Positions 1-64,000 of a stretch of DNA of 64,000 nucleotides are shown in pieces. The stretch spans positions 1,240,001 to 1,304,000 of the forward strand of contig CP049016.1 of assembly GCA_004376055.2 (NCBI GenBank), in the 5' to 3' direction. Position 1 is the stretch's first letter. Each line of letters starts with the position of its first letter. This DNA comes from Nitrospirales bacterium LBB_01. GTDB lineage: Bacteria; Nitrospirota; Thermodesulfovibrionia; Thermodesulfovibrionales; Magnetobacteriaceae. The notes beneath the pieces were generated by a model that saw nothing but the letters and a program-made list of their open reading frames with translations, searched no databases and was not told the DNA's origin. The position numbers and the translations under genes were made by a program.

Positions 1-3000
1 AGTTCCAACCGATATGGACTCATGATGGTATAGCTTAGCGTGCGGTGTGTAAATGTTAGCGTATCCGGCTTTCCATATCTTTAAACAAAAATCAATGTCA
101 TTAAAGGCAATCTTAAATTCAGGGTCAAAACCGTTAACCTCTTCATATACCTTTCTTCTGACCATAAGACAAGCCCCCGTTACTGCCGTTACATTTCTTA
201 CTAAGTCTTTAGCGTGATGAAACGGAGAGCCCATAAGAATTTTATCACTGTAGTGTTTACAAATATGGGCAGCACCTCCGGATAGCCCAACTACAACCCC
301 AATGTGCTGAATTGTGTCATCCGGATATAATAGCTTAGAGCCAACCACACCAACTTGTTCCATAGCTGCATATCCAACCATTTGCTCTAACCAATCGCCG
401 TTTATTACCTCCGTGTCGTTGTTTAAAAATAGGATGACATCGCCTGTTGAGTTATTAACTCCGAAATTGTTAGCATCCGAGTAATTAAACTCAGGTCTAT
501 GGAATTCCACTATCCTAACTTTTGGATTGTGTTTTACACTGTCGTAAAAGTGAAAAGTCTTCTCATCTTTACTACCCGTATCAACAATGATAATCTCATA
601 GTTTTCATACGTGGTTTTCTCTAAAATTGAATTGATACATACGGTTATATAATCAACCTTGTCCTTTGTGGGAATTATGATAGAAATCTGCGGTTTTATA
701 CTTAGATGATGTCTCAGGCGGTAGCAGCCTAAAATATCTGTAAATTCCACATCAGCTTCAATAGCGTTTCTTTGCAGATATTGAGTCAACGCTGTTTTTG
801 CATTTTCGTATGCATAGTGTTTACTTTCAGAGGCGCTGGCAATAGAGCCTTGTATCATTCTCCAGTGGTACAGAATCTCAGGAATATGAGCAATTTTCGC
901 AGGTGATGTATGCTCTATAAACCTTAAGGTCATATCGTAGTCCTGAGAGCCAAAGAATCCCTCTCTGTAGCCTCCGATTTTTTCGACAATAGATTTCCTA
1001 TAAACACTCAGATGCCCTGTAAACATCATACTGAGAAATAAAAACAAAGACCAATCTGGCTTAAAAAAAGGCACATCACGTTTGCCGTCCTCATCAAGCT
1101 TATCCTCGTCGCTGTATATGAAATCAAGGGCGGGGTTAGCGTTAAGGAGTTTTGCAAATTCTAAAAGAGCATGGGGTGCAAGCTCATCGTCGTTATCTAA
1201 AGGAGCGATAAAGTCTCCGGTTGCAAGTTTTAGCGCTTCATTAGAGGCCCCTGCTATGTGCAGATTATTCTTTCCGTAGGAGATTTTTATCCGCGTATCT
1301 TCTCCCTCCCAACCTCTTAAGCATTCTAACGTCTCAGCAGAAGTTGAGGCGTCGTCATAAAGACACAGCTCCCAGTTTTCGTAAAGTTGATTTAAAACAG
1401 ACTCTATGCACTTGTTAAGCCACTGCGGCTCCACATTGTAAACAGGAGTTATTATTGAAAACTTTGGTTTATAAGTAAATTTCTTTATTTCCTTCTGAGC
1501 TGCTGCAACGGTTGGAATTTCCAGTTTAGAGAGATACTCAAAATAGGAATCACTTCTCGTTGCGCAGCGCTTTTCGTTTATGAGCCCATCCTTTGATTTT
1601 GCTCTAACTGTAACCGTGTGATTAATGTCGTCAAGAGGACTCAGGAGTCCTATATCAAAAGAAAAACCACAATTCATCACATCTTTATAGCCCTGAAAGC
1701 TCCTTGCAACATCTGGTCTTGAAATCACCGGAACTACATGTCCATAAACAGTGTCATCTACTAATATCTCCACCTCTGACACCCCATCGGGAAACACAGC
1801 CCACCCGGAGACGTGCAGATGTCTGCTTGTAACATTAGCAGAGTCAATATATGATAGTCTTTCAAACAAATTCTCTTTGAGGTATTGCTCAAAAGTTTGT
1901 GAGACTTCTATTATCTGTGAAAACTCTTTTACAAACCCGCCGTTTGTCAGCACCTTTAGTGTTGCCGTGTGCTTACCCCTAAGCAGCCTCTCCTTCGGTT
2001 CTTTTAACAGATACATCCCTGATTTCAAAGTGTTTGTTTTGCAGGGAAAGTGCATTGCTACATCCATTCTTTCCATTCCATAAATGAGCCTGTCTATAAA
2101 GGTACCATCTATATAAAGTTCCACATCTTTAATCCTGTCATCAGAAAAAGCCCAACCACTTACATACACTTTATCAGTGTATAAGTCAGAGTCAAAATGT
2201 ATATTTATGGATGGAGTACTTTTAGGTGATAAAACGTACTGTTGAAAAGTTAAGGACACTTCTTTAAACTGTGAAATCTCCTTTATATGTCCGGCATTTG
2301 TATGTATCTTTACAGTTATGCAGTGGCTGCCTTTTGAAAGATTATGAGTCAGATCTTTCAAAATACACATTCCGGACTTTAGTGAATCTGCCTTGCATGG
2401 CAAGATAGCCTCTACATCCGGTCTTTCTATTCCAAGAATAAGTTTATCTATAAATTCATTGTCTATATATAGTTCCACTTTTTTAATGCCATCGTCAGAA
2501 AAAGCCCAGCCATTTACATACACCTTATCCAGACAAAGGTTAGAATCAAAATCAGCATATATTTCTTTTGCAAACCCTGGGATTAAGTGATAATACTGTT
2601 TAGCTGCCAACGTTTCTATCTCAATTTCCTTTATAAACTCAAAGCTGCTAACTGCCCTGAGTGTGACAACATGATTACCAGCAGAAACAGGCTTTTCAAA
2701 TTCCATTGCAAAACAAAAACAACCCTTCTCTGAGTTTTCCATACACTGATATGTTGATTTCACATCTGAGCGTGTTGCGACAAACTCAGCCTCCCCTCTA
2801 AACACCTCGTCTATGTAAACCTCAAGGGTTGCTATCCCGTGTTCGGACAACGCCCAACCATAGATGTAAATAACGTCTGTGCCCAACACAAGGTTATCAC
2901 AATGCAAGATAATTTCCGGCGGGGAGTTTTCCACTAAGTAGTTATCGCGTTGTCCGACAGTAACAGTTTTACTGCAGAAAGTTATGACGTCCTGCTCAGA

Positions 3001-3717
3001 GACAGCTCTTATTTCCACTGTGTGAGTTCCAGGCGACAGATGAGACTCAGTAGTGTCTCTGTAGCAAAATCCCGATAACAAACTGTTCTTATCCCGTGGA
3101 AACTTTCGGAGGATATCTCCCCTTGTTAATTTATATTTTGCATTTCCAACAAGTGTGTCATCAATATATATCTGAATGCTCTTAATATCAAAGTAAGAAA
3201 ATGCCCATCCTGAAACACTTACATAATTGACATTAACCACAATTTTTTCACAGACAGCGTGCACCTTAAACTCTGTTTCTGACATTAGTGAGTCAATATT
3301 TTCAGTCAGTTTAAATCTGATTTTATTAGTTGTAACGTCACCAGCCTTTGATATGGCTGTGATTGCGGCAACATGCCGCTTTGGTTTCATTGGCTCATCA
3401 AGGTGCTTTAAAAAGGCAAACCCACCATTTTTACTGTCTTCCATATCAGGGTAGGCCAGTGCCAAATCCTTGCGTGGTATCCCTAACGCTGCAACACCGA
3501 TTAGTTTGCCGTCTATTGAAACTTCTACCCTGTCAATGGAATCTTTGGAAAGCGCCCAGCCCGTTACCTTTATTAAATTAAAGTCAAACAGTGTCTCATC
3601 ACAGTGAATAATTACCTTTTTACTCAGGAACACATCAAGAGCTTTTTCAACTGAAGGTAGCTTCTTGATTTTTTTAAGCAGCCCTCTCGTCTTTGCCATC
3701 ATTGCTTTATAAGGCAT
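1..3717 (-). CDS. Large glycosyltransferase: six Ig-like modules plus two GT2 domains (3' end outside window)
   Basis: About 1,239 residues are visible and the C-terminus runs off the window. Residues ~30-735 hold six diverged copies of a ~95-residue module with a GWA(L/F)S core, a VE(V/L)YID strand and an R-x-DV motif; modules four and five are the most alike. Two family 2 glycosyltransferase domains follow. The first starts near residue 749 (FSIITPVYN, later a DNDDE motif), the second near 1007 (ISIIIPTKDK, later FLNNDTE). GT2 enzymes transfer sugars from nucleotide donors to growing polysaccharides; the modules resemble Ig-like domains of surface proteins and may bind glycan (inference). 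The ATG at 3717 lacks its own Shine-Dalgarno: the AGGAGG lies in front of an overlapping mini-ORF. Substrate is unknown. Confidence 0.88.
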   Translation of the reverse strand, partial: MPYKAMMAKTRGLLKKIKKLPSVEKALDVFLSKKVIIHCDETLFDFNLIKVTGWALSKDSIDRVEVSIDGKLIGVAALGIPRKDLALAYPDMEDSKNGGFAFLKHLDEPMKPKRHVAAITAISKAGDVTTNKIRFKLTENIDSLMSETEFKVHAVCEKIVVNVNYVSVSGWAFSYFDIKSIQIYIDDTLVGNAKYKLTRGDILRKFPRDKNSLLSGFCYRDTTESHLSPGTHTVEIRAVSEQDVITFCSKTVTVGQRDNYLVENSPPEIILHCDNLVLGTDVIYIYGWALSEHGIATLEVYIDEVFRGEAEFVATRSDVKSTYQCMENSEKGCFCFAMEFEKPVSAGNHVVTLRAVSSFEFIKEIEIETLAAKQYYHLIPGFAKEIYADFDSNLCLDKVYVNGWAFSDDGIKKVELYIDNEFIDKLILGIERPDVEAILPCKADSLKSGMCILKDLTHNLSKGSHCITVKIHTNAGHIKEISQFKEVSLTFQQYVLSPKSTPSINIHFDSDLYTDKVYVSGWAFSDDRIKDVELYIDGTFIDRLIYGMERMDVAMHFPCKTNTLKSGMYLLKEPKERLLRGKHTATLKVLTNGGFVKEFSQIIEVSQTFEQYLKENLFERLSYIDSANVTSRHLHVSGWAVFPDGVSEVEILVDDTVYGHVVPVISRPDVARSFQGYKDVMNCGFSFDIGLLSPLDDINHTVTVRAKSKDGLINEKRCATRSDSYFEYLSKLEIPTVAAAQKEIKKFTYKPKFSIITPVYNVEPQWLNKCIESVLNQLYENWELCLYDDASTSAETLECLRGWEGEDTRIKISYGKNNLHIAGASNEALKLATGDFIAPLDNDDELAPHALLEFAKLLNANPALDFIYSDEDKLDEDGKRDVPFFKPDWSLFLFLSMMFTGHLSVYRKSIVEKIGGYREGFFGSQDYDMTLRFIEHTSPAKIAHIPEILYHWRMIQGSIASASESKHYAYENAKTALTQYLQRNAIEADVEFTDILGCYRLRHHLSIKPQISIIIPTKDKVDYITVCINSILEKTTYENYEIIIVDTGSKDEKTFHFYDSVKHNPKVRIVEFHRPEFNYSDANNFGVNNSTGDVILFLNNDTEVINGDWLEQMVGYAAMEQVGVVGSKLLYPDDTIQHIGVVVGLSGGAAHICKHYSDKILMGSPFHHAKDLVRNVTAVTGACLMVRRKVYEEVNGFDPEFKIAFNDIDFCLKIWKAGYANIYTPHAKLYHHESISVGT

Positions 3718-3739
3718 AGCCGTCAGTTAAAGAAAACAT
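3707..3739 (-). other. Possible 10-codon leader ORF overlapping the start of the glycosyltransferase
   Basis: An ATG at 3739 is preceded at normal spacing by AGGAGG and reads MFSLTDGYAL then TAA. It overlaps the ATG (3717) of the large glycosyltransferase in another frame. The big gene has no closer ribosome-binding site, so this could be a translational-coupling leader. It could also be a frameshift in the true N-terminus. Confidence 0.3.
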
Positions 3740-3783
3740 ATTTTCTGTTCCTCCTTGCAAAAATATCATACACATAAAAGACA

Positions 3784-3822
3784 AGAATGAGGAATAAGGG
3801 TCATACCCTTATTCCTCATTCT
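3784..3822 (-). terminator. Hairpin terminator downstream of gap-pgk
   Basis: Two perfectly complementary 18-nt arms (3784-3801 and 3805-3822) are separated by a 3-nt loop, just after the pgk stop. On the minus strand the hairpin is followed by a T-rich stretch. It could act in both directions, but the gene on the far side runs away from it. Confidence 0.75.
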
Positions 3823-3829
3823 ATTTGCG

Positions 3830-5026
3830 TTACTTTTTCTGTGTTAAAGCAGCAACACCAGGAAGCACTTTGCCCTCAAGAAGTTCAAGGGAGGCGCCGC
3901 CTCCTGTTGATATAAACGATACTTTGTCTGCTACTCCGGCACGGTTGACAGCTAAAACCGAGTCACCGCCGCCAATTATGCTGGTACCGCCTGAGGCTGC
4001 AACGGCCTTAGCTAGTTCAAAAGTTCCGGCTGAAAACGCCTCTATTTCAAACAGTCCCATAGGGCCGTTCCATACGATTGTTTTAGAGGCCTTAACGGCT
4101 TCGGCAAAAATCTTTGAAGACTCAGGGCCAATGTCAAGAATTCGCCATCCCGCCGGTACATCCTTTACGGAGACCACCTTAGTGGGTGTTCCCGGCTCTG
4201 TGTTTTGTGCGATTACGCAGTCAATGGGAAGCAGTAATTCCACATTGTTGGCTTTCATCTTAGTCATAATGCTCTTTGCCGTGTCAAGCATATCGTCTTC
4301 ACAGAGTGAATCTCCGATTTCAAACCCCTGCGCTTTAAAGAAAGTGTTCGCCATACCGCCGCCAACTATAATTTTATTGACCTTATTGCTGAGATGCTCC
4401 AGTACCCCAATCTTGCCGGATACTTTAGCGCCCCCAACTATAGCGGTAAACGGTCTTGTCGGATTTTCTATTGCGTTAATCAGGTAGTCAAGCTCCTTTT
4501 TCATGAGAAATCCGGCTGCCGATTTTGAAATATGTTTTGTGATACCCTCAGTGGTGGCATGTGCTCTGTGAGCTGTACCAAAGGCGTCATTTACATAAAC
4601 ATCGGCAAGTTTTGCCAACGATTTTGAAAACTCAGCATCGTTTTTCTCCTCCTCAGCGTAAAATCTTACGTTTTCAAGGAGCAGCACATCGCCGTCTTTA
4701 AGGGCTGACACCATTTTCTCAACCTCAGGGCCGATACAATCCGGTGCAAATGCTACAGGTTTTCCAAGCACCTCCTGCAGGCGGACGGCTACTGGTTTGA
4801 GGCTGTACTTAGGGTTTGGTTTACCCTTTGGTCTGCCAAGATGTGAGGCAAGGATAACCCTTGCCCCCATTTCTATCGCCTTCTTTATTGTTGGAACAGC
4901 GCTCCGAATTCTTGTGTCGTCTGTAATGGCTCCGGCATCGTCAAATGGAACGTTAAAGTCCACTCTTATAAAGGTTCTTTTACCTTTCAGTTCTAAATCG
5001 TTAATTACCAGTGTTTCAAGTGCCAT
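3830..5026 (-). CDS. pgk: Phosphoglycerate kinase
   Basis: Transfers phosphate between 1,3-bisphosphoglycerate and ADP in glycolysis/gluconeogenesis (cytosol). The 398-residue length is normal for a monomeric bacterial enzyme. Family motifs are intact: RVDFNVP at residues 21-27, SHLGRPKG at 61-68, a GPMGLFE segment and the C-terminal GGGDSV nucleotide-binding loop. It lies 5 bp downstream of gap on the same strand, so the two form an operon closed by the hairpin at 3784-3822. Confidence 0.97.
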
Positions 5027-5031
5027 CGTGA

Positions 5032-6036
5032 TTACCTCTTTGATACGAGATACATAAGCAGGTCTTTAACACGGTTGCTATAACCCCATTCGTTGTCATA
5101 CCATGAGATAATCTTTACCATATTGCCGCCGATTACCTTTGTAAGAGCAGGATCAAAGATAGATGAATGCGGGTTCCCCTTGAAGTCAGCCGATACCAAA
5201 GGCTCGTCACAGTACTGAAGCACTCCCTTCATTGGGCCCTCTGCCGCTGCCTTAACAACTGCATTTATGGACTCTATTGTAGCCTCTTTTTTAAGCTCCG
5301 CAGTTAGGTCAACAACTGATACGTTAGGGGTTGGAACTCGCAGAGAAAAACCGTCCAGTTTACCCTTTAGCTCAGGTAAAACAAGTCCGATAGCCTTTGC
5401 CGCACCGGTGCTTGAGGGAATTATTGAAAGAGCAGCCGCACGAGCTCTTCTCAGGTCTTTGTGCGGAAGGTCAAGCAGTCTCTGGTCGTTTGTGTATGAG
5501 TGAACTGTGGTCATAAGACCTTTAACAATTCCAAACTCCAAATGGATTGCCTTAGCTACAGGCGAAAGACAGTTGGTGGTACAGGATGCGTTAGAGATAA
5601 TCTTGTGCTTTGCTGGGTCAAGAAGCTCGTTGTTAACGCCCATACATATGGTGATGTCCTCATCGGAGGCAGGGGCAGAGATAATAACCCAGCCGGCTCC
5701 AGCTGCCAGATGTTTTGAAGCGCCGTCTCTCTTTGTAAATAGACCGGTTGACTCCACTACAATTTCTACTCCGAAGCTCTTCCAAGGGATGTTCGCTGGG
5801 TCTCTTTCAGCGGTGATTTTAGTGGCTTTGCCGTTTACCACAATAGAGTCATCCTTGACCGATACGTCTGCTGTGAGATTTCCCACAACTGAGTCATATT
5901 TCAACAAGTGGGCAAGTGTTTTTGTGTCGGTTATGTCGTTTACTGCCACTATTTCTATATCAGGGTTACCCATACACGCCCTGTAGAAATTTCTACCAAT
6001 TCTACCAAAACCGTTTACGCCTACTTTAACTGCCAT
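5032..6036 (-). CDS. gap: Glyceraldehyde-3-phosphate dehydrogenase, type I
   Basis: Oxidises glyceraldehyde 3-phosphate to 1,3-bisphosphoglycerate with NAD(P). The protein starts [15 protein letters not shown] (Rossmann loop) and carries the catalytic motif ASCTTNC with Cys152. Length from this start is 334 residues, typical of the family. An in-frame start 24 bp upstream exists, but the GGAGG 7 nt before 6036 and the canonical N-terminus favour 6036. First gene of the gap-pgk operon. Confidence 0.96.
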
Positions 6037-6113
6037 AAGTAAACCTCCAGATGTGTACATAAATTATCAGGAGACGAAGTCTCCTCACCTTTTATATCCG
6101 GTGCAAACACTGT

Positions 6114-7337
6114 TTAGCGTCCACCCAGATTATTGATAACTATTCCAGTAGGAATTTTTGGGTAAAAATAAGTTGATTTAGGTGGCATTCGCACTCCCTG
6201 TTTTGCTGAGAGCTCCACATCCTCAACCCTCGTGGGGTTTAAAAATATGGCTGCGTCAAACTTTCCGCCTCTTACGCTTTCCACAGTCTTTTCAACACTC
6301 ATCTCGTACCCAAACTCACTGATATTATAGAGCCTCCCAAACACTATGTCATGCAGCACCATAACGTCTATACCATTTACGCCATCCGGTCTGACGCCCC
6401 TATATGTAAGAGTATAGAAGCTGCCGCCAAGATACAGACCAAATGAGAGAGTTTTGCTTCTTATATGAGCTGTTATGTCAGCATTCTGACCGATGTGTTG
6501 TACGTCAAAATACTCTTTAAGACGTTCCAGATTATCAGCCGTTATCCCATTGACCATCCTGTGCGTTGGTAAAATAGAGATACCGCCGTCACGAATATTT
6601 GTTATAAGCATAAGCACGTAGTCATAGCCCTGTGGCGTGTCAGCGCCATTTTCTGCTCTCATTAGTCTTTGGTATTCCAGAGCGGTCTCATATCTGTGAT
6701 GCCCGTCTGCAATAAAAAAGCTCTCACCCTCAAGTGCATCGGTTATTTTTGCGACATCCGCACTGTTATCTATAATCCAGCACCGGTGAAACGTTTTATC
6801 GGAGTCTGTGTATTCAAAGTATGGAGCTGTTGAATTATAGGCGTCAAGAACGCCGATAAGGGTATCATTGTTGCTGTTATATAGAGAAAATATCGGGCTT
6901 GTGTTAGCTCCTGAGGAGCGCATCAGGTTAAGCCTGTCTTGTTTAGGTTTAGAGTGGGTCATCTCATGCGGATAAACGCCACACCCGGGTTTAACCAGTT
7001 TAACGGCGGCAAAAATCCCCCGCATTTTGTTTACTGAACCATTACATTCATATAAAACCTCATACAGAAAAAAGGCAGGTTTATCTTTGAATTTCATAGT
7101 GCCGTTGTCAATCCATTCGTTGAGGGTTTTAGCGGCACGAACGTACTTATTTTCTTTATCGTTGTCTCCTGGTCTTTCCATAGCCCAGTCGACTCTAACA
7201 ATATTATAAGGACTTTTACTGTGCAAATTTGCCTGCATCTCAGGCGTTATGATGTCATATGGGGGTGCTGTGACATCAGAAAGCGACACCCTCTGCGGGT
7301 CATACATAAGTCCTTTAAATGGAGCGGCTCCCGTCAT
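6114..7337 (-). CDS. DUF1015 family protein
   Basis: A 407-residue protein with DUF1015 hallmarks: an N-terminal APPYDIIT segment, PHEMTHSKPK in the middle and the strongly conserved ADGHHRYETALEY. The family is widespread in bacteria and archaea; some members have been linked to serine kinase-type activity, but function cannot be assigned here from sequence. It lies 78 bp upstream of gap on the same strand, so it may be cotranscribed with the glycolytic genes. Confidence 0.85.
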   Translation of the reverse strand: MTGAAPFKGLMYDPQRVSLSDVTAPPYDIITPEMQANLHSKSPYNIVRVDWAMERPGDNDKENKYVRAAKTLNEWIDNGTMKFKDKPAFFLYEVLYECNGSVNKMRGIFAAVKLVKPGCGVYPHEMTHSKPKQDRLNLMRSSGANTSPIFSLYNSNNDTLIGVLDAYNSTAPYFEYTDSDKTFHRCWIIDNSADVAKITDALEGESFFIADGHHRYETALEYQRLMRAENGADTPQGYDYVLMLITNIRDGGISILPTHRMVNGITADNLERLKEYFDVQHIGQNADITAHIRSKTLSFGLYLGGSFYTLTYRGVRPDGVNGIDVMVLHDIVFGRLYNISEFGYEMSVEKTVESVRGGKFDAAIFLNPTRVEDVELSAKQGVRMPPKSTYFYPKIPTGIVINNLGGR

Positions 7338-7434
7338 TTACCATCCTAAAGCTATAATCATGTCGTGAGATTGTAACATTTTTACTTTTAATAATTCAAT
7401 GTGTGTTACGGTTATTCATTGAAAAATTTATGTA

Positions 7435-7628
7435 TTGCCTATGCAGTTAACTCCACTAATGGAGGAACTGGATTCCTGCCTCCGCAGGAATGACAAGAAA
7501 AGAAAGTCACCCCCTCTGTCATTCCCGCCTCCGAGCAGGAATCCAGTTCTTTTTCCAATTAAAAAAAAATAGAAACCTACCTCCTTAGAATCCTGAAAAA
7601 CCTCTACCGGAGTTAACTCAATAAGCAT
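7435..7628. repeat. Full-length REPIN-like repeat element (copy 1)
   Basis: A 194-bp unit fills most of the 364-bp gap before ftsH. It begins TTGCCTATGCAGTTAACTCC and ends GGAGTTAACTCAATAAGCAT, so the ends share an inverted GTTAACTCC. The core (7468-7546) is two hairpins: TTCCTGC..GCAGGAA, then an inverted TTCCCGCC..GGAATCC-type arm. The left and right flanks recur almost unchanged at 52718-52943. Translation on the minus strand gives an open frame that is a shadow. Confidence 0.85.
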
Positions 7629-7701
7629 TTAAAAAATTTTTTAAAAAATTAGATGAAATTTATTTACAAGTTGTGATAAACTCAATTGCGGAGGGTGTAG
7701 A

Positions 7702-9525
7702 TTGAATAATACTTATAAGAATATATTTGTGTGGCTCTTAATAGGGTCGCTTATGATAGTGCTGTTTAACATGTTGAGTTTTCAAAAGCCTCAGCAAGAG
7801 GAGATGATTTTCTCGGAATTTCTCGAAAAGGTTGACGGCTCATTAGTAGAAGAGGTGTCTATCAGAGAAAACGAGATAAACGGCAAACTCAAAGACGGCA
7901 AGACTTTCCGTACATACACTATGGAGTTCCCTGATCTGGTAAAAGAGCTAAGGGCTAAAAATGTTAAGATTACAGTAAAACCCCCAACTCAAAGCCCGTG
8001 GTACGTGAACTTCTTTTTTTCGTGGGGGCCTATAATTTTCCTTGCGCTTATATGGGTGTTTTTCATGAGACAGATGCAGATGGGTGGCAATAAAGCAATG
8101 TCGTTTGGTAAGTCACGAGCGCGGCTTGTCTCTGATAAGTCTAACAAGGTGACCTTTAAAGATGTTGCAGGTGTTGAGGAGGCTAAAAACGAGGTACTGG
8201 AAATAATAGAGTTTTTAAGAGACCCACAAAAGTTTACGAAACTGGGCGGCAGAATTCCACGAGGTGTACTGCTTGTGGGGCCTCCCGGAACCGGCAAAAC
8301 CCTCCTTGCAAAAGCCATTGCCGGAGAAGCTGACGTCCCCTTTTATTCCATATCGGGATCAGATTTTGTAGAAATGTTTGTCGGAGTTGGTGCATCACGA
8401 GTAAGGGATTTATTTGAACAGGCTAAGAAAAATGCACCGTGTCTTATATTTATAGATGAAATAGATGCCGTAGGACGTCATCGTGGAGCAGGGTTAGGAG
8501 GTGGTCATGATGAAAGAGAGCAGACCCTTAACCAGCTGCTTGTTGAGATGGACGGCTTTGAAGGAAAAGAGGGACGCATTGTTATAGCTGCAACAAATAG
8601 ACCTGATGTACTTGACCCAGCGCTATTAAGACCTGGCAGATTTGACAGACAGGTGATAGTCTCACATCCCGATGTGCGGGGGCGTGAGGAGATTTTAAAA
8701 GTGCACACAAAGGCTATTCCCATGTCTGAGGATGTTGTGTTAGCAGTGATAGCAAGAGGCACTCCTGGCTTTACCGGCGCAGACCTTGCAAATCTCGTAA
8801 ATGAGGCGGCACTTGTTGCGGCAAGAGAGTCAAAAGAAACTGTAGATATGGTTGACTTTGACCACGCTAAGGATAAAGTGCTGATGGGCGTGGAGCGAAA
8901 AAGCATGATAATTAATGACGAGGAAAAGCGCAACACCGCCTATCATGAGTCAGGACATGCGCTTGTAGCTAAACTAACTCCAGGAACCGACCCTGTGCAC
9001 AAGGTCAGCATAATCCCGCGCGGACGCGCTCTTGGCGTTACCCAACAGCTTCCGATTGACGACCGATACACGTACTCAAAGGAGTTTTTAGTGAACACCC
9101 TTAAGGTGCTTTTAGGCGGGCGGGCTGCAGAGGAGCTGGCGCTTAATCACATGACTACAGGTGCCGGAAATGATCTTGAAAGGGCTACCGATCTCTCCAG
9201 AAAAATGGTGACCGAATGGGGCATGTCGGACAAACTTGGGCCACTAACCTTTGGTAAGAAAGAGGAGCAGATTTTCCTCGGCCGTGAAATTGCCAAACAC
9301 AGGGACTACAGCGAAAGAACCGCCGAGTTAATAGACGAAGAGGTTCAGTCCCTTGTTTTTAACGCTTATCAGGAAAGCAAAGAAATCCTCAGGGCAAATT
9401 ACGATATGCTTGAGGCTATGGCAAAGTTGCTGCTGGATAAAGAAACTATAGAAAATACTGACATAGAACAACTTATAGAAGAGGTCAAACTTAAAAGAAA
9501 TCCCGGCCTTGAAACTAGTTCTTAA
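7702..9525 (+). CDS. ftsH: ATP-dependent zinc metalloprotease FtsH
   Basis: A membrane-anchored AAA+ protease that degrades misfolded membrane proteins and short-lived regulators. The 607-residue protein has two N-terminal membrane segments (about 8-26 and 103-122). It has Walker A GPPGTGKT at 193-200, Walker [11 protein letters not shown] near 249-258, the second-region-of-homology arginines near 310-316 and the zinc site HESGH at 415-419. The start is TTG at 7702, supported by a GGAGGG ribosome-binding site. The 3' end overlaps folP by 17 bp, so the two are translationally linked. Confidence 0.97.
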
Positions 9526-10354
9526 AAACTACACACTGAACTTATCACATAAAACCCTCATTATGGGGGTGCTAAATATAACCCCTGATTCATTTTCCGA
9601 TGGCGGCGTCTATTTTGAAAAAAACCGCGCAATAGAGGGCGCAATTCAAATGGTAGAAGACGGCGCTGATATTATTGATGTTGGAGGGGAGTCAACCCGG
9701 CCGGGCGCTAAAGAAGTCACAGCAGATGAGGAAATAAGTCGCGTAATTCCGGTTATAGAGGCAATCGCTCAACACATAAACGTGCCGATTTCAGTTGATA
9801 CGTATAAGGCACAGGTGGCGCACGAGGCGTTAAGCTCAGGGGCATCTATGGTTAATGATATAAGCGGCCTCAGATTTGACAAAGATATGCCTAAGACCAT
9901 TGCAGAAGCTCATGGAGCGGTATGTATTATGCACATACTGGGCACACCGCAAAACATGCAAAATAACCCGCACTATGACGATTTATTCGCTGAGATTGGC
10001 AACTACCTAAATGAGGGAATAAATATTGCACTGTCTGCCGGAATCTCTGAGGCAAGCATTGTGATTGACCCGGGGTTAGGCTTTGGTAAAACTATTAACC
10101 ATAATCTCCAGATTTTAAGAGGACTCCATAGATTTAAACAGCTTGGAAAACTGCTTTTGATTGGCACCTCCCGCAAATCCTTTATCGGGCATATTCTCGG
10201 TGGCCGTTCTGTTGACAAAAGACTGATGGGAACCGCTGCAACTGTTGCAATTTCTATTCTTAACGGGGCGTCAATTGTGCGGGTGCATGATGTTAAGGAG
10301 ATAGCCGATGTGGTGCGTGTTTCGGATGCGATAGTGAGAATACCAAATGCCTAA
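9509..10354 (+). CDS. folP: Dihydropteroate synthase
   Basis: Condenses p-aminobenzoate with 6-hydroxymethyl-dihydropterin diphosphate in folate synthesis; target of sulfonamides. The 281-residue protein has the pterin-binding motif [14 protein letters not shown] near residue 20, then [11 protein letters not shown] and a C-terminal GTSRKSF. The TTG start at 9509 lies inside the end of ftsH. A later in-frame ATG sits within the conserved motif and is too short to be the start. The ftsH-folP order is common in many bacteria. Confidence 0.95.
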
Positions 10355-10359
10355 AAAAC

Positions 10360-10433
10360 TTTATCCGCAGATGACACAGATGAACGCAGATAGAAAAATC
10401 TTTAAATCTGCGAAAATCTGCGCAATCTGCGGA
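10360..10433. repeat. CGCAGAT-family inverted doublet
   Basis: A forward unit (TTATCCGCAGAT, then two further CAGAT-type steps at about 10-bp spacing) is followed after an AT-rich spacer by an inverted unit (ATCTGCG three times, ending TCTGCGGA). The whole can fold into one long hairpin. It starts right after the folP stop and may end its transcript. Orientation of the two arms matches that bracketing the GxxExxY gene at 40509-40958, but without a gene between them. Confidence 0.8.
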
Positions 10434-10482
10434 GTGAATTCTTATTCTGTATTTGTAGTTTCTTATAAGGAGAATCTTTAAT

Positions 10483-11394
10483 TTGACCGCATACGTTTTA
10501 ATGGGGCCCACCTGTGTGGGCAAGACAGAATCATCGCTTTTACTTGCCGGGGCGCTAAAGAGCGAAATCATAAGCGCCGATTCCATGCAGGTCTATAAGT
10601 ATATGGATATAGGTACAGCAAAACCCTCTTTGGATAAACTCCGTGCAGTGCCGCATCATATGATTGACGTGGCATTACCGAGTGAGGAGTTTAGCGCTGG
10701 CAGGTTTGTATCGGAGGCGTCGCCGATAGTTAATACCCTTTGTGCACGAGTGAAACATCCGGTTATAGCCGGAGGCACGGGGCTATATATCCGAGCGCTT
10801 TCTGAGGGACTTTTTGAAGGCCCTGCGGCTGATTGGAAATTGAGGCAGCAGTTAGAGTCTGATGAGGTAAATTGTGAGGGGTTTCTCTATAATCTTCTTT
10901 GTCAACTTGATCCCGTTACAGCTTCAAAAGTAACACGAGGCGACACAAGGCGGATAATCCGAGCGCTTGAGGTGATACTTAAGCTTGGCGTGCCAATGTC
11001 AGAGGCTCAAAAAAATACTACTCCTTCTGTTGACTGTGATTTTGTAAAAATCTGTCTAACTAGGGAGCGCACGGAGCTTTATCGGATGATAGAGGATAGA
11101 GTGGATGTGATGGTACACGATGGGCTTTTTGAAGAGGCGAGGGAGCTTTTTGATATGCCGCTGTCTAAGACCACATCAAGAGCAATCGGGTACAGGGAGG
11201 CGTTTTCGCATTTTAGGGGAGAGGTTACATTTGATGAGGCCGTATTAAACATAAAACAGGCCACACGGCGTTATGCTAAGCGCCAGATGACGTGGTTTCG
11301 GGCTGAAAGGGACATCAATTGGATTGATATAACAGGCATTTTTGATCCCCCAAAAATTTATGATAAAATAATTTCGCTTATAGGTACTAATTAG
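10483..11394 (+). CDS. miaA: tRNA dimethylallyltransferase
   Basis: Adds dimethylallyl to A37 of tRNAs reading UNN codons. The 303-residue protein has the P-loop GPTCVGKT at residues 8-15, a DSMQVYKYMDIGTAKP segment and the GGTGLYIRAL motif, all diagnostic. Start is TTG at 10483, preceded by AAGGAG. It lies 64 bp upstream of hfq, the usual partner order in many bacteria. Confidence 0.96.
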   Translation: MTAYVLMGPTCVGKTESSLLLAGALKSEIISADSMQVYKYMDIGTAKPSLDKLRAVPHHMIDVALPSEEFSAGRFVSEASPIVNTLCARVKHPVIAGGTGLYIRALSEGLFEGPAADWKLRQQLESDEVNCEGFLYNLLCQLDPVTASKVTRGDTRRIIRALEVILKLGVPMSEAQKNTTPSVDCDFVKICLTRERTELYRMIEDRVDVMVHDGLFEEARELFDMPLSKTTSRAIGYREAFSHFRGEVTFDEAVLNIKQATRRYAKRQMTWFRAERDINWIDITGIFDPPKIYDKIISLIGTN

Positions 11395-11458
11395 CTTGAA
11401 TTACTTAGGTGAAATTCTTTATTGTATATAGGATAAACCACATAAAGGAGACATATAG

Positions 11459-11704
11459 ATGGGTGGCGTAAAAACGACAAGCCTGCAGGATACTTTCCTA
11501 AATCAACTGAGGAAAGACAAGATGCCGGTTGTTGTATATTTGACAAACGGCGTGAGGCTAAAGGGAACAGTGAGAGCGTTTGACAACTTTGTTATAATTT
11601 TGAAAGATGCCAAACAGCAGTTGATTTACAAACATTCCATCTCGTCCATAGTGCCTGAGGATGACGTAAACGTTAAATATGACGAGCCTCAGCAAGAGCA
11701 ATAA
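11459..11704 (+). CDS. hfq: RNA chaperone Hfq
   Basis: An Sm-like hexameric protein that binds U- and A-rich RNA and helps small RNAs pair with mRNAs. The 81-residue sequence has the Sm1 region ([19 protein letters not shown]) and the Sm2 signature YKHSIS; the C-terminal tail is short and acidic. AAAGGAG precedes the ATG. Its last 26 bp overlap the NUDIX gene in another frame, suggesting coupled translation. Confidence 0.97.
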
Positions 11705-12098
11705 GGCGGAGAAATCCCCGCTGCCTACGGTTGACATAATCATAAGGTATCGGGAGGGTGTGGTGCTGATTAAACGAAAAAATGAACCTCACGGGTGGGC
11801 TATCCCCGGCGGGTTTGTGGATTATGGGGAATCACTTGAAACGGCAGCGTGCAGAGAGGCTAAAGAAGAGACCGGTCTTGATGTAAGACTTATCAGGCAG
11901 TTTCATACGTATTCCGACCCGGAAAGAGACAAGCGGATGCACACGATAACGACCGTGTATCTGGCAGAAGCAGATGGGGAGGCGGTGGCCGGAGACGACG
12001 CCGCAGAGTATGGCGTGTTTACACCAACAACTCTGCCAAACCCAATAGTGTTTGACCACAGGAGTATTCTTGAGGACTATTTCAATCAGATATATTAA
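11679..12098 (+). CDS. NUDIX hydrolase
   Basis: The 139-residue protein carries a complete Nudix box at residues 45-67: G45, E51, R59-E60 and E63-E64 followed by TG. The family cleaves nucleoside diphosphates linked to another moiety; the substrate here cannot be told. It overlaps hfq by 26 bp and is followed 19 bp later by the SurA-like gene, so it is likely part of the miaA-hfq transcript. Confidence 0.93.
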
Positions 12099-12117
12099 CT
12101 TTAGGAGGGTTTTTTAG

Positions 12118-12789
12118 ATGATAAAGTTTATGCACAAACATGCCAAGTTTTTTTATGTATTTTTCTTTTTGATAATTATATCGTTTATATTTTTCTATGT
12201 GGGGCCGATAGATAAGTCCTCATCGGTTGCGCTTATTGAAATCGGCGATAAAAAGGTCTATTCAGAGGATTACTGGCGGGTGTATGACAATATAAAGAAC
12301 TACTACTCAAGCGTCCTTAAGGATAAATTTACCTCTGAAATGGAAAAAACGTTGAATCTTAAGAAAGTGGCGCTGGATGCAATCGTTGATCATGAGCTTA
12401 TGCTTGAGGCGGCAAAGCGTCTTGAAATCAAAGTGTCAGACAAAGAGGTAAGCGAAACGATTCTCCATGATCCGACCTTTATTCGGGATGGCGCATTCAG
12501 GCAAGAGATATACATGAGATTTATAGAGCTAAACCGTATGACGCCTACATACTTTGAAGCTAAAAGACGAGAGGATATCATAGTGAACAAAGTAAGGGCG
12601 CTTATTGAGCTAACTGCTGGGCAGCTTGAGAAGCCTGCCATAGATATAAAGGCTAAGGACAAGGAAAAAATCCTTGAAACGCTCTATGCCAACATGGACA
12701 GAGAACGTAAAGCAAGACTTGTTAAGTCCTACATTGACGGCCTTAAGAAAGCGATACATTTTAAAGTCAGAGAAGATTTAATCGGGTAA
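12118..12789 (+). CDS. SurA/PpiD N-terminal-like membrane-anchored protein
   Basis: A 223-residue protein with one N-terminal membrane segment (about residues 10-28, very rich in F and I) and a helical, charged remainder resembling the chaperone part of SurA/PpiD. No parvulin-type isomerase domain follows, so if the family call is right this is a chaperone-only version facing the periplasm. AGGAGGG precedes the ATG. It ends the housekeeping run before an AT-rich island. Confidence 0.7.
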   Translation: MIKFMHKHAKFFYVFFFLIIISFIFFYVGPIDKSSSVALIEIGDKKVYSEDYWRVYDNIKNYYSSVLKDKFTSEMEKTLNLKKVALDAIVDHELMLEAAKRLEIKVSDKEVSETILHDPTFIRDGAFRQEIYMRFIELNRMTPTYFEAKRREDIIVNKVRALIELTAGQLEKPAIDIKAKDKEKILETLYANMDRERKARLVKSYIDGLKKAIHFKVREDLIG

Positions 12790-12817
12790 GGGGAGTTTCG
12801 TCTGTTTCTCAACAGGG

Positions 12818-13386
12818 ATGAAAGAGGTTTACATGATAGCAGGCCCAAATGGATGCGGTAAGACAACAATTGCACATAAGCTACTGGGTTCATTAGCTCT
12901 GCCTTTTATAAACGCTGATGAGATAGAAAAGGATATACGCAGCGAAAAATCAGAAAGTGTCAGATTTCAAGCCGGTAAGCTGTTTTTTCAGCAGATGGAT
13001 GAATATATCAGGCACAACCGGTCTTTTGTTATTGAAACAACATTCTCCGGCAAAAATTTATCAAGGATTAGTAAACTCAAAGCGAATGGTTACAAGATAA
13101 AAACAATATTTGTTTTTGTAGAGACTCCTGAGATAGCCAAACAGAGAATTAAGGAAAGAGTCAGGCTTGGCGGACATAACATCCCTGATGATGATGTAAC
13201 CAGAAGATTTTATAGAAGTAAGAATAATTTTTGGCATATTTACAAAATTTATCTGATGAATGGCAAATAGTTTGTAATACAGAGCATAATCACTTACTTG
13301 TTGCACAAGGAAGCAACGATAAATATATCATTATGGATCCAGAATATTTTACAATATTCAAGGAGGGCATATATGAGCATGTTTGA
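12818..13386 (+). pseudogene. Zeta-toxin-like P-loop kinase, frameshifted
   Basis: The first frame gives 150 residues with Walker A GPNGCGKTT at 9-17, a DEIEKDIR segment, an ETTFSG motif and an RRFYRSKNNFW stretch typical of zeta-like kinases. At 13244-13249 one base appears to be missing. The next frame continues with LSDEW and a plausible C-terminus through the TGA at 13384-13386. Restored length is about 188 residues. The end overlaps the start of the next small gene, a toxin-antitoxin-like arrangement. The lesion lies in an A/T run, so sequencing error is possible. Confidence 0.75.
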
Positions 13387-13603
13387 TGAAGAAACGCTTA
13401 AAGGATTTCAATTTATTGACAAAATAATAGGAGAAGCGGTTAAGGAGGCACAGGAGAGAAACTGGCAAAACGGACTGCCGAATATTTATTCAAAAAACAA
13501 AAAAATATATTATGAGCTTCCTGACGGGCGGATTATGAACCACGAGGAACTTTGCAATTACGCTGAAACTACCGACCCCAATCTGCTGTTCCTTTGCCGG
13601 TAA
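13373..13603 (+). CDS. Small protein paired with the zeta-like kinase (possible antitoxin)
   Basis: A 76-residue protein starting at the ATG at 13373. That start is chosen because AAGGAGG sits 7 nt upstream and because it overlaps the 3' end of the kinase frame. It is acidic, with an N-terminal helix-like part and a YELPDGRIMNHEEL segment. Small partners of about this size often follow zeta-like kinases. I do not recognise a named family, so an antitoxin role is inference from position. Confidence 0.6.
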   Translation: MSMFDEETLKGFQFIDKIIGEAVKEAQERNWQNGLPNIYSKNKKIYYELPDGRIMNHEELCNYAETTDPNLLFLCR

Positions 13604-13720
13604 ATAAGTAGTGATTACAACATATAATGACAACGTTGCCTGACTGATGGTTGCTCCTTGTAGGCTGGTTTTTTCTTGATATCATTACCCACACTAAATG
13701 GAAAAATCACCATGTTTTCA

Positions 13721-13749
13721 TTGACATATTATCGTCATATGCCTATAAT
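13721..13749 (+). promoter_or_regulatory. Perfect sigma-70 consensus promoter for the TIR operon
   Basis: TTGACA at 13721-13726, a 17-bp spacer, and TATAAT at 13744-13749 match the consensus exactly. Transcription would start near 13757 and leave a leader of about 75 nt before the GTG at 13831. The leader includes a short inverted pair (GCCTTTG/CAAAGGC region near 13790-13804). Confidence 0.8.
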
Positions 13750-13830
13750 ACCAATAGGTTATATTTTATGAGGTTGTTAGCCTTTGTCAAAGGCAGAATA
13801 TTTACATTAGTACGGGGAGGATTATCAGTT

Positions 13831-14335
13831 GTGAATGAACATGTAAGGCGTAAGGTATTTATCAGTTATTATCATAAAGAAGATGAGCGTTATCGTGAAC
13901 TTTTTGAAATACAATTTGGTCATTTATTCATTAACAAATCAGTTCCAAAAGATGAAATAAGCGATGATAATAGTACGAATTATATTAAGCGGTTAATACA
14001 GACAGATTATTTAAAGGATACATCTGTTGTAGTAGTTTTGGTAGGGCAAAATACTTATACAAGAAAACATGTTGATTGGGAGATTTCTGCTGGATTAAGC
14101 AATAAGGTAGGTGGACCCAGGTCTTATAGGTTTAAAATTACCTACATATTCTGGCACTTTACCTCCAAGATTATCTGATAATATCTGTTCAGGTTATGCA
14201 TCTATTTACAGAATGACTACAGATGAGACAGAAATTAAAAACTATATAGAAGAAGCTTTTAACAGAAAAAATACTTTATCAGATAAGATTGATAATAGCA
14301 GATTGCAAATGCAGATAAATAAGAGTTTGAAATAA
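13831..14335 (+). pseudogene. ThsB/MTH538-like TIR-domain protein, frameshifted
   Basis: From the GTG at 13831 (GGGGAGGA upstream) the frame reads RKVFISYYHKEDE, then YIKRLIQ and TSVVVVLVGQNTY, and WEISAGL, matching the TIR-like fold of Thoeris ThsB and DUF1863 proteins. Near 14111-14119 one extra base shifts the frame. The continuation (IGLKLPTYSGTLPPRL, SGYASIYR, YIEEAF) runs to 14335 and looks like the rest of the family. Such TIR proteins make nucleotide signals in anti-phage defence. An unrelated open frame upstream of 13831 should not be taken as coding. Confidence 0.75.
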
Positions 14336-14341
14336 GAGCTT

Positions 14342-15043
14342 ATGATGAATAATGAATTTAACATAATAAAAATATATTTTGATTCAATGTATAATTTACA
14401 AATATTCGTAAATAAATGGTTTCTTATCTTGGTGATAGTTCTTATTTTGGTAATTTTTAGGACAACATTTAAAAAACTGGTGAAAAAATACACAGCTAAC
14501 GGCAGTTATGAAATAGACCATGCAAAAATTGGAATATCTTCAAAAGGGCCCGAGGCGATAATTCAACTGAAACCCAACTATGACGATATGCAGATAGCAT
14601 ATAAATTGTGGGTTGAGGTATGCACAAGAAAAATAGGATTGCCTATAGATTTCAAAAATGACGTTATTGTTGAAGTTTATAATTCATGGTATGAGTTCTT
14701 TAAAATAACAAGGGAGTTAATAAAAACCGTTCCTGTACAAAAGATTCAACAACATAAGAGTACGAAAGACATTGTGCAAATTGCCATAGATGTTTTAAAC
14801 GAGTGTGTCAGACCTCATTTAACAATGTGGCAAGCAAAATTTAGAAAGTGGTATAACGAGGAAATGAAGAAAGACGAGAATAATAATGCCGATGCTGCTA
14901 TAAAAAGCCTTTCACCTCAGTAAATTCAAGAGAAGTATCCTGAATTCAAAAAACTAACTGGTGATATGAATGATGTCAATATTAAGTTAATATATTACAG
15001 GGACAAATTAAAAGAAATATCATTTGGAAAGAATAATTGCTGA
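14342..15043 (+). pseudogene. Single-pass membrane protein beside the TIR gene, interrupted by an in-frame stop
   Basis: The first 193 residues start at 14342 (or ATG 14345). They hold one strong membrane segment (about 25-41) and then a soluble domain with PNYDDMQIAYKLW, IGLPIDF and VRPHLTMWQ segments. A TAA at 14921-14923 stops it, but the same frame continues IQEKYPEFKKL to a TGA at 15041-15043 (234 codons in all), so the TAA looks like a nonsense lesion. I do not recognise a named family. Adjacency to the TIR gene suggests a membrane effector or sensor (inference). Confidence 0.65.
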
Positions 15044-15270
15044 TGGATTTTCATGGTTGCTTATACTATAAATAAGGATGTTTGCATCTATAAATAGTTT
15101 TGAAAATTGCTATACTGATGATTCTGAAATAGCTCTCAAAAAAGGGTTTATTCTGCAAATCTTTTAACAGATTGAAATCATAATTCCACAGCGTTTTGGT
15201 AGTGTTTAAGTCAGGTAGTCTGTTATAATAATCACTGTGCTTAAGTAATAAGCGCTCTGAACACTTATAG

Positions 15271-15936
15271 ATGAACATATTTCTGGAAATAAGAGAAGAC
15301 TTTAGGTCGCTTTTGCAAAAAGACCCTGCCGTTAAGGGTGTTTTAGACATAATTTTGAATCACTCAGGATTCCATGCAGTTGTTATCTACAGGATAGTCC
15401 ACGGGTTGTATAACATAGGGCTTGTGCTGTTAGCGAGGTTTATATCTACGGCAGGAAGGTTTCTGACGGGAGTGGAAATTCATCCTGCTGCTCGTATTGC
15501 TCCCGGATTTGTAATAGATCACGGCATGGGGGTTGTGATAGGGGAGACAACTGAGATTGGACAGGGGTGTCTGATTTATCAGGGGGTGACACTGGGAGGA
15601 ACCGGTAAGGAGCGTGGAAAGCGCCATCCGACACTTGGCAAATACGTGGTGGTAGGGGCCGGAGCAAAAGTGCTTGGGCCAATTGAGATAGGGGATTTTG
15701 TTAAAATCGGAGCAAACTCCGTTGTGCTGAACTCTGTCCCTGCGCATAGTATTGTGGTTGGAGTGCCCGGAAAAGTTGTTAAAGATAAGCAACATATTGA
15801 AAGTGAATTAACGGATGCCCTTGACCACAACTATTTACCTGATCCGGTAGAAAGGAGACTTTACGCTATGGAGCAGTTAATCTATGAACTCCAAAAAAAA
15901 CTTGAATCAAAAAAAGATGGGATTGGTGAAAAATGA
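15271..15936 (+). CDS. cysE: Serine O-acetyltransferase
   Basis: Acetylates serine as the first step to cysteine. The 221-residue protein has the left-handed beta-helix hexapeptide repeats, the [20 protein letters not shown] active-site region and the [10 protein letters not shown] loop. It lacks the long N-terminal extension of the E. coli enzyme, as in many bacteria. Overlaps cysS by 4 bp (ATGA), so the two are coupled. A TATAAT lies at 15224-15229, but I see no good -35. Confidence 0.95.
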
Positions 15937-17384
15937 AACTCTATAACACAAAAACCGGTAAAAAAGAACCACTCATACCGTTAGACGGAAACCGGATAAA
16001 CATATACGTTTGCGGGGTTACGGTCTATGACCTTTGTCATGCCGGACACGCTCGGAGCGCCATTGTGTTTGACGTTCTCAACCGATATTTAAAGTACAGG
16101 GGATTTAGTGTTACGTTTGTTAAAAACTTTACCGATATAGATGATAAAATCATAAACAGAGCAAAAGAGCTTGGCATTCCCTGGCAAGAAGTAACCGAGA
16201 GATTCACAAGAGCTTACTATGAGGATATGTCGGCACTAGGGGTTGGGAGCGCCGATATTGAACCAAAAGCGACAGAGCACATTGAGGAGATTAAGACAAT
16301 AATCGCTGGATTGATAGACAAAGGGTTTGCCTATGAGATGGAAGGGGATGTTTATTTTGAAGTAGATAAGTTTTCGGGGTATGGTAATTTGTCAAAACGG
16401 GATTTAGACTCAATGGAGGCAGGGGCGCGTGTTGCCGTAAACGAAAAGAAGCGAAGTCCGAACGATTTTGCCCTGTGGAAAGCCTCTAAACCTGATGAGC
16501 CCTCGTGGGAGAGTCCGTGGGGGCCGGGGCGCCCCGGTTGGCATATTGAATGCAGCGCCATGTCTATGAAGTACCTTGGAACAACTTTTGATATTCACGG
16601 AGGCGGCGCAGATTTGATTTTTCCTCACCATGAAAACGAAATTGCCCAATCAGAGGCTTATAGCGGAAAACCGTTTGTTAACTGCTGGGTTCACAACGGT
16701 TTTATAACTATTGACAAAGAAAAAATGTCAAAATCACTCAATAACTTTTTTACAATCCGCGACATACTTACCGACTTTGACGCCGAGGTTTTAAGGGTAT
16801 TTATGATTTCAACCCATTACAGAAGCCCGATAGAGTTTTCACCGGCTCAGCTTACCCAAACCGAGGCCTCCATAGACAGATACTATTGTACAGTGTCACG
16901 AATTACAGAATTTCTAAATTCTCCTTCAAAAAAGGAAAAACCATCTGGAATTGAAGAAGAGTTTAATAGTTTTATCTTAGCAACGAAAACCAATTTTAAT
17001 GAGGCTATGGACGATGACCTTAACAGCGCCCTTGCTGTTGGTCACGTGTTTGAGCTGATTCGTGAAATTAACCGCTATCTTGATAAGAAACCATCGGGCA
17101 GCCAGGCTAATGAGCTTGTGACCTTTGCCCTTAATACACTCAATGAGATAAAGGGCGTTTTGAACATCTTTCAAAAGACGCCGCAAGAGTGGTATCGCTC
17201 CCTTATAAGGACAAGGAAAATAGAAATTACAGAGGACTCAATAAGTAATTTAATAAATGAGCGGCAAAAAGTCAGAAAAGACAAGGATTTTGCCAAAGCA
17301 GATGAGATACGAAAAGAGCTTGAGGAAAAGGGCATAATACTTGAGGATAAACCTGACGGCACCAACTGGAGAGTTAAAATTTAA
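15933..17384 (+). CDS. cysS: Cysteinyl-tRNA synthetase
   Basis: A class I aminoacyl-tRNA synthetase of 483 residues. Visible are the zinc ligand CGVTVYD near residue 27, the HIGH-type motif HAGH at 36-39, WHIECSAMS in the zinc/active site and KMSKS near residue 268. The C-terminal helical region ends with DGTNWR. Coupled to cysE by a 4-bp overlap, linking cysteine synthesis and use. Confidence 0.97.
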
Positions 17385-17452
17385 GGAGAGAGCTATCACC
17401 TCCGCAGCCGAAACGCTTGACTAAATGAAAGACTTATAATTAGAATAATTCC

Positions 17453-18379
17453 ATGTCTGAAGTGACTAATGAGGCGGAACTTTATGATGCCTGCAGGGTA
17501 CTTTTCGGTACGGAGATAAAGGTTGACAGGAATTTCTTGGAGTATATCCAACCCTCTGGGGTAAAAAGCGCATACAGAAAAATGGCTCTTCTGACTCACC
17601 CGGACAGGGTAGAGGCTTTGGGAAAAGATTATCTAAGAAATCTCAACGTGGATTTTCGAAGTGTTGCAGAGGCTTATGAAAAACTCAGTAAGTATTTAAA
17701 GTTAAGAGAAAACGGCTACCAGTTAAGAGGCATTTATACTTCAACAGCAGCTAACTATAACAGCAGCTCATGGCAGCCAAAGGAGCGTACGGGCAGCACA
17801 GCCTCAGCTTCAGGCAGCGGCAGTCAATACGGCAGCGCATGGCAAAATAAAAACAGCCAATACAGCAGACATGGGGGTGGTGCAACATCCTCAGCCTCAA
17901 GCGAAAAGTACTCATGGAATACAAAGGCAACAGGTGATCGTTTCACATTGGGTTCAAAAAATACCGGTCACTGTACAGGCCAAACACAGCAGCAACAAAC
18001 CAACCTTCCAAGACGAGTGCTGCGAATAGGTGAGTACTTATACTACAACGGGCTGGTATCGTGGAAAGACCTGATAGCAGCCATCGTGTGGCAGACTAAG
18101 CAGCGGCATCGGGTTGGAGAAATAGCCTCACGCTGGGGTTGGCTCAGTGAGGATAAGGTTGCGGAATTAGTAAGGGCCAGAAACAAAGGCGAAAAAATCG
18201 GAGAAGCCTTAGTACGCCTTAAAATAATAACTCCGTTTCAATGTAATATGCTTCTTTGGCAGCAGCAAAAAAGCCAAAAGCCTATCGGTGAATACTTCCT
18301 ACAAGAACGCCTCTTAAAGGACAATGATTTAAGTAAATATCTTAAATTTTTAAAAGACCATAACTCTAACTTTAAATAA
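17453..18379 (+). CDS. J-domain protein with low-complexity linker and MshEN-like C-terminus
   Basis: A 308-residue protein. Residues ~38-80 form a J-like domain with YRKMALLTHPDR (HPD at 49-51), which would stimulate an Hsp70. Residues ~98-175 are S/Q/G/N-rich. Residues ~185-300 contain two similar RIGEYL/KIGEAL segments reminiscent of the N-terminal domain of type II/IV ATPases (MshEN-like), though this is only a visual resemblance. Partner and role are unknown. Confidence 0.65.
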   Translation: MSEVTNEAELYDACRVLFGTEIKVDRNFLEYIQPSGVKSAYRKMALLTHPDRVEALGKDYLRNLNVDFRSVAEAYEKLSKYLKLRENGYQLRGIYTSTAANYNSSSWQPKERTGSTASASGSGSQYGSAWQNKNSQYSRHGGGATSSASSEKYSWNTKATGDRFTLGSKNTGHCTGQTQQQQTNLPRRVLRIGEYLYYNGLVSWKDLIAAIVWQTKQRHRVGEIASRWGWLSEDKVAELVRARNKGEKIGEALVRLKIITPFQCNMLLWQQQKSQKPIGEYFLQERLLKDNDLSKYLKFLKDHNSNFK

Positions 18380-18478
18380 TGCTAAAGTTTTGTAAATTGA
18401 TGCCGATAAGTAGAAATAACGACAAAGCGGGTGAGTTCAATAAAATTGTATAGAATAACGTTTAAATAGGAGGAAAAC

Positions 18479-19201
18479 ATGTCAGTTGACAGCATAAGCA
18501 GCAGTTTTTCGTACACAAGCATCCAAATATCGATATCAGAGCAGAGTTCTCAACGCTCGGGTGTTGCTCAAAGTAAAGATAATGGTAATGATAGTGCAAA
18601 AGTGGATGGCGCCAGAGGTGGCGGCGGTCAAATTCATGCTTTTATGCAAAGTGTAATGCAGACTTTGTCTCAGCTGGGATTTACGCCTCCCGGAGTACCC
18701 CCTTCAGGAGCACCAACAGGCACACCAGCCGCCGCATCAACCGGCACACCGGCAGCCGATACGGACGGTGATAAGGATGGCAGCAAATCCAGCGCAAACA
18801 GCGGTGTTAAAGAAGCCCTTCACTCCTTCATGCACAGTCTGTTTCAAGCCCTTAAACAAGGCACATCCGGCACTCAGACATCCTCTACAGATAACAGCAC
18901 AAATACTAATAGCGCGGGGACAAACCCTTTAAGTAACTACAGTGACCTTACATCGAAACTTCAAAATCTTTTGAAGAGCCTAACCTCTAACGCAACTGGG
19001 ACAAACGGCTCCTCATCTGATTTAAATAGCTCTTTCCAGAATCTGATACAGGCACTAAATGGCGACAACTCAGGAACTGCCTCAGCTAATCAACCGACTC
19101 TTCAGACGTTCTTACAGACATTGATTCAAAATCTGACCGGTCAGCAAGGTTCCTCAGCTCCACTTGCTTCTGTAGGCAATATAGTTAACACAGCTACTTA
19201 A
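18479..19201 (+). CDS. Low-complexity S/T/G-rich protein of unknown function
   Basis: A 240-residue protein with AGGAGG before its ATG and a clear hairpin terminator after it, so it is probably expressed. There is no signal peptide or membrane segment. It is rich in S, T, G, N and A, with repeated amphipathic blocks (HAFMQSVMQTLSQLGF, HSFMHSLFQALKQG, FQNLIQAL, FLQTLIQNL) separated by flexible linkers. I do not recognise the family. Confidence 0.6.
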   Translation: MSVDSISSSFSYTSIQISISEQSSQRSGVAQSKDNGNDSAKVDGARGGGGQIHAFMQSVMQTLSQLGFTPPGVPPSGAPTGTPAAASTGTPAADTDGDKDGSKSSANSGVKEALHSFMHSLFQALKQGTSGTQTSSTDNSTNTNSAGTNPLSNYSDLTSKLQNLLKSLTSNATGTNGSSSDLNSSFQNLIQALNGDNSGTASANQPTLQTFLQTLIQNLTGQQGSSAPLASVGNIVNTAT

Positions 19202-19240
19202 GAAATTTAAATTAAAGTCAGAATAAGATTTTAACTACAG

Positions 19241-19276
19241 ACAGACACAGATTCAATAACTTTAATCTGTGTCTGT
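19241..19276 (+). terminator. Hairpin terminator after the low-complexity gene
   Basis: Perfect 13-nt arms (19241-19253 ACAGACACAGATT and 19264-19276) around a 10-nt loop, followed by a TTTGTGGTTT stretch, 40 bp past the stop codon. Confidence 0.65.
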
Positions 19277-19399
19277 TTGTGGTTTAGCATAAACTGGGCA
19301 AATCCTTTCCGTTGTTAAAAGTTCTGCTTCTTTCAACGCATTATACTTAGCTTTTTTAGTGGCCACTAACTATCAATTCGGAAGCATAATCATACCAAT

Positions 19400-19563
19400 T
19401 TGCGCTCAAAGATATAAATAAAAAACTGGATTCCTGCCTTCGCAGGAATGACAAGAAGATAAGGAATGGCAAGAGAGAGGAGTTACGCCACTTAGTCACC
19501 GACCCTCCTCTTTTCTTACCGCCTTTCCTCTTTTGTCATTCCCGCCTACGAGCGGGAATCCAG
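19400..19563. repeat. REPIN-like repeat element
   Basis: Part of a 542-bp gap (19202-19743) with no gene. The left flank (TTGCGCTCAAAGATATAAAT) matches the flanks at 32076, 33245, 44962-45068, 48125-48297 and 55250. Hairpin arms begin at 19426 and end at 19563 with a longer (about 75-bp) middle. Elsewhere in the gap are the terminator at 19241-19276 and a 14-bp palindrome TTAGTGGCCACTAA near 19356. Confidence 0.8.
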
Positions 19564-19743
19564 TCCTTTTTCTCCACCATCATATTACCTTTTTGGAAGC
19601 AACTCAAATTAATCGTCTAAGAGCACTATTATTTTCAAATGATAAGAAAAGTTCTTGACATCTTTACTGATATTGTGTACAATACGCCATATTTATAAAC
19701 TTGTTTGGCCGCATATGATGTTAAAACAACAATGGAGGAGGAA

Positions 19744-20601
19744 ATGGATACTTTTGATGAGAGAAGTGATGTCCCTATAATTGCTTTTTTTGGTACGAAA
19801 GGCGGTGTTGGTAAAACAACTATTACTTCACGCTTTGCAGAATTTGTCTCGTATAGTGTTAACAGTCCAAACATTTTAATGATAGACTTTGACGTTGATC
19901 ATCGTGGATTGACAGTTTTATGTAGTCGTGGGCGTGGCTTTTCTTGTAAAACCATTCATGAATATGTAAAGGACGGGATAACCTCCTTAGACAGTGCAAT
20001 AGACGTAACAGAAGAAAAAAGATTAACCTCCGGAGGTAAGTTATATCTTATTCCTTCAGCACACGCTGATTCTAAATTAACTTTCAGAGTAACAGCAGAT
20101 TTAAATTATAATGATTTGGTAAATACAATAATAGAACTTATAAAGGAGGCAGTAAGTAGATATGATATTGGTTGTGTTGTCATTGATTGTGGTCCGGTAA
20201 TAAATCCATATACCGCAGCAGCAGCACATATTGCTGACCATGCCTTTATAATAGGCCAAAATGAGCCTATCTCCTATGAAGCACTTTCCAACTACTCACA
20301 CAAAATTCGCGAGTTCTTTGACGAATTTAATTCTTCTAAGATGGCAGTTATTTTAAACAAGGTTAGAGGCTCTGTAAAAGAAGGACATGGTATATTTGCA
20401 GTTATTCCTTTCACATTAGAAGTTGTTGATATATCAGAGGGATTGGACAATGTTGATACTATAAGGGTGGTTCTTTTTGAAAGTTATATCCAGGCTATAG
20501 TTGTAAAAATATTTCACAAAATATATAGTGGACCCCATTGTCAAGACCACTTTTTAGTGGACTTAAGGTATAGCCCTCTAAGAGGGTATTTAGTCTGTTA
20601 G
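19744..20601 (+). CDS. ParA/MinD-like ATPase
   Basis: From the ATG at 19744 (GGAGGAGG directly upstream) the protein has the deviant Walker A TKGGVGKTT at about residues 18-26, MIDFDVDHRGLT as A' region and VVIDCGPV as Walker B. Such ATPases partition or localise cargo; near glycan genes they may be relatives of chain-length or localisation ATPases. The last ~25 residues are unlike the family and fall in a stretch resembling an insertion sequence end, so the C-terminus may be replaced. No ParB partner is nearby. Confidence 0.75.
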   Translation: MDTFDERSDVPIIAFFGTKGGVGKTTITSRFAEFVSYSVNSPNILMIDFDVDHRGLTVLCSRGRGFSCKTIHEYVKDGITSLDSAIDVTEEKRLTSGGKLYLIPSAHADSKLTFRVTADLNYNDLVNTIIELIKEAVSRYDIGCVVIDCGPVINPYTAAAAHIADHAFIIGQNEPISYEALSNYSHKIREFFDEFNSSKMAVILNKVRGSVKEGHGIFAVIPFTLEVVDISEGLDNVDTIRVVLFESYIQAIVVKIFHKIYSGPHCQDHFLVDLRYSPLRGYLVC

Positions 20602-20620
20602 TATAAGGGTAAGGGATAGG
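20528..20620. other. Possible IS end or remnant
   Basis: The stretch begins TAGTGGACCCCATTGTCAAG and repeats a GTGGAC motif 40 bp later. TGGACCCC-type ends occur in IS3-family elements. It lies exactly where the ParA-like frame loses family resemblance and just before a glycosyltransferase lacking its N-terminus. No transposase gene is present, so this is a weak call. Confidence 0.3.
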
Positions 20621-20623
20621 GTA

Positions 20624-21326
20624 ATGCATCCTTACGCCGCCATCGCAAATACTACGTGAAAAGGGTCGGAACTCAAAAGACATTGCCGCATCAAGCCGCT
20701 GTGTTGGCAAACACGAAAACTATGTGCCCGCCGTTAAATATCTTACGGAAAATGGGTACCACGTTGTTGGCACAGGGGAGACTGACCACAGAGTGTTTTC
20801 AGGGATAAAGGGTTATTATTCATTTGAAAATTTAAAGATATCATACGATATGATTAATCTGTTCTCTTTGATGTCCTGTTTCTTATTTATAGGCCAGAAT
20901 TCAGGTCCGTTTTTTTTGTCAACCAGTTGCACAATCCCATGTCTTTTAACCGATACTGCTCCACACTGTGAGGGTCCTGTAGAGGCCGATGATATCATTT
21001 TATACAAGACACTGTGTCTCAACGGCAAACCACTGTCCCTTGTTGAGATATATCGTAAACATGAGGATTTAGCTTTTTGGCGTTATCAGGGTAATGATGG
21101 CCTTACATTAGAGTCAAACACGGAAACGGAAATCCTTGAGGCAGTGAAAGAAACAATAGCCCGAATCAACGGTACGCTGGTAATGAGTGAGGAGGATGAG
21201 CTTCTTTGTGAAAAATTCAGGGAGCTGCCCTCAAAGGAAATGCCTCTGTCATATACCGGCAACAGGACGTCGTTACATATTTTGCGGCAGATAAAAGAGG
21301 AGCTTTTAGCCGTACCGCCAAAATAA
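20624..21326 (+). pseudogene. 5'-truncated TIGR04372-like glycosyltransferase fragment
   Basis: The open frame runs from about 20624 without a credible start; the first ATG-type methionine is at 20724, inside the domain. It contains GRNSKDIAA, YVPAVKYLTENGYHVV and IGQNSGPFFLSTSCTIPCLL, which resemble the C-terminal half of the TIGR04372 glycosyltransferases found in surface-glycan clusters. The N-terminal half is missing, replaced by the IS-like stretch upstream. It may be a dead gene or expressed as a fragment. Confidence 0.55.
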
Positions 21327-21384
21327 TAAAGATTTGACAAAAATATATGTAATGCTTTAGCATATCAAAAATAAGGAGGGCACT

Positions 21385-22368
21385 GTGAGTAACTCTTTGG
21401 AGAATGTAAAGGATTCGGATTTTTGGAAAACAATTAAGAATACGCCTTTCTTTCAGAAATACAAACCACAGTATCAACTGTTTAGGGCCTACCATACAAC
21501 CCGTATGGCTTACAAGCAGTATATTGAGCAAAGGTACCGGATGCTGACAGCCTCCTCATCCGCCTCTCCAACAATCTTTGCCGCTTTTTTATATAAATCT
21601 GCAAGCCAAAGCATTGCACATGCGCTTATAGACACGTTAAAACTTGCCCTGCTGTATCATGTTGACGGCTATCTATATATGCCTGGCCGCGGGATGCCTT
21701 TAACGAGTTCATTGCATCCAAGATTGTTTTTACAGCCTAAAACCGGCTGTTTTGTGTCGGCACATTTTCCTGCTAGTGATATAAATATTGAAAATTTTAA
21801 AAAATATAACCAGAAGTGCCTTGTTCACATCAGAGACCCGCGGGATTCTATCATTTCCTTATGCAATCACATTTTAACCAGACATAGGGACAGGTATGCA
21901 TTGAGAGGTTACAATGGAACTGTTGTGGAGGTAAAAGAGGCGCTTATGGAGATGCTTCCGAATGTATTTCCTGATCAAAGTGTATACAACTCATTTTGGG
22001 ATTCCATCCCCGTGATGCCTGAAGCTACGCTTGAGTCAGACTCTGAAACCCTTGAGTGGTTTATAAGGAATCAGTATGAGATGTTTGTAAATTGGATAAG
22101 AGATTGGATTGCCGCCAGTAAAGAGCTAAAGGGATTAATCCATCTCACATCATATGAAGACTTTGTAATCGATCCGGAGTTGTACTATAGAAAAATTTAC
22201 GACTTTTATGAAGTCCCGAAGTCTTATAGCTTGCCGCCCGTACTAAAAAAGCATTTTGTTACCGGTAAGTCCCGAAATTTTGAAAAAGTAATGACTAAAG
22301 AGCAAATTGATTTTACAACGAAACTGATCCCCGATATTATTTACGAAAATACCTTGATTAAACCGTAG
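21385..22368 (+). CDS. Sulfotransferase-like protein
   Basis: A 327-residue protein starting at GTG 21385 after AAGGAGGG. FLYKSASQSI near residue 68 resembles the 5'-phosphosulfate loop, and HIRDPRDSIIS resembles the 3'-phosphate-binding motif of PAPS-dependent sulfotransferases. It would sulfate a glycan or lipid hydroxyl. It is followed 6 bp later by an FkbM methyltransferase gene, so sulfation and methylation may decorate the same product. Confidence 0.75.
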   Translation: MSNSLENVKDSDFWKTIKNTPFFQKYKPQYQLFRAYHTTRMAYKQYIEQRYRMLTASSSASPTIFAAFLYKSASQSIAHALIDTLKLALLYHVDGYLYMPGRGMPLTSSLHPRLFLQPKTGCFVSAHFPASDINIENFKKYNQKCLVHIRDPRDSIISLCNHILTRHRDRYALRGYNGTVVEVKEALMEMLPNVFPDQSVYNSFWDSIPVMPEATLESDSETLEWFIRNQYEMFVNWIRDWIAASKELKGLIHLTSYEDFVIDPELYYRKIYDFYEVPKSYSLPPVLKKHFVTGKSRNFEKVMTKEQIDFTTKLIPDIIYENTLIKP

Positions 22369-22374
22369 AAGGGT

Positions 22375-23703
22375 ATGGATAGTCGTTTATCGTTACATCA
22401 CATTGGAGCAAGAGCAGGCTCTCAGGTGTTTCCGGTCAGTGGCTGCTTTGCAAAAGATATGGTAAGTGTGCTTTACGATGCAGATGCTGAGTGTCTTTCC
22501 CAGGTCAGTAAAAGTAACAAAGAAACCGATGCTGAAGTATATATAATGCCGTTTTGTATTGGGGATCAGTGTAAACAGACAATATTTAATCTGAAATATG
22601 CCTTGTTTGGAAGTACATTAAAAACAACAAATCCAGCTTATAAAAATTTTTATACTTTTCATTGTATGGATAAGATTCGTTCAGAGATTATGGAAACTAT
22701 GGAACAGCGCTCTGTTGAACTTGTGACGCTGGATTCTCTGTATTATGAAAACTCGGCGGAAACTATACCGCCCCCGGATTTTCTTTCTATTGATGCAGAG
22801 GGAGCCGCCTATGATATTTTATCGGGGGCAACGCACGTTTTACAAAACACGTTGGCAATAGAAGTAGAGGCGGAGTTTCACTGTTTGCATAAAGATCAAA
22901 AACTCTTTGGCGATATTGCCGGCTTGTTAAACGGCCACGGTTTTTATTTTGTAAAGTTCACATCCTTGCATGGCCCCTTCTCACCTTTCAGAGCGCCTGT
23001 TGGACTAAGAGGCGATGGATTTACTGTGGTTTCCGACTCCCTGTTTCTAAAAAACAAAGACACACTGATAGATCCGGTAAAGCCCATCGATTCAATTGTT
23101 GCACTCTATAAACTTGCGTTTATATCCATATCCTATAACCAGTTTGAATATGCGCTTTCGTGTCTTAACACTATAAAAACTCTGAATTGTAAAGACTTGC
23201 CGGAGAGTTTAACCACAACAAATTACTACCGGTTTTTGAAACACCTTGAGGAGCAGGCAGAAAAAATGCCATTGTCATATCCACACACATACAGGGATAT
23301 TTATCCTTCTTTTGCGGCAAGCAAAGCTCGTTTTGAAGTTAAGACCGAACGTAGTAAAGGGGAGACTGACAGCTTGAGTGCTCAGGCGTCTGTAGCAAAA
23401 TCCGGTAATGCCGTTAAATCTTCTTTGTTGCGCTTAAGAAAACCAATCTTAAATATTATACTGAGTCCTATGTTTTTAAAGGTTAGATTTTTTCTCTGCA
23501 AGCTGTTTGGGATGTATTCGCCTGTTGAAAAAGTTTTGTTAAATTATGGCTTAATGGAGCAGTCTGATCTTATTATGAAAAAGAGAATCGAACAGTCCTT
23601 TTTTATAGCTACAGATGTAAACAGGTTAGAGACGGTATTGTCTAAACTCGGATTTCCAAAAAAATTGACATCTAAAATTAAAAACTATTTCTCCCCGTAT
23701 TAA
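22375..23703 (+). CDS. FkbM-family methyltransferase with extra C-terminal region
   Basis: 442 residues. The N-terminal ~230 residues match the FkbM SAM-dependent methyltransferase family (VELVTLDSLYYE, DFLSIDAEGAAYDIL, then AIEVEAEFH). The C-terminal ~200 residues have a helical, basic segment (about residues 350-380) and are not recognised. The N-terminus looks short for the fold, so the SAM-binding glycine loop may be incomplete. Likely cotranscribed with the sulfotransferase. Confidence 0.75.
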   Translation: MDSRLSLHHIGARAGSQVFPVSGCFAKDMVSVLYDADAECLSQVSKSNKETDAEVYIMPFCIGDQCKQTIFNLKYALFGSTLKTTNPAYKNFYTFHCMDKIRSEIMETMEQRSVELVTLDSLYYENSAETIPPPDFLSIDAEGAAYDILSGATHVLQNTLAIEVEAEFHCLHKDQKLFGDIAGLLNGHGFYFVKFTSLHGPFSPFRAPVGLRGDGFTVVSDSLFLKNKDTLIDPVKPIDSIVALYKLAFISISYNQFEYALSCLNTIKTLNCKDLPESLTTTNYYRFLKHLEEQAEKMPLSYPHTYRDIYPSFAASKARFEVKTERSKGETDSLSAQASVAKSGNAVKSSLLRLRKPILNIILSPMFLKVRFFLCKLFGMYSPVEKVLLNYGLMEQSDLIMKKRIEQSFFIATDVNRLETVLSKLGFPKKLTSKIKNYFSPY

Positions 23704-23715
23704 CGATTGTATATC

Positions 23716-23780
23716 TTTTCATCTGCGGACATCTGCGGATAAATCCTTTCCGTTTATATTGTAGTTATCTGCGGATAGAT
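23716..23780. repeat. CGCAGAT-family repeat
   Basis: Inverted-orientation unit (CATCTGCGGACATCTGCGGA at 23720-23739) followed by a partial second unit near 23766-23777. It fills the 85-bp space between the convergent FkbM and radical SAM genes, where it could serve as a bidirectional terminator. Confidence 0.7.
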
Positions 23781-23788
23781 ACCTTCCC

Positions 23789-24862
23789 CTACACAAACCC
23801 AAGGTGTTCCATGTTAGCCTCAAGGTAATCGTGCACGAGCAGGTTTTTCTCGTTTGCGACACAGTGATGATTGCAGACTTTTGACGGGTTTATTTTAAAA
23901 AAGTTCGCTTTAGCAGCACACCAAAAATCGCTAAAGCGAGCAGATCCTCCAATAGAGCCAATCAGCCCCTCTTGAAGGTTATAAGCCTTATCCTGACAGG
24001 AATAGACGTTACAGTCGGCCCCTATTACCGGCAGTAACTGAAGATACGGACACCATGAATAATCTTTTTTAAACTTTTCGTCAAGGGCGTGATAGGAGTC
24101 AAATATCTCAAAGGTTTCGTTACAGAAATCCTCCTTGGCTCTGGCAACCTGTTCCTTAACTAATTCAAAAAACGGCTTATGATAGGCGTTGTTCTCAGCG
24201 CCCTCGTTGCTGACAATACAGGGGGATACTTTAACGCTGTCAACTCCAACCTCCCTGAGTTTTTCCGTAAACGCATAGACTTTGCTGCAGTTGTCTTTAT
24301 CTACGATAAAACTTACACCAAGGTAGCATTTGCCACCAAGTTTTTTGAAATCTCGCAGATTTCTCATAATTTTTGTAAACTCACCGTGTTTAACGCCTCG
24401 GTAGCGGCTGTAACTTTCGTCGTCGTAGCCGTCCATTGACACCCGCACCCAGGTAGCCGATTGAGCAAACACCTCGGCAGTCTCTCCCATTAGATTTGCT
24501 CCGTTTGTCAAAGTGGCAATTTTAACTCCGGAGGCTGCAAGCGTCAGCGCCGCCTCTGTAATGTATGGATAGACCAGAGGCTCACCTCCTCCGCTAAAAG
24601 TAACTGCCTTAACTCCCATATCTATGATGTCGTGTATGATTTCAAGCATTTTGTCACGGGCGATAAAATCCCTCCGGTTCATATCCTTACCGAGTTGAAG
24701 ATTATCGGCCTTGTAGGCGCAGTATCGGCAGTTGTGATTGCAGACATTTGTAGGCTTTATTCGTATATGAATTGGAGGTAGAATCTCAGGACGCTCAATG
24801 GGCAGCGAGTCCAGTTTTTCCTTAAAGTGGAAAATCTTCATTTTGGTGTATAGCCGGCTCAT
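23789..24862 (-). CDS. Radical SAM protein with SPASM-like C-terminus
   Basis: 357 residues. The iron-sulfur cluster motif is CNHNCRYC (Cys41, Cys45, Cys48), followed by FSGGGEPL, the SAM-binding region. The C-terminal part has paired cysteines (YSCQD, CNHHC) suggesting an auxiliary-cluster (SPASM/Twitch) domain. The substrate is unknown; a modified sugar or peptide would fit. It overlaps the upstream membrane-protein gene by 4 bp. Confidence 0.88.
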   Translation of the reverse strand: MSRLYTKMKIFHFKEKLDSLPIERPEILPPIHIRIKPTNVCNHNCRYCAYKADNLQLGKDMNRRDFIARDKMLEIIHDIIDMGVKAVTFSGGGEPLVYPYITEAALTLAASGVKIATLTNGANLMGETAEVFAQSATWVRVSMDGYDDESYSRYRGVKHGEFTKIMRNLRDFKKLGGKCYLGVSFIVDKDNCSKVYAFTEKLREVGVDSVKVSPCIVSNEGAENNAYHKPFFELVKEQVARAKEDFCNETFEIFDSYHALDEKFKKDYSWCPYLQLLPVIGADCNVYSCQDKAYNLQEGLIGSIGGSARFSDFWCAAKANFFKINPSKVCNHHCVANEKNLLVHDYLEANMEHLGFV

Positions 24863-26829
24863 GTGTGGTTTAGAGGCAATGCGTCAGCCTGTTTGTATTT
24901 AACAATTGTAATAGTATATTTTATAATTCCGTGTGAGATAGTTATAGGCGGTTGTATATCAAGACTGAGACCTGCCGATGTTAAGGATTTTATTGCTGTC
25001 TCTGTATCGCCGGGGATATGGGACAAGATTGCAATTATTCCCTTTTGGGGTATTACCTCCAGATACGATTTTGGAAAGTGGTCAAACGCTGACCCAAGCC
25101 GGCCATATTTTAAATGCTTATTCAGATCCTCAGGCTCTAAGATTTTATAATTTTGCCATGGTCTTATATACGGAACCAGAACTTTGACCAGAGAAATATT
25201 GACCAAACTACTGTATATGTCCTCCATGTTAATAGACACAGGTTCGTCAAATATAAATTTTATTTTTTGTTGTTCGCAATTTTTTAACGGATTAGGAACT
25301 ATGTTAGTCTCACTGTTTTGAAACCATATAAATAAATCGTTGGATACGCTAAGATATTTCAGCGCCTTGTATGCAGCTATATATGTATGCCACGAGTCCT
25401 TCCTGTAACCACAGGTGTAGTTTCTATTATAAATATCAAGAGGCGCAGGGGTTATATACAAATTCAAACCGCAGAGAAATATAATATAAGCTACAGTCAG
25501 ATTAAGCCAAACGTAGTACTTCTTGTAAAATACTTTAGCAATTATAAGAAAGAATAAACTAAACAAGATAATAAGCAACAGTAGTTTTGAAAAGAAATTG
25601 ATGGTTATACTCTTAAACGAGTTATATCCTCCGAAAGCAAGGGAGGATATAAAGTCAAGAAATTTTAAAACCAAATCAGAACATGTCAATGAGAAAGCAA
25701 ACAATATAAGAGCGAACATAACGACAATGACACGGCCTGTTTGGATGTTTGCCTTTCTAAAGCAATACGATAAAAAACCAGATAGGGCAAACATACAAAC
25801 GATAGAAATATACAATAGCGGTTGGTAAAATTGAAAAAAATACTCCTTCATATTGTGCATATAGTAATAGGTTGAAAATGCAAGGATAAACGGAAGCTGC
25901 AGAAATAGCATCTCTTCTGTTACAAAACTAGTAGCATTCCGCCGCAATGTTCCAATCACATATATGCTTATTAAATATAGTGACAGGAGAAGCGTTATGA
26001 AATAAAATACCAGAAGTCTGGTGTGAGTCAATAAACCAAACACTGACAGGCGTGACCCACAATATGGGAAATTGCCCATTTGATTCATCATCGGCCGCCA
26101 GAACATAAAATCTCCGCCGGTAAGATAATTAATAAGCGCAAATATTAAATTTATAATTATTGTGCCAAAAATAAAAAACATAATGCTTTTCATTATTGGG
26201 TTTTTTCTGTTTTTGAAATTTAAATAATAATAAAACATAACTACTGCGGGAAATTGCAAAGCAACGTTAGGGTCCTGCACAGACGTAGCATAGAAGCAGC
26301 CTGAGAGGATGAGCCATAATTTCCAGTACTGCCCTTTTGAAGCAAATATGAGAAACATAAGAGCAAGCACAAAATAAAGGATATAGATATGAATATGAAA
26401 ATCCCACTCAGCGGTGGGCGTATTTAGAAACGGTGTGCAATAACCAAAAATTATACATGTTATTATTGCAGTATATTTGTCGTTAAGTATGGCTTTAACA
26501 CTGTAGTAGAACACGTAAAGAATCAAATAGTATATTCCCAGATTGTATGTATAATATGCAGCGGAGGGACTGAGTATTTTGTAAAAAATGAACGGTACTA
26601 TGTTCCATCCTATGCGGGTTGTCTTGTAAAGGACATCTGGAGGTAAAGAAAAATGCTTTGTATAGTCAAAAAAGAAATTATAATAAATATACGTGCCATT
26701 ACCTTGAGGAAATCCATAAAACCATTCCGTGTTTGATAAGAACAAAAGAATAGGGATTACAAAGATTAACAGGTGGACGTCAAACAGTTTGAAACTATCT
26801 TGTTGTGTAAATTCATCCGTTAATCTCAT
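24859..26829 (-). CDS. Polytopic membrane protein, possible GT-C-like glycosyltransferase
   Basis: About 656 residues from the ATG at 26829, with roughly a dozen hydrophobic segments and a C-terminal soluble part. The start at 26829 is preferred over the in-frame TTG at 26892, which would add 21 residues, because conserved-looking sequence begins at MRLTDEF. The topology resembles GT-C or O-antigen-type membrane enzymes using polyprenyl donors, but I see no decisive motif. Its 4-bp overlap with the radical SAM gene suggests one pathway. Confidence 0.65.
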   Translation of the reverse strand: MRLTDEFTQQDSFKLFDVHLLIFVIPILLFLSNTEWFYGFPQGNGTYIYYNFFFDYTKHFSLPPDVLYKTTRIGWNIVPFIFYKILSPSAAYYTYNLGIYYLILYVFYYSVKAILNDKYTAIITCIIFGYCTPFLNTPTAEWDFHIHIYILYFVLALMFLIFASKGQYWKLWLILSGCFYATSVQDPNVALQFPAVVMFYYYLNFKNRKNPIMKSIMFFIFGTIIINLIFALINYLTGGDFMFWRPMMNQMGNFPYCGSRLSVFGLLTHTRLLVFYFITLLLSLYLISIYVIGTLRRNATSFVTEEMLFLQLPFILAFSTYYYMHNMKEYFFQFYQPLLYISIVCMFALSGFLSYCFRKANIQTGRVIVVMFALILFAFSLTCSDLVLKFLDFISSLAFGGYNSFKSITINFFSKLLLLIILFSLFFLIIAKVFYKKYYVWLNLTVAYIIFLCGLNLYITPAPLDIYNRNYTCGYRKDSWHTYIAAYKALKYLSVSNDLFIWFQNSETNIVPNPLKNCEQQKIKFIFDEPVSINMEDIYSSLVNISLVKVLVPYIRPWQNYKILEPEDLNKHLKYGRLGSAFDHFPKSYLEVIPQKGIIAILSHIPGDTETAIKSLTSAGLSLDIQPPITISHGIIKYTITIVKYKQADALPLNHT

Positions 26830-26905
26830 CGTCCCTATCCTATCACATAACAGATATAAATGAAAACCACGTGTGTGCTTGCTTGTTGACAAGAGCTGAT
26901 GCAGA

Positions 26906-28003
26906 GTGTTAGTATGGCAGCAGATAATGAGAGATATGATTCAAAAACTCAAGCATTTTGCATACCACGCAAAGGTAATAAAACGAAAAAAGAAGCTGAT
27001 TTCTAAAATCCTGTCGGGTTATTACAAGACACTTGTGCTAAGAGAAAATGCGCTAAGGACAATAGAGTTTTCACTGCTTGCCGAGTGCAATTCAAAGTGT
27101 CAGATGTGTTATGCCTCTAAGATTAAAAAACACGACGATGAATACCTAACCGTAAAAGAGATTGCCGGCATATGGCAGCAAGCCTCCCGACTGGGAGCGT
27201 TTTCCGTGATTTTATCAGGTGGTGAGCCTACCCTAAGAAAAGACCTGTTTGATATTCTTGCGGTTATGGACCCGGAAAATACAATTATCGCCCTTGTTAC
27301 AAACTCCCTTAATCTTAACAGAAGTTTCCTTTCGGATTTGAAAAAGGCCGGCATAGAAACCATTCATCTGAGTTTGGACAGCACAACAGAAGAGATAAAC
27401 GACACAATAAGAGGTGCTAAGGGGCATTACAAAAAGGTAATCAATTCCATCGAGGAGGCTAAGAGTCTTGGCATTAACGTCTGTTTGAGTACTGTTATCA
27501 TGCACGATGGGCTACCTAAGATGAAAGAGATGGTTACCTTTGCGAAGGAACACAAAATTGGCATAGTGTTTTCTCTGGCATGTGTCTCTGGAAACTGGAC
27601 TGACGAAAAGGATGTTCTCTTAACGCCTGATGAGTGGCAGTATGTGCAGCAGTATATGAAGGAAAATCCGCATATACGCTCCGACTGGACTATAAATTTT
27701 TCAATGAAGCAGGAATGCCCAGGTGGCAGAGAAAAGGTCAGCATCTCTCCCTATGGCGAGGTTACAGGGTGTGCCATGAACTATGTCTCCTTTGGCAATG
27801 TCAGAGAACTCCCCCTTGAAACCATTTGGAAACGGATGTGTAATTTCCCTGATTTTAAACGAAGAAGCAGAGATTGTCTGATAGGCGCAGACCATCGGTA
27901 TATAGATACATTCATCCGCCCACTGTCTGACTCCGTGGTCCCCGTCCGCATTGACAAACATCCTCTGAACCCGATAGAATCCACCGCTTTAGACAACCGT
28001 TGA
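26906..28003 (+). CDS. Radical SAM protein
   Basis: Up to 365 residues, with CNSKCQMC (Cys61, 65, 68 from the first start) and LSGGEPT. The C-terminus has a CPGGREKVSISP..GCAMNY segment like SPASM domains. The start is uncertain: GTG 26906, ATG 26927 and ATG 26936 are all in frame. It runs divergently from the membrane-protein gene and is followed 1 bp later by a B12-type radical SAM gene. Confidence 0.87.
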   Translation: MLVWQQIMRDMIQKLKHFAYHAKVIKRKKKLISKILSGYYKTLVLRENALRTIEFSLLAECNSKCQMCYASKIKKHDDEYLTVKEIAGIWQQASRLGAFSVILSGGEPTLRKDLFDILAVMDPENTIIALVTNSLNLNRSFLSDLKKAGIETIHLSLDSTTEEINDTIRGAKGHYKKVINSIEEAKSLGINVCLSTVIMHDGLPKMKEMVTFAKEHKIGIVFSLACVSGNWTDEKDVLLTPDEWQYVQQYMKENPHIRSDWTINFSMKQECPGGREKVSISPYGEVTGCAMNYVSFGNVRELPLETIWKRMCNFPDFKRRSRDCLIGADHRYIDTFIRPLSDSVVPVRIDKHPLNPIESTALDNR

Positions 28004-28004
28004 C

Positions 28005-29573
28005 ATGGACAATGCAAAGACAGAGGTAGTGTTAATTCAGCCGAGTAACTCAGTAACCGGCTCTTTTATAAAAATGCTGCCCATCGGACTTCTCTACGCC
28101 TCAAGTGAGATAGTGAAAAAAGGCGTAAAGGTTCATATTCTTGATTTAAGATTTCAACATTTAACATGGAAAAACGCTCTGTCAAAAGTCGTAAACGACA
28201 GAACGCTGATTGTTGGAATTACGGTGATGACAGGAGTCGCTATCTCTGACAGCTTAAACATAAGCCAGTTTGTAAAAGCTAATTACCCCGGGGTTTATGT
28301 TGTCTGGGGAGGGCCGCATCCGACGTCAAATCCGCGCGGAATACTCTCTGAGCACTCGATTGATTTTCTAATCCGCGGTTATGGCTCTGAGCCTTTTTTG
28401 CAGCTATATAATAACCTGACAGAGGCGAAAGACGCTGCAGGATTAAATACGATACCCGGGCTTTCTTACAGAGATTCCCATGGCAGCGCTATTGATAACG
28501 AGCCCGCTAACACGTTTGAATTCATAGACTACCGCGATATACCGTATCACCTGATAGCGGATTTTTCCATGTACAAGCATATGGATACAAATGAGAAAGT
28601 GTTTCCGATGTACAGTGTGATGGGCTGCCCGTATAAGTGTGCGTTTTGCAGCTCTCCGGCACAGTACGCTAAAATCGGGAAAAAGTGGCAGCCATATTCC
28701 ATCACTGAGGTGGTCTCTCATATCAAGATGGTGCAAGAAACATACGGGGCAACGTATATTTACTTTATAGACGACGATTCCTTTGTCGATCTCAGACACG
28801 TGGAGGCAATAATAGACGAGCTTGCGCGGCTTGATATCAAAGTAAAATTAGGGTTTCGCGGCGCCCGTATAAATGAAATAATCAAAATGAGCGACGAGTT
28901 TATTAAAAAACTGGTCGATGCCGGCACAAACTCCATGCACGTGGGAGTTGAGTCGGGCTCGGACAGGCTTCTTACGCTTATGAAGAAAAACACCACAGTT
29001 GAACAGATTCTGGAGGTGAACAGAAAACTCGCAAAACATCCGTCATTAAAGGTGTTCTATAATTTCATTGTCGGCTTTCCTACTGAGACGATAGAAGAGA
29101 CCACTATGACAAGAGACCTTATCCTCAAACTAATTGAAGATAACCCATCCTGTTACATCATTCCGCTTAACAAACCTCGCCCATTGCCTGGAACAGGGCT
29201 CTATGAGCTTGCCCTCAAGCACGGCTATAAAGGCCCGGAAACTCTGCACCAATGGGCTGATTATGAGGTTGAGTCCTCTAACTACAAACCCGTTTGGTTA
29301 ACAGATGAGCATAACATGTTTATACGAATGATGTTTCTTTCCATGTACTTTATAGACGACAAGATTTTTAAGCTTTCCGAAACCCACAGTTTTAAATATG
29401 CGTTGTTAAAGGGGATGGCATCACTCTATAAACCGGTGGCGATGTTTAGGTTTAGCCGCGGCGTCCACAGGTTTTTGTTTGAGGATTATTTGTACGGGCT
29501 TTATAGCAAGACGGAGGATTTAGTCAGACTTCTGTCAAAAATTCCTTCTACAGTAAAACAAGAAAAGTCCTGA
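28005..29573 (+). CDS. B12-binding-domain radical SAM protein
   Basis: 522 residues. Residues 1-130 form a cobalamin-binding-like domain (VLIQPSN, VWGGPHPT, IRGYGSEP). The radical SAM core follows with GCPYKCAFC (Cys208, 212, 215). This class often methylates unactivated carbons or rearranges carbon skeletons. Position between another radical SAM gene and a GT9 gene, with gaps of 1-2 bp, marks an operon for an unusual glycan or lipid. Confidence 0.88.
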   Translation: MDNAKTEVVLIQPSNSVTGSFIKMLPIGLLYASSEIVKKGVKVHILDLRFQHLTWKNALSKVVNDRTLIVGITVMTGVAISDSLNISQFVKANYPGVYVVWGGPHPTSNPRGILSEHSIDFLIRGYGSEPFLQLYNNLTEAKDAAGLNTIPGLSYRDSHGSAIDNEPANTFEFIDYRDIPYHLIADFSMYKHMDTNEKVFPMYSVMGCPYKCAFCSSPAQYAKIGKKWQPYSITEVVSHIKMVQETYGATYIYFIDDDSFVDLRHVEAIIDELARLDIKVKLGFRGARINEIIKMSDEFIKKLVDAGTNSMHVGVESGSDRLLTLMKKNTTVEQILEVNRKLAKHPSLKVFYNFIVGFPTETIEETTMTRDLILKLIEDNPSCYIIPLNKPRPLPGTGLYELALKHGYKGPETLHQWADYEVESSNYKPVWLTDEHNMFIRMMFLSMYFIDDKIFKLSETHSFKYALLKGMASLYKPVAMFRFSRGVHRFLFEDYLYGLYSKTEDLVRLLSKIPSTVKQEKS

Positions 29574-29575
29574 CT

Positions 29576-30763
29576 ATGAATTTGTTTACAATAAGAAAGC
29601 TGGACGAAACATTAGGAGATATCATCTGTGTAGTGTTAGGCTGGCTTTTAATAATTAAGAGGGCAGTGTTTCCCCCTGCCGCATTGCCCCCCGATCAGGT
29701 TAAAACCATATTGTGCCAGAAATACTTTGGCATGGGCAGTATTTTAAATACGCTCCCTGCACTCAGCCGCTTAAAGGACCACTATCCAAATGCGAAAGTT
29801 ATACTGATAACTCTAAAGGAAAATGAAGCTGCTGCCCAGCTTTGCACTATGTTTGACGAGGTGCTTATTTTAGATATCACTACTCTGACAGGTTTTCTAA
29901 AAAGCTGTACAAACATCATATATTCTCTTGTTAGAAGGAAAATTAATATCTCTTTGGATTTTGAATTTTATGCTATGTTTACTCTGATTATATCTTTTTT
30001 CTCTTTTGCCGATATCAAGGTCGGTCTGCACTTAAGGAACATCCGTCCGGAGGGGATTCTTACTCACAAAATCCATTACAATCCATACAAACATATCTCC
30101 GAGATATATTTAAACTACTGCGCTGCACTGGGAATACCCATAAAAAAGGTTGATTATAAATCACTCTTGCCGTCTTTTAAAAACACTGCACTTTTTAGTG
30201 ATAAGTTTAACCTCCCCAATACTGCAAAGATAATAACAATCAATGTAAATTGTGGAGACCTGTTTCTCCACAGACGATGGCCCAGTCAACACTTTATAAC
30301 ACTGATACGGCTTATGATAGAGAACTATCCACAAATGTCTTATGTTGTGATAGGCGGAAAGTCTGAGGCCGGATACGTTAATGGAATAGTAGATACACTT
30401 GGGCACCATAGCAGTAAGATTATTAATTGCGCCGGTAAAACCTCAATTGAGGAGTTGTTTGCATTGATAGAAATGTCATACTTACTAATAACCAACGACA
30501 GCGGCCCACTGCATATCGGTTCGTTTTACGGCATAAATGTTGCTGCGTTTTTTGGCCCTGAAACTCCGGTAGTTTACGGTCCGGTCAATAATAATGCCCT
30601 GGTTTTTCAACCTGAAAACAAATACTGTTCTCCCTGCTTGAACGTATATGACAGTAAGAAGTGTTTGTACAGAGAGCAGTGCCATGAAAACACATGTCTT
30701 ACAGAGATTAATCCTGAAACTGTTTACAAAGCGATAGAGAGCAGATTTTTACTACATCTATGA
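29576..30763 (+). CDS. Glycosyltransferase family 9 (heptosyltransferase-like)
   Basis: 395 residues. The N-terminal part has FGMGSILNTLPAL, and the C-terminal part has INVNCGD, RRWPSQHF and TNDSGPLHIGSFYG, the nucleotide-sugar site of GT9 enzymes. Members transfer heptose or related sugars to lipopolysaccharide core. C-terminal cysteines (CSPC, KKCLY, ENTC) are typical of a GT9 subgroup. It overlaps the next methyltransferase gene by 4 bp. Confidence 0.88.
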   Translation: MNLFTIRKLDETLGDIICVVLGWLLIIKRAVFPPAALPPDQVKTILCQKYFGMGSILNTLPALSRLKDHYPNAKVILITLKENEAAAQLCTMFDEVLILDITTLTGFLKSCTNIIYSLVRRKINISLDFEFYAMFTLIISFFSFADIKVGLHLRNIRPEGILTHKIHYNPYKHISEIYLNYCAALGIPIKKVDYKSLLPSFKNTALFSDKFNLPNTAKIITINVNCGDLFLHRRWPSQHFITLIRLMIENYPQMSYVVIGGKSEAGYVNGIVDTLGHHSSKIINCAGKTSIEELFALIEMSYLLITNDSGPLHIGSFYGINVAAFFGPETPVVYGPVNNNALVFQPENKYCSPCLNVYDSKKCLYREQCHENTCLTEINPETVYKAIESRFLLHL

Positions 30764-31659
30764 TTGAAACAGCAACATTTACAGGGCTTGTAAGCCCCAA
30801 AACAGGTAAAACTCTGATTCAAAGAGAAACAGAGCTGATAACCAATGACGGTTTGGAAAAATTTCCCATAAGGCACGGAATTGCCTGCCTGCTGGATGAC
30901 AACTCCATTGCCGGAAACAGCGCTCTACGCCATGAAATGGAGGTGTTTGATAAGTTACAGACAGGAGAAAGTACGCCTTTTTTTCGGGAGGTTTTTTTCA
31001 GAGACATGCTGCAAGTGCTTGAGAAAATAGGCTTTGGTAAAACAGGCAGCATGGTGGAGATGGGAGGCGGGCAGGGACACTGGGCTGGATTTGTCAAAGC
31101 AAATTTACCAGAGTCCGATATTTACGTAACAGACTTAAGCACCCAGGCACTGAGAAGGGCTCCCGGCACTCTGCACAGGGTGTTTGCCGATATGACGGGG
31201 AAAGTCTTTGAGCAGGGGTTTCTTGATATGGTCTCTTTCTGGGTCAGCCTCCATCACCTAGACAGAGGCGATATTGAAAAAACGCTCAGGGAGGCTTTTG
31301 ACGCCCTGAAAACAGGCGGTTATTTACTTGTCTTTGAGCCTAACAGCGGATTCTTTCCCAGATCCGTAATGTATAAAACAAAACTGTCGCAAGACGTCTA
31401 TTTTGATGAAAATGAAAAAGCAATAGATTTTGACAATTTATCCGTTATAGCAAAGGGACTTGGATTTGAGCAGCTGAAAACCACATTTTTAAATCCGCCT
31501 TATAACATAAATTTTATAAAGAAGTTGAAACGATGGTATATTTACTTTCCAGTAGTGGAGTTCCTGCATACACTTGACAGGTTGTTTTTAAACCGGATAG
31601 TTGGTACTACTAAATACACGTCTCTGTATGGTCTTGCGATATATAGAAAAGTGATATGA
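30760..31659 (+). CDS. SAM-dependent methyltransferase (class I)
   Basis: 299 residues. The SAM-binding loop VEMGGGQGHWAGF lies near residue 96, with WVSLHHL and a GGYLLVFEP segment. The first 50 residues resemble a Trm112-like leader domain seen in glycan methyltransferases. A short hairpin (GGGCG/CGCCC at 31664-31679) follows the stop and may end the operon. Confidence 0.82.
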   Translation: MIETATFTGLVSPKTGKTLIQRETELITNDGLEKFPIRHGIACLLDDNSIAGNSALRHEMEVFDKLQTGESTPFFREVFFRDMLQVLEKIGFGKTGSMVEMGGGQGHWAGFVKANLPESDIYVTDLSTQALRRAPGTLHRVFADMTGKVFEQGFLDMVSFWVSLHHLDRGDIEKTLREAFDALKTGGYLLVFEPNSGFFPRSVMYKTKLSQDVYFDENEKAIDFDNLSVIAKGLGFEQLKTTFLNPPYNINFIKKLKRWYIYFPVVEFLHTLDRLFLNRIVGTTKYTSLYGLAIYRKVI

Positions 31660-31713
31660 GATTGGGCGGCAATTCGCCCTCTTGTAACAAAAAGCTGTAA
31701 CGTGATAGAATAG

Positions 31714-31914
31714 GAATATGAGCGGTATATTGAGTATTTAATTCACACCCAACGAACACAGATAGTTGAGGAGCTTAAGGAAAGCTTTGCAAAGCTCTCT
31801 GACAATCCTTATGCCCATTTGCCGGAGGCGCAGGTCATGGATATTGTTAACGAGGAGATTAGACTTTACAGAGAGGAAAAAAGGGCAAAGACACAGAGTA
31901 AGCCTGTTTTATAG
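31714..31914 (+). pseudogene. Antitoxin-like fragment without a start codon
   Basis: A 66-residue open frame (YIEYLIHTQRTQIVEELKES, then ends SKPVL) directly precedes a PIN-domain gene by 9 bp. There is no ATG, GTG or TTG at its start, but an ATG at 31719 in another frame would join it if one base were missing near 31732. It looks like a damaged antitoxin of a VapBC-like pair. Confidence 0.45.
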
Positions 31915-31923
31915 ATTTAAATA

Positions 31924-32100
31924 ATGAGGGTTGTACTTGACTGTAACGTTATAATCTCAGCTGGACTAAATAACGGCACGTGCATGGAGTTGATAGAAGA
32001 GGTTGTTTTACATCACCAGTTGTTTCTCTCTCAAGGGATAGTTGATGAATACCATGAGGTAACTTCAAGGGTTAATACCGAGTTGCGTTCAAAGACATAA
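31924..32100 (+). pseudogene. PIN-domain toxin truncated by a repeat insertion
   Basis: The frame starts MRVVLDCNVIISAGL, the first acidic motif of PIN ribonucleases, and continues to DEYHEVTSR. From about 32076 the sequence is the end of a REPIN-like element, which adds a few foreign residues and a TAA at 32098-32100. The catalytic C-terminal acidic residues are lost and I see no continuation beyond the element, so the toxin should be inactive. Confidence 0.65.
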
Positions 32101-32259
32101 ATAAAAAACTGGATTCCTGCCTTCGCAGGAATGACAGAGAGAGGGGTTACGTCCCTTTGTCATTCCCGCCTACGAGCGGGAATCCAGTCCTTTTACAGGG
32201 GAATCCCCTTTAGGGGAGGCTGATAGAAAACCCTATTTCAGAGTTAACTCAATAAGCAT
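32076..32259. repeat. Full-length REPIN-like repeat element inserted in a PIN gene
   Basis: 184 bp. The left end TACCGAGTTGCGTTCAAAGA recurs at other copies; the right end GAGTTAACTCAATAAGCAT matches those at 7628 and 52943. The hairpin doublet is 32109-32187. A nested AGGGGAATCCCCTTTAGGGG palindrome follows (32198-32217). The rest of the gap to 32368 holds nothing I recognise. Confidence 0.82.
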
Positions 32260-32368
32260 TTTTTAGATTTATTTTGACGATTCGTTGCGGAGCGCTGAGC
32301 ACGAATTAAGTTAGAACGCGCAATTCGCTACCTTGACGCTCTTTATGTTCACTCTGTACAATAATAGA

Positions 32369-33238
32369 ATGAAAAACGCCAAATGTCTAATCTGCGGCTC
32401 AGAGGATTTTCTTCAAAGAGGCAATATTTCAGTACATAGCCTTATGGAGTGCCGAGGCTGCCGGCTGCAGTTTCTTGACCCTGTCCCTGACAACAAATGC
32501 CTTGACAGTATTTATGCCGATTACTATAAAACATGGAACCTTGATGATTTCCAACATGAGGTTTCCGCTATGAAAGCAGAAACATTTCGCAACTATTTAT
32601 CACAGATACACACTGACGGCGCTTGCGGGCGGCTGCTTGATGTGGGGTGTGCAACCGGGGAGCTTTTAAGTGTGGCCGAGAGGTTCGGTTACGATATCTT
32701 TGGCATAGAGATATCTCCTTACGGCATTAAACAATGCAGAGAACTGTTTGGTGATAACAAGATACAGGACAGTTATCTTAAGAAAGGCGATTTCCCCGAT
32801 GACTACTTTGATGTAATAACCCTTTCCGACGTCTTTGAGCATATTGCAAACCCGAGAGAGTTTTTGGATATTTTATGCAGCATACTAAAGCCTGAGGGCA
32901 CACTTATGATTGTCACCCCGGATACATCCTCATGGACTATGGGCATTTCAGGGCGCCTGTGGCCGCACTATAAAACAGAGCATCTGTTTTATTACAACCG
33001 CCGCAACATAAGCAAACTTCTGTCTGGGTATTTTCATGAAGTTAATGTACAACTCTCTCATAAAGCGCTAAGTGTTCAGTACGTTGCAAATGTTTTAAAC
33101 GGTTATTCAAATAACCGGCTGATAAAAAGCGCAGCCGCCGGCATACTAAAATATTTACCGAAACCGTTAAGAGTCCGCACTTTTAAGATTAATATCGGCG
33201 AGATGTTTGTTCTGTGCAGTCATAAGCTAAGAGAGTAA
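32369..33238 (+). CDS. Class I SAM methyltransferase with N-terminal zinc-ribbon-like motif
   Basis: About 289 residues from the ATG at 32369; a longer frame from 32333 is less likely because the family begins with the cysteine pairs. KCLICG and ECRGC form a zinc-ribbon-like pair, followed by LLDVGCATGELL (SAM loop) and SDVFEHI. Proteins of this build are common in lipopolysaccharide and capsule clusters as sugar methyltransferases. Confidence 0.85.
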   Translation: MKNAKCLICGSEDFLQRGNISVHSLMECRGCRLQFLDPVPDNKCLDSIYADYYKTWNLDDFQHEVSAMKAETFRNYLSQIHTDGACGRLLDVGCATGELLSVAERFGYDIFGIEISPYGIKQCRELFGDNKIQDSYLKKGDFPDDYFDVITLSDVFEHIANPREFLDILCSILKPEGTLMIVTPDTSSWTMGISGRLWPHYKTEHLFYYNRRNISKLLSGYFHEVNVQLSHKALSVQYVANVLNGYSNNRLIKSAAAGILKYLPKPLRVRTFKINIGEMFVLCSHKLRE

Positions 33239-33244
33239 CTTACA

Positions 33245-33474
33245 ACGAGTTGCGCTCAAAGACATAAATAAAAATGGATTCCTGCCTTCGCAGGAATGAC
33301 AAGAAAATAAGGAATGACCTCCCCTAAAGGGGATTCCCCTGTAAAGGAATGACAAGAAAAAGAATTGCCTCCCTTTGTCATTCCCGCCTACGAGCGGGAA
33401 TCCAGTCCTTTTTTTGTCATTCCCATGAAAATGCGAAACCAGTTTTTTATTAGCGGAGTTACCTCTATAAGCAT
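33245..33474. repeat. REPIN-like repeat element with nested palindrome
   Basis: Left end ACGAGTTGCGCTCAAAGACA, doublet 33275-33405, right end GGAGTTACCTCTATAAGCAT. A CCCCTAAAGGGGATTCCCCT palindrome is embedded at about 33321-33340. It fills the space between convergent genes at 33238 and 33535. Confidence 0.8.
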
Positions 33475-33534
33475 TTTAAATAATCATAATCTGTGGTTTA
33501 TTTGTTAATCTACTTTTTTGACAGCTAATTGGTA

Positions 33535-34647
33535 TTACACCACTTTCAGAAAATGACACCCGTTACAGGGTGCCGGCGATATGTTCTTTTTGTTCATATC
33601 GGTTCTCCACCTTAAAAACTCTTTGTATTTCTCAGTATTGTTGATTTTTTTGACATCATAATCAAAATCTCGGATATTTCCCAGATTAAGCGATAAACAG
33701 GGGATAACAGAGCCATCCGGTAAAATAGTCAAAATTGACCACGGTAAAAAGCACCTGCCATAACATCCCTTTCCATCAACTGCAAGAAAACGGCTGATTT
33801 CTTCTTTCTTGAACATTTTAGGGGCTATAAGGACCTTGCAGCGCTTATTGCGCGAAAGCTCAAGAATTTTAACCAAAACCTCTGGAATTTCCTCCTTACG
33901 GTCATGGTGATAACACGAGGGCTGTCCGACGTTATTGACGTCGTCTATTGAGGCATATGTACGGAGGTCAAACTGAGCATTATCAAGCGTTCTGAGGAAA
34001 CGCAGATCGAGACAGTTTGCCTGAAGGGTCTCAGAGCAAAACTTGTAAAAATCCACCAGAGAGTCTAATGAACGGTCCAGAATACAGGTTTTAATAGTTA
34101 ACAGCGGGTTTTTAGAGCGGGTTTTTTTCTTAACGGAATTTAGCAGGTTAATATTGTCAACGATAGTGTTAAAAAGTCCTTTTCTCCTTCTTGTGACGTC
34201 ATGCACATCGGCAAATCCGTCAATAGAAACAGACAGGTTAACGATTTTGCCGGAGGCCATGATATTACAGATCTCCTCGTCAAGTAAAATCCCATTTGTA
34301 TTAACAGAGTATGGAAGGCGGTTAGTGACAAAGCGCAGGATATTTTTAAAATCCTTAAACAAGAGGGGTTCTCCGCCTGTAAAAGCGACAAAGGATAGCT
34401 TAGGAACGGTTTTGATAATATCAATCCACTGATCTGCTGTAAGCTCGTTTTTATTGGACTTTGAGTTTTCAGATTCCCAGTTGTCGGTTTCTCTTTGCCA
34501 GCAGTACTCACACGAGAGATTGCATCTGCCTGTGATGTCACAAAAATACCCCAGAGGTTTTTTCAAAATAAACGGGACAGTGCATCTGGCAAATCCATAC
34601 AGTTCAAAGATATTGTCGGCAACACCTTTCAGGGCTTTTTTAATCAT
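33535..34647 (-). CDS. Radical SAM protein with SPASM-like domain
   Basis: 370 residues. The cluster motif is CNLSCEYC (Cys42, 46, 49), with FTGGEPLLF after it. The C-terminal half has YGRCFLPW, VIPCLSL and PCNGCHF, typical of auxiliary iron-sulfur ligands. It lies 29 bp downstream of another radical SAM gene on the same strand, so the two probably work in one pathway. The substrate is unknown. Confidence 0.87.
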   Translation of the reverse strand: MIKKALKGVADNIFELYGFARCTVPFILKKPLGYFCDITGRCNLSCEYCWQRETDNWESENSKSNKNELTADQWIDIIKTVPKLSFVAFTGGEPLLFKDFKNILRFVTNRLPYSVNTNGILLDEEICNIMASGKIVNLSVSIDGFADVHDVTRRRKGLFNTIVDNINLLNSVKKKTRSKNPLLTIKTCILDRSLDSLVDFYKFCSETLQANCLDLRFLRTLDNAQFDLRTYASIDDVNNVGQPSCYHHDRKEEIPEVLVKILELSRNKRCKVLIAPKMFKKEEISRFLAVDGKGCYGRCFLPWSILTILPDGSVIPCLSLNLGNIRDFDYDVKKINNTEKYKEFLRWRTDMNKKNISPAPCNGCHFLKVV

Positions 34648-34676
34648 ACAGGCACACCCCCCATCAGCATAGAGTA

Positions 34677-35726
34677 TTAGGAAATTCTACGGCTGATACG
34701 CGCATAGTGCCACAGAGTTTGAGGCTTCAAGTCGAAGGAGTAGTTAAGTTCCATAAAGCCGAGATTAAGGCAAACTCTGCAAGAGTGTCCGTCAAGGCGT
34801 TTAATTGCCTCCCTAATGCCATGCGTGCGGTAGTTTATAGCAGCCCCGTGCATATCTCTGAAAGTCCAACAAGGGAGCACAGTGCCGTCGTCATCAATCA
34901 TTACAAAACGCCGCCCAGCATGACAACGTGAGGGTGCGGCAACGGGAGTTTGAGCAAACTCCTCTTTTGTCAGAGCAGTTTTTCGCAGATCCGGCCAATT
35001 CAGACATGTCTGATAACTTGGTTTAGAGATAGCAATCGGAGCCCCTTTGTCAATTCTGCTTATTATCATTCTGATAACCTTCTCAAAGGCCTCTGTTGTG
35101 GGCACATGTTCAAGGACATCGGTGGGGAGGTTTTCGTATGAGGCGTCGGTGGTTCTTGTGGGAGCGATGTGCCAGCTTGAGGTATAAAACGGGATGATAG
35201 AAATTAGGATGTTTCTTTTTTGGCAATAATCAATTGCTTTTGCGATTTTTTCAACAACACAGATGTCACGAACAAGGACTAGGCAAATCTGGTACTTTAT
35301 CCCAATTGAGCGCATCACCTCGAAGGTTTCCTTAATTTCGTCAAGGTCACAGGTGGTCCCTTTGTAAGAGAGACTGATATAATCCAGGTCTTTGAGTTCT
35401 TTAGCCCGTTTTGCAGCCAGAAGGCCGTTGCTTGCCATAGCTGAGGACATTCCGGCTTTTTTGATATGTTGGAGAATTTCACCGATATCGTCACGTATCA
35501 GCGGCTCGCCCCCTGTGAGGCTTATCCGTTGTGCACCGAGACGTTTCAGCTCATCTATCAGAAAATGTATATCCTCAAGGGAAAGCAGGTCTGTTTTTTT
35601 CTTCTGATAACAGATTGGACAACCAAGGTTACAACGCTTCGTTATTGCTATATGAGCATTTGTGATTGCAGCACCCTTTAAAACCTGCCCAACCAACAAG
35701 GACTTTGCAAATCCAGCCATTCCCAT
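34677..35726 (-). CDS. Radical SAM protein with SPASM-like domain
   Basis: 349 residues, CNLGCPIC at Cys32, 36, 39 and LTGGEPLIRDDI next. The C-terminal half has RCHAGRRFVMIDDDG, LPCWTF and CRVCLNLG, a cysteine pattern for an auxiliary cluster. It forms a tandem pair with the next radical SAM gene. A TTGACA on the minus strand about 80-90 bp upstream of the start (35808-35813) may belong to its promoter, but the -10 is unclear. Confidence 0.87.
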   Translation of the reverse strand: MGMAGFAKSLLVGQVLKGAAITNAHIAITKRCNLGCPICYQKKKTDLLSLEDIHFLIDELKRLGAQRISLTGGEPLIRDDIGEILQHIKKAGMSSAMASNGLLAAKRAKELKDLDYISLSYKGTTCDLDEIKETFEVMRSIGIKYQICLVLVRDICVVEKIAKAIDYCQKRNILISIIPFYTSSWHIAPTRTTDASYENLPTDVLEHVPTTEAFEKVIRMIISRIDKGAPIAISKPSYQTCLNWPDLRKTALTKEEFAQTPVAAPSRCHAGRRFVMIDDDGTVLPCWTFRDMHGAAINYRTHGIREAIKRLDGHSCRVCLNLGFMELNYSFDLKPQTLWHYARISRRIS

Positions 35727-36031
35727 ATCATGCGTCTCCTATACCGGTGTAAAGTCTGATTTTCTGTCGTCTGACCGAAACGTACTCTATCATATAACAG
35801 GATTTTTTGTCAAACTTCAAGACATAATACCCAGGGCAAACGCATTTGAGCGGGAAAGAATATATTGCCTAAGCAGCTCCACCTCCTAAGAAATCTGTCT
35901 AACTATTCGTCTTTAAAGATTTTATTTTACAGATAAGCGACACATTTTCTTAGGACGAGATTGCCCTGTATAGCTTCTTGACACACAGCATGGTTTAACT
36001 GCACAATAGTATTTAGCAGGAGGGCACATAT
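35727..36031. other. Intergenic region between divergent genes
   Basis: 305 bp without a supported gene. It holds a minus-strand TTGACA at 35808-35813 and a plus-strand TTGACA near 35977 that may drive the flanking genes; neither has a convincing -10. A CAGGGCAAACGCATT string here recurs near 36945, so a short repeat may be present. Confidence 0.4.
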
Positions 36032-36247
36032 ATGCAGGCAGCAGATAAAAACGAAATAAAAAAGATAGTCGTAGAGGTTCTTGATGAGATATTAGCTCAG
36101 ACTCAGCCGCCGGACAGGCTTGACAACTGTTTAATAAAAGACACATCCAATGACTGGATGGTTGGCTACATCAAATTACTTGAGAAAAACATTCGAGAAA
36201 ACGTCAAAGAGGAAATTAACGAGGCTTTCCCCGCTAAAAGTAAATAA
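36032..36247 (+). CDS. Small hypothetical protein
   Basis: 71 residues, AGGAGGG before the ATG. It is highly charged and probably helical (KNEIKKIVVEVLDEIL at the start), with no signal peptide or membrane segment. Its 3' end overlaps the convergent methyltransferase gene by 14 bp. I do not recognise the family. Confidence 0.55.
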   Translation: MQAADKNEIKKIVVEVLDEILAQTQPPDRLDNCLIKDTSNDWMVGYIKLLEKNIRENVKEEINEAFPAKSK

Positions 36248-36896
36248 ACTCGTAATCTCCGCTATAGCCAAACTCGTTAAAGAGCCATATCCACTCGGAC
36301 GCCTCAAAAAAGGACTCGCATGTCAATGCCCAACACTGAAGATTAAACAGCTCCTGTTCGTTCCTGTAACTTTCCACCACTATGTATTTAGATGATTTCC
36401 CTACACGCTCTATCTCACTAAGCGCCGTCTTCAAATCAAACAGTTTAAGATTATGAAGCGTTGTCAGTGATATTACAAGGTCAAATTCGTTATCGGAAAA
36501 TGGGTACGGTTCCTGTGCCTTATGGATAAACAGGTTTCCCCTGATTTCAGGTCTTGCGTCATTAATCCCATGAGCCGATATATCAAACCCCGCGACAGAC
36601 GCCTCCGGCAGCAGCTTTTGCAGCTCGTATAATAGAAACGCCTTGCCGCATCCGACATCCAAAATTCGGGCGTCATCTTTTAGGTTATATGTCTCAATCA
36701 GGGCTTTGGCTACGACAGACCATCTGCCGTCATACTTGTACCCGCCGTAGCCGTACTTTCTATCGCCGTCCCAGTAGTCGGCATCATAGCGCTTAGCGAC
36801 CTCCATGCAGTGGACTTTTTCGTTACACATCCGCTCGATGAAGTTGCGCTCTGTGCGTTTATGCAAAGGTGTCACTATGTTTAAGAGTTTCCCCAT
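36234..36896 (-). CDS. Class I SAM methyltransferase
   Basis: 220 residues from the ATG at 36896. An open frame extends 97 codons further upstream, but that part runs through a REPIN-like repeat and is not family-like. ILDVGCGKAFLLYEL is the SAM loop, with LVISLTTLHNL after it. A TATAAT-like box (minus strand, near 36905-36910) lies so close to the ATG that the mRNA could be nearly leaderless. Confidence 0.78.
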   Translation of the reverse strand: MGKLLNIVTPLHKRTERNFIERMCNEKVHCMEVAKRYDADYWDGDRKYGYGGYKYDGRWSVVAKALIETYNLKDDARILDVGCGKAFLLYELQKLLPEASVAGFDISAHGINDARPEIRGNLFIHKAQEPYPFSDNEFDLVISLTTLHNLKLFDLKTALSEIERVGKSSKYIVVESYRNEQELFNLQCWALTCESFFEASEWIWLFNEFGYSGDYEFIYF

Positions 36897-37015
36897 ACAC
36901 TGTATTATATGGAGGAAAAGGTAAAAAAGACAACGTCCACTGCAGGGCAAACGCATTAGAGAAAAAAGCAGCAAAAGACTTCTCTGTTGCAAGGCAGAAT
37001 TTTTAGAGAAAAGGA

Positions 37016-37094
37016 CTGGATTCCCGCTCGTAGGCGGGAATGACAAGGAAGGATATGTCTTTTTTTTGTCATTCCTGCGCAGGCAGGAATCCAG
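37016..37094. repeat. REPIN-like doublet
   Basis: CTGGATTCCCGCTCGTAGGC hairpin arm and inverted TTCCTGCGCAGGCAGGAATC arm with about 28 bp between. It lies in the 314-bp gap between divergent genes (36897-37210), inside the spurious upstream extension of the methyltransferase frame. Nothing else is seen in that gap. Confidence 0.8.
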
Positions 37095-37210
37095 TTTTTT
37101 AGCGAAGCTACACTGCATTGGCAATATATTATTATTTCCTGTTAAATGCGGTTGCCCTGACGTCCCCTGCTTGATTTGTCTCAGCACAATGGTCTAAACT
37201 TGAGGTATCG

Positions 37211-38023
37211 GTGGATAACTTAAAAGACATAGCGCACAGGGTTCGGCAGCGGACATTTGACACAATCTGTAATGGCGGCGGAGGGCACATTCCGGCCTCG
37301 CTGTCAATTGTTGAGATATTAACGGCACTTTACTTTGGCGGCTGTCTTAGAGTTGACCCCAATAACCCATCAGACCCCAATCGTGACCGCTTTATTTTAA
37401 GCAAAGGGCACGCCTGTGTATCACTTTATGCAGTGCTTGCCGACAGAGGGTTTTTTGATGCCAATGAGCTAACCCGCTTTGGCAGGCGAGGCAGTATTTT
37501 GGGCGGACACCCGGATATGCGGAAAGTGCCCGGCATTGAGGCCTCAACCGGAGCGCTTGGACATGGGCTTCCGTTTGGCATAGGAGTGGCGATGGCGGCT
37601 AAACTTAATCGTGCCGGCTACAGGGTGTTTGTGCTGATTGGGGATGGCGAGTGTCAGGAGGGATCCATTTGGGAGGCCGCAATGAGTGCCCCGCAGTTTA
37701 AACTGGATAATCTTGTTGTCATCGTGGATTACAATAAAATGCAGGCTATGGACTTTCTGGATAATATCATAACGCTTGAGCCGTTTATAGATAAATGGAA
37801 AGCGTTCAATTGGACTGTAACAGAGGCTGACGGCCACGACATGGAAAAGCTGATTGAGATTTTTAATTCAACACCCATTGTAAAAGGCAAACCCACGTTA
37901 ATAATCGCTCACACAACAAAAGGCAAGGGAATATCCTACATGGAAAATGTACCGATTTGGCACTTCAGAATGCCAAACGATGCAGAGATGACAATTGCTA
38001 AAGCGGAGCTTGGGATTGTTTGA
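37211..38023 (+). CDS. Transketolase N-terminal (thiamine-diphosphate-binding) subunit, orphan
   Basis: 270 residues, start GTG 37211. It contains SKGHACVSLYA, GALGHGLPFGIG and GDGECQEGSIWEAA, the ThDP-binding motif, as in split transketolases. The pyrimidine-binding and C-terminal half is not next to it. A complete split pair occurs at 50470-52123, so this copy may borrow that partner, act in a different sugar pathway or be a relic. A CGCAGAT repeat follows its stop. Confidence 0.85.
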   Translation: MDNLKDIAHRVRQRTFDTICNGGGGHIPASLSIVEILTALYFGGCLRVDPNNPSDPNRDRFILSKGHACVSLYAVLADRGFFDANELTRFGRRGSILGGHPDMRKVPGIEASTGALGHGLPFGIGVAMAAKLNRAGYRVFVLIGDGECQEGSIWEAAMSAPQFKLDNLVVIVDYNKMQAMDFLDNIITLEPFIDKWKAFNWTVTEADGHDMEKLIEIFNSTPIVKGKPTLIIAHTTKGKGISYMENVPIWHFRMPNDAEMTIAKAELGIV

Positions 38024-38035
38024 TGAAAGAACTCT

Positions 38036-38080
38036 TAAAGAGATTTATCCGCAGATTGCGCAGATGAACGCAGATAAAAG
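38036..38080. repeat. CGCAGAT-family repeat
   Basis: Forward unit ATTTATCCGCAGATTGCGCA then GATGAACGCAGATAAAAG, three CGCAGAT-type steps spaced about 10 bp. It lies just after the transketolase stop. Confidence 0.75.
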
Positions 38081-38146
38081 CAATAATTCGTATTAGTTAT
38101 AGTGTATATTCCAAAGAAATCATAGTCCGTCATTTAATCAGTGTAA

Positions 38147-38455
38147 TCATGGTTCGGATTGCCTCGCTTGCAGCCATTTTTTTAAAGAAGCCTGACTCTC
38201 ACCTGATGGCTTGCCGGATAATAACCCCTCAACGCTAATGTCCTCGTCGATATCAGCCCAGTGGATACCATACCCTTTGCTTATCAACCTCCAGTTGTTA
38301 CGTTGAGCTTCAGAGGCATAACACAAACGCGGAAACCACTCTAAAGGAACAAAAATTGTCCTACCATCGCTCAAGTCCACGCTTAATGTGTCCTCTGTTA
38401 CAGTTATGTTCTCAGCATACGGGATTTTCATTTCAACTGCCAAAGAAAAACTCAT
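38147..38455 (-). CDS. DUF2442 protein (antitoxin-like)
   Basis: 102 residues. It has the DUF2442 pattern: an N-terminal strand part with SDGRTIFVPLEWFPRL, then GIHWADIDEDISVEGLL. Overlaps the upstream DUF4160 gene by 23 bp. DUF4160-DUF2442 pairs are widespread and behave like toxin-antitoxin modules by organisation; function here is inference. Confidence 0.85.
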   Translation of the reverse strand: MSFSLAVEMKIPYAENITVTEDTLSVDLSDGRTIFVPLEWFPRLCYASEAQRNNWRLISKGYGIHWADIDEDISVEGLLSGKPSGESQASLKKWLQARQSEP

Positions 38456-38672
38456 TCCATGCCTCCAATAATGCTAAATGATTCTCGGTTATAATTTTAT
38501 GTATATTATTTATCTCTACCCTGCTAAACCCACCGCTAATCTGAAGCCTTACAGGGTCAAGCCAAAACTTAGCGATATTGTCATCACGCTCTACGTGGAT
38601 ATGCTTAGGTTCAGCGCTGTCACCACAATAAAAGAACAAGCGGTACGACCCAACTCTTAATACTGTTGGCAT
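38433..38672 (-). CDS. DUF4160 protein (toxin-like)
   Basis: 79 residues with YRLFFYCGDSAEPKHIHVER, the DUF4160 signature, and AKFWLDPV. First gene of the pair with the DUF2442 gene. A second, clearly diverged pair lies 1.7 kb away (39924-40410). Confidence 0.86.
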   Translation of the reverse strand: MPTVLRVGSYRLFFYCGDSAEPKHIHVERDDNIAKFWLDPVRLQISGGFSRVEINNIHKIITENHLALLEAWNEFFFGS

Positions 38673-38819
38673 CTTCTCTATCCGATATACCTTTCCTGTA
38701 CTTTAGCGAAACTCCCAAGCATGGCAGTATTGTAACGATTTTGGCGGGAGGTTGTCAAATTAAGGGGGATTGTCTGAACTGTGATTAATATCATTACAGG
38801 AATACTATGATTAAAGGAC

Positions 38820-38855
38820 AAAGAATTTTATCCGCAGATTGCGCAGATGAACGCA
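38820..38855. repeat. CGCAGAT-family repeat
   Basis: Forward unit TTTTATCCGCAGATTGCGCA then GATGAACGCA. The surrounding 38673-38920 gap holds nothing else recognised, though its right part resembles the 38080-38146 gap (a shared ATCATAGTCC.TCATTTAATC stretch), so both may belong to a longer repeat. Confidence 0.75.
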
Positions 38856-38920
38856 ATAATTCGTGTTAGTTATAGTGTGTATTCCCTAAGAAATCATAGT
38901 CCATCATTTAATCAGTGTAA

Positions 38921-39883
38921 TCATAGTTCAGATAATCTTTTAACAGTGCTCCACAGTGCGGACACAGTGTCCGCATGTTTACCGCACACATAAAAAGCTC
39001 TGCCGCCATCGGCAACCGTCCGTACAAGCATGGTTTTCCACGGCCGGAAATAGTACGGCGGGGAGTCTTTCGGCGCCTCTTTGGTAAAATCAGCCGGCAA
39101 TTGATGTAAATCGCACACAAGGGTTGTAAAATCGTTGATTCGTTCGCCGCTCTGATGCGCCCGGTTTCGCACCATACTGAGCGCCTTTAAAAACACCTCT
39201 GGAGCCATCACGGCACTCCCAAAATTCATTACTACCCCGCCCTCAAGAGCACTGACCACCTGCGTAAATCTCAAAAAATCCATATACGACAGCGCTCCTG
39301 CTGCCGCCCCGTCATAATTGGGAAACTCATTTATGATGTCATACCCAATCCCCACATGCACTGTGGCAGGAATATTTAGGCGATACGCCGCCGCATAGAG
39401 GCTTATATCCTTATGCGGAAAGTCTCCCTCATAAATTGCCTTCCCTATTGCCCCCCCATAACCGGAGGAATTGTTGTCTCTATACGCTGCATTGATTATA
39501 TCGTTTATATATCCAGTTTCTTTCCAAAGTCCAAATTCTCCGCATTTGATGTATTTGGCGACACTTTCCGTAGTGGCTCCTATCAGTGCAAATTCGTAAT
39601 CGTGAATGACACATGAGCCGTTTCCGGCAATGCACGTTATATAGCCCCGCTCCATTAAGTCTATGATGAAGCGCTGAACCCCTGAGCGGATTACATGCCC
39701 TCCCATCATAAGAATTACGGCGGCTCCGCGCTCCTTTGTGCTTATTATATGAGAGGCGGCCTCTGAAATAGCAGGAATAGGAGGGTTATCATTGGCGGTA
39801 AGAGGCAGTATGACGTCAATGTTCAAATCATGCACACGCTCCGAAAGCGCCTGAAGTTTTAGGTATTCTCTGTTAAAATACAT
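38921..39883 (-). CDS. Uncharacterised protein with deoxyhypusine-synthase-like NAD-binding features
   Basis: 320 residues, no membrane segment. Conserved-looking stretches are ILMMGGHVIRSGVQRFI, IAGNGSCVIHDYEFALIGAT, HVGIGYDIINEFPNYDGAA and YYFRPWKTMLVRTVADGG. The glycine- and histidine-rich pattern recalls the deoxyhypusine synthase-type NAD fold, but I cannot name the family. Proteins like this sit in heptose/sugar-nucleotide clusters, and RfaE2-, HddA- and HddC-like genes follow here. It is flanked on both sides by DUF4160/DUF2442 pairs. Confidence 0.6.
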   Translation of the reverse strand: MYFNREYLKLQALSERVHDLNIDVILPLTANDNPPIPAISEAASHIISTKERGAAVILMMGGHVIRSGVQRFIIDLMERGYITCIAGNGSCVIHDYEFALIGATTESVAKYIKCGEFGLWKETGYINDIINAAYRDNNSSGYGGAIGKAIYEGDFPHKDISLYAAAYRLNIPATVHVGIGYDIINEFPNYDGAAAGALSYMDFLRFTQVVSALEGGVVMNFGSAVMAPEVFLKALSMVRNRAHQSGERINDFTTLVCDLHQLPADFTKEAPKDSPPYYFRPWKTMLVRTVADGGRAFYVCGKHADTVSALWSTVKRLSEL

Positions 39884-39902
39884 TATAAGTGTCCTCCCTT
39901 GT

Positions 39903-39930
39903 CAAAAGATTTTATCCGCAGATTTATCTT
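39903..39930. repeat. CGCAGAT-family partial repeat
   Basis: A shortened forward unit (AAAAGATTTTATCCGCAGAT) at the 3' end of the second DUF2442 gene. A near copy (AAAAGATTTTATCTGCAGAT) is at 40469-40488. Confidence 0.65.
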
Positions 39931-40190
39931 TTCTTTGGATTTCGGGCAGGAACACCGTGCAGCATACCATCAACACTAATGTCCTCGTCAATATCCGGCC
40001 AATGAACACCCTGTCCGTCTCCAATAATTTCGTATCTATCCCGTTGTTGCTGCGTAGCCTCGGACAAACGCCAGGACCATGCAATGGGTACGCTTATTAT
40101 TCTACCATCGATAAGAAAAGCCATAATCTCGTCATCGATGATTTTGATGTCTTTAATGCGTGCCTCTAAAATATCAACTGCAATGCTCAT
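39924..40190 (-). CDS. DUF2442 protein (second copy)
   Basis: 88 residues with LIDGRIISVPIAWSWRL and GVHWPDIDEDISVDGML, the DUF2442 pattern. It overlaps the upstream DUF4160 gene by 17 bp. Compared with the copy at 38147 only the core motif is similar, so this is not a recent duplication. Confidence 0.85.
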   Translation of the reverse strand: MSIAVDILEARIKDIKIIDDEIMAFLIDGRIISVPIAWSWRLSEATQQQRDRYEIIGDGQGVHWPDIDEDISVDGMLHGVPARNPKKR

Positions 40191-40410
40191 CCCATGCCTC
40201 CTTTATGTTGTCGTGAGTTTCTTCTATAATTTTCTGTATTGAATTTAATTCCTTTGGCGAAAAACCAGAATTTCTACTGACAATAACAGGCTCTAACCAG
40301 AATTTACAAACCATATTTTCTCTCTGGACATGCACATGCTTTGGTTCATTACAGTCAAAACTGTAGAAAAAAAAGCGGTACTGCCCTTGTATGTTTTTAA
40401 TCGTTGGCAT
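40174..40410 (-). CDS. DUF4160 protein (second copy)
   Basis: 78 residues; YRFFFYSFDCNEPKHVHVQR and CKFWLEPV mark DUF4160. Paired with DUF2442 downstream. Position between two CGCAGAT repeats may reflect insertion of the pair at repeat-rich sites (inference). Confidence 0.86.
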   Translation of the reverse strand: MPTIKNIQGQYRFFFYSFDCNEPKHVHVQRENMVCKFWLEPVIVSRNSGFSPKELNSIQKIIEETHDNIKEAWDEHCS

Positions 40411-40466
40411 TATAGCATTTTACGATTTTATTGTAGCCAAGACTGTTAAAGAAAAACAAGAATAGC

Positions 40467-40491
40467 GAAAAGATTTTATCTGCAGATTTAT
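40467..40491. repeat. CGCAGAT-family partial repeat
   Basis: AGCGAAAAGATTTTATCTGC and following GATTTATC, a partial forward unit lying 18 bp left of the full unit that bounds the GxxExxY gene. Confidence 0.6.
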
Positions 40492-40506
40492 CATTAATAA
40501 AGTACC

Positions 40507-40908
40507 TTAAAAGATTTTATCCGCAGATTGCGCAGATGTTCGCAGATGAAGGACTAATCGTTTGAATTGTAGTTTGTCAGTGCCAAAATTTAACAATAAT
40601 GCTTTATTTAACCCAGTTGCTTTAAGATAATTGATTACCTGCGATTCTTCAACAGAGGATAATTTATTTAATGCTTTTAATTCTACAACAATATGTTCAA
40701 AACAAATAAAATCGGCTTTATATAAAACATTCAATTGTTTGTTTTTGTAGTAAACAGGTATTTCTTTTTCTCTTGAAAATATAATGTTACTATTTTTGAA
40801 TTCTATTTCTAATGCCTCCAAAAAACCGCCTCCAAGCTCTGAATGTACTCTCATCGCAGCACCTATAATGTTATAAGTATCCTCATCTCTTTCATCTGTA
40901 TCTCTCAT
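40507..40908 (-). CDS. GxxExxY family protein (PD-(D/E)XK-like)
   Basis: 133 residues. HSELGGGFLEALEIEF is the family's defining region, with the second half of the G-x-x-E-x-x-Y motif changed here to F. FICFEHIVVELKAL holds the E-x-K pattern expected of a PD-(D/E)XK nuclease-like core, and LKATGLNKALLLNFG is also typical. The last ~12 residues are translated from the flanking CGCAGAT repeat, which provides the stop. Both ends of the gene lie against inverted copies of this repeat. Function is unknown for the family. Confidence 0.85.
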   Translation of the reverse strand: MRDTDERDEDTYNIIGAAMRVHSELGGGFLEALEIEFKNSNIIFSREKEIPVYYKNKQLNVLYKADFICFEHIVVELKALNKLSSVEESQVINYLKATGLNKALLLNFGTDKLQFKRLVLHLRTSAQSADKIF

Positions 40909-40958
40909 TTTTATCTTTCATCTGCGGATATCTGCGTCATCTGCGGATAGAATCCTTT
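40509..40958. mobile_element. Candidate element: GxxExxY gene between 44-bp inverted CGCAGAT repeats
   Basis: Left arm 40509-40552 and right arm 40915-40958 match in inverted orientation at 37 of 44 positions. Each has three CGCAGAT-type cores at about 10-bp spacing. Between them is only the GxxExxY gene. The arms occur alone elsewhere in the window, and one gene-less doublet with the same arm orientation is at 10360-10433. Mobility is inferred; no target duplication could be defined. Confidence 0.55.
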
Positions 40959-40980
40959 CATCTTTATCTTTCATCTTTAT

Positions 40981-41006
40981 CTTTCATCTGCGGATAGAAT
41001 CCTTTA
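40981..41006. repeat. CGCAGAT-family partial repeat at a gene 3' end
   Basis: CTTTCATCTGCGGATAGAAT then CCTTT, an inverted partial unit. It supplies the last codons and the TGA of the RfaE2-like gene. Confidence 0.65.
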
Positions 41007-41505
41007 AATACGTATTAATCAGCTTAGTTGACGAAAAGACGATTTCCTCTTGAGTGAATCTGATTTCAGCGCCGATTTCTTTAACGACGTCAAATTCCCG
41101 CTGGATTTTGCCGGTGGGGTCAACGAGGTTTTCAAACTCCTGACCCTTGACGTAGATGTTGGGTCTAAGCAGTCTTAGAGTCTCCTCAGCAGTAGGCCAC
41201 TTGTTTATGGCGACAAAGTCAACACATGCAAGGGCCGCAATGCTTTCGGCTCTAAGGGTCTGATTAAAAACCGGTCTGCCCGGCCCCTTATCAATATAGA
41301 CATCTGGGCTGACTGTCACAACGAGGACGTCTCCCATTTTTTTAGCGGCCTGAAAGTGTTTTATGTGCCCGGGGTGCATCAAATCAAAACAACCGTGACA
41401 ATGCACAACCTTTTTACCTGCTGACTGTAGCTGCCTAAGTGTTTCAGCTAACTCATCAAGCGGTGTTATTTTGTCGTCCTCCCTTACGCCTGCCATATTT
41501 TCCAC
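40984..41505 (-). CDS. RfaE2/HldE-like adenylyl- or cytidylyltransferase
   Basis: 173 residues of the cytidylyltransferase fold. HGCFDLMHPGHIKHF near residue 37 contains the HxGH site and FSSTKLI is the C-terminal ISSTxxI-type motif. In heptose synthesis the RfaE2 half of HldE makes ADP-heptose; HddA- and HddC-like genes at 46-48 kb support a heptose-type pathway. The last residues (KDSIRR) come from a CGCAGAT repeat. It overlaps rfbF by 22 bp. Confidence 0.82.
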   Translation of the reverse strand: MENMAGVREDDKITPLDELAETLRQLQSAGKKVVHCHGCFDLMHPGHIKHFQAAKKMGDVLVVTVSPDVYIDKGPGRPVFNQTLRAESIAALACVDFVAINKWPTAEETLRLLRPNIYVKGQEFENLVDPTGKIQREFDVVKEIGAEIRFTQEEIVFSSTKLINTYLKDSIRR

Positions 41506-42272
41506 TTTGCAGCGCCTTCTTTCCAGAGTTTGTTTAAGTAATCCATGTCTCTCAGCGTATCCATACAGGCCCAGAACCCTCTGTGTTTATACACCATCAG
41601 CTGTCCGGTTCTTGCCAGTTCTTCAAACACCCCATATTCTAAATCGCAATCGTCACTGTCTGTCAGATAGTCAAAAATCTCACGGTTAAGCACAAAAAAC
41701 CCGCCGCTTATCCATCCCTTAGATGTCGGATTTTCAGGTTTTTCGGTAAACATGCCGACAGTGTTACCGCGCACCCTTAGTTCTCCAAATCGGGCAAACG
41801 GACTTACTCCGGTAACTGTGGCAAGTTTCCCGTGGCTCTTGTGGAAAGCCAATAGAGCGTTTATGTCAATATCTGCAACCCCATCGCCGTAGGTCAACAT
41901 GAATGTCTCTCCGTGTATGTAGCGTTGAACCCGTTTAAGCCTTGCTCCTTTCATAGCCTGATCGCCGGTGTCCACTAAAGTCACCTGCCAGCCGACCTCG
42001 TCATGGCACTTATGAACCTTTAGCGTATTGGGATGCCCCAGCGTTATAGTGACAGAGTTACTCATAAGTTCGTAGTTATAGAAGTAGTCTTTAATCATCT
42101 CGCCTCTGTAGCCCAGAGTGAGCACAAAATCATTGAACCCGTGATGGGCATATATTTTCATAATATGCCACAGAATCGGACGTTGTCCGATAACCACCAT
42201 AGGCTTAGGACGAAACTCCGTCTCCTCTTTGAGCCTTGTCCCCAGCCCTCCGCATAAAATCACTACCTGCAT
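41484..42272 (-). CDS. rfbF: Glucose-1-phosphate cytidylyltransferase
   Basis: 262 residues. ILCGGLGTRLKEETEFRPKP at residue 5 is the nucleotidyltransferase signature with the RfbF-type spacing; TYGDGVADIDI and ISGGFFVL are also family-like. The enzyme makes CDP-glucose, precursor of CDP-linked dideoxy sugars. No clear CDP-glucose 4,6-dehydratase is seen in the window; the SDR at 42807 looks more GDP-mannose-dehydratase-like. Starts with ATG and overlaps the RfaE2-like gene. Confidence 0.9.
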   Translation of the reverse strand: MQVVILCGGLGTRLKEETEFRPKPMVVIGQRPILWHIMKIYAHHGFNDFVLTLGYRGEMIKDYFYNYELMSNSVTITLGHPNTLKVHKCHDEVGWQVTLVDTGDQAMKGARLKRVQRYIHGETFMLTYGDGVADIDINALLAFHKSHGKLATVTGVSPFARFGELRVRGNTVGMFTEKPENPTSKGWISGGFFVLNREIFDYLTDSDDCDLEYGVFEELARTGQLMVYKHRGFWACMDTLRDMDYLNKLWKEGAAKWKIWQA

Positions 42273-42378
42273 AACGTACCCATAGTTAATATAATAAGCG
42301 GCAGGGGTTAAAAAATCAATGGCACCTTAAAACCACAGTATTTACATAGTATTTACATTTGAGTTAAAATAAGGTAAG

Positions 42379-42510
42379 TTGCCTATGCAGTTAGCTCCGC
42401 AAACAAAAAAATGGCTTCCTGCTTTCGCAGGAATGACAAGAAAAAAAGGAATGACAAAAAAAAGAAATAGCCCCCCTTTGTCATTCCCGCCTAAGAGCGG
42501 GAATCCAGTC
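42379..42510. repeat. REPIN-like repeat element
   Basis: Left end TTGCCTATGCAGTTAGCTCC as in the copies at 7435 and 52718; doublet 42412-42507. The right flank is lost: the CopG/BrnA-like gene begins about 25 bp later. The rest of the gap between rfbF and this gene holds nothing recognised. Confidence 0.78.
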
Positions 42511-42532
42511 CTTTTAAATGAGAGATTATATT

Positions 42533-42757
42533 ATGAAGAGCATTGATGATGATTTCCAACTGAAAGACGAATATGATTTTTCAAAAGGAACGAAGGGACG
42601 TTTCTATAAACCTAAAAAGGTTTCAACAACTATCCGGCTGGATGACGACATTCTGATGTTTTTTAAGAAGTCGGCAACTCTGCTAAAAATCCCCTATCAA
42701 ACGATGCTAAATGACGTGTTGAGAAAATACGTTACTTCTCACAAACCCCCATTGTAA
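42533..42757 (+). CDS. Orphan BrnA/CopG-like antitoxin
   Basis: 74 residues from the ATG at 42533 (an in-frame ATG 15 bp upstream is possible). KVSTTIRLDDDILMFFKK is a ribbon-helix-helix-like DNA-binding part near the middle, and IPYQTMLNDVLRKYV is the dimer helix, as in BrnA antitoxins. No BrnT toxin lies next to it; a REPIN-like element sits where it would be expected. Confidence 0.7.
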   Translation: MKSIDDDFQLKDEYDFSKGTKGRFYKPKKVSTTIRLDDDILMFFKKSATLLKIPYQTMLNDVLRKYVTSHKPPL

Positions 42758-42806
42758 GGGAGATTGTGTTTGTTTCTAACCACGGAAAGACGCTCAATAC
42801 AGGTTG

Positions 42807-43817
42807 TTATCTTGTCAGAAAATGTCTTTCTTTCTTAATGCGTCCGCGCCAGTACTTTAGTAAATCCGCCATGGTTTTTTCAAATGGGATTTCAGGGCGC
42901 CAGCCGGTGTGATTTGTAAATTTAGTGGTGTCGGGCACCTGAAGGTCGGCATCCAGCGGACGAAGGCGCACGGGGTCTGTCTCAACACGGATACCGTTCT
43001 TTGCCGTGGATATAGAGATAAGGTGTTTTAACATGTCACCCACCGAGCAGGAGAAATTCCCTCCAATGTTGTAATACTCTCCCGGTATTGGATTAACGGT
43101 TACCAGCATGTAGTATGCCCGCACGGCGTCTCTGACGTCAGCCCATGTGCGCAGGGAGTCAAGGTTACCGGTTTTAACCACAGGCGGGATCAGCCCCTCT
43201 TCTATCATTGCGATTTGCTTGGCAAACGTGGATTCGGCAAACACATCGCCTCGTCTTGGGCCTGTGTGAGTGAACATCCGTGTGACAAGGATTTTTTGAC
43301 CGTACGCTTCGGCATGAAATCGGCCGATTAAGTCTGTGCCCACCTTTGATATTGCATAGGGCGAGGAGGGATGAAAGGAGCATTCCTCATTTATGGGGAG
43401 TTTTTCTTTAGGCACTCTGCCAAAGACCTCCGAGGACGAACAGACATGAATAACGGGGTCAATGCCGTGAGCGCGTCTTAGTGCTTCAAGCAGCCTCTCG
43501 GTTCCTATTATGTTGGTGTCCAGAGTTTGCTCAGGAGAGGTAAAGCTTGTAGCCGGATAACTCTGGGCGGCAAGATGAAACACATAGTCGGGACGGCACT
43601 CCTCGATTGCATTCTGAAGCGATATGTAATCACAGAGGTCCCCAAAGACAAAAAACACACGGTCTTTTCTGTTAGCCCGGTCTATAAGATGTGAGACATT
43701 GTCCATAGGACTGCGCCAGCGGCACATTCCATAAATATCCCAATCGGTGTTTTGACAAAGATAGTCGGCCATGTGGGAGCCGACCATCCCAGTTATCCCT
43801 GTAATTAAGGCGCGCAT
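42807..43817 (-). CDS. GDP-mannose 4,6-dehydratase-like SDR
   Basis: About 336 residues from the ATG at 43817, which directly follows the upstream stop. The 24 codons further upstream overlap the Uma2 gene and are unlikely to be used. GITGMVGSH is the NAD-binding loop, SSSEVFG holds the catalytic Ser and SSPYAISK the YxxxK pair. GDP- or CDP-sugar dehydratases look alike; THTGPRRGDVFAES favours the GDP-mannose type. Confidence 0.82.
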   Translation of the reverse strand: MRALITGITGMVGSHMADYLCQNTDWDIYGMCRWRSPMDNVSHLIDRANRKDRVFFVFGDLCDYISLQNAIEECRPDYVFHLAAQSYPATSFTSPEQTLDTNIIGTERLLEALRRAHGIDPVIHVCSSSEVFGRVPKEKLPINEECSFHPSSPYAISKVGTDLIGRFHAEAYGQKILVTRMFTHTGPRRGDVFAESTFAKQIAMIEEGLIPPVVKTGNLDSLRTWADVRDAVRAYYMLVTVNPIPGEYYNIGGNFSCSVGDMLKHLISISTAKNGIRVETDPVRLRPLDADLQVPDTTKFTNHTGWRPEIPFEKTMADLLKYWRGRIKKERHFLTR

Positions 43818-43821
43818 GCGG

Positions 43822-44343
43822 TTACCCAAAAATATCCTTAATATCAACCTCAAGGCCTTCAATAACTTTTGATGCGACAACGCCTTCAAGCTCTGCGGAT
43901 GAGTGTTTTTTGTATTTATCGTTTTCTATTATAAAAATCTCTACGGTCAGAAGCTCAGGGATTACAATCCAATACTCCGGTACTTTGTACTTCTCATAGA
44001 TAGCCTTCTTTATTTCGGTGTCTTTTTCATACGTGCCCGGAGACACTATCTCACAGACCATATCAGGCACCCCACGTATCCAATCCTGAAAGATGGACAT
44101 GTTTTCATTTCGTATAAACAGTATATCGGGTTGGAGTCTGTTTTCACCCTCTTCAAATATAACGTCAAGAGGGGCAAGGTACACATTGCCCAGTGTTTTT
44201 TGTATGACGAATTTATCTAATTGTCTAAACACATTCCCCACTATGTTTTGATGTTTTCCAAATGGGCTTGGCCCCATAATCTCCTCCCCATTGATAATCT
44301 CAGTTAAGTCAAGGTCTCGTTCTATAGTTTGCATAAGTGCCAT
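43822..44343 (-). CDS. Uma2 family endonuclease-like protein (DUF820)
   Basis: 173 residues. LQPDILFI, VPDMVCEIVSPGTYEKD, KKAIYEKYKVPEYWIV are the usual Uma2 segments, with the acidic and lysine residues of the restriction-like fold. The family spreads widely in environmental genomes, often in many copies; its role is unknown. It lies 4 bp upstream of the SDR gene. Confidence 0.88.
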   Translation of the reverse strand: MALMQTIERDLDLTEIINGEEIMGPSPFGKHQNIVGNVFRQLDKFVIQKTLGNVYLAPLDVIFEEGENRLQPDILFIRNENMSIFQDWIRGVPDMVCEIVSPGTYEKDTEIKKAIYEKYKVPEYWIVIPELLTVEIFIIENDKYKKHSSAELEGVVASKVIEGLEVDIKDIFG

Positions 44344-44418
44344 AGGAGTATTTTACCACAGGCAGTTGCCAAGGAGCAATCCGCAGATGAGGGAATAGAA
44401 ACCACAGATGAACACAGA

Positions 44419-44460
44419 CAAGGAACTATCCGCAGATTGCGCAGATGTTCGCAGATAAAA
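44419..44460. repeat. CGCAGAT-family repeat
   Basis: Forward unit GAACTATCCGCAGATTGCGC then AGATGTTCGCAGATAAAA. A degenerate unit (AATCCGCAGATGAGG, then ACCACAGATGAACACAGAC) lies just to the left, 44378-44419. Confidence 0.75.
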
Positions 44461-44539
44461 TTTTTTAATTCCACTTGTTGAAATAAACACTCATTAAGTG
44501 CTATTGTTTTTACAAGAAAACCGTTGAGGAGGGTTAGAC

Positions 44540-44911
44540 ATGATGGCATTTTTAAATCACAGGCGAATTTGTAAAATTGCGTTATTGTGCTGCGTATTTT
44601 TGTTGATAGGCGGATATGCTTATAGTGAAACGATAACCGGAAAGGATTTTGACTCTTCAAAAATTCCAAACATACAAAAGGGCGTTACGACAGCGTCACA
44701 ACTGTTGGAATTGTTTGGAGAGCCTGTTAATAACCCAGCCAGGGGAGATATATCAAGTTGGCAATATAGTTTTAAGAAAATTGAAAACTGCAACGGGGTA
44801 AACACTGTACTTTCTAAAAAAGAGCTTTGGATTACTATTGTGGATAAAATTGCAGTTGATTATAAATACACTGAAGAGCCGAACAAAGCGGGTTGTCAAA
44901 AAAATAAGTAA
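44540..44911 (+). CDS. BamE/SmpA-like exported small protein
   Basis: 123 residues with an N-terminal signal-type hydrophobic segment (about residues 10-28, ending AYS). ITGKDFDSSKIPNIQKG, then LFGEP, is the pattern of the BamE-like fold. A Cys lies within the signal region, but a clear lipobox is not seen, so lipidation is uncertain. GAGGAGG precedes the ATG. Likely periplasmic or outer-membrane associated. Confidence 0.7.
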   Translation: MMAFLNHRRICKIALLCCVFLLIGGYAYSETITGKDFDSSKIPNIQKGVTTASQLLELFGEPVNNPARGDISSWQYSFKKIENCNGVNTVLSKKELWITIVDKIAVDYKYTEEPNKAGCQKNK

Positions 44912-44961
44912 TACTGAGTTGCTGTCAAAAAAATAATGAATGTAATGGTGGAGAAAAAGGA

Positions 44962-45068
44962 CTGGATCCCGCAACAAGTGCGGGATGACAAAGGGGTGGT
45001 TCCTTTTCTGTCATTCCTGCGAAGGCAGGAATCCATGTTTTTTATATCTTTGAACGCAACTCGGTATA
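44962..45068. repeat. REPIN-like repeat element (reverse orientation)
   Basis: Doublet 44962-45035, one arm altered to CCCGCAACAAGTGCGGG, then the flank ATATCTTTGAACGCAACTCG that is the reverse of the left end at 32076. Between the repeat and the PIN gene (45069-45159) nothing is recognised. Confidence 0.75.
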
Positions 45069-45159
45069 ATGCAACGGGAGCGCCCAATTACCCGATAGAG
45101 CACAACCTCAAAGCGTTACGCAGCAGTCAAGATGACTGCTCTAACGCAAGGCTCTACTG

Positions 45160-45585
45160 TCAAATCAAGGTCAAGCGATATAAAAACACCTCTGGTTTTA
45201 CAATCTCTATTCCATGAAAATTTTTTAAATCCAAAAGATGGTTGTCTCCGGAAATAATAAAATCTGCTCCTCCCTCCATAGCGCAAGCAAGGTATTTATT
45301 GTCTGAAGGGTCGTTTTTAATAATATCCAGTGGCGGTGAAGTATCCTTTGTAAATGTTGCAACAGCTGCAATCTCATTTAAGTCATCCATAGTATTTTGT
45401 CCGCGTTTATGAATTTTTTGCAGATGCGGATAAAGTAAAACCCTCTTTATCTCTTCTAAAATAGAGAGCGAAAGAACAAGCTCTATTTCTTGTACTCTTA
45501 TCAGGTCAATGATTTTAGCAGGATTGCCTTTAGCGGTTATCATAGCGCTAATGAAAATGTTGGCATCTAAAACAACTTTCAACAT
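45160..45585 (-). CDS. PIN-domain toxin (COG1569-type)
   Basis: 141 residues. LDANIFISAM, a central EEIKRVL region and DPSDNKYLACAMEGGADFII carry the acidic residues of PIN ribonucleases. The C-terminal GDNHLLDL is also typical. Preceded 8 bp upstream by a Phd/YefM-like antitoxin, so this is a toxin-antitoxin pair. Unlike the copy at 31924 it looks intact. Confidence 0.9.
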   Translation of the reverse strand: MLKVVLDANIFISAMITAKGNPAKIIDLIRVQEIELVLSLSILEEIKRVLLYPHLQKIHKRGQNTMDDLNEIAAVATFTKDTSPPLDIIKNDPSDNKYLACAMEGGADFIISGDNHLLDLKNFHGIEIVKPEVFLYRLTLI

Positions 45586-45593
45586 GGGTTGTG

Positions 45594-45890
45594 TTAAGCC
45601 GCGTTTATCTCTTCTTTTCTTACCGCCTTTATAGCCTCATCTACGGCAGTCTCTATCACATCAAGCGGTATGTCTTTTGTGGTCTCTCGTATCTCATCCA
45701 CCATTTTGAAAAACTTGTTTCTTGCCCGCTCCTTTTCCTGTCTCATCCACTCATACTTATCTATTGCTACTATGGCTACAAGCGGTTTTCCGGCACGCTC
45801 AATAATATAGTCGTCTTCTTTTAAAGACACCTCGTTCATAATCTGCCCAAATTGACGGCGGGCTGTCATTGCCGATATTTTTCTTAACAT
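45594..45890 (-). CDS. Phd/YefM-like antitoxin
   Basis: 98 residues. MTARRQFGQIMNEV and DYIIERAGKPLVAIVAIDKY are the DNA-binding half of Phd/YefM antitoxins; the C-terminal half would cover the toxin. GAAAGGAG precedes the ATG. Driven by the promoter at 45924-45952 and probably autoregulated. Confidence 0.9.
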   Translation of the reverse strand: MLRKISAMTARRQFGQIMNEVSLKEDDYIIERAGKPLVAIVAIDKYEWMRQEKERARNKFFKMVDEIRETTKDIPLDVIETAVDEAIKAVRKEEINAA

Positions 45891-45923
45891 TGTAATTACT
45901 CCTTTCTAAGGATTGATATAATT

Positions 45924-45952
45924 AGTATAATCTATATAATTGCTATTGTCAA
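45924..45952 (-). promoter_or_regulatory. Sigma-70-type promoter for the PIN/Phd operon
   Basis: On the minus strand TTGACA (45952-45947), a 17-bp spacer and TATACT (45929-45924): perfect -35 and five of six -10 positions, about 35 bp before the antitoxin ATG. Confidence 0.75.
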
Positions 45953-46019
45953 ACCATTCCACATGGCACACACACATATATTGACCAAAGCAGCCCCGAT
46001 ACTCTAAAATCAGAGTGTT

Positions 46020-47021
46020 GTGGTAATAACACGAACACCGTTTAGAATCTCCTTTTTTGGCGGAGGGACCGACTACCCGGGCTGGTACAAAGAGCATGGC
46101 GGACAGGTGCTTAGTTCCACCATTAATCGTTACTGCCACATAACCTGCCGCTATTTACCCCCGTTTTTTGATTACAAGTACCTTCTTAGGTATTATCTAA
46201 GGGAGGAGACCAACAACATCGCAGACATAAAACATAACTCGGTGCGGGAATGCTTAAATCTTGTAAACCTTGCAGACGGCATAGAGTTGGTTCATACCGG
46301 CGATGTGCCGGCACAATCGGGAATAGGCTCAAGCTCTTCTTTTACGGTGGGGCTTCTGCACGCCCTATATGCGCTAAAGGGCGAGATGATTACAAAACGC
46401 CAGCTGGCACTGCGTGCAATAGAGGTGGAACAGCGCCTCATCGGAGAAAACGTCGGCTCACAGGATCAGGTGGCCGCAGCGTTTGGTGGATTTAACAGGA
46501 TAGAGTTTGGCGGGGACCGGGAGTTTTTTGTTACCCCGGTTACGATTAATGCACAAAAGCTGCGATATTTTCAGGATTGTCTGATGTTTTTTTTCACGGG
46601 AATATCCAGAAACTCCACAGACATTGCCGGGGAGTTGATAAAAAACACCCCTAAAAAGAAAACCGAGCTGGGACTGATGTCTGAGATGGTCAATGAGGCA
46701 ATGACTATCTTAAACGGGCCAATTGAAAACTACAACGACTTCGGTAAGCTCTTAAACGAAACGTGGAAACTCAAACGCGGACTGACCTCTAAGGTATCCA
46801 GCAACCAAATTGACTATATATACGAGGCGGCATTGTCTGCGGGCGCTCTTGGCGGCAAGCTTTGCGGAGCCGGCGGCGGGGGATTCCTGTTTTTCTTTGT
46901 CCCCCCTGAAAAGCAGCCTATGGTTAGAGAAAAGCTGAAGGATTTCTTATATGTCCCCATCCGGTTTGATACGCTGGGAACACATATCATCCTATACTCC
47001 ACTCAGGATGTCGTTTTTTAA
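46020..47021 (+). CDS. hddA: GHMP kinase, D-glycero-D-manno-heptose 7-phosphate kinase-like
   Basis: 333 residues, start GTG 46020. TPFRISFFGGGTDYP at the N-terminus, QSGIGSSSSFTVGL (ATP loop) and KLCGAGGGGFLFFF (third motif) are as in HddA kinases. It phosphorylates heptose 7-phosphate at C1 for GDP-heptose or ADP-heptose synthesis. The HddC-like gene 250 bp downstream supports this. A related sugar kinase is possible. Confidence 0.85.
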   Translation: MVITRTPFRISFFGGGTDYPGWYKEHGGQVLSSTINRYCHITCRYLPPFFDYKYLLRYYLREETNNIADIKHNSVRECLNLVNLADGIELVHTGDVPAQSGIGSSSSFTVGLLHALYALKGEMITKRQLALRAIEVEQRLIGENVGSQDQVAAAFGGFNRIEFGGDREFFVTPVTINAQKLRYFQDCLMFFFTGISRNSTDIAGELIKNTPKKKTELGLMSEMVNEAMTILNGPIENYNDFGKLLNETWKLKRGLTSKVSSNQIDYIYEAALSAGALGGKLCGAGGGGFLFFFVPPEKQPMVREKLKDFLYVPIRFDTLGTHIILYSTQDVVF

Positions 47022-47113
47022 TTTGCTAATGATACCTCTTGGGGCGTCAGTTTTTCAAGGAATGCTCTATCTGTCTTTTTTGTCCTTACTTTTATCATTC
47101 CCGCCCCCTCCTT

Positions 47114-47197
47114 TGTCATTCCCGCCCACGAGCGGGAATCCAGTCTTTTTAAGAGTCTTTAAGGGATTATGGATTCCTGCTTTCGCAGGAATGACAA
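47114..47197. repeat. REPIN-like pair in everted orientation
   Basis: TTCCCGCC arm (47114-47143) ends in CCAG, then after 26 bp comes TGGATTCCTGC (47170-47197). Arms therefore face with their CCAG/CTGG sides inward, opposite to the other solo doublets and like the arms around the GIY-YIG gene. A partial TCATTCCCGCC lies just left. Confidence 0.75.
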
Positions 47198-47272
47198 AAG
47201 AAAAAAATGCGCCCTTTTCAAGAATGCCTTACTTTCAGAATAACCATTTGGTTTGTGCATTGGGAGCACACT

Positions 47273-48013
47273 GTGAACGCTGACATTGTAATCCTGTGCG
47301 GTGGGGTTGGCAGCCGTCTAACGCCCTTAATTTCTGACCGCCCAAAGCCCATGGCAGATATTAACGGAAAGCCGTTTCTTGACCTTGTCATCAATTATTA
47401 TAGAAGTTTCGGAGCTTGGCGGTTTATTCTCTGTACAGGGCACATGTCGGATTTTATAGAAAACTATTACAAAGCGAATACTCAGGATGTTGAAATTGTG
47501 CTCTCAAAAGAGAACACGCCGCTTGGTACAGCTGGAGGCGTTAAAAACGCCGCTAAGATGATTAAATCGGAACCCTTCTTTGTAATAAACGGGGATTCGT
47601 TTTGTAAAGTTGACGTCTCTGACTTTTACGCATTCCATCGGCGAATGTCACCCTCAGTCTCTATGGCAGTTACAGAGGTTAAAGATGCGCATTCTTACGG
47701 CAGCGTCATTATAGATACCTCACAGAGGATAACCGGTTTTATGGAAAAATCGGAAGTATCTGAAAAAGCATATATCAACGCTGGAATCTATCTTTTTAAT
47801 AACACCGATGTGCTTAATCTAATTCCTTCTGAGACAAAATATTCGCTTGAGTATGACTTTTTCCCTAAAATTGCCGGCTCAGGTGCCTTCTACGGATATA
47901 TAACGAATGCGCCGCTGTTTGATATCGGTACTCCGGAAAGATATGAAAGAGCGCTCAGGGAGTTAAAAGAGATTCATCTGCAGATGACGCAGTTGCGGAT
48001 AAAAAAGTTTTAA
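47273..48013 (+). CDS. HddC-like sugar-1-phosphate nucleotidyltransferase
   Basis: About 246 residues from the GTG at 47273, which has GGGAG upstream; a 22-codon extension to 47207 is less likely as the family starts just before ILCGGVGSRLTPL. RPKPMADINGKPF, VINGDSF, FDIGTPERYERA are family motifs. With HddA it would make a nucleotide-heptose. The last ~11 residues (LQMTQLRIKKF) are encoded by CGCAGAT-type repeat sequence that supplies the stop. Confidence 0.86.
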   Translation: MNADIVILCGGVGSRLTPLISDRPKPMADINGKPFLDLVINYYRSFGAWRFILCTGHMSDFIENYYKANTQDVEIVLSKENTPLGTAGGVKNAAKMIKSEPFFVINGDSFCKVDVSDFYAFHRRMSPSVSMAVTEVKDAHSYGSVIIDTSQRITGFMEKSEVSEKAYINAGIYLFNNTDVLNLIPSETKYSLEYDFFPKIAGSGAFYGYITNAPLFDIGTPERYERALRELKEIHLQMTQLRIKKF

Positions 48014-48056
48014 AAGACTCTTTAATCCGCAGATGACGCAGATGAACGCAGATATA
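48012..48056. repeat. CGCAGAT-family repeat
   Basis: Forward unit CTTTAATCCGCAGATGACGC then AGATGAACGCAGATATAAA. A degenerate inverted unit lies at 47982-48009, inside the 3' end of the preceding gene. Confidence 0.75.
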
Positions 48057-48124
48057 AAATAAATGCAACTCGGTATTAACTCAGGTACATAGTTTTATGT
48101 CAGCTAAAGATACATCAGAAAGGA

Positions 48125-48297
48125 CTGGATTCCCGCTCGTAGGCGGGAATGACAAGGGGAAGAGGCGGGAATGACAAAAAAGAGTCACCACTCTGTTTTT
48201 TCCTATCATATTATTTTCTTGTCATTTCTTTTTTCTTGTCATTCCTGCGAAGGCAGGAATCCATTTTTTTATTTATATCTTTGAACGCAACTCGGTA
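48125..48297. repeat. REPIN-like repeat element (reverse orientation)
   Basis: Doublet 48125-48263 with a long middle that holds extra half-arms (GGCGGGAATGACA, TTGTCATT), then the flank ATCTTTGAACGCAACTCGGT matching the left end at 32076. It occupies most of the 290-bp gap between the HddC-like and HepT-like genes. Confidence 0.8.
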
Positions 48298-48303
48298 TGA
48301 GCT

Positions 48304-48672
48304 TTATTGCTGCGTTTTACGCCGGGCTATTTCAACTTCCAATTCATGGCGGCAGACTTTTTCCAAAGCGGGAAGATATTCCTCTAACAGCCTCCACATG
48401 ATGGGCAAAGAAACGTTTTCGTAGTCGTGACGTATGATATTACCGATACCTGCCACCTTAGGCCACGGGATGTCCGGGTGCCGCTCTTTTAACTCAACAG
48501 ACAGATGACGGCTTGCCTCTGAAACAATCTCAACGCCGCGCTCTACAATCCATTGAAGCTGCCAATCGGTTTTAAAATCATCGAAAGTAGAAATATTCCC
48601 CAATGCTTTATAAATACGCTCAATGGCCTCAACAATATCCGTAAGGCGCGGCAGCGGCGAGGGATTTGTCAA
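48304..48672 (-). CDS. HepT-like HEPN ribonuclease toxin (DUF86)
   Basis: 122 residues, mostly helical. GIGNIIRHDYENV carries the R-x4-6-H-x-Y type site of HEPN RNases (here R-H-D-Y). IVERGVEIVSEASRHLS is the typical second helix. It directly follows its MntA-like partner, so this is a HEPN/MNT (HepT-MntA) module. Confidence 0.9.
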   Translation of the reverse strand: MTNPSPLPRLTDIVEAIERIYKALGNISTFDDFKTDWQLQWIVERGVEIVSEASRHLSVELKERHPDIPWPKVAGIGNIIRHDYENVSLPIMWRLLEEYLPALEKVCRHELEVEIARRKTQQ

Positions 48673-48966
48673 CTAAAACACCTGAAGTGCTGCCGCCTCG
48701 ATTTCCTCCCGAAGCGTTTTATGTATGCTGTCGCGCGTCATGATGTCTGTTTTGCAGCCAAGAATATCGGCAGCGCGTTCCTTTACATCCATAAGTTCAA
48801 AAAGACCGAACTTTCCTTGTTCATAGTCAAAAAACAGATCGACATCGGAGTTATCGTTAGCCTCATTGCGAGCCGTTGAACCAAACATGTAAAGATGCTC
48901 CACGCCAAGCTGCTTTAGCTCCTCCTCATGCTGTTTTAACAGGCTTATGGCCTCGCTGCGTTCCAT
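48673..48966 (-). CDS. MntA-like nucleotidyltransferase antitoxin
   Basis: 97 residues. LYMFGSTARNEANDNSDVDL has the G-S-x10-D-x-D active-site pattern of minimal nucleotidyltransferases, which AMPylate HepT toxins. Its frame meets the HepT gene without spacing. First gene of the pair on the minus strand. Confidence 0.91.
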   Translation of the reverse strand: MERSEAISLLKQHEEELKQLGVEHLYMFGSTARNEANDNSDVDLFFDYEQGKFGLFELMDVKERAADILGCKTDIMTRDSIHKTLREEIEAAALQVF

Positions 48967-48972
48967 TGTTGA

Positions 48973-49929
48973 TTATATTATAGCACATCCATTGTACCAG
49001 CTAACAGTATCTTTTATGCCCTCTTTCAGAGTAATTTGGGGTTTAAACCCAAGCAGTGCAGCCGCTTTTTCCGTACTAACCGCCCTGTAGGGGATTTTTG
49101 TGGGCTTTGATGAGTCAAACACTATTTTAACCTCTGAGCGTCCACAAGCATCAAGGATAACACGTACAAGCTCCTCAATTGTTACACTCTGCCCAAAGCC
49201 TATGTTTATAGCGTCGCATACCGCATGTTTTTCAAGCACCAAAAGGGAGCCCCGCGCAAAATCGGAAATGTGAAGAAAATCGCGGCACTCCTTGCCACCA
49301 CCCCACACCACAAACGGGTCTTCATTTTCTAATGCTCTGGCAATCAAAGACGGGATAACGTGCCCGGCCTTAAGCGAGAAATTATCCCACCTGCCATAGA
49401 CCGCCGTTGGGCGCACTATCGCTATTTTAGTGTCCGAGTTGTCATGGACGTATTCGGCAAGCTTTTCCATATACCGCCGCTGCCACCCATAACCCATATA
49501 TGAGGGATGAGGCGGTTCTAACCACATCTCATCCTCCCTGACCGGATGCTCAAACGCCGGATAACCCGTAGAGCTGCTAAACACAAGAAACCTCTTTACC
49601 TTTAACCGCCATGCAGCCTCAAGCATATTGGAGGTCAGCACGGTGTTGATAAGCAGAAGCGGCATAAGCTCAAGTGCGGACACTCCGGCTCCTGCCGTAG
49701 CCCCTGCCGCATGAACCACGTAATCCACACCCTCGGTTACCCGTAAGCAGTCCTCCGGTCTCATCAAATCGGCTGAGAGCGTCTCTATGTTTTCGTGTTT
49801 AATCTGAAGTGAACGGCTGTGAATGGGGACACGGACACGGGCGCCGGCTTTTAATAACTCCTCCACAATGTGCAGCCCCACCATGCCGGTTCCGCCGGTT
49901 ACAAGTACGATTTTGTTGTGATAGAACAT
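48973..49929 (-). CDS. NAD-dependent epimerase/dehydratase (fucose-synthase-like)
   Basis: 318 residues. VTGGTGMVGLHI is the Rossmann loop, HAAGAT and VFSSSTGYP follow. The expected catalytic YxxxK is here Y-G-W-Q-R, so Lys is replaced by Arg in the sequence given. RPTAVYGRWDNF and RDFLHISD are family-like. It acts on a nucleotide sugar; the exact one cannot be told. It lies just upstream of the MNT/HEPN pair. Confidence 0.8.
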   Translation of the reverse strand: MFYHNKIVLVTGGTGMVGLHIVEELLKAGARVRVPIHSRSLQIKHENIETLSADLMRPEDCLRVTEGVDYVVHAAGATAGAGVSALELMPLLLINTVLTSNMLEAAWRLKVKRFLVFSSSTGYPAFEHPVREDEMWLEPPHPSYMGYGWQRRYMEKLAEYVHDNSDTKIAIVRPTAVYGRWDNFSLKAGHVIPSLIARALENEDPFVVWGGGKECRDFLHISDFARGSLLVLEKHAVCDAINIGFGQSVTIEELVRVILDACGRSEVKIVFDSSKPTKIPYRAVSTEKAAALLGFKPQITLKEGIKDTVSWYNGCAII

Positions 49930-50020
49930 GCTTAGATTATAACTTTTTCGAATACTTTTTTGTACCTACCTTACAGTATCGGGCGGTAATCCATCCCTTT
50001 TCTTGTCATTCCCGCCTTTT

Positions 50021-50370
50021 CTTGTCATTCCTGCAAAAGCAGGAATCCAGAAAGATCATTCCACTCTGGATTATATTTTTCAATAAGTTCTATTTTCCAT
50101 TGTCGTTTCCACTTTTTAATCTGCTTTTCTCTTTCTATTGCGACGTCTATATAGTTCGATTTCTCATAATAAACAAGATTATGGACTTTATATTTTTTAG
50201 TAAAACCTTCTGACATATCACTTTGATGTTCGTGAACCCGTTTTATTAAGTCAGATGTTACACCTACGTATAACGTCCCATTTTTCTTGTTTGCCATTAT
50301 ATATACATAATATTGCTTCATGTGATGCTTCCTAAAAGAACTGGATTCCTGCTTTCGCAGGAATGACAAG
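50021..50370. mobile_element. Candidate element: GIY-YIG gene between 30-bp inverted REP arms
   Basis: The left arm 50021-50050 and right arm 50341-50370 are inverted copies identical at 29 of 30 positions; each folds as TTCCTGC..GCAGGAA. Only the GIY-YIG gene lies between. The same arms occur without this gene at 11 other loci in the window. The layout parallels RAYT genes flanked by REP sequences. Mobility is inferred. Confidence 0.6.
50025..50321 (-). CDS. Small GIY-YIG nuclease
   Basis: 98 residues from the ATG at 50321; the 16 codons further upstream come from the right REP arm. YYVYIMANKKNGTLYVGVT is the GIY-YIG motif (YVYIM..LYVGV), with KRVHEHQ, YYE and the REKQIKKWKRQWKIELIE stretch of this small subfamily. 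The last ~10 residues (DLSGFLLLQE) are encoded by the left REP arm, which provides the TGA. It is a stand-alone domain with no UvrC parts. Confidence 0.9.
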   Translation of the reverse strand: MKQYYVYIMANKKNGTLYVGVTSDLIKRVHEHQSDMSEGFTKKYKVHNLVYYEKSNYIDVAIEREKQIKKWKRQWKIELIEKYNPEWNDLSGFLLLQE

Positions 50371-50443
50371 GAGAAAACGAATGCTGCCCTTTATAACGAA
50401 TGCTGCCCTTTTCTTGTCATTCCCGCCTACGAGCGGGAATCCA
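50341..50443. repeat. REPIN-like doublet next to the GIY-YIG gene
   Basis: CTGGATTCCTGCTTTCGCAG arm at 50341-50370 and inverted TTCCCGCC..GGGAATCCAG arm ending at 50443, with 41 bp between that contains a repeated GAATGCTGCCCTTT. The left arm doubles as the right boundary of the GIY-YIG unit. Confidence 0.82.
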
Positions 50444-50469
50444 GTCTTTAAGAAAGCATTCCTATTATT

Positions 50470-51336
50470 TCAAAGCAGTTTTTTCTCAACCGCCCGTCTT
50501 ATAGACTGAGCATCAAGACCGAGCCGCTCTGTCATCTCATTATAAGTGCCGTAGCAGGAAAAAAACTTATCCGGCAGCGCATAGTTTGACGCCCGTATCT
50601 CAGGCACCTCACACACTGCCTCATAAAGCCCAAAAGCGTCGCTTATCACAAGCATACGGGTGTCTCTGAAGCGCTCAATCAGCTCCTTATCAATCGGTTT
50701 AATCGTGTGGAAATAGAGGATATTGACATTTAGTCCAACACATGCATCCATCACGTTTTTTAAAATTGTCCCCGATGTTATAACCGTAAGTGTTGCACCA
50801 GCATTCTTTACCAAAACCCCCTTGCCAAACTCTACGGGGAAATCCTCTATGCTGTGAGGGTGGTCAGAGAGGCGAAAGTAGGTGGTCTTACCGTTATCAT
50901 AAAGGCTCTGAAGTAAAATATCAACCTCTTTGTTGCTGCCGGGAACCACGACCTCAGTCTCGGGCAGAAGACGAAGCAGCGCCACGTCCGTGTATGAGTG
51001 GTGAGAGGGGCCGTCCCATGCGTAATCAAACGATGCTCCCCACGAAAGAATATTGCCGCCAAACTTGTTATAGCACATGTCTATCTTTATCTGCTCGTAG
51101 CTCCGCTCGGTTATAAAGGGGTTTATGGTGTGCTCAAAGGGAATCAACCCCTGTGCACTTAACCCTGCTGACACACTGATTATGGTGTTTTCGCATATTC
51201 CAAGGTTATAAAACCTATCCGGATATTTCTCTTTAAAATCATAGAACATATAGACGCTGACATCACCCAGAAGAAGGACAAGTCTGTCGTCGTTTAATGC
51301 AAGCCGCAAAAGGGTTTCTTTAAACTGCGCTCTCAT
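50470..51336 (-). CDS. Transketolase C-terminal subunit
   Basis: 288 residues. GDVSVYMFYDFKEKYPDRF, NLGICENTIISVSAGLSAQG (pyrimidine-domain motif) and a C-terminal TVITSGTILKN are as in the second half of split transketolases. It overlaps its N-terminal partner by 17 bp. In sugar clusters such pairs may make special ketoses or branched sugars rather than act in central metabolism. Confidence 0.88.
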   Translation of the reverse strand: MRAQFKETLLRLALNDDRLVLLLGDVSVYMFYDFKEKYPDRFYNLGICENTIISVSAGLSAQGLIPFEHTINPFITERSYEQIKIDMCYNKFGGNILSWGASFDYAWDGPSHHSYTDVALLRLLPETEVVVPGSNKEVDILLQSLYDNGKTTYFRLSDHPHSIEDFPVEFGKGVLVKNAGATLTVITSGTILKNVMDACVGLNVNILYFHTIKPIDKELIERFRDTRMLVISDAFGLYEAVCEVPEIRASNYALPDKFFSCYGTYNEMTERLGLDAQSIRRAVEKKLL

Positions 51337-52123
51337 GTAACTCCTTTAAAAGCTGCTCAAGCTCCTGCTCTTTAGGGGACCTTCTGTGCCATGCGTAGTG
51401 GTTATCGGTAAACGTCTTACAACCGCAGCCTTTAACCGTGTCAGCGACAATCACCTTCACGGTATCGCTTTTTATGGCAAAGAGCTTTTTAAGCTCATTG
51501 ACGTCATGCCCATTGCACCGGTATGTGTCGCAGCCAAACCCTTCAAAGTGTTTGTGAGGGTTATGAATCTGAAGCCCTCTTTCGTGAGACATGTTGTTGT
51601 CGTAGATTATTGTTAAATTATTAAGATTTAGGCTTTTAGCGACAAGTACGGCCTCCCACACGCTTCCCTCATTTGACTCACCGTCGCCTATCAAAGTGTA
51701 AACGGCTCTGTCCTCTTTCTTAATCTTTATGGCAAGCGCCATACCGACCGCCAGCCCTATCCCGTGTCCCAGTGAGCCTGTGGAGGCCTCAACGCCGGGA
51801 ATCTTTAATCTATCGGCATGGCATCCAAACGTTGCCTTATACCTGCCAAAAGAATAGACGTCCTCTTTGTCAAAATATCCAAACTCGGCAAGCACACAGT
51901 AATAACCCAGTGAGCCGTGTCCTTTGCTTAGGATAAAAATATCGCGGGCCTCCCACTGAGGTTCTTTGGGACGGTGGTTCATAAACTCATAGAGCGCATA
52001 GAGCGTCTCAACTATTGAAAAGCACGATGGGATGTGACCATTATTGCTTCCATAGGACACCCTCAGGATGTGCTCTCTTATGTCACGACACGCTTTAAGC
52101 ATTCTGTTGATATAATAACCCAC
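51320..52123 (-). CDS. Transketolase N-terminal subunit
   Basis: 267 residues from GTG 52123; an ATG at 52102 is equally possible since neither has a clear ribosome-binding site. LSKGHGSLGYY, GSLGHGIGLAVG and GDGESNEGSVWEA are the thiamine-diphosphate motifs. Forms a pair with the C-terminal subunit. A homologue at 37211 has no partner of its own. Confidence 0.88.
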   Translation of the reverse strand: MGYYINRMLKACRDIREHILRVSYGSNNGHIPSCFSIVETLYALYEFMNHRPKEPQWEARDIFILSKGHGSLGYYCVLAEFGYFDKEDVYSFGRYKATFGCHADRLKIPGVEASTGSLGHGIGLAVGMALAIKIKKEDRAVYTLIGDGESNEGSVWEAVLVAKSLNLNNLTIIYDNNMSHERGLQIHNPHKHFEGFGCDTYRCNGHDVNELKKLFAIKSDTVKVIVADTVKGCGCKTFTDNHYAWHRRSPKEQELEQLLKELHESAV

Positions 52124-52160
52124 GGGGGGTCAGAAAATCTATAGTAGGGCGCATAACACG

Positions 52161-52424
52161 TTATACCTCGTAAACATCCTTTCTAATGCCGATGCGTGCG
52201 ACTACAAGAGTATTGTTTTTTTCATTGAGTGCAAAGATAATACGAATTTTTCCCATACGATAGCGATAAAGACCGCTAAAAAACCCCTTTAAAGGTTTGC
52301 TCAATCGCAGCGGATTATCAGCCAAGTAAAACTCCACTTTGTCCATAACCTTTGTTTTAGTCTTAACGTCAAAGGCTGAGAGTGCATCCAACGCCGGAGC
52401 ACTCCAGAGTATGTTATATGCCAA
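52161..52424 (-). CDS. RelE/ParE-family toxin
   Basis: 87 residues. LWSAPALDALSAFD, KPLKGFFSGLYRYRMGKIRI and IFALNEKNNTLVVARIGIRK are the typical RelE core. Overlaps the upstream antitoxin by 11 bp. Probably a ribosome-dependent mRNA endonuclease or gyrase poison; which one cannot be told. Confidence 0.9.
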   Translation of the reverse strand: MAYNILWSAPALDALSAFDVKTKTKVMDKVEFYLADNPLRLSKPLKGFFSGLYRYRMGKIRIIFALNEKNNTLVVARIGIRKDVYEV

Positions 52425-52632
52425 GTTTTTTCCTTGCCTCAGAGGAGTTGTAGTACTGAGTGTTGGCGTCGTTTAGAGTCTCCCACGCTAAATATGCGTC
52501 TTCAAATTCATCAATATAGTTTTGCAGCATTTCGTTTAAATAAAAGCTTTTTGGCCTCATAGTTTTTTCTGAAAGCATATTAAGTCTGTCATATACGCTG
52601 TCTGAAATGCGAACGCTCAATGTTTTAGCCAT
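52414..52632 (-). CDS. Ribbon-helix-helix antitoxin of the RelE-like toxin
   Basis: 72 residues from the ATG at 52632, chosen by AAGGAGG just upstream. A longer open frame to 52878 is repeat sequence. TLSVRISDSVYDRLNML is the RHH DNA-binding strand and helix. A TATAAT on the minus strand, with a TTGATT 18 bp further up, is a plausible promoter (about 52661-52690). Autoregulation is expected. Confidence 0.9.
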   Translation of the reverse strand: MAKTLSVRISDSVYDRLNMLSEKTMRPKSFYLNEMLQNYIDEFEDAYLAWETLNDANTQYYNSSEARKKLGI

Positions 52633-52717
52633 TCTAACCTCCTTATATGTATTACTTGTATTATAAATAAAACTCTGCATTAGAATCAACAGCAGAGCCA
52701 ATTTAGAAAAAGAGATA

Positions 52718-52943
52718 TTGCCTATGCAGTTAACTCCACTAATAGAGAAACTGGATTCCTGCCTCCGCAGGAATGACACTCCCCTAAAGGGGATTCCCCT
52801 GTAAAGGAATGGTAGGAAAAGAAAGTCACCCCCCTCTGTCATTCCCGCCTCCGAGCGGGAATCCAGTTCTTTTTCCACTTAAAAAAAATAGCTACCTCCT
52901 TAGTATCCTGAAAAACCTCTACCGGAGTTAACTTAATAAGCAT
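52718..52943. repeat. Full-length REPIN-like repeat element (copy 2)
   Basis: 226 bp; ends as at 7435-7628, including GCCTATGCAGTTAACTCC on the left and ACCGGAGTTAACTTAATAAG on the right. Doublet 52751-52866. Differs from copy 1 mainly by a ~33-bp insert with the CCCCTAAAGGGGATTCCCCT palindrome. Another copy of that palindrome is at 52963-52982. Both are in the 419-bp gap 52633-53051. Confidence 0.85.
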
Positions 52944-53051
52944 TAAAGAGATTTATCCGCCTCCCCTAAAGGGGATTCCCCTAACCCTCTGCGTGTTGAC
53001 AAATCCAAAGGTTTGATAATACACTGTAAGACAACAGTGTAGAGTAAATAA

Positions 53052-54899
53052 ATGACTGATATAACCGAAACAATCAAAGCGCTGACATATCCATTTGATA
53101 CAAACTATATCTCCCGAAAAAAGAAAGCAATAAAAAGAGAGCTTACGGATGAACTCCAAAAGCGCAGGCTTTGTGGGGAAAACATCGTTTCCACAAAGAT
53201 TGCCATACTGGGCGGCTCTACCACTTCTGAAATAAAAGACGTCCTTGAATTGTTCCTGCTTAAGCACTCCATAGAACCACTCTTTTATGAATCTGAGTAC
53301 AACAAGTATTTTGAAGATATTGTTTTTGATAACAATGTGCTTATGAGTTTTGCTCCCAATATCATATACATTCACACAACATATCGCAACATTACTAACC
53401 TGCCCGAAATTAGCGACTCCGCAGACACCGTGGAAAATAAGTTTCGCTCTGAAATAGAACGCTATAAATCCCTTTGGCAAAAAGCACAAGAGACTTACCG
53501 GTGTATCGTCATCCAAAACAATTTTGACTACCCCCCAGACAGAGCGCTTGGCAATCTTGACTGCTCCAACATTCACGGCACAACGCATTTTATTGGCAGA
53601 CTTAATGCTGCCTTTGCCGATTATGCCGCAGCTGCTAAAAATTTCTACATTAACGACATTAACTATCTCTCGGCATCACTTGGTCTTAACCTGTGGCACG
53701 ACAGAGCCATCTGGTATGCTTATAAGTATGCCCTCAGTTACAAGGCCGTCCCGCATCTGTGTCACAACGCAGCCGCAATTATCGCAGCCATATACGGCAA
53801 AAACAAAAAATGTCTTGTCGTTGATCTGGACAACACCCTGTGGGGCGGTGTGATTGCAGAGGAAAGCATAAAAATAGGAACCGGAGACCCTCAGGCTGAG
53901 GCATTTACCGAGTTTCAACAATATCTCAGAAAATTAAAATCCCGCGGAGTTCTGCTTGCCGTCTGCTCTAAAAATGATGAGCACATTGCCCTTGAAGGGC
54001 TAAATCATAGAGATAGCACGTTGCATCCCGATGATTTCGTTTCAATTAAAGCCAATTGGCAAAATAAAGACGTCAATATCGCAGAAATTGCAAAAGAGCT
54101 AAACATTATGCAAGACAGCATGGTTTTTCTTGACGACAACCCTGTAGAGCGCAGCATCGTTGCCTCACAGCTGCCTGCCGTTGAAGTGCCGGAGGCTTTA
54201 ATGAGTGACGTGACAGGCTTTATAGAGACTATCGACCGCTCCTGCTATTTTGAAGTCGTCACCATATCGGAGGACGATATAAAGCGAAGCGGCTTCTATC
54301 GTCAAACACAAAGCTCTCAGTCTTTACAAAGCAAGTTTGCAAGTTACGAGGAGTTTTTAACATCTTTGGAGATGACCGCAGAGATTGCCCCTATTTCGCA
54401 AAGCTCTCATGACAGAGTTGTTCAGCTTATCAACAAGACCAATCAATTTAATCTGACAACGAAAAGATACACCTCGGCGGAGGTTGAGAGTATTTCTTCA
54501 AAAGACAGCAGCTACATAACCCTTTGTGGCAGATTACGGGACAAATTTGGCGACAATGGGCTGGTGTCGGTAATAATTGCCTCTGTCAAAGATGGTGGAC
54601 TCTTTATAGACCTATGGCTAATGAGCTGCCGTGTGTTAAAGCGAAATATGGAATTTGCCATGTTTGACGCATTAGTAGAGGAATGTAAAGTGCGCGGCAT
54701 AAAACACATCACCGGCTACTACTATCGGACAAATAAAAACGATATGGTCTCTAACCACTACGAGCTTATGGGATTTGAGCGTAAAGATGATGCAGGCACA
54801 ACATGGAGCTTCGTTATTGATGACAATTACAGGAGAAAAAACAGTATAATTACTACAAGGGAAAGGGCGTTGCCCTCTCCCTTAAACCCTCTCCCATAA
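53052..54899 (+). CDS. FkbH-like HAD-superfamily protein
   Basis: 615 residues. The HAD motif VVDLDNTLWGGV lies near residue 257, with AVCSKNDE and FLDDNPVERSIV, then a C-terminal GNAT-like region (INKTNQFNLTTKRY, GDNGLVSVII). FkbH proteins load glyceryl or lactyl units on an acyl carrier protein. An ACP gene follows 100 bp downstream, which fits. The last ~13 residues run into another short palindromic repeat and may not be native. Confidence 0.88.
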   Translation: MTDITETIKALTYPFDTNYISRKKKAIKRELTDELQKRRLCGENIVSTKIAILGGSTTSEIKDVLELFLLKHSIEPLFYESEYNKYFEDIVFDNNVLMSFAPNIIYIHTTYRNITNLPEISDSADTVENKFRSEIERYKSLWQKAQETYRCIVIQNNFDYPPDRALGNLDCSNIHGTTHFIGRLNAAFADYAAAAKNFYINDINYLSASLGLNLWHDRAIWYAYKYALSYKAVPHLCHNAAAIIAAIYGKNKKCLVVDLDNTLWGGVIAEESIKIGTGDPQAEAFTEFQQYLRKLKSRGVLLAVCSKNDEHIALEGLNHRDSTLHPDDFVSIKANWQNKDVNIAEIAKELNIMQDSMVFLDDNPVERSIVASQLPAVEVPEALMSDVTGFIETIDRSCYFEVVTISEDDIKRSGFYRQTQSSQSLQSKFASYEEFLTSLEMTAEIAPISQSSHDRVVQLINKTNQFNLTTKRYTSAEVESISSKDSSYITLCGRLRDKFGDNGLVSVIIASVKDGGLFIDLWLMSCRVLKRNMEFAMFDALVEECKVRGIKHITGYYYRTNKNDMVSNHYELMGFERKDDAGTTWSFVIDDNYRRKNSIITTRERALPSPLNPLP

Positions 54900-54998
54900 G
54901 GGGAATGATTCCCCTTAACCCCCGGTTTTGGAGTTTACATTTGGATGGTCTGATTTGATGAGCAGATTAAACGATTTATAAAAAAAGGAGACAACACG

Positions 54999-55244
54999 AT
55001 GACTACAATAGAGCAGTTGCAACCCATATTCAAAGACGTTTTTGATAACGAATCTGTCGTTGTAACACGGCAAAGCAGTGCCGATGATATTGACGAATGG
55101 GATTCATTAAATCATGTTAATCTGATAATTGCCATTCAGGAGCACTTTGGTATAGAGTTTTCGCTTGGCGACCTGGACTCTCTCAACAACGTAGGGGAAA
55201 TGGCCGACCTGATAGAGAAACTAGTTAAAGAAAAGCACGGTTGA
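54999..55244 (+). CDS. Acyl carrier protein
   Basis: 81 residues. EWDSLNHV with Ser36 is the phosphopantetheine attachment site, followed by IIAIQEHFGIEFSLGDLDSL. AAAGGAG precedes the ATG. Probably the partner of the FkbH-like enzyme upstream, not the fatty-acid-synthesis ACP. Confidence 0.93.
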   Translation: MTTIEQLQPIFKDVFDNESVVVTRQSSADDIDEWDSLNHVNLIIAIQEHFGIEFSLGDLDSLNNVGEMADLIEKLVKEKHG

Positions 55245-55249
55245 GGCCA

Positions 55250-55437
55250 TGTTACGTTCAAAGATATAAATAAAAAAACTGGATTCCTGCTTTCGCAGGA
55301 ATGACAAGAAAAAAAGGAATGACAAGAAAAAAAAGGAATAACAGAAAGAGAAAAGCATTCTTTCCTTTTGTCATTCCTGCCTACTCCTTTTGTCACCGAC
55401 CCCCTTTTGTCATTCCCGCCCACGAGCGGGAATCCAG
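55250..55437. repeat. REPIN-like repeat element
   Basis: Left end GTTACGTTCAAAGATATAAA, arms starting at 55279 and ending at 55437, with a long middle containing repeated AGGAATGACAAGAAA and TTTTGTCAT half-units. Separates the ACP gene from the convergent MaoC-SDR gene. Confidence 0.8.
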
Positions 55438-55475
55438 TCCTTAAAATAAATGACGCACCTCTCTATCGGAGGAGG

Positions 55476-56945
55476 TTACAATCTATTAAAGCGTTTTAGC
55501 TCTTCAAGCATAAAAGGAAACGGGTCCTGATTAAGGTTAGTGCGGATGTCAACAGTTTGGTCGGTTGCAAGCCGGGGCAGACGAGCCGCATGTATTTTTA
55601 AGTTTTTGTTTGTTTTCTCTAAAAATCTGCATACGCTCTCACCGGCAGCTTTTGCAGCCGTGTATTCGCCCATATTGGGCTGTATCTCATCAAGAGCAAC
55701 ACTTGAAGGGTAAAACACCTTAAGCGGAATGTCAGCGCTTAGCAGTGTTTTTACGGTATTGATAAAACCGGTTACATAATAGTCGCAGAACCTTTGAAAT
55801 AACCCCGCCGAGAACACGTTTTTGGTGCCGACAAATATTGCCGGTGTGGCAAAGTAGTAGAGATGCGTTGGGGCAAAGGCGAAATCTGCGGGGAACGCAG
55901 CATGTAAGACGTCAAATTGCACAGCCCGGCCGGTTGCGATTTTTTCTATGACGCGTTCTGCGTCCTCAATGCCCCTGTGATATGTGATTTGAACATCGGC
56001 GCCTCCAGCAGCCAGAATCTTAGCCGTAACCTCGCCAAGCCCCCGTGAGCCTCCTATAATGAGCGCTCGCTGGTCTTTAAACTCATCAGGGGAAACTACC
56101 CCCGCAACATCCGGCTGCTGATAACTCTCCGGGCGGTAAAACGCTATAAGTGTGCCGCTTACACCGGAACCCTCTAAAAATATCTTACACCGGGAAAAAT
56201 TCTTATCATATCCCGTCACCCGATAAGACAACGTCTCAGCGGCAGCGGCTGTAGTCTCTGAAAACGATAACTCACAGCCGCTATACAGTGAATGATACCC
56301 CGGACAGCGCATCCCCACAAGCCGGCTTGTCGCTATGATTTGCGCTGCCTGAATATCGGAGGCTTTCTGATAGAGATTCGGAAAAAGCTCCTCATACAGC
56401 GCATAATCAAGATATAGCTCAATGTTTCCGCTGCAATTAACTATTTCCTCTTTCGTAACAACCCGGCACTCTCTGTCATCAGAGCTTAGCCCCCACGCCG
56501 TCATTGCGAAGCCCCAAAGGGGCTCAGGGGCATCCCCTCTGGGGAGGGCAATCTCATCCTTCTGAGAGGATGGCAGTTTGTTAGAGATGTGTTTATCTAT
56601 TTTTATAAGAAACGCCGCCTTGATTTCAACATGATTAGCCCCATCGGCTTCTAACACTATGCTCACTGAAGTGTCATCGCTGCGAGTTACGCGCCAGTGT
56701 ATGTTTTGATTAATAACTATCGGTTTTCTGAAATTTACTTTCAATGAGACAAGCTCTAAAAACCCTGTCTGAGGGCTTAACCACTCATCCAACGCCCAGA
56801 GTAGAGCGGCAATGCCGTGCACCACAACCCCACCGTAAGGAAGCCTCCGTGCAAACAACGGCTCTATATGAAGCGGATTATAATCGCCCGATAGTTTGGC
56901 AAAGAGCAGCTGATCCTCAAGCGTAAAAATCATACCAAGCCGCAT
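55476..56945 (-). CDS. MaoC-like hydratase / SDR oxidoreductase fusion
   Basis: 489 residues. Residues 1-120 are a MaoC-like hot-dog domain (FAKLSGDYNPLHIEP, VVVHGIAALLWA), a middle part is not recognised, and residues ~285-489 are a short-chain dehydrogenase with LIIGGSRGLGEVTAKIL and YTAAKAAGE. Such fusions hydrate and reduce acyl-ACP or acyl-CoA units. Residues ~130-151 are translated from a dispersed repeat (56493-56558) and lie at a domain border. Overlaps the next methyltransferase gene by 16 bp. Confidence 0.75.
   Translation of the reverse strand: MRLGMIFTLEDQLLFAKLSGDYNPLHIEPLFARRLPYGGVVVHGIAALLWALDEWLSPQTGFLELVSLKVNFRKPIVINQNIHWRVTRSDDTSVSIVLEADGANHVEIKAAFLIKIDKHISNKLPSSQKDEIALPRGDAPEPLWGFAMTAWGLSSDDRECRVVTKEEIVNCSGNIELYLDYALYEELFPNLYQKASDIQAAQIIATSRLVGMRCPGYHSLYSGCELSFSETTAAAAETLSYRVTGYDKNFSRCKIFLEGSGVSGTLIAFYRPESYQQPDVAGVVSPDEFKDQRALIIGGSRGLGEVTAKILAAGGADVQITYHRGIEDAERVIEKIATGRAVQFDVLHAAFPADFAFAPTHLYYFATPAIFVGTKNVFSAGLFQRFCDYYVTGFINTVKTLLSADIPLKVFYPSSVALDEIQPNMGEYTAAKAAGESVCRFLEKTNKNLKIHAARLPRLATDQTVDIRTNLNQDPFPFMLEELKRFNRL
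56493..56558 (-). repeat. Dispersed repeat translated in frame inside the MaoC-SDR gene
   Basis: The segment has the ends GAGATTGCC and CGCAATGACG seen in a repeat at 58890-58931, with palindromic CCCCAAAGGGG and CCCCTCTGGGG inside. It is 66 bp, a multiple of three, and encodes about 22 residues (from DEIALPRGD to FAMTAW) without a stop. Confidence 0.7.
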
Positions 56946-57901
56946 TCAATCGCCTCATCAAAGTAGGGGCGAATAATTATTCGCCCATCACCTTTACGTA
57001 AAACGGCGCAATAGTTAACGGTAATTTTCCGCTTGATTATCTCATCCATAGGAATATCCTCTACGGGCAGCACCATTTCTTCAATGATAGACAGTCCGTT
57101 TACATAAAACATCTGCCGAATCTCCTCCACACCTCTGTAGTGATAGATGTGATCTGAGGCTGGGCAATTTACGCAGGTTGAAACAAACATTTTACCATTT
57201 GAGGCAAGCAGTGAACGGAGTTTTCTAAGCAGCGCATCAGGATTAGCAACGTGTTCAAGCACCTCTCCCATAGTTATCAGCTCATACGTTGTGATGTCTG
57301 GAAAGTCCATAATATCGCAATTGTGATAGGTTACTTTTTCGCATTCTTTGAAGAAATACTCTATCAGAGACTTTGTGATTTCTATTGACTGGGGGCTGAT
57401 GTCCACTACAGTAAAGGTCTCTGCATTAGAAAGACCGGTAATGGCTTGCTTAAGAAACAGACCGTGCCCCGGGCCCACCTCAAGATATGAACGGACAGAG
57501 TCTTTAGCGTCAGCAATAAGTTTCTGGTAAAATTTGTAAATTTCGTAGTGAGTTTTCCACATAAACTGAGACAACGCAAGTCCAACCATATAAGCGTTCA
57601 TTTTCTCAGGATTTGTATATACCTCGTTTGAGGACTCCTCAAGGGTTTTAACGGGGTATTGTCCGGTTTTTAAAAACTTCAACTGATAAAACGTCATCTC
57701 ATTACATAAGTTTACATAGGCATCCACAGCGTAGGAGACATCAATGTGCTGAGCTTTCAGAAATCCAAGGTAGTCTGTTAAAAAGACGTTTAGTTCGTTT
57801 AGAAATTCAGCTTCTCTGCCTGAGAAATCCTTCTCAATTTTCTTTCTCTGGCGGGGCGCCTTTTCATAGATGGCCGCTAAGATTTCCCTATAGTCATACA
57901 T
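56930..57901 (-). CDS. Class I SAM methyltransferase
   Basis: 323 residues. YLEVGPGHGLFLKQAI is the SAM loop (near residue 140), with ITMGEVLEHVANPD and FVSTCVNCP later. The first ~130 residues are helical and unlike ordinary sugar methyltransferases. The 3' end overlaps the MaoC-SDR gene. Together with FkbM downstream of the promoter side it may decorate an acyl or sugar product. Confidence 0.82.
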   Translation of the reverse strand: MYDYREILAAIYEKAPRQRKKIEKDFSGREAEFLNELNVFLTDYLGFLKAQHIDVSYAVDAYVNLCNEMTFYQLKFLKTGQYPVKTLEESSNEVYTNPEKMNAYMVGLALSQFMWKTHYEIYKFYQKLIADAKDSVRSYLEVGPGHGLFLKQAITGLSNAETFTVVDISPQSIEITKSLIEYFFKECEKVTYHNCDIMDFPDITTYELITMGEVLEHVANPDALLRKLRSLLASNGKMFVSTCVNCPASDHIYHYRGVEEIRQMFYVNGLSIIEEMVLPVEDIPMDEIIKRKITVNYCAVLRKGDGRIIIRPYFDEAIECGLV

Positions 57902-57907
57902 CTTGTG

Positions 57908-58807
57908 TTAAGTTTTCTGAAGCGTTTTTCTAAAAAACACATTGTGTAACGTAATTCCGCGCCTTTGGTAAATTTGATGCTCACGGATGATTTCAAATCC
58001 TGCGTCCTGCAATATTTTTACTAACTCCCTGTGTTCGTCAAAGTCCATGTCAAGCTCTACACATATCTCTTTAATTACGGGCAGCGTTTTAATTAAGCCG
58101 CGGATAACGTATAGCTCATTTGTGTCCACGTCTATTTTTATTTTGGTTGGCGGGGGCAGTTTAAATGTCTCTATAATATCGTCAAGTTTCATGCACAGGG
58201 TCTCTACTTCAAACATCCTCGGAGCACTCTGCACATACTTAGCAACTCTTCCCACAGAGTGTGTGGCGTCTCCCTTAGAGAAATCCCGTACGTAGAATGT
58301 CTGCATGGCAGTGCTGTCATGGCACGCTATGCTTAAGGGAACGCAGAGGTCAAAAAGCTCGTTTTTGTATATGTTTGAATACAACAGTTGAAAATTATTG
58401 ATCTCCGGCTCAAACGCAAAAACTCTAACCCCTTTTGTTTTTGCAGCATATAAAGTGTAGCTGCCGACGTTGGCACCAATATCGTAAAACACATCTGCAC
58501 TGTCAAAGGTATCAATCCACTCTATGGTGGAGGTCTCCTCGGTAAGAAGCGTCCGTGCCCGCCACAAAAGCCGAGTGTGCCCCGTTGTAAATATAATACT
58601 CTGTCCACCGGGCAGTTTTACCGTTATGGAGGGATCCAGAATTTTTAACAACTCCACCATCAACTCGTTGTTGCAATTTAGCCCAAGCGTGTTTACTATT
58701 GTCTCAAGTGCAGCTCGTAACGCTCTGATAGCAAGCGGCGGCTTATACCCTTGCTCTTGTACTTTAGGTTTTAACGATGGAAACAAACTCATAATTTTGT
58801 TAATCAT
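57908..58807 (-). CDS. FkbM-family methyltransferase
   Basis: 299 residues. VFYDIGANVGSYTLYAA (SAM loop), VFAFEPEINNF, KIKIDVDTNELYVI are the FkbM hallmarks. It starts an operon with the methyltransferase 6 bp downstream and the MaoC-SDR gene. Unlike the copy at 22375 the SAM loop is complete. Confidence 0.88.
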   Translation of the reverse strand: MINKIMSLFPSLKPKVQEQGYKPPLAIRALRAALETIVNTLGLNCNNELMVELLKILDPSITVKLPGGQSIIFTTGHTRLLWRARTLLTEETSTIEWIDTFDSADVFYDIGANVGSYTLYAAKTKGVRVFAFEPEINNFQLLYSNIYKNELFDLCVPLSIACHDSTAMQTFYVRDFSKGDATHSVGRVAKYVQSAPRMFEVETLCMKLDDIIETFKLPPPTKIKIDVDTNELYVIRGLIKTLPVIKEICVELDMDFDEHRELVKILQDAGFEIIREHQIYQRRGITLHNVFFRKTLQKT

Positions 58808-58889
58808 TCAGACAGACTCCTCTGTTATGACCTATCTCATAAAGCGTCAATGTAACATCTGTGTAGAGAAAATGTCAAATACGCCCCAA

Positions 58890-58931
58890 GGATGAGATTG
58901 CCACACCCCCTGCGGGAGCTCGCAATGACGA
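58890..58931. repeat. GAGATTGCC/GCAATGAC-family repeat
   Basis: GATGAGATTGCCACACCCCC then GCTCGCAATGACGAC, same ends as the translated copy at 56493-56558. A 16-bp perfect palindrome CGTTGTGGCCACAACG (58960-58975) lies next to it, just past the GNAT stop codon, and may act as terminator. Confidence 0.65.
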
Positions 58932-58978
58932 CGTGCGGTGGCGTCCTTATCCGTCATTACGTTGTGGCCACAACGCTG

Positions 58979-59500
58979 TCAACTCGGTTCTGTCACAACG
59001 GAGCGTACTGTTGCCAAAGTCATCATAAGCGTCATAGGCTGTAGAGGTGATTGTACAAAACCGCACGATAGATAAAACCCCCTTGCCTGCTCTGAAAGCG
59101 CATGAACCATGAGTGCAAATATTCCGGCATCAACCGAGACGCTGACGGCACGCATCATGGCGTCTCGTAAGAGCGCACGGCCAAGTCCTTGATTGTGATA
59201 CCGCCGGTCAACTGCCAACCGGCCAAGTAACAGCACAGGCAGCGGATTTGGCATATTGCGCCGCATTGCCTTTAAGACCACTTCATGTCTGATTGCCCCT
59301 GCCGACAGGGTGTAGTAGCCGATAACATCCGCTCTGTGGCAAATGACAAAGCAACGTGAGACGCCTGCTGTTTGGTTTTTAAGAGCCCGCCTTTTCAGCC
59401 ACTCATCCAATGACGGCTCTCCACATTCAAAACCGTCAAGTACATGATCGGATGAAATTGGGGAGGGCGGCGTTATAACGACAGCTGTCATCAGTCCCAT
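58979..59500 (-). CDS. GNAT-family acetyltransferase toxin (TacT-like)
   Basis: 173 residues (or from the Met at residue 4). FECGEPSLDEWLKRRALKNQ and LLGRLAVDRRYHNQGLGRAL (acetyl-CoA loop) are typical of TacT toxins, which acetylate aminoacyl-tRNA. Overlaps the DUF1778 antitoxin by 10 bp, the standard TacA-TacT layout. Confidence 0.92.
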   Translation of the reverse strand: MGLMTAVVITPPSPISSDHVLDGFECGEPSLDEWLKRRALKNQTAGVSRCFVICHRADVIGYYTLSAGAIRHEVVLKAMRRNMPNPLPVLLLGRLAVDRRYHNQGLGRALLRDAMMRAVSVSVDAGIFALMVHALSEQARGFYLSCGFVQSPLQPMTLMMTLATVRSVVTEPS

Positions 59501-59769
59501 GGAGCTTTCGTTTTGAGTAACTTTCTTAACTTGTCGGTAGGCAGCAGCGGCTTGTCAAGCAATGCCTGAAAGCTGGCAAAAGTGCCGGCATTTACCGTGA
59601 AAAACGCCTGGTCAAGCAACACGTGCTCAGCTTCACGACAAGCCGCTCTAAGCATAAACTCTGACCGGCTGCTACCAAGCCGGAGAGCGGCTTGATCAAT
59701 AAGATCGCGTTGTTGCGCTTTGGCGCGTATGTTTATGGATACTGCTTCTGTCCTTTGCGGCTGTGCCAT
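59491..59769 (-). CDS. DUF1778 antitoxin (TacA-like)
   Basis: 92 residues. SINIRAKAQQRDLIDQAA is the ribbon-helix-helix part, followed by RSEFML and a C-terminal FQALLDKP toxin-binding segment. AGGAGG precedes the ATG. Its promoter overlaps an inverted repeat, fitting autoregulation. Confidence 0.93.
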   Translation of the reverse strand: MAQPQRTEAVSINIRAKAQQRDLIDQAALRLGSSRSEFMLRAACREAEHVLLDQAFFTVNAGTFASFQALLDKPLLPTDKLRKLLKTKAPWD

Positions 59770-59788
59770 GGAATACCTCCTGATATAT

Positions 59789-59821
59789 CTATACGATACA
59801 CTGTTGTATAGAAAATGTCAA
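59789..59821 (-). promoter_or_regulatory. Promoter and probable operator of the GNAT/DUF1778 operon
   Basis: On the minus strand TTGACA (59821-59816), 17-bp spacer and TATCGT (59798-59793). The region 59789-59811 is an inverted repeat CTATAC-N11-GTATAG covering the -10, a likely binding site for the antitoxin. Confidence 0.65.
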
Positions 59822-59921
59822 TACAAACCCGCTATATTTTCTTTTTTGACTGTAGTGTGTTACAGTAAGATAGTTATGTGTTACTCCCAAAATCTGAGCA
59901 TTGGTTGAAACAGGAGAGATA

Positions 59922-61226
59922 TTGCACGTTTTTTATGTAGGTACCCCTCTGCCGTTTGACGGTCGTGCAGGGGGATATGTCCATAGTTGGGCAATAGTGA
60001 ACTACTTGCTTAAGCACGGCCACAAGGTTACAGTCTTTGTGCTTGCCGATACAAGCAGCGACACAGAGGGAATTAAGATACTATCCGGCATGGGTGTGGA
60101 GGTTGTCACTCTCTTTGACGTAAGGCAGCGAGAGCATAACCGTCCTACGTATAAGAAATTCTTAGCGCCGCAGATTGAAGATTACTTTCCATTGGCCTCA
60201 ATGTCTGCAGAAAAAAACAAAATCATACTTGAATACATCTCAAAGCAGAAGCCTCATGTGATTTTTGCATTTGGAATCGCAGCTTTGGCCGTTACCGATG
60301 GAATTAAAACATTGCCAAAGGTTTCTTTTCCTTTTGAAGATTTAATCAATATCTTATATAACGACTGGCGCTATAATAAACCTTTTAATAACTTAAGACA
60401 ATTTGTAAGCAATACGATTATGCTGCTTAACTCCATAAGGATACAAAAGCAAATGGTAACGCTGCACATTGAGGCCGAACTTTCCGGCGTTGTAGCCGGA
60501 CAAAAATACAGGATATTTCAAAACCTTATAGACAAAAGCCACTGCAAACACTACACAACAGCGCTTTCCGACCCCATGGCTCAAACCCCTAAAGAGTCCA
60601 TACCCGTAAACAACGTAAAAAAAATTCTGTTTGTCGGACAGTTCAACACTCCAACCCGTTTGGGATTGGCTGCGCTCTACAAAGACGTGCTGCCGGCATT
60701 GACAAAGAACATGGGGCAGGAGAAATTCAAAATACATCTGGTTGGAGAAAATGAGTTTCTTAATTTCCAATCGCCGCACTTTAAGTTTTCCAATTACAGA
60801 TGGCTTAAAGAGCTGTTAGCGCATCCCTGCATAGAAATTCGCGGCTATGTGGAGGACATCGGCTATGAGTTCTTATCGTCTGACATCTTACTTGTGCCCA
60901 CACCTATTCAGGCTGGACTTCGCGGCCGGATTGTGGCTGGGCTTGCCTACGGCTCATGTATTGTAACGACCAAAGAGGAACAGGCCTCGCTTCCTGAGCT
61001 GGTTCATATGGAAAACGCTCTGATTGCCAGTAATTTCCGTGAAATGGCCTCCCTTATTGCTATGGCTTTAGAGGATGATGAGCTAAGAGAGAGAGTCGGC
61101 AAAAATGCGCGTCTGGTTTATGAGAAAAACTTCACACCCGATGTGTCTGTTAAAAAAATCGTGGATGATATGACAGGCGTTGTGAAAGAGTTTAAATATC
61201 CTGAGGGCTGCATACCCAAAGATTAA
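59922..61226 (+). CDS. Glycosyltransferase (GT4-like)
   Basis: About 434 residues from TTG 59922, which has AGGAGAG 7 nt upstream; the in-frame TTG at 59901 lacks one. HVFYVGTPLPFDGRAGGYVH is the N-terminal acceptor side. The C-terminal half has ILFVGQFNTPTRLG, LLVPTPIQAGLRGRIVAGLA and the usual final helices. A retaining sugar transferase of cytosolic or membrane-edge location; donor unknown. Confidence 0.85.
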   Translation: MHVFYVGTPLPFDGRAGGYVHSWAIVNYLLKHGHKVTVFVLADTSSDTEGIKILSGMGVEVVTLFDVRQREHNRPTYKKFLAPQIEDYFPLASMSAEKNKIILEYISKQKPHVIFAFGIAALAVTDGIKTLPKVSFPFEDLINILYNDWRYNKPFNNLRQFVSNTIMLLNSIRIQKQMVTLHIEAELSGVVAGQKYRIFQNLIDKSHCKHYTTALSDPMAQTPKESIPVNNVKKILFVGQFNTPTRLGLAALYKDVLPALTKNMGQEKFKIHLVGENEFLNFQSPHFKFSNYRWLKELLAHPCIEIRGYVEDIGYEFLSSDILLVPTPIQAGLRGRIVAGLAYGSCIVTTKEEQASLPELVHMENALIASNFREMASLIAMALEDDELRERVGKNARLVYEKNFTPDVSVKKIVDDMTGVVKEFKYPEGCIPKD

Positions 61227-61309
61227 GTTTCCACCATAGGCTATCCCTTGATTTTTACAAAGCGCTGCATATATATTATAGAGCATGTCTGGGAAAGATA
61301 AGGAGGCAC

Positions 61310-62689
61310 ATGAGCTTAGATATTTTGTTTGTTAGTCCATCCCTAAACTGGCAAACCGATTTAGAAACAAAAATCTCTATGAGAGTGGACCCGGATATCC
61401 CCAACCAAGAGACACCTAATGTCGGTATAGGGTATCTGCTCTCATCGGCAAAGAAATATGGAATTAAGGCCGAGTTTGTGGATATGATAGCCGGAGGCGT
61501 CTCGGTTGAGTCGCTTGTGGAGATGGTTAAAAAGAAGTCTCCCAAAGTAGTAGGGTTTACGGCATTTACCGAAAAGGTAAAGATGGCCGCTCATTTGGCA
61601 AAGGCCGTTAAAGATTCAAATAGAAACATTTTGACCTGTGTGGGGGGCCCTCATGCTATCGCTATACCGAAGGAGACCCTGGAGGAGTTTGATTCTTTTG
61701 ATTTTGCCATCTCAGGCGAGGGTGAAAGTTTACTGCCAAAAATAGCCGCTGCAAACACTCTGGACGATCTGAGGAATATCAAGGGAATAGTCACAAGAGA
61801 AAGCACAATAACTGAGCCGCTCTATGACGAAAATATTGAAACCCTGCCGTTTCCCGACTGGGATAGTTTTGACTTAAGTAAATACCTCGGAACGTTTCCC
61901 CATAGAACAAAACTGGAGCTTCCCATAATAACCTCAAGGGGATGTCCGTTTCAGTGCGTGTTTTGCTGCAAGGCTCTTGGTTCGGCTCAAAGAAGACGTT
62001 CCGTAGCGTCGGTTATGAGCGAGATTAAGTACAACATAGAACACTACGGATGCGAGTCTATTGCATTTTTGGATGAAACCTTTATTCTGCAAAGCGGCTG
62101 GGCTAATGAGTTTTTCTCGGAAATGAAAAAGACGGGAATTAACAAAAAAGTGTCATGGTCGTGTTCAATCAGAGTGAGCAATGCGTCCTTTTCTCTGTTG
62201 TCACAGATGAAAGAAGCGGGCTGCTATTATATTTTCTTTGGAATAGAGAGCGCCGATGACAATATCTTAAAAATAATGAAAAAAGGCATTACGGTCAGAC
62301 AAATCAAAGACGCCGTGGAAAACGCCAAAAAAGCCGGCATAATTCCTGTGGGGCCGTTTATTATAGGAATGCCCGGGGATACTGTGGAGACTACCTACAA
62401 GGCGATAGAGTTAGGCAAAGAGCTGGACCTGTATTCTATTACATTTCCTATAGCAACCCCGTTTCCTAAAACCGAGCTCAGGGAGATGGCCTTAAGAAAC
62501 GAATATGGAATGCGCATTCTTTCCAACGATTGGGCGCTCTACGGCAAGCAAATTACACCCGTGCTTGAGTCAGACGATTTCTCCGCCCAAAAAAGGCTTG
62601 ACATGCAAAAGACAGCCTACGATCACTTTCCGAAAAAGAGAATGGACGACTATTTAAAACATCTGCGGGATGCCGGCTACCCTTTTTAA
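61310..62689 (+). CDS. B12-binding-domain radical SAM protein
   Basis: 459 residues. The N-terminal ~150 residues look like a cobalamin-binding domain (VGFTAFTEKV, CVGGPHAIAIP, AISGEGESLL). GCPFQCVFC gives Cys212, 216, 219. GMPGDTVETT is a usual C-terminal segment. Probably acts on a sugar or lipid made by the neighbouring genes. Confidence 0.9.
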   Translation: MSLDILFVSPSLNWQTDLETKISMRVDPDIPNQETPNVGIGYLLSSAKKYGIKAEFVDMIAGGVSVESLVEMVKKKSPKVVGFTAFTEKVKMAAHLAKAVKDSNRNILTCVGGPHAIAIPKETLEEFDSFDFAISGEGESLLPKIAAANTLDDLRNIKGIVTRESTITEPLYDENIETLPFPDWDSFDLSKYLGTFPHRTKLELPIITSRGCPFQCVFCCKALGSAQRRRSVASVMSEIKYNIEHYGCESIAFLDETFILQSGWANEFFSEMKKTGINKKVSWSCSIRVSNASFSLLSQMKEAGCYYIFFGIESADDNILKIMKKGITVRQIKDAVENAKKAGIIPVGPFIIGMPGDTVETTYKAIELGKELDLYSITFPIATPFPKTELREMALRNEYGMRILSNDWALYGKQITPVLESDDFSAQKRLDMQKTAYDHFPKKRMDDYLKHLRDAGYPF

Positions 62690-62763
62690 CTTGCAGCTTT
62701 GACATGTCCGCACTCACATTTACCCCACAGCTTGTCGTGGAAAACAACAAGGAAATATAAGAT

Positions 62764-63966
62764 ATGAATGAAAAAGATATAAAAGACATTCTTAAAAGAG
62801 GAAAACCGTGGCCAGAGGGAACTACCCTATGGGGAGTGGCTAACCTTGGAGCATGGTACACAGAGAGGGAGGTTGAGGCGGTAGTGAGCTCAATCCGCGA
62901 CTCTATGGACTGGCTGACGGGCTTTGGCCCAAACCCCAAAGAGATAGAAGAGTTTGAAAACGCCTTTGCCGCCTATATTGGCTGCCAGTATGCCGTAGCC
63001 CTTAACAGCTGCGGTACGGGACTGGATATCTCTGTAATGAGCCTAAATCTGGAGCCGGGAGACGAAATTATCTGCCCTGCCGTAAACTACAAAGCCGCAC
63101 ATCTATCCATCATAGGCTTTGGCGGCAAAGTAGTCTTTTGCGACATTGACCCCACAACGCTTAACGCAGACCCCGAAGACATTGAACGAAGAATTACCCC
63201 TAAAACCCGAGCGATTATGCCGGTTCACATGAACGGACTACCGGCCGATATTGACTCCATAATGGACGTCGCAGAGCGCCATCCACATCCTAAACACGGG
63301 CCTCTAAAGGTAATATTTGACGCAGCACGGTGCTGTGGAGCATCGTATAAGGACTCAAAAATAGGCGATAAGGGTTGGATGTCTGTCTTTAGCTTTCAAA
63401 CCCAAAAGTTCATTACAACCCTTGGCGAGGGCGGAATGCTCACCACAAACGATCCGCAAATAATAGAAAAGGTCAGAGAACTAAGACACTTTGGAGGAGA
63501 GGACGGCTGGGGCAGTAACTATAAAATGACAAAGGTTCAGGCTGCCGTAGGACTTGTGCAATTGGAGCGGCTTGATGAGATGAACGCACGGCGCAAAGAG
63601 GTTGCCCGCTATAGAACGGAGCTGCTTAAAGACAGCTCTGACCTGATTTTGCCTGCTGAGCCCCCGGGTTATGAGCACCTTTACTACCTATACAGCATGT
63701 TGACGCCAAAAGGGGACCAGCTGCGCGATAAACTGATGGAGGCGCTGGCTCAAAAGTATGGCATCATGTGCAGCGTTACAAACCCTCCTACGTATCAGAG
63801 GTGGTCCTACATCAGGCAGATGTGCGGCGACCCAAAACTCCCTGTCTCCGATGACGTCGGAGCACGGCTTATCTGTCTTCCCATACATCCTCTGATGAGC
63901 ACAGAGATGAACGAATACGTCTGCGCTGCGCTCTTAAACGAATATCATGCGCTTAGACGGTTATGA
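62764..63966 (+). CDS. DegT/DnrJ/EryC1/StrS aminotransferase
   Basis: 400 residues. NSCGTGLDISVMSLNLEPGD, DAARCCGASYKDSKIG, SFQTQKFITTLGEGGML (PLP-binding Lys) are the family motifs. These enzymes aminate keto-sugars on nucleotide carriers. The 4-bp overlap (ATGA) with the next start suggests an operon continuing beyond the window. Confidence 0.92.
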   Translation: MNEKDIKDILKRGKPWPEGTTLWGVANLGAWYTEREVEAVVSSIRDSMDWLTGFGPNPKEIEEFENAFAAYIGCQYAVALNSCGTGLDISVMSLNLEPGDEIICPAVNYKAAHLSIIGFGGKVVFCDIDPTTLNADPEDIERRITPKTRAIMPVHMNGLPADIDSIMDVAERHPHPKHGPLKVIFDAARCCGASYKDSKIGDKGWMSVFSFQTQKFITTLGEGGMLTTNDPQIIEKVRELRHFGGEDGWGSNYKMTKVQAAVGLVQLERLDEMNARRKEVARYRTELLKDSSDLILPAEPPGYEHLYYLYSMLTPKGDQLRDKLMEALAQKYGIMCSVTNPPTYQRWSYIRQMCGDPKLPVSDDVGARLICLPIHPLMSTEMNEYVCAALLNEYHALRRL

Positions 63967-64000
63967 CCACAGATGAGTTAAAAGATTATCTGCAAAACGG
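63963..64000 (+). CDS. Start of a downstream gene (cut by the window edge)
   Basis: ATG at 63963 overlaps the aminotransferase stop and opens a frame reading MTTDELKDYLQN. Too short to identify. Confidence 0.45.
   Translation, partial: MTTDELKDYLQN

Follow-up and report, generated by a model that had tools for sequence, protein, structure and literature searches.

The window analysed here, a 64,000-nucleotide stretch of the genome of Nitrospirales bacterium LBB_01, contains a GxxExxY gene enclosed by two arrays of the heptamer CGCAGAT in inverted orientation (Table 1). In a profile search the gene was a clear member of the family by both curated models, TIGR04256 (E = 7e-35, 119.8 bits against a curated cut-off of 35) and PF13366, or PDDEXK_3 (E = 1e-31, 110 bits against a curated cut-off of 22), and the protein matched PD-(D/E)XK models only. 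A search of the whole genome returned this single copy of the family. Each arm is 45 nt long and the two are 84% complementary, in agreement with the original prediction, made from the letters of the window, of 44-bp inverted arms matching at 37 of 44 positions. The same prediction had placed nothing but a GxxExxY gene between the arms; the gene is indeed there, but the left arm does not lie outside it and instead overlaps the 3' end of the coding sequence, the protein C-terminus being ...LRTSAQSADKIF.

Table 1. Features of the window, with positions counted from its first letter.
Feature	Position	Strand	Remark
GxxExxY gene, 133 aa, PD-(D/E)XK family	40507..40908	-	PF13366 and TIGR04256 profile matches
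Downstream arm (gene orientation), 3 CGCAGAT words, spacing 9 and 10 bp, TTTTATC in front	40509..40553	+	Overlaps CDS 3' end
Upstream arm (gene orientation), 3 CGCAGAT words, inverted with respect to downstream arm	40914..40958	-	
Partial extra copy, outer end of upstream arm	40984..41005	-	Repeat family D2
Partial extra copy, outer end of downstream arm (TATCTGCAGATT)	40468..40488	+	Repeat family D3
N-terminal arm MRDTDERDEDT of the protein	40876..40908	-	
Site of in-frame 5-residue deletion, Y of GxxExxY lost	40815..40816	-	Alignment with relatives
Dispersed array, left member of gene-less inverted pair	10345..10395	+	
Dispersed array, right member of gene-less inverted pair	10406..10431	-	
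Dispersed CGCAGAT array	23721..23773	-	Between two gene 3' ends
Dispersed CGCAGAT array	38029..38079	+	
Dispersed CGCAGAT array	38812..38862	+	
Dispersed CGCAGAT array	44410..44460	+	Upstream of Uma2 gene
Two adjoining dispersed arrays	47958..48057	+	First one degenerate
49-bp direct repeat	38111-38159, 38885-38933		After two CGCAGAT arrays
Uma2-type gene	43822-44343		PF05685
REP-type repeat copies	7466-7555, 19390-19572, 32075-32196, 33240-33412, 37009-37101, 42377-42517		
REP-type repeat copies	47106-47205, 48119-48300, 50307-50453, 52717-52875, 55245-55446		

A gap of five residues, the Y included, opens just behind the conserved E of GxxExxY in the window copy; these residues are present in all 21 relatives aligned there, and the copy thus fails to show an intact G-x-x-E-x-x-Y motif. 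Its arms and its N-terminal arm are intact despite this deletion, which adjoins the catalytic site. Taken together, the alignment suggests that this copy may be inactive and is possibly decaying. The last Thr of the N-terminal arm is the residue that, under the rule described below, predicts G at position 5 of the word, and CGCAGAT obeys this rule. In the comparison for empty sites, synteny was broken around the position of the window element in two genomes (G062 and G096).

CGCAGAT occurs 37 times in the window against 5.7 expected (6.5-fold), a count reached in none of 100 shuffles. Using pattern searches for the genome-wide word counts, we found 90 adjacent CGCAGAT pairs (1-4 bp apart) in the 3.27-Mb genome, forming 57 arrays, and none for the reversed control pattern. 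Excluding the two arms, 17 of 55 arrays lay within 80 kb of the GxxExxY gene where 2.7 were expected (P = 6e-10). The shuffles, the reversed control and the enrichment over control ORFs given below together ruled out a chance origin of the inverted repeat. Arrays with at least two words were all intergenic in the window except one overlapping the GxxExxY gene, so that the predicted position of single arms, mostly at gene 3' ends, was roughly right with this one exception; lone CGCAGAT words within the genes of the window look like chance occurrences.

Other repeats share this window. Near a DUF2442 gene, a 49-bp direct repeat (92% identity) follows two of the CGCAGAT arrays, a pattern that the duplication of a stretch including an array would leave. 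A second abundant family, of REP type (GTCATTCCCGCCTACGAGCGGGAATCCAG and relatives), is present in many copies and in both orientations. The Uma2-type gene has matches of about 70% identity at dozens of places in each related genome, and its family is therefore strongly amplified in this lineage.

Across the family, about 190 GxxExxY relatives from dozens of phyla were collected, and nearly every copy lies between inverted arrays, each with a word of its own. Within the phylum of the window genome, the family was found in 42 of 296 sampled genomes with 1-9 matches per genome, and the flanks of 30 of these copies had the same layout with differing words (CACAGAG, CGCAGAG, CACGGAG, CACGAAG, CGCAAAG, CACGGAT, ACAGGAT and others). 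A further 80 loci from dozens of phyla, including one from the archaeon Methanothrix, were bracketed in the same way. The database scan for these further relatives used a narrower alignment rather than one spanning all subfamilies, and protein references containing stops were left out. CGCAGAT itself was ruled out as the signal, the word differing from element to element. There is thus strong support for the suggestion of a family living on these repeats, which proves far more general than first proposed, except that the partner of the protein is a copy-specific word and not CGCAGAT as such.

The comparison that the original prediction had named as decisive, repeat enrichment near GxxExxY genes as against other genes, was run with an automatic detector, and the enrichment was found: arrays flanked 65 of 78 GxxExxY genes versus 248 of 2738 other ORFs on the same contigs (Fisher P = 1e-51). 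Both sides were occupied in 42 of the 78 GxxExxY genes and in 13 of the 2738 control ORFs, and beyond these 13 no other gene in the loci examined shared the two-sided bracketing. With a strict definition (inward CxCxRA-type arrays on both sides), 121 of 164 elements were recovered; of 16 strict misses that we read by eye, 15 had matched inverted arms built of other units, such as CCACGGAAGAGGCGGATA or CATGGATTTGCAGGATGGACAGGAT, and one (L105) was ambiguous. A divergent member in G329 (L299, E = 2e-23) had no arrays visible in the stretch read and is a possible true exception to the bracketing.

An arm usually consists of three words (183 of 240 arms) placed 8-10 bp apart, with the consensus TTNRC at the outer end followed by CRCNRAK, and the median distance from arm to conserved domain is about 30 nt upstream and downstream alike. 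Over 24 nt, the two arms of an element share 81% identity, compared to 61% for same-word arms of other elements (permutation P = 5e-4), and both arms have identical spacing in 89 of 118 elements. Being matched beyond the word and equal in spacing, the two arms behave as a unit, in the manner of terminal inverted repeats. At one locus (L035, on contig C108 of G263) the arms beside the GxxExxY gene have expanded into long tandem series on both sides.

The word of an element can be predicted from its protein. We compared the consensus word with domain residue 2 (L[T/S]EKII, start of helix 1) in 124 elements: Thr went with G at word position 5 in 80 of 80 cases, and Ser or Ala went with A in 31 of 36. 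Over all protein columns and word positions, this pair ranked first. The next-best associations were also N-terminal: G at position 5 went with an acidic residue at the following position, and word position 4 with residues -6 to -3; many CACGAAG elements start with M[E/K/D]FD-x-L-S. Word position 7 (G/T) covaries with many protein columns in a subfamily-wide manner and was left out as evidence of recognition. The rule holds with the downstream arm alone, that is, across the whole gene body, and linkage between the N-terminus and the upstream arm is therefore no explanation for it.

To place these changes on a phylogeny, we built a protein tree from which the first domain columns were left out; on this tree word position 5 requires at least 11 changes and the residue at least 14. 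Counting all branches, about 10 independent residue and word changes agree and none is opposed; the tree is weakly resolved because the protein is short, and on strongly supported branches there are only 2 independent residue changes, neither opposing. The observed phi of 0.90 compares with a maximum of 0.52 in 5000 simulations of the word on the tree. We then read 26 more loci, of which 21 were scorable for residue and arms, and all 21 obeyed the rule (16 T/G and 5 S-or-A/A; Fisher P = 5e-5); these were scored by eye, 3 of them have off-consensus units that were aligned visually, and some are related to earlier elements. From this covariation we infer that the N-terminal arm is the part of the GxxExxY protein that reads the word.

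Gene-less arrays of the cognate word are dispersed in the genomes that carry the family. At least 5 CACAGAG pairs were present in 25 of 42 gene-positive genomes versus 10 of 254 gene-negative ones (P = 2e-17), for a total of 1475 CACAGAG pairs against 95 for the reversed control. Among family-carrying genomes the dispersed word tracks the word of the resident gene (on average 36 arrays as against 7, P = 4e-8, after subtraction of gene-linked arms): 90 CGCAGAT pairs and none of CACAGAG or CACGAAG were counted in the window genome, and 95 CACGAAG pairs in G152, whose gene has CACGAAG arms. Equal repeat content in genomes without the family, the other outcome that the original prediction had said would count against it, was also looked for, and family genomes were found to hold far more arrays, with a few array-rich exceptions that have no detectable GxxExxY gene (G284 with 153 CACAGAG pairs, G016 with 126 and G064 with 107). 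Many arrays and no detectable gene are also found in G062, a congener of the window genome. Among the loci read in the three exceptions (L142-L171), G064 shows numerous uniform inverted pairs without a gene, at a distance of about 160 bp, and G016 long tandem arrays. A REP element is nested within a gene-less pair of arms at L263 in G048 and at L157 in G284.

Presence and absence at orthologous intergenic sites was seen at three loci (L233, L261 and L212). At L233 a full element is present in G048, and G015 (flanks 84% and 90% identical), G080, G024 and G084 have a cleanly empty site; no array is present at the empty sites, and gene and arms therefore come or go together. At L261, a full element in G015 corresponds in G048 to a gene-less CGCAGAG pair enclosing a REP (flanks 95% and 94%), with remnants elsewhere and nothing in 4 genomes. 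The L242 site is occupied in G015 and G080 by a gene-less inverted pair of another word. In one family (f23), elements stand at orthologous positions in several genera. Next to ubiA, CACAGAG arms occur with the N-terminus YFH[RK]ELT in 3 genomes and CACGGAG arms with LHHE[DE]LT in 2 genomes, the word having switched in both arms together with the N-terminus; at other orthologous sites of this family the proteins are only about 40-60% identical and the words differ. No target-site duplication was identified in the available site pairs, whose flanks are too diverged to define the ends to the base.

An AlphaFold2 model of the protein was confident (pLDDT 96). Among solved structures the Cas4 protein SSO0001 comes closest in fold (Z = 9.9, rmsd 4.4 over 100 residues), lambda exonuclease was among the best Foldseek matches, and no relative by sequence was matched in the PDB. 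In 53 sequences, E27, D67, E77-x-K79, Q91 and Y95 are invariant or nearly so, an arrangement that we take to be consistent with a PD-(D/E)XK site that has the QxxxY motif seen in RecB-type nucleases; there is no cysteine among the invariant or near-invariant columns.

Relatives were found in 0 of 50,697 phage records and on 8 of 72,556 plasmids, all 8 predicted to be non-mobilizable. The plasmid copies that we inspected have matched arms too, with the exception of a Gemmatirosa copy, which is a fragment. On a Sphingomonas plasmid (L306, positions 371-799), the GxxExxY gene, with its CGCGAAG arms kept, is flanked by fabD and fabG within a cluster for fatty-acid synthesis. In IMG/VR, a profile-based scan returned one relative and two single-protein scans returned none. 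This sole relative on a viral contig (L262), a contig of only putatively viral nature, has matched inverted arms (CACAAAG/CACGAAG). The absence from phage records and the near-empty viral scans ruled out a phage-borne origin.

Among known systems, the closest parallel is the REPtron (TnpA-REP/RAYT), likewise a gene for a small DNA-processing enzyme bordered by inverted short repeats, with many dispersed gene-less copies (REPs, BIMEs and REPINs on the REPtron side) and with enzyme and repeat cognate to each other. TnpA-REP genes are rare on plasmids and mostly stable in place, and REPs can concentrate near the gene (PMC8266576); GxxExxY similarly behaves as a chromosomal gene, rare on plasmids and in this unlike insertion sequences, keeps its place for the most part and can have its arrays clustered around it. 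The enzymes differ, however, PD-(D/E)XK with a Cas4/RecB-like model here and HuH with a Y1 tyrosine in the REPtron, as do the repeats, spaced direct heptads with an outer TTNRC end here and a GTAG-tagged palindrome there; GxxExxY also occurs in as many as nine diverse copies in a genome, every one of them with a word of its own. As the element has neither of the defining features, HuH protein and GTAG palindrome, we did not file it as a REPtron.

With Cas4 and RecB nucleases GxxExxY shares the PD-(D/E)XK fold and the catalytic D, ExK and QxxxY arrangement. Cas4 has four conserved cysteines for an iron-sulfur cluster (PMC5704561), whereas GxxExxY, at about 123 aa, is without this module, needs no CRISPR context and is flanked by arrays. 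Like MITEs and insertion sequences, these elements have paired terminal inverted repeats, gene-less derivatives and presence or absence at orthologous sites, but they have no known transposase fold and are almost never on plasmids. Intergenic heptamer clusters in scattered lineages also recall the TAACTGA direct repeats of Beggiatoaceae, which are contiguous, of one fixed word and mostly located just before start codons (PMC4679880); those lack a partner gene and have almost no inverted pairs, whereas GxxExxY words are 8-10 bp apart and element-specific. A full-text search of the open-access literature found no paper on GxxExxY, TIGR04256 or PF13366 with flanking repeats or a recognition code. 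The bracketing, the element-specific word that follows the protein and the dispersal of this word in the same genome point to an undescribed partnership of presumed nuclease and repeat with its own recognition code.

We consider it probable, at roughly two chances in three, that the gene and its two inverted arrays constitute one compact REPtron-like element, whose nuclease would recognise the repeat through its N-terminus and probably spread it. The unit would measure about 450-500 bp; the protein would recognise the word with its N-terminal arm, and each repeat arm would probably take several protomers. The RecB/Cas4-like PD-(D/E)XK site may then nick or process DNA at the arms, which would generate and spread gene-less copies, often nearby. 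The gene itself would be mainly vertically inherited and would occasionally be gained, lost or replaced, the sites remaining the same. The binding and cutting of DNA by the protein and the active mobility of the element are presumed. That the protein mobilises the repeats, as had been proposed from the window, is plausible, although the window copy may itself be defective.

The strongest competing explanation, which we nevertheless find unlikely, makes GxxExxY a regulator whose binding to its own arms and to the dispersed arrays would use them as operators or as structural sites, in autoregulation or in a regulon, with ordinary recombination spreading the arrays and the nuclease site used rarely or otherwise. 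Covariation indeed indicates recognition and not cutting, the upstream arm, whose median distance in front of the domain is about 30 nt, has an operator-like place, and arrays persist in genomes where the gene is not detected. A regulator would however leave unaccounted for an array behind the gene that is as regular as the front one and inverted to it, the near-invariant catalytic residues, the many dispersed arrays at gene 3' ends, and the gene-less inverted pairs and empty sites that are typical of mobile repeats.

It is less likely still that the arrays are moved by something else and that GxxExxY merely came along, as an adapted passenger or as a nuclease of the immunity type captured between the arms. 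No passenger would require the word of the arms to follow residues of the protein over dozens of phyla, as it does here; the dispersed words track the resident gene, and the 13 control ORFs aside, no second gene is bracketed in this manner. What such a passenger would readily accommodate are the array-rich genomes without GxxExxY and the gene-less pairs that enclose other DNA, for example a REP.

Homing, in which GxxExxY would cut gene-less arrays and be copied into them by recombination, appears more improbable again: a small nuclease with sequence recognition, and gene-less pairs sharing a site with full elements, would suit it, but the empty L233 site contains no uninterrupted recognition site of the kind expected for a homing endonuclease element, gene and arms are gained or lost jointly, and each arm is a complete array rather than half of an interrupted site. 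Finally, that inverted arrays and covariation are a statistical accident or simple co-inheritance, for which the short protein, the weakly resolved tree and the only two independent pairs on strongly supported branches could be invoked, has a negligible chance of being correct and is already largely contradicted by the enrichment, by some 10 agreeing changes with none opposing, by tree simulations that never reach the observed phi and by the 21 new elements that all fit.

Returning to the reading of gene and arrays as one REPtron-like element, we lean, by a narrower measure, towards extending it to the whole family: GxxExxY proteins would be the enzymes of very widespread, undescribed minimal mobile repeat elements of bacteria and archaea, with a readable N-terminal DNA code of about 8 residues that evolves in step with the word, and whose specificity would be predictable and perhaps reprogrammable. 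An uncharacterised family thereby gains a likely substrate, the probable recognised word being readable for almost every gene, which makes the function of GxxExxY directly testable. The same reading would account for the arrays of CACAGAG, CGCAGAT and similar words dispersed through many environmental genomes, and it would represent a second, unrelated solution to the REP-RAYT arrangement. It would also supply dozens of natural pairs of protein and DNA word from which to learn the recognition code of a nuclease of about 125 residues.
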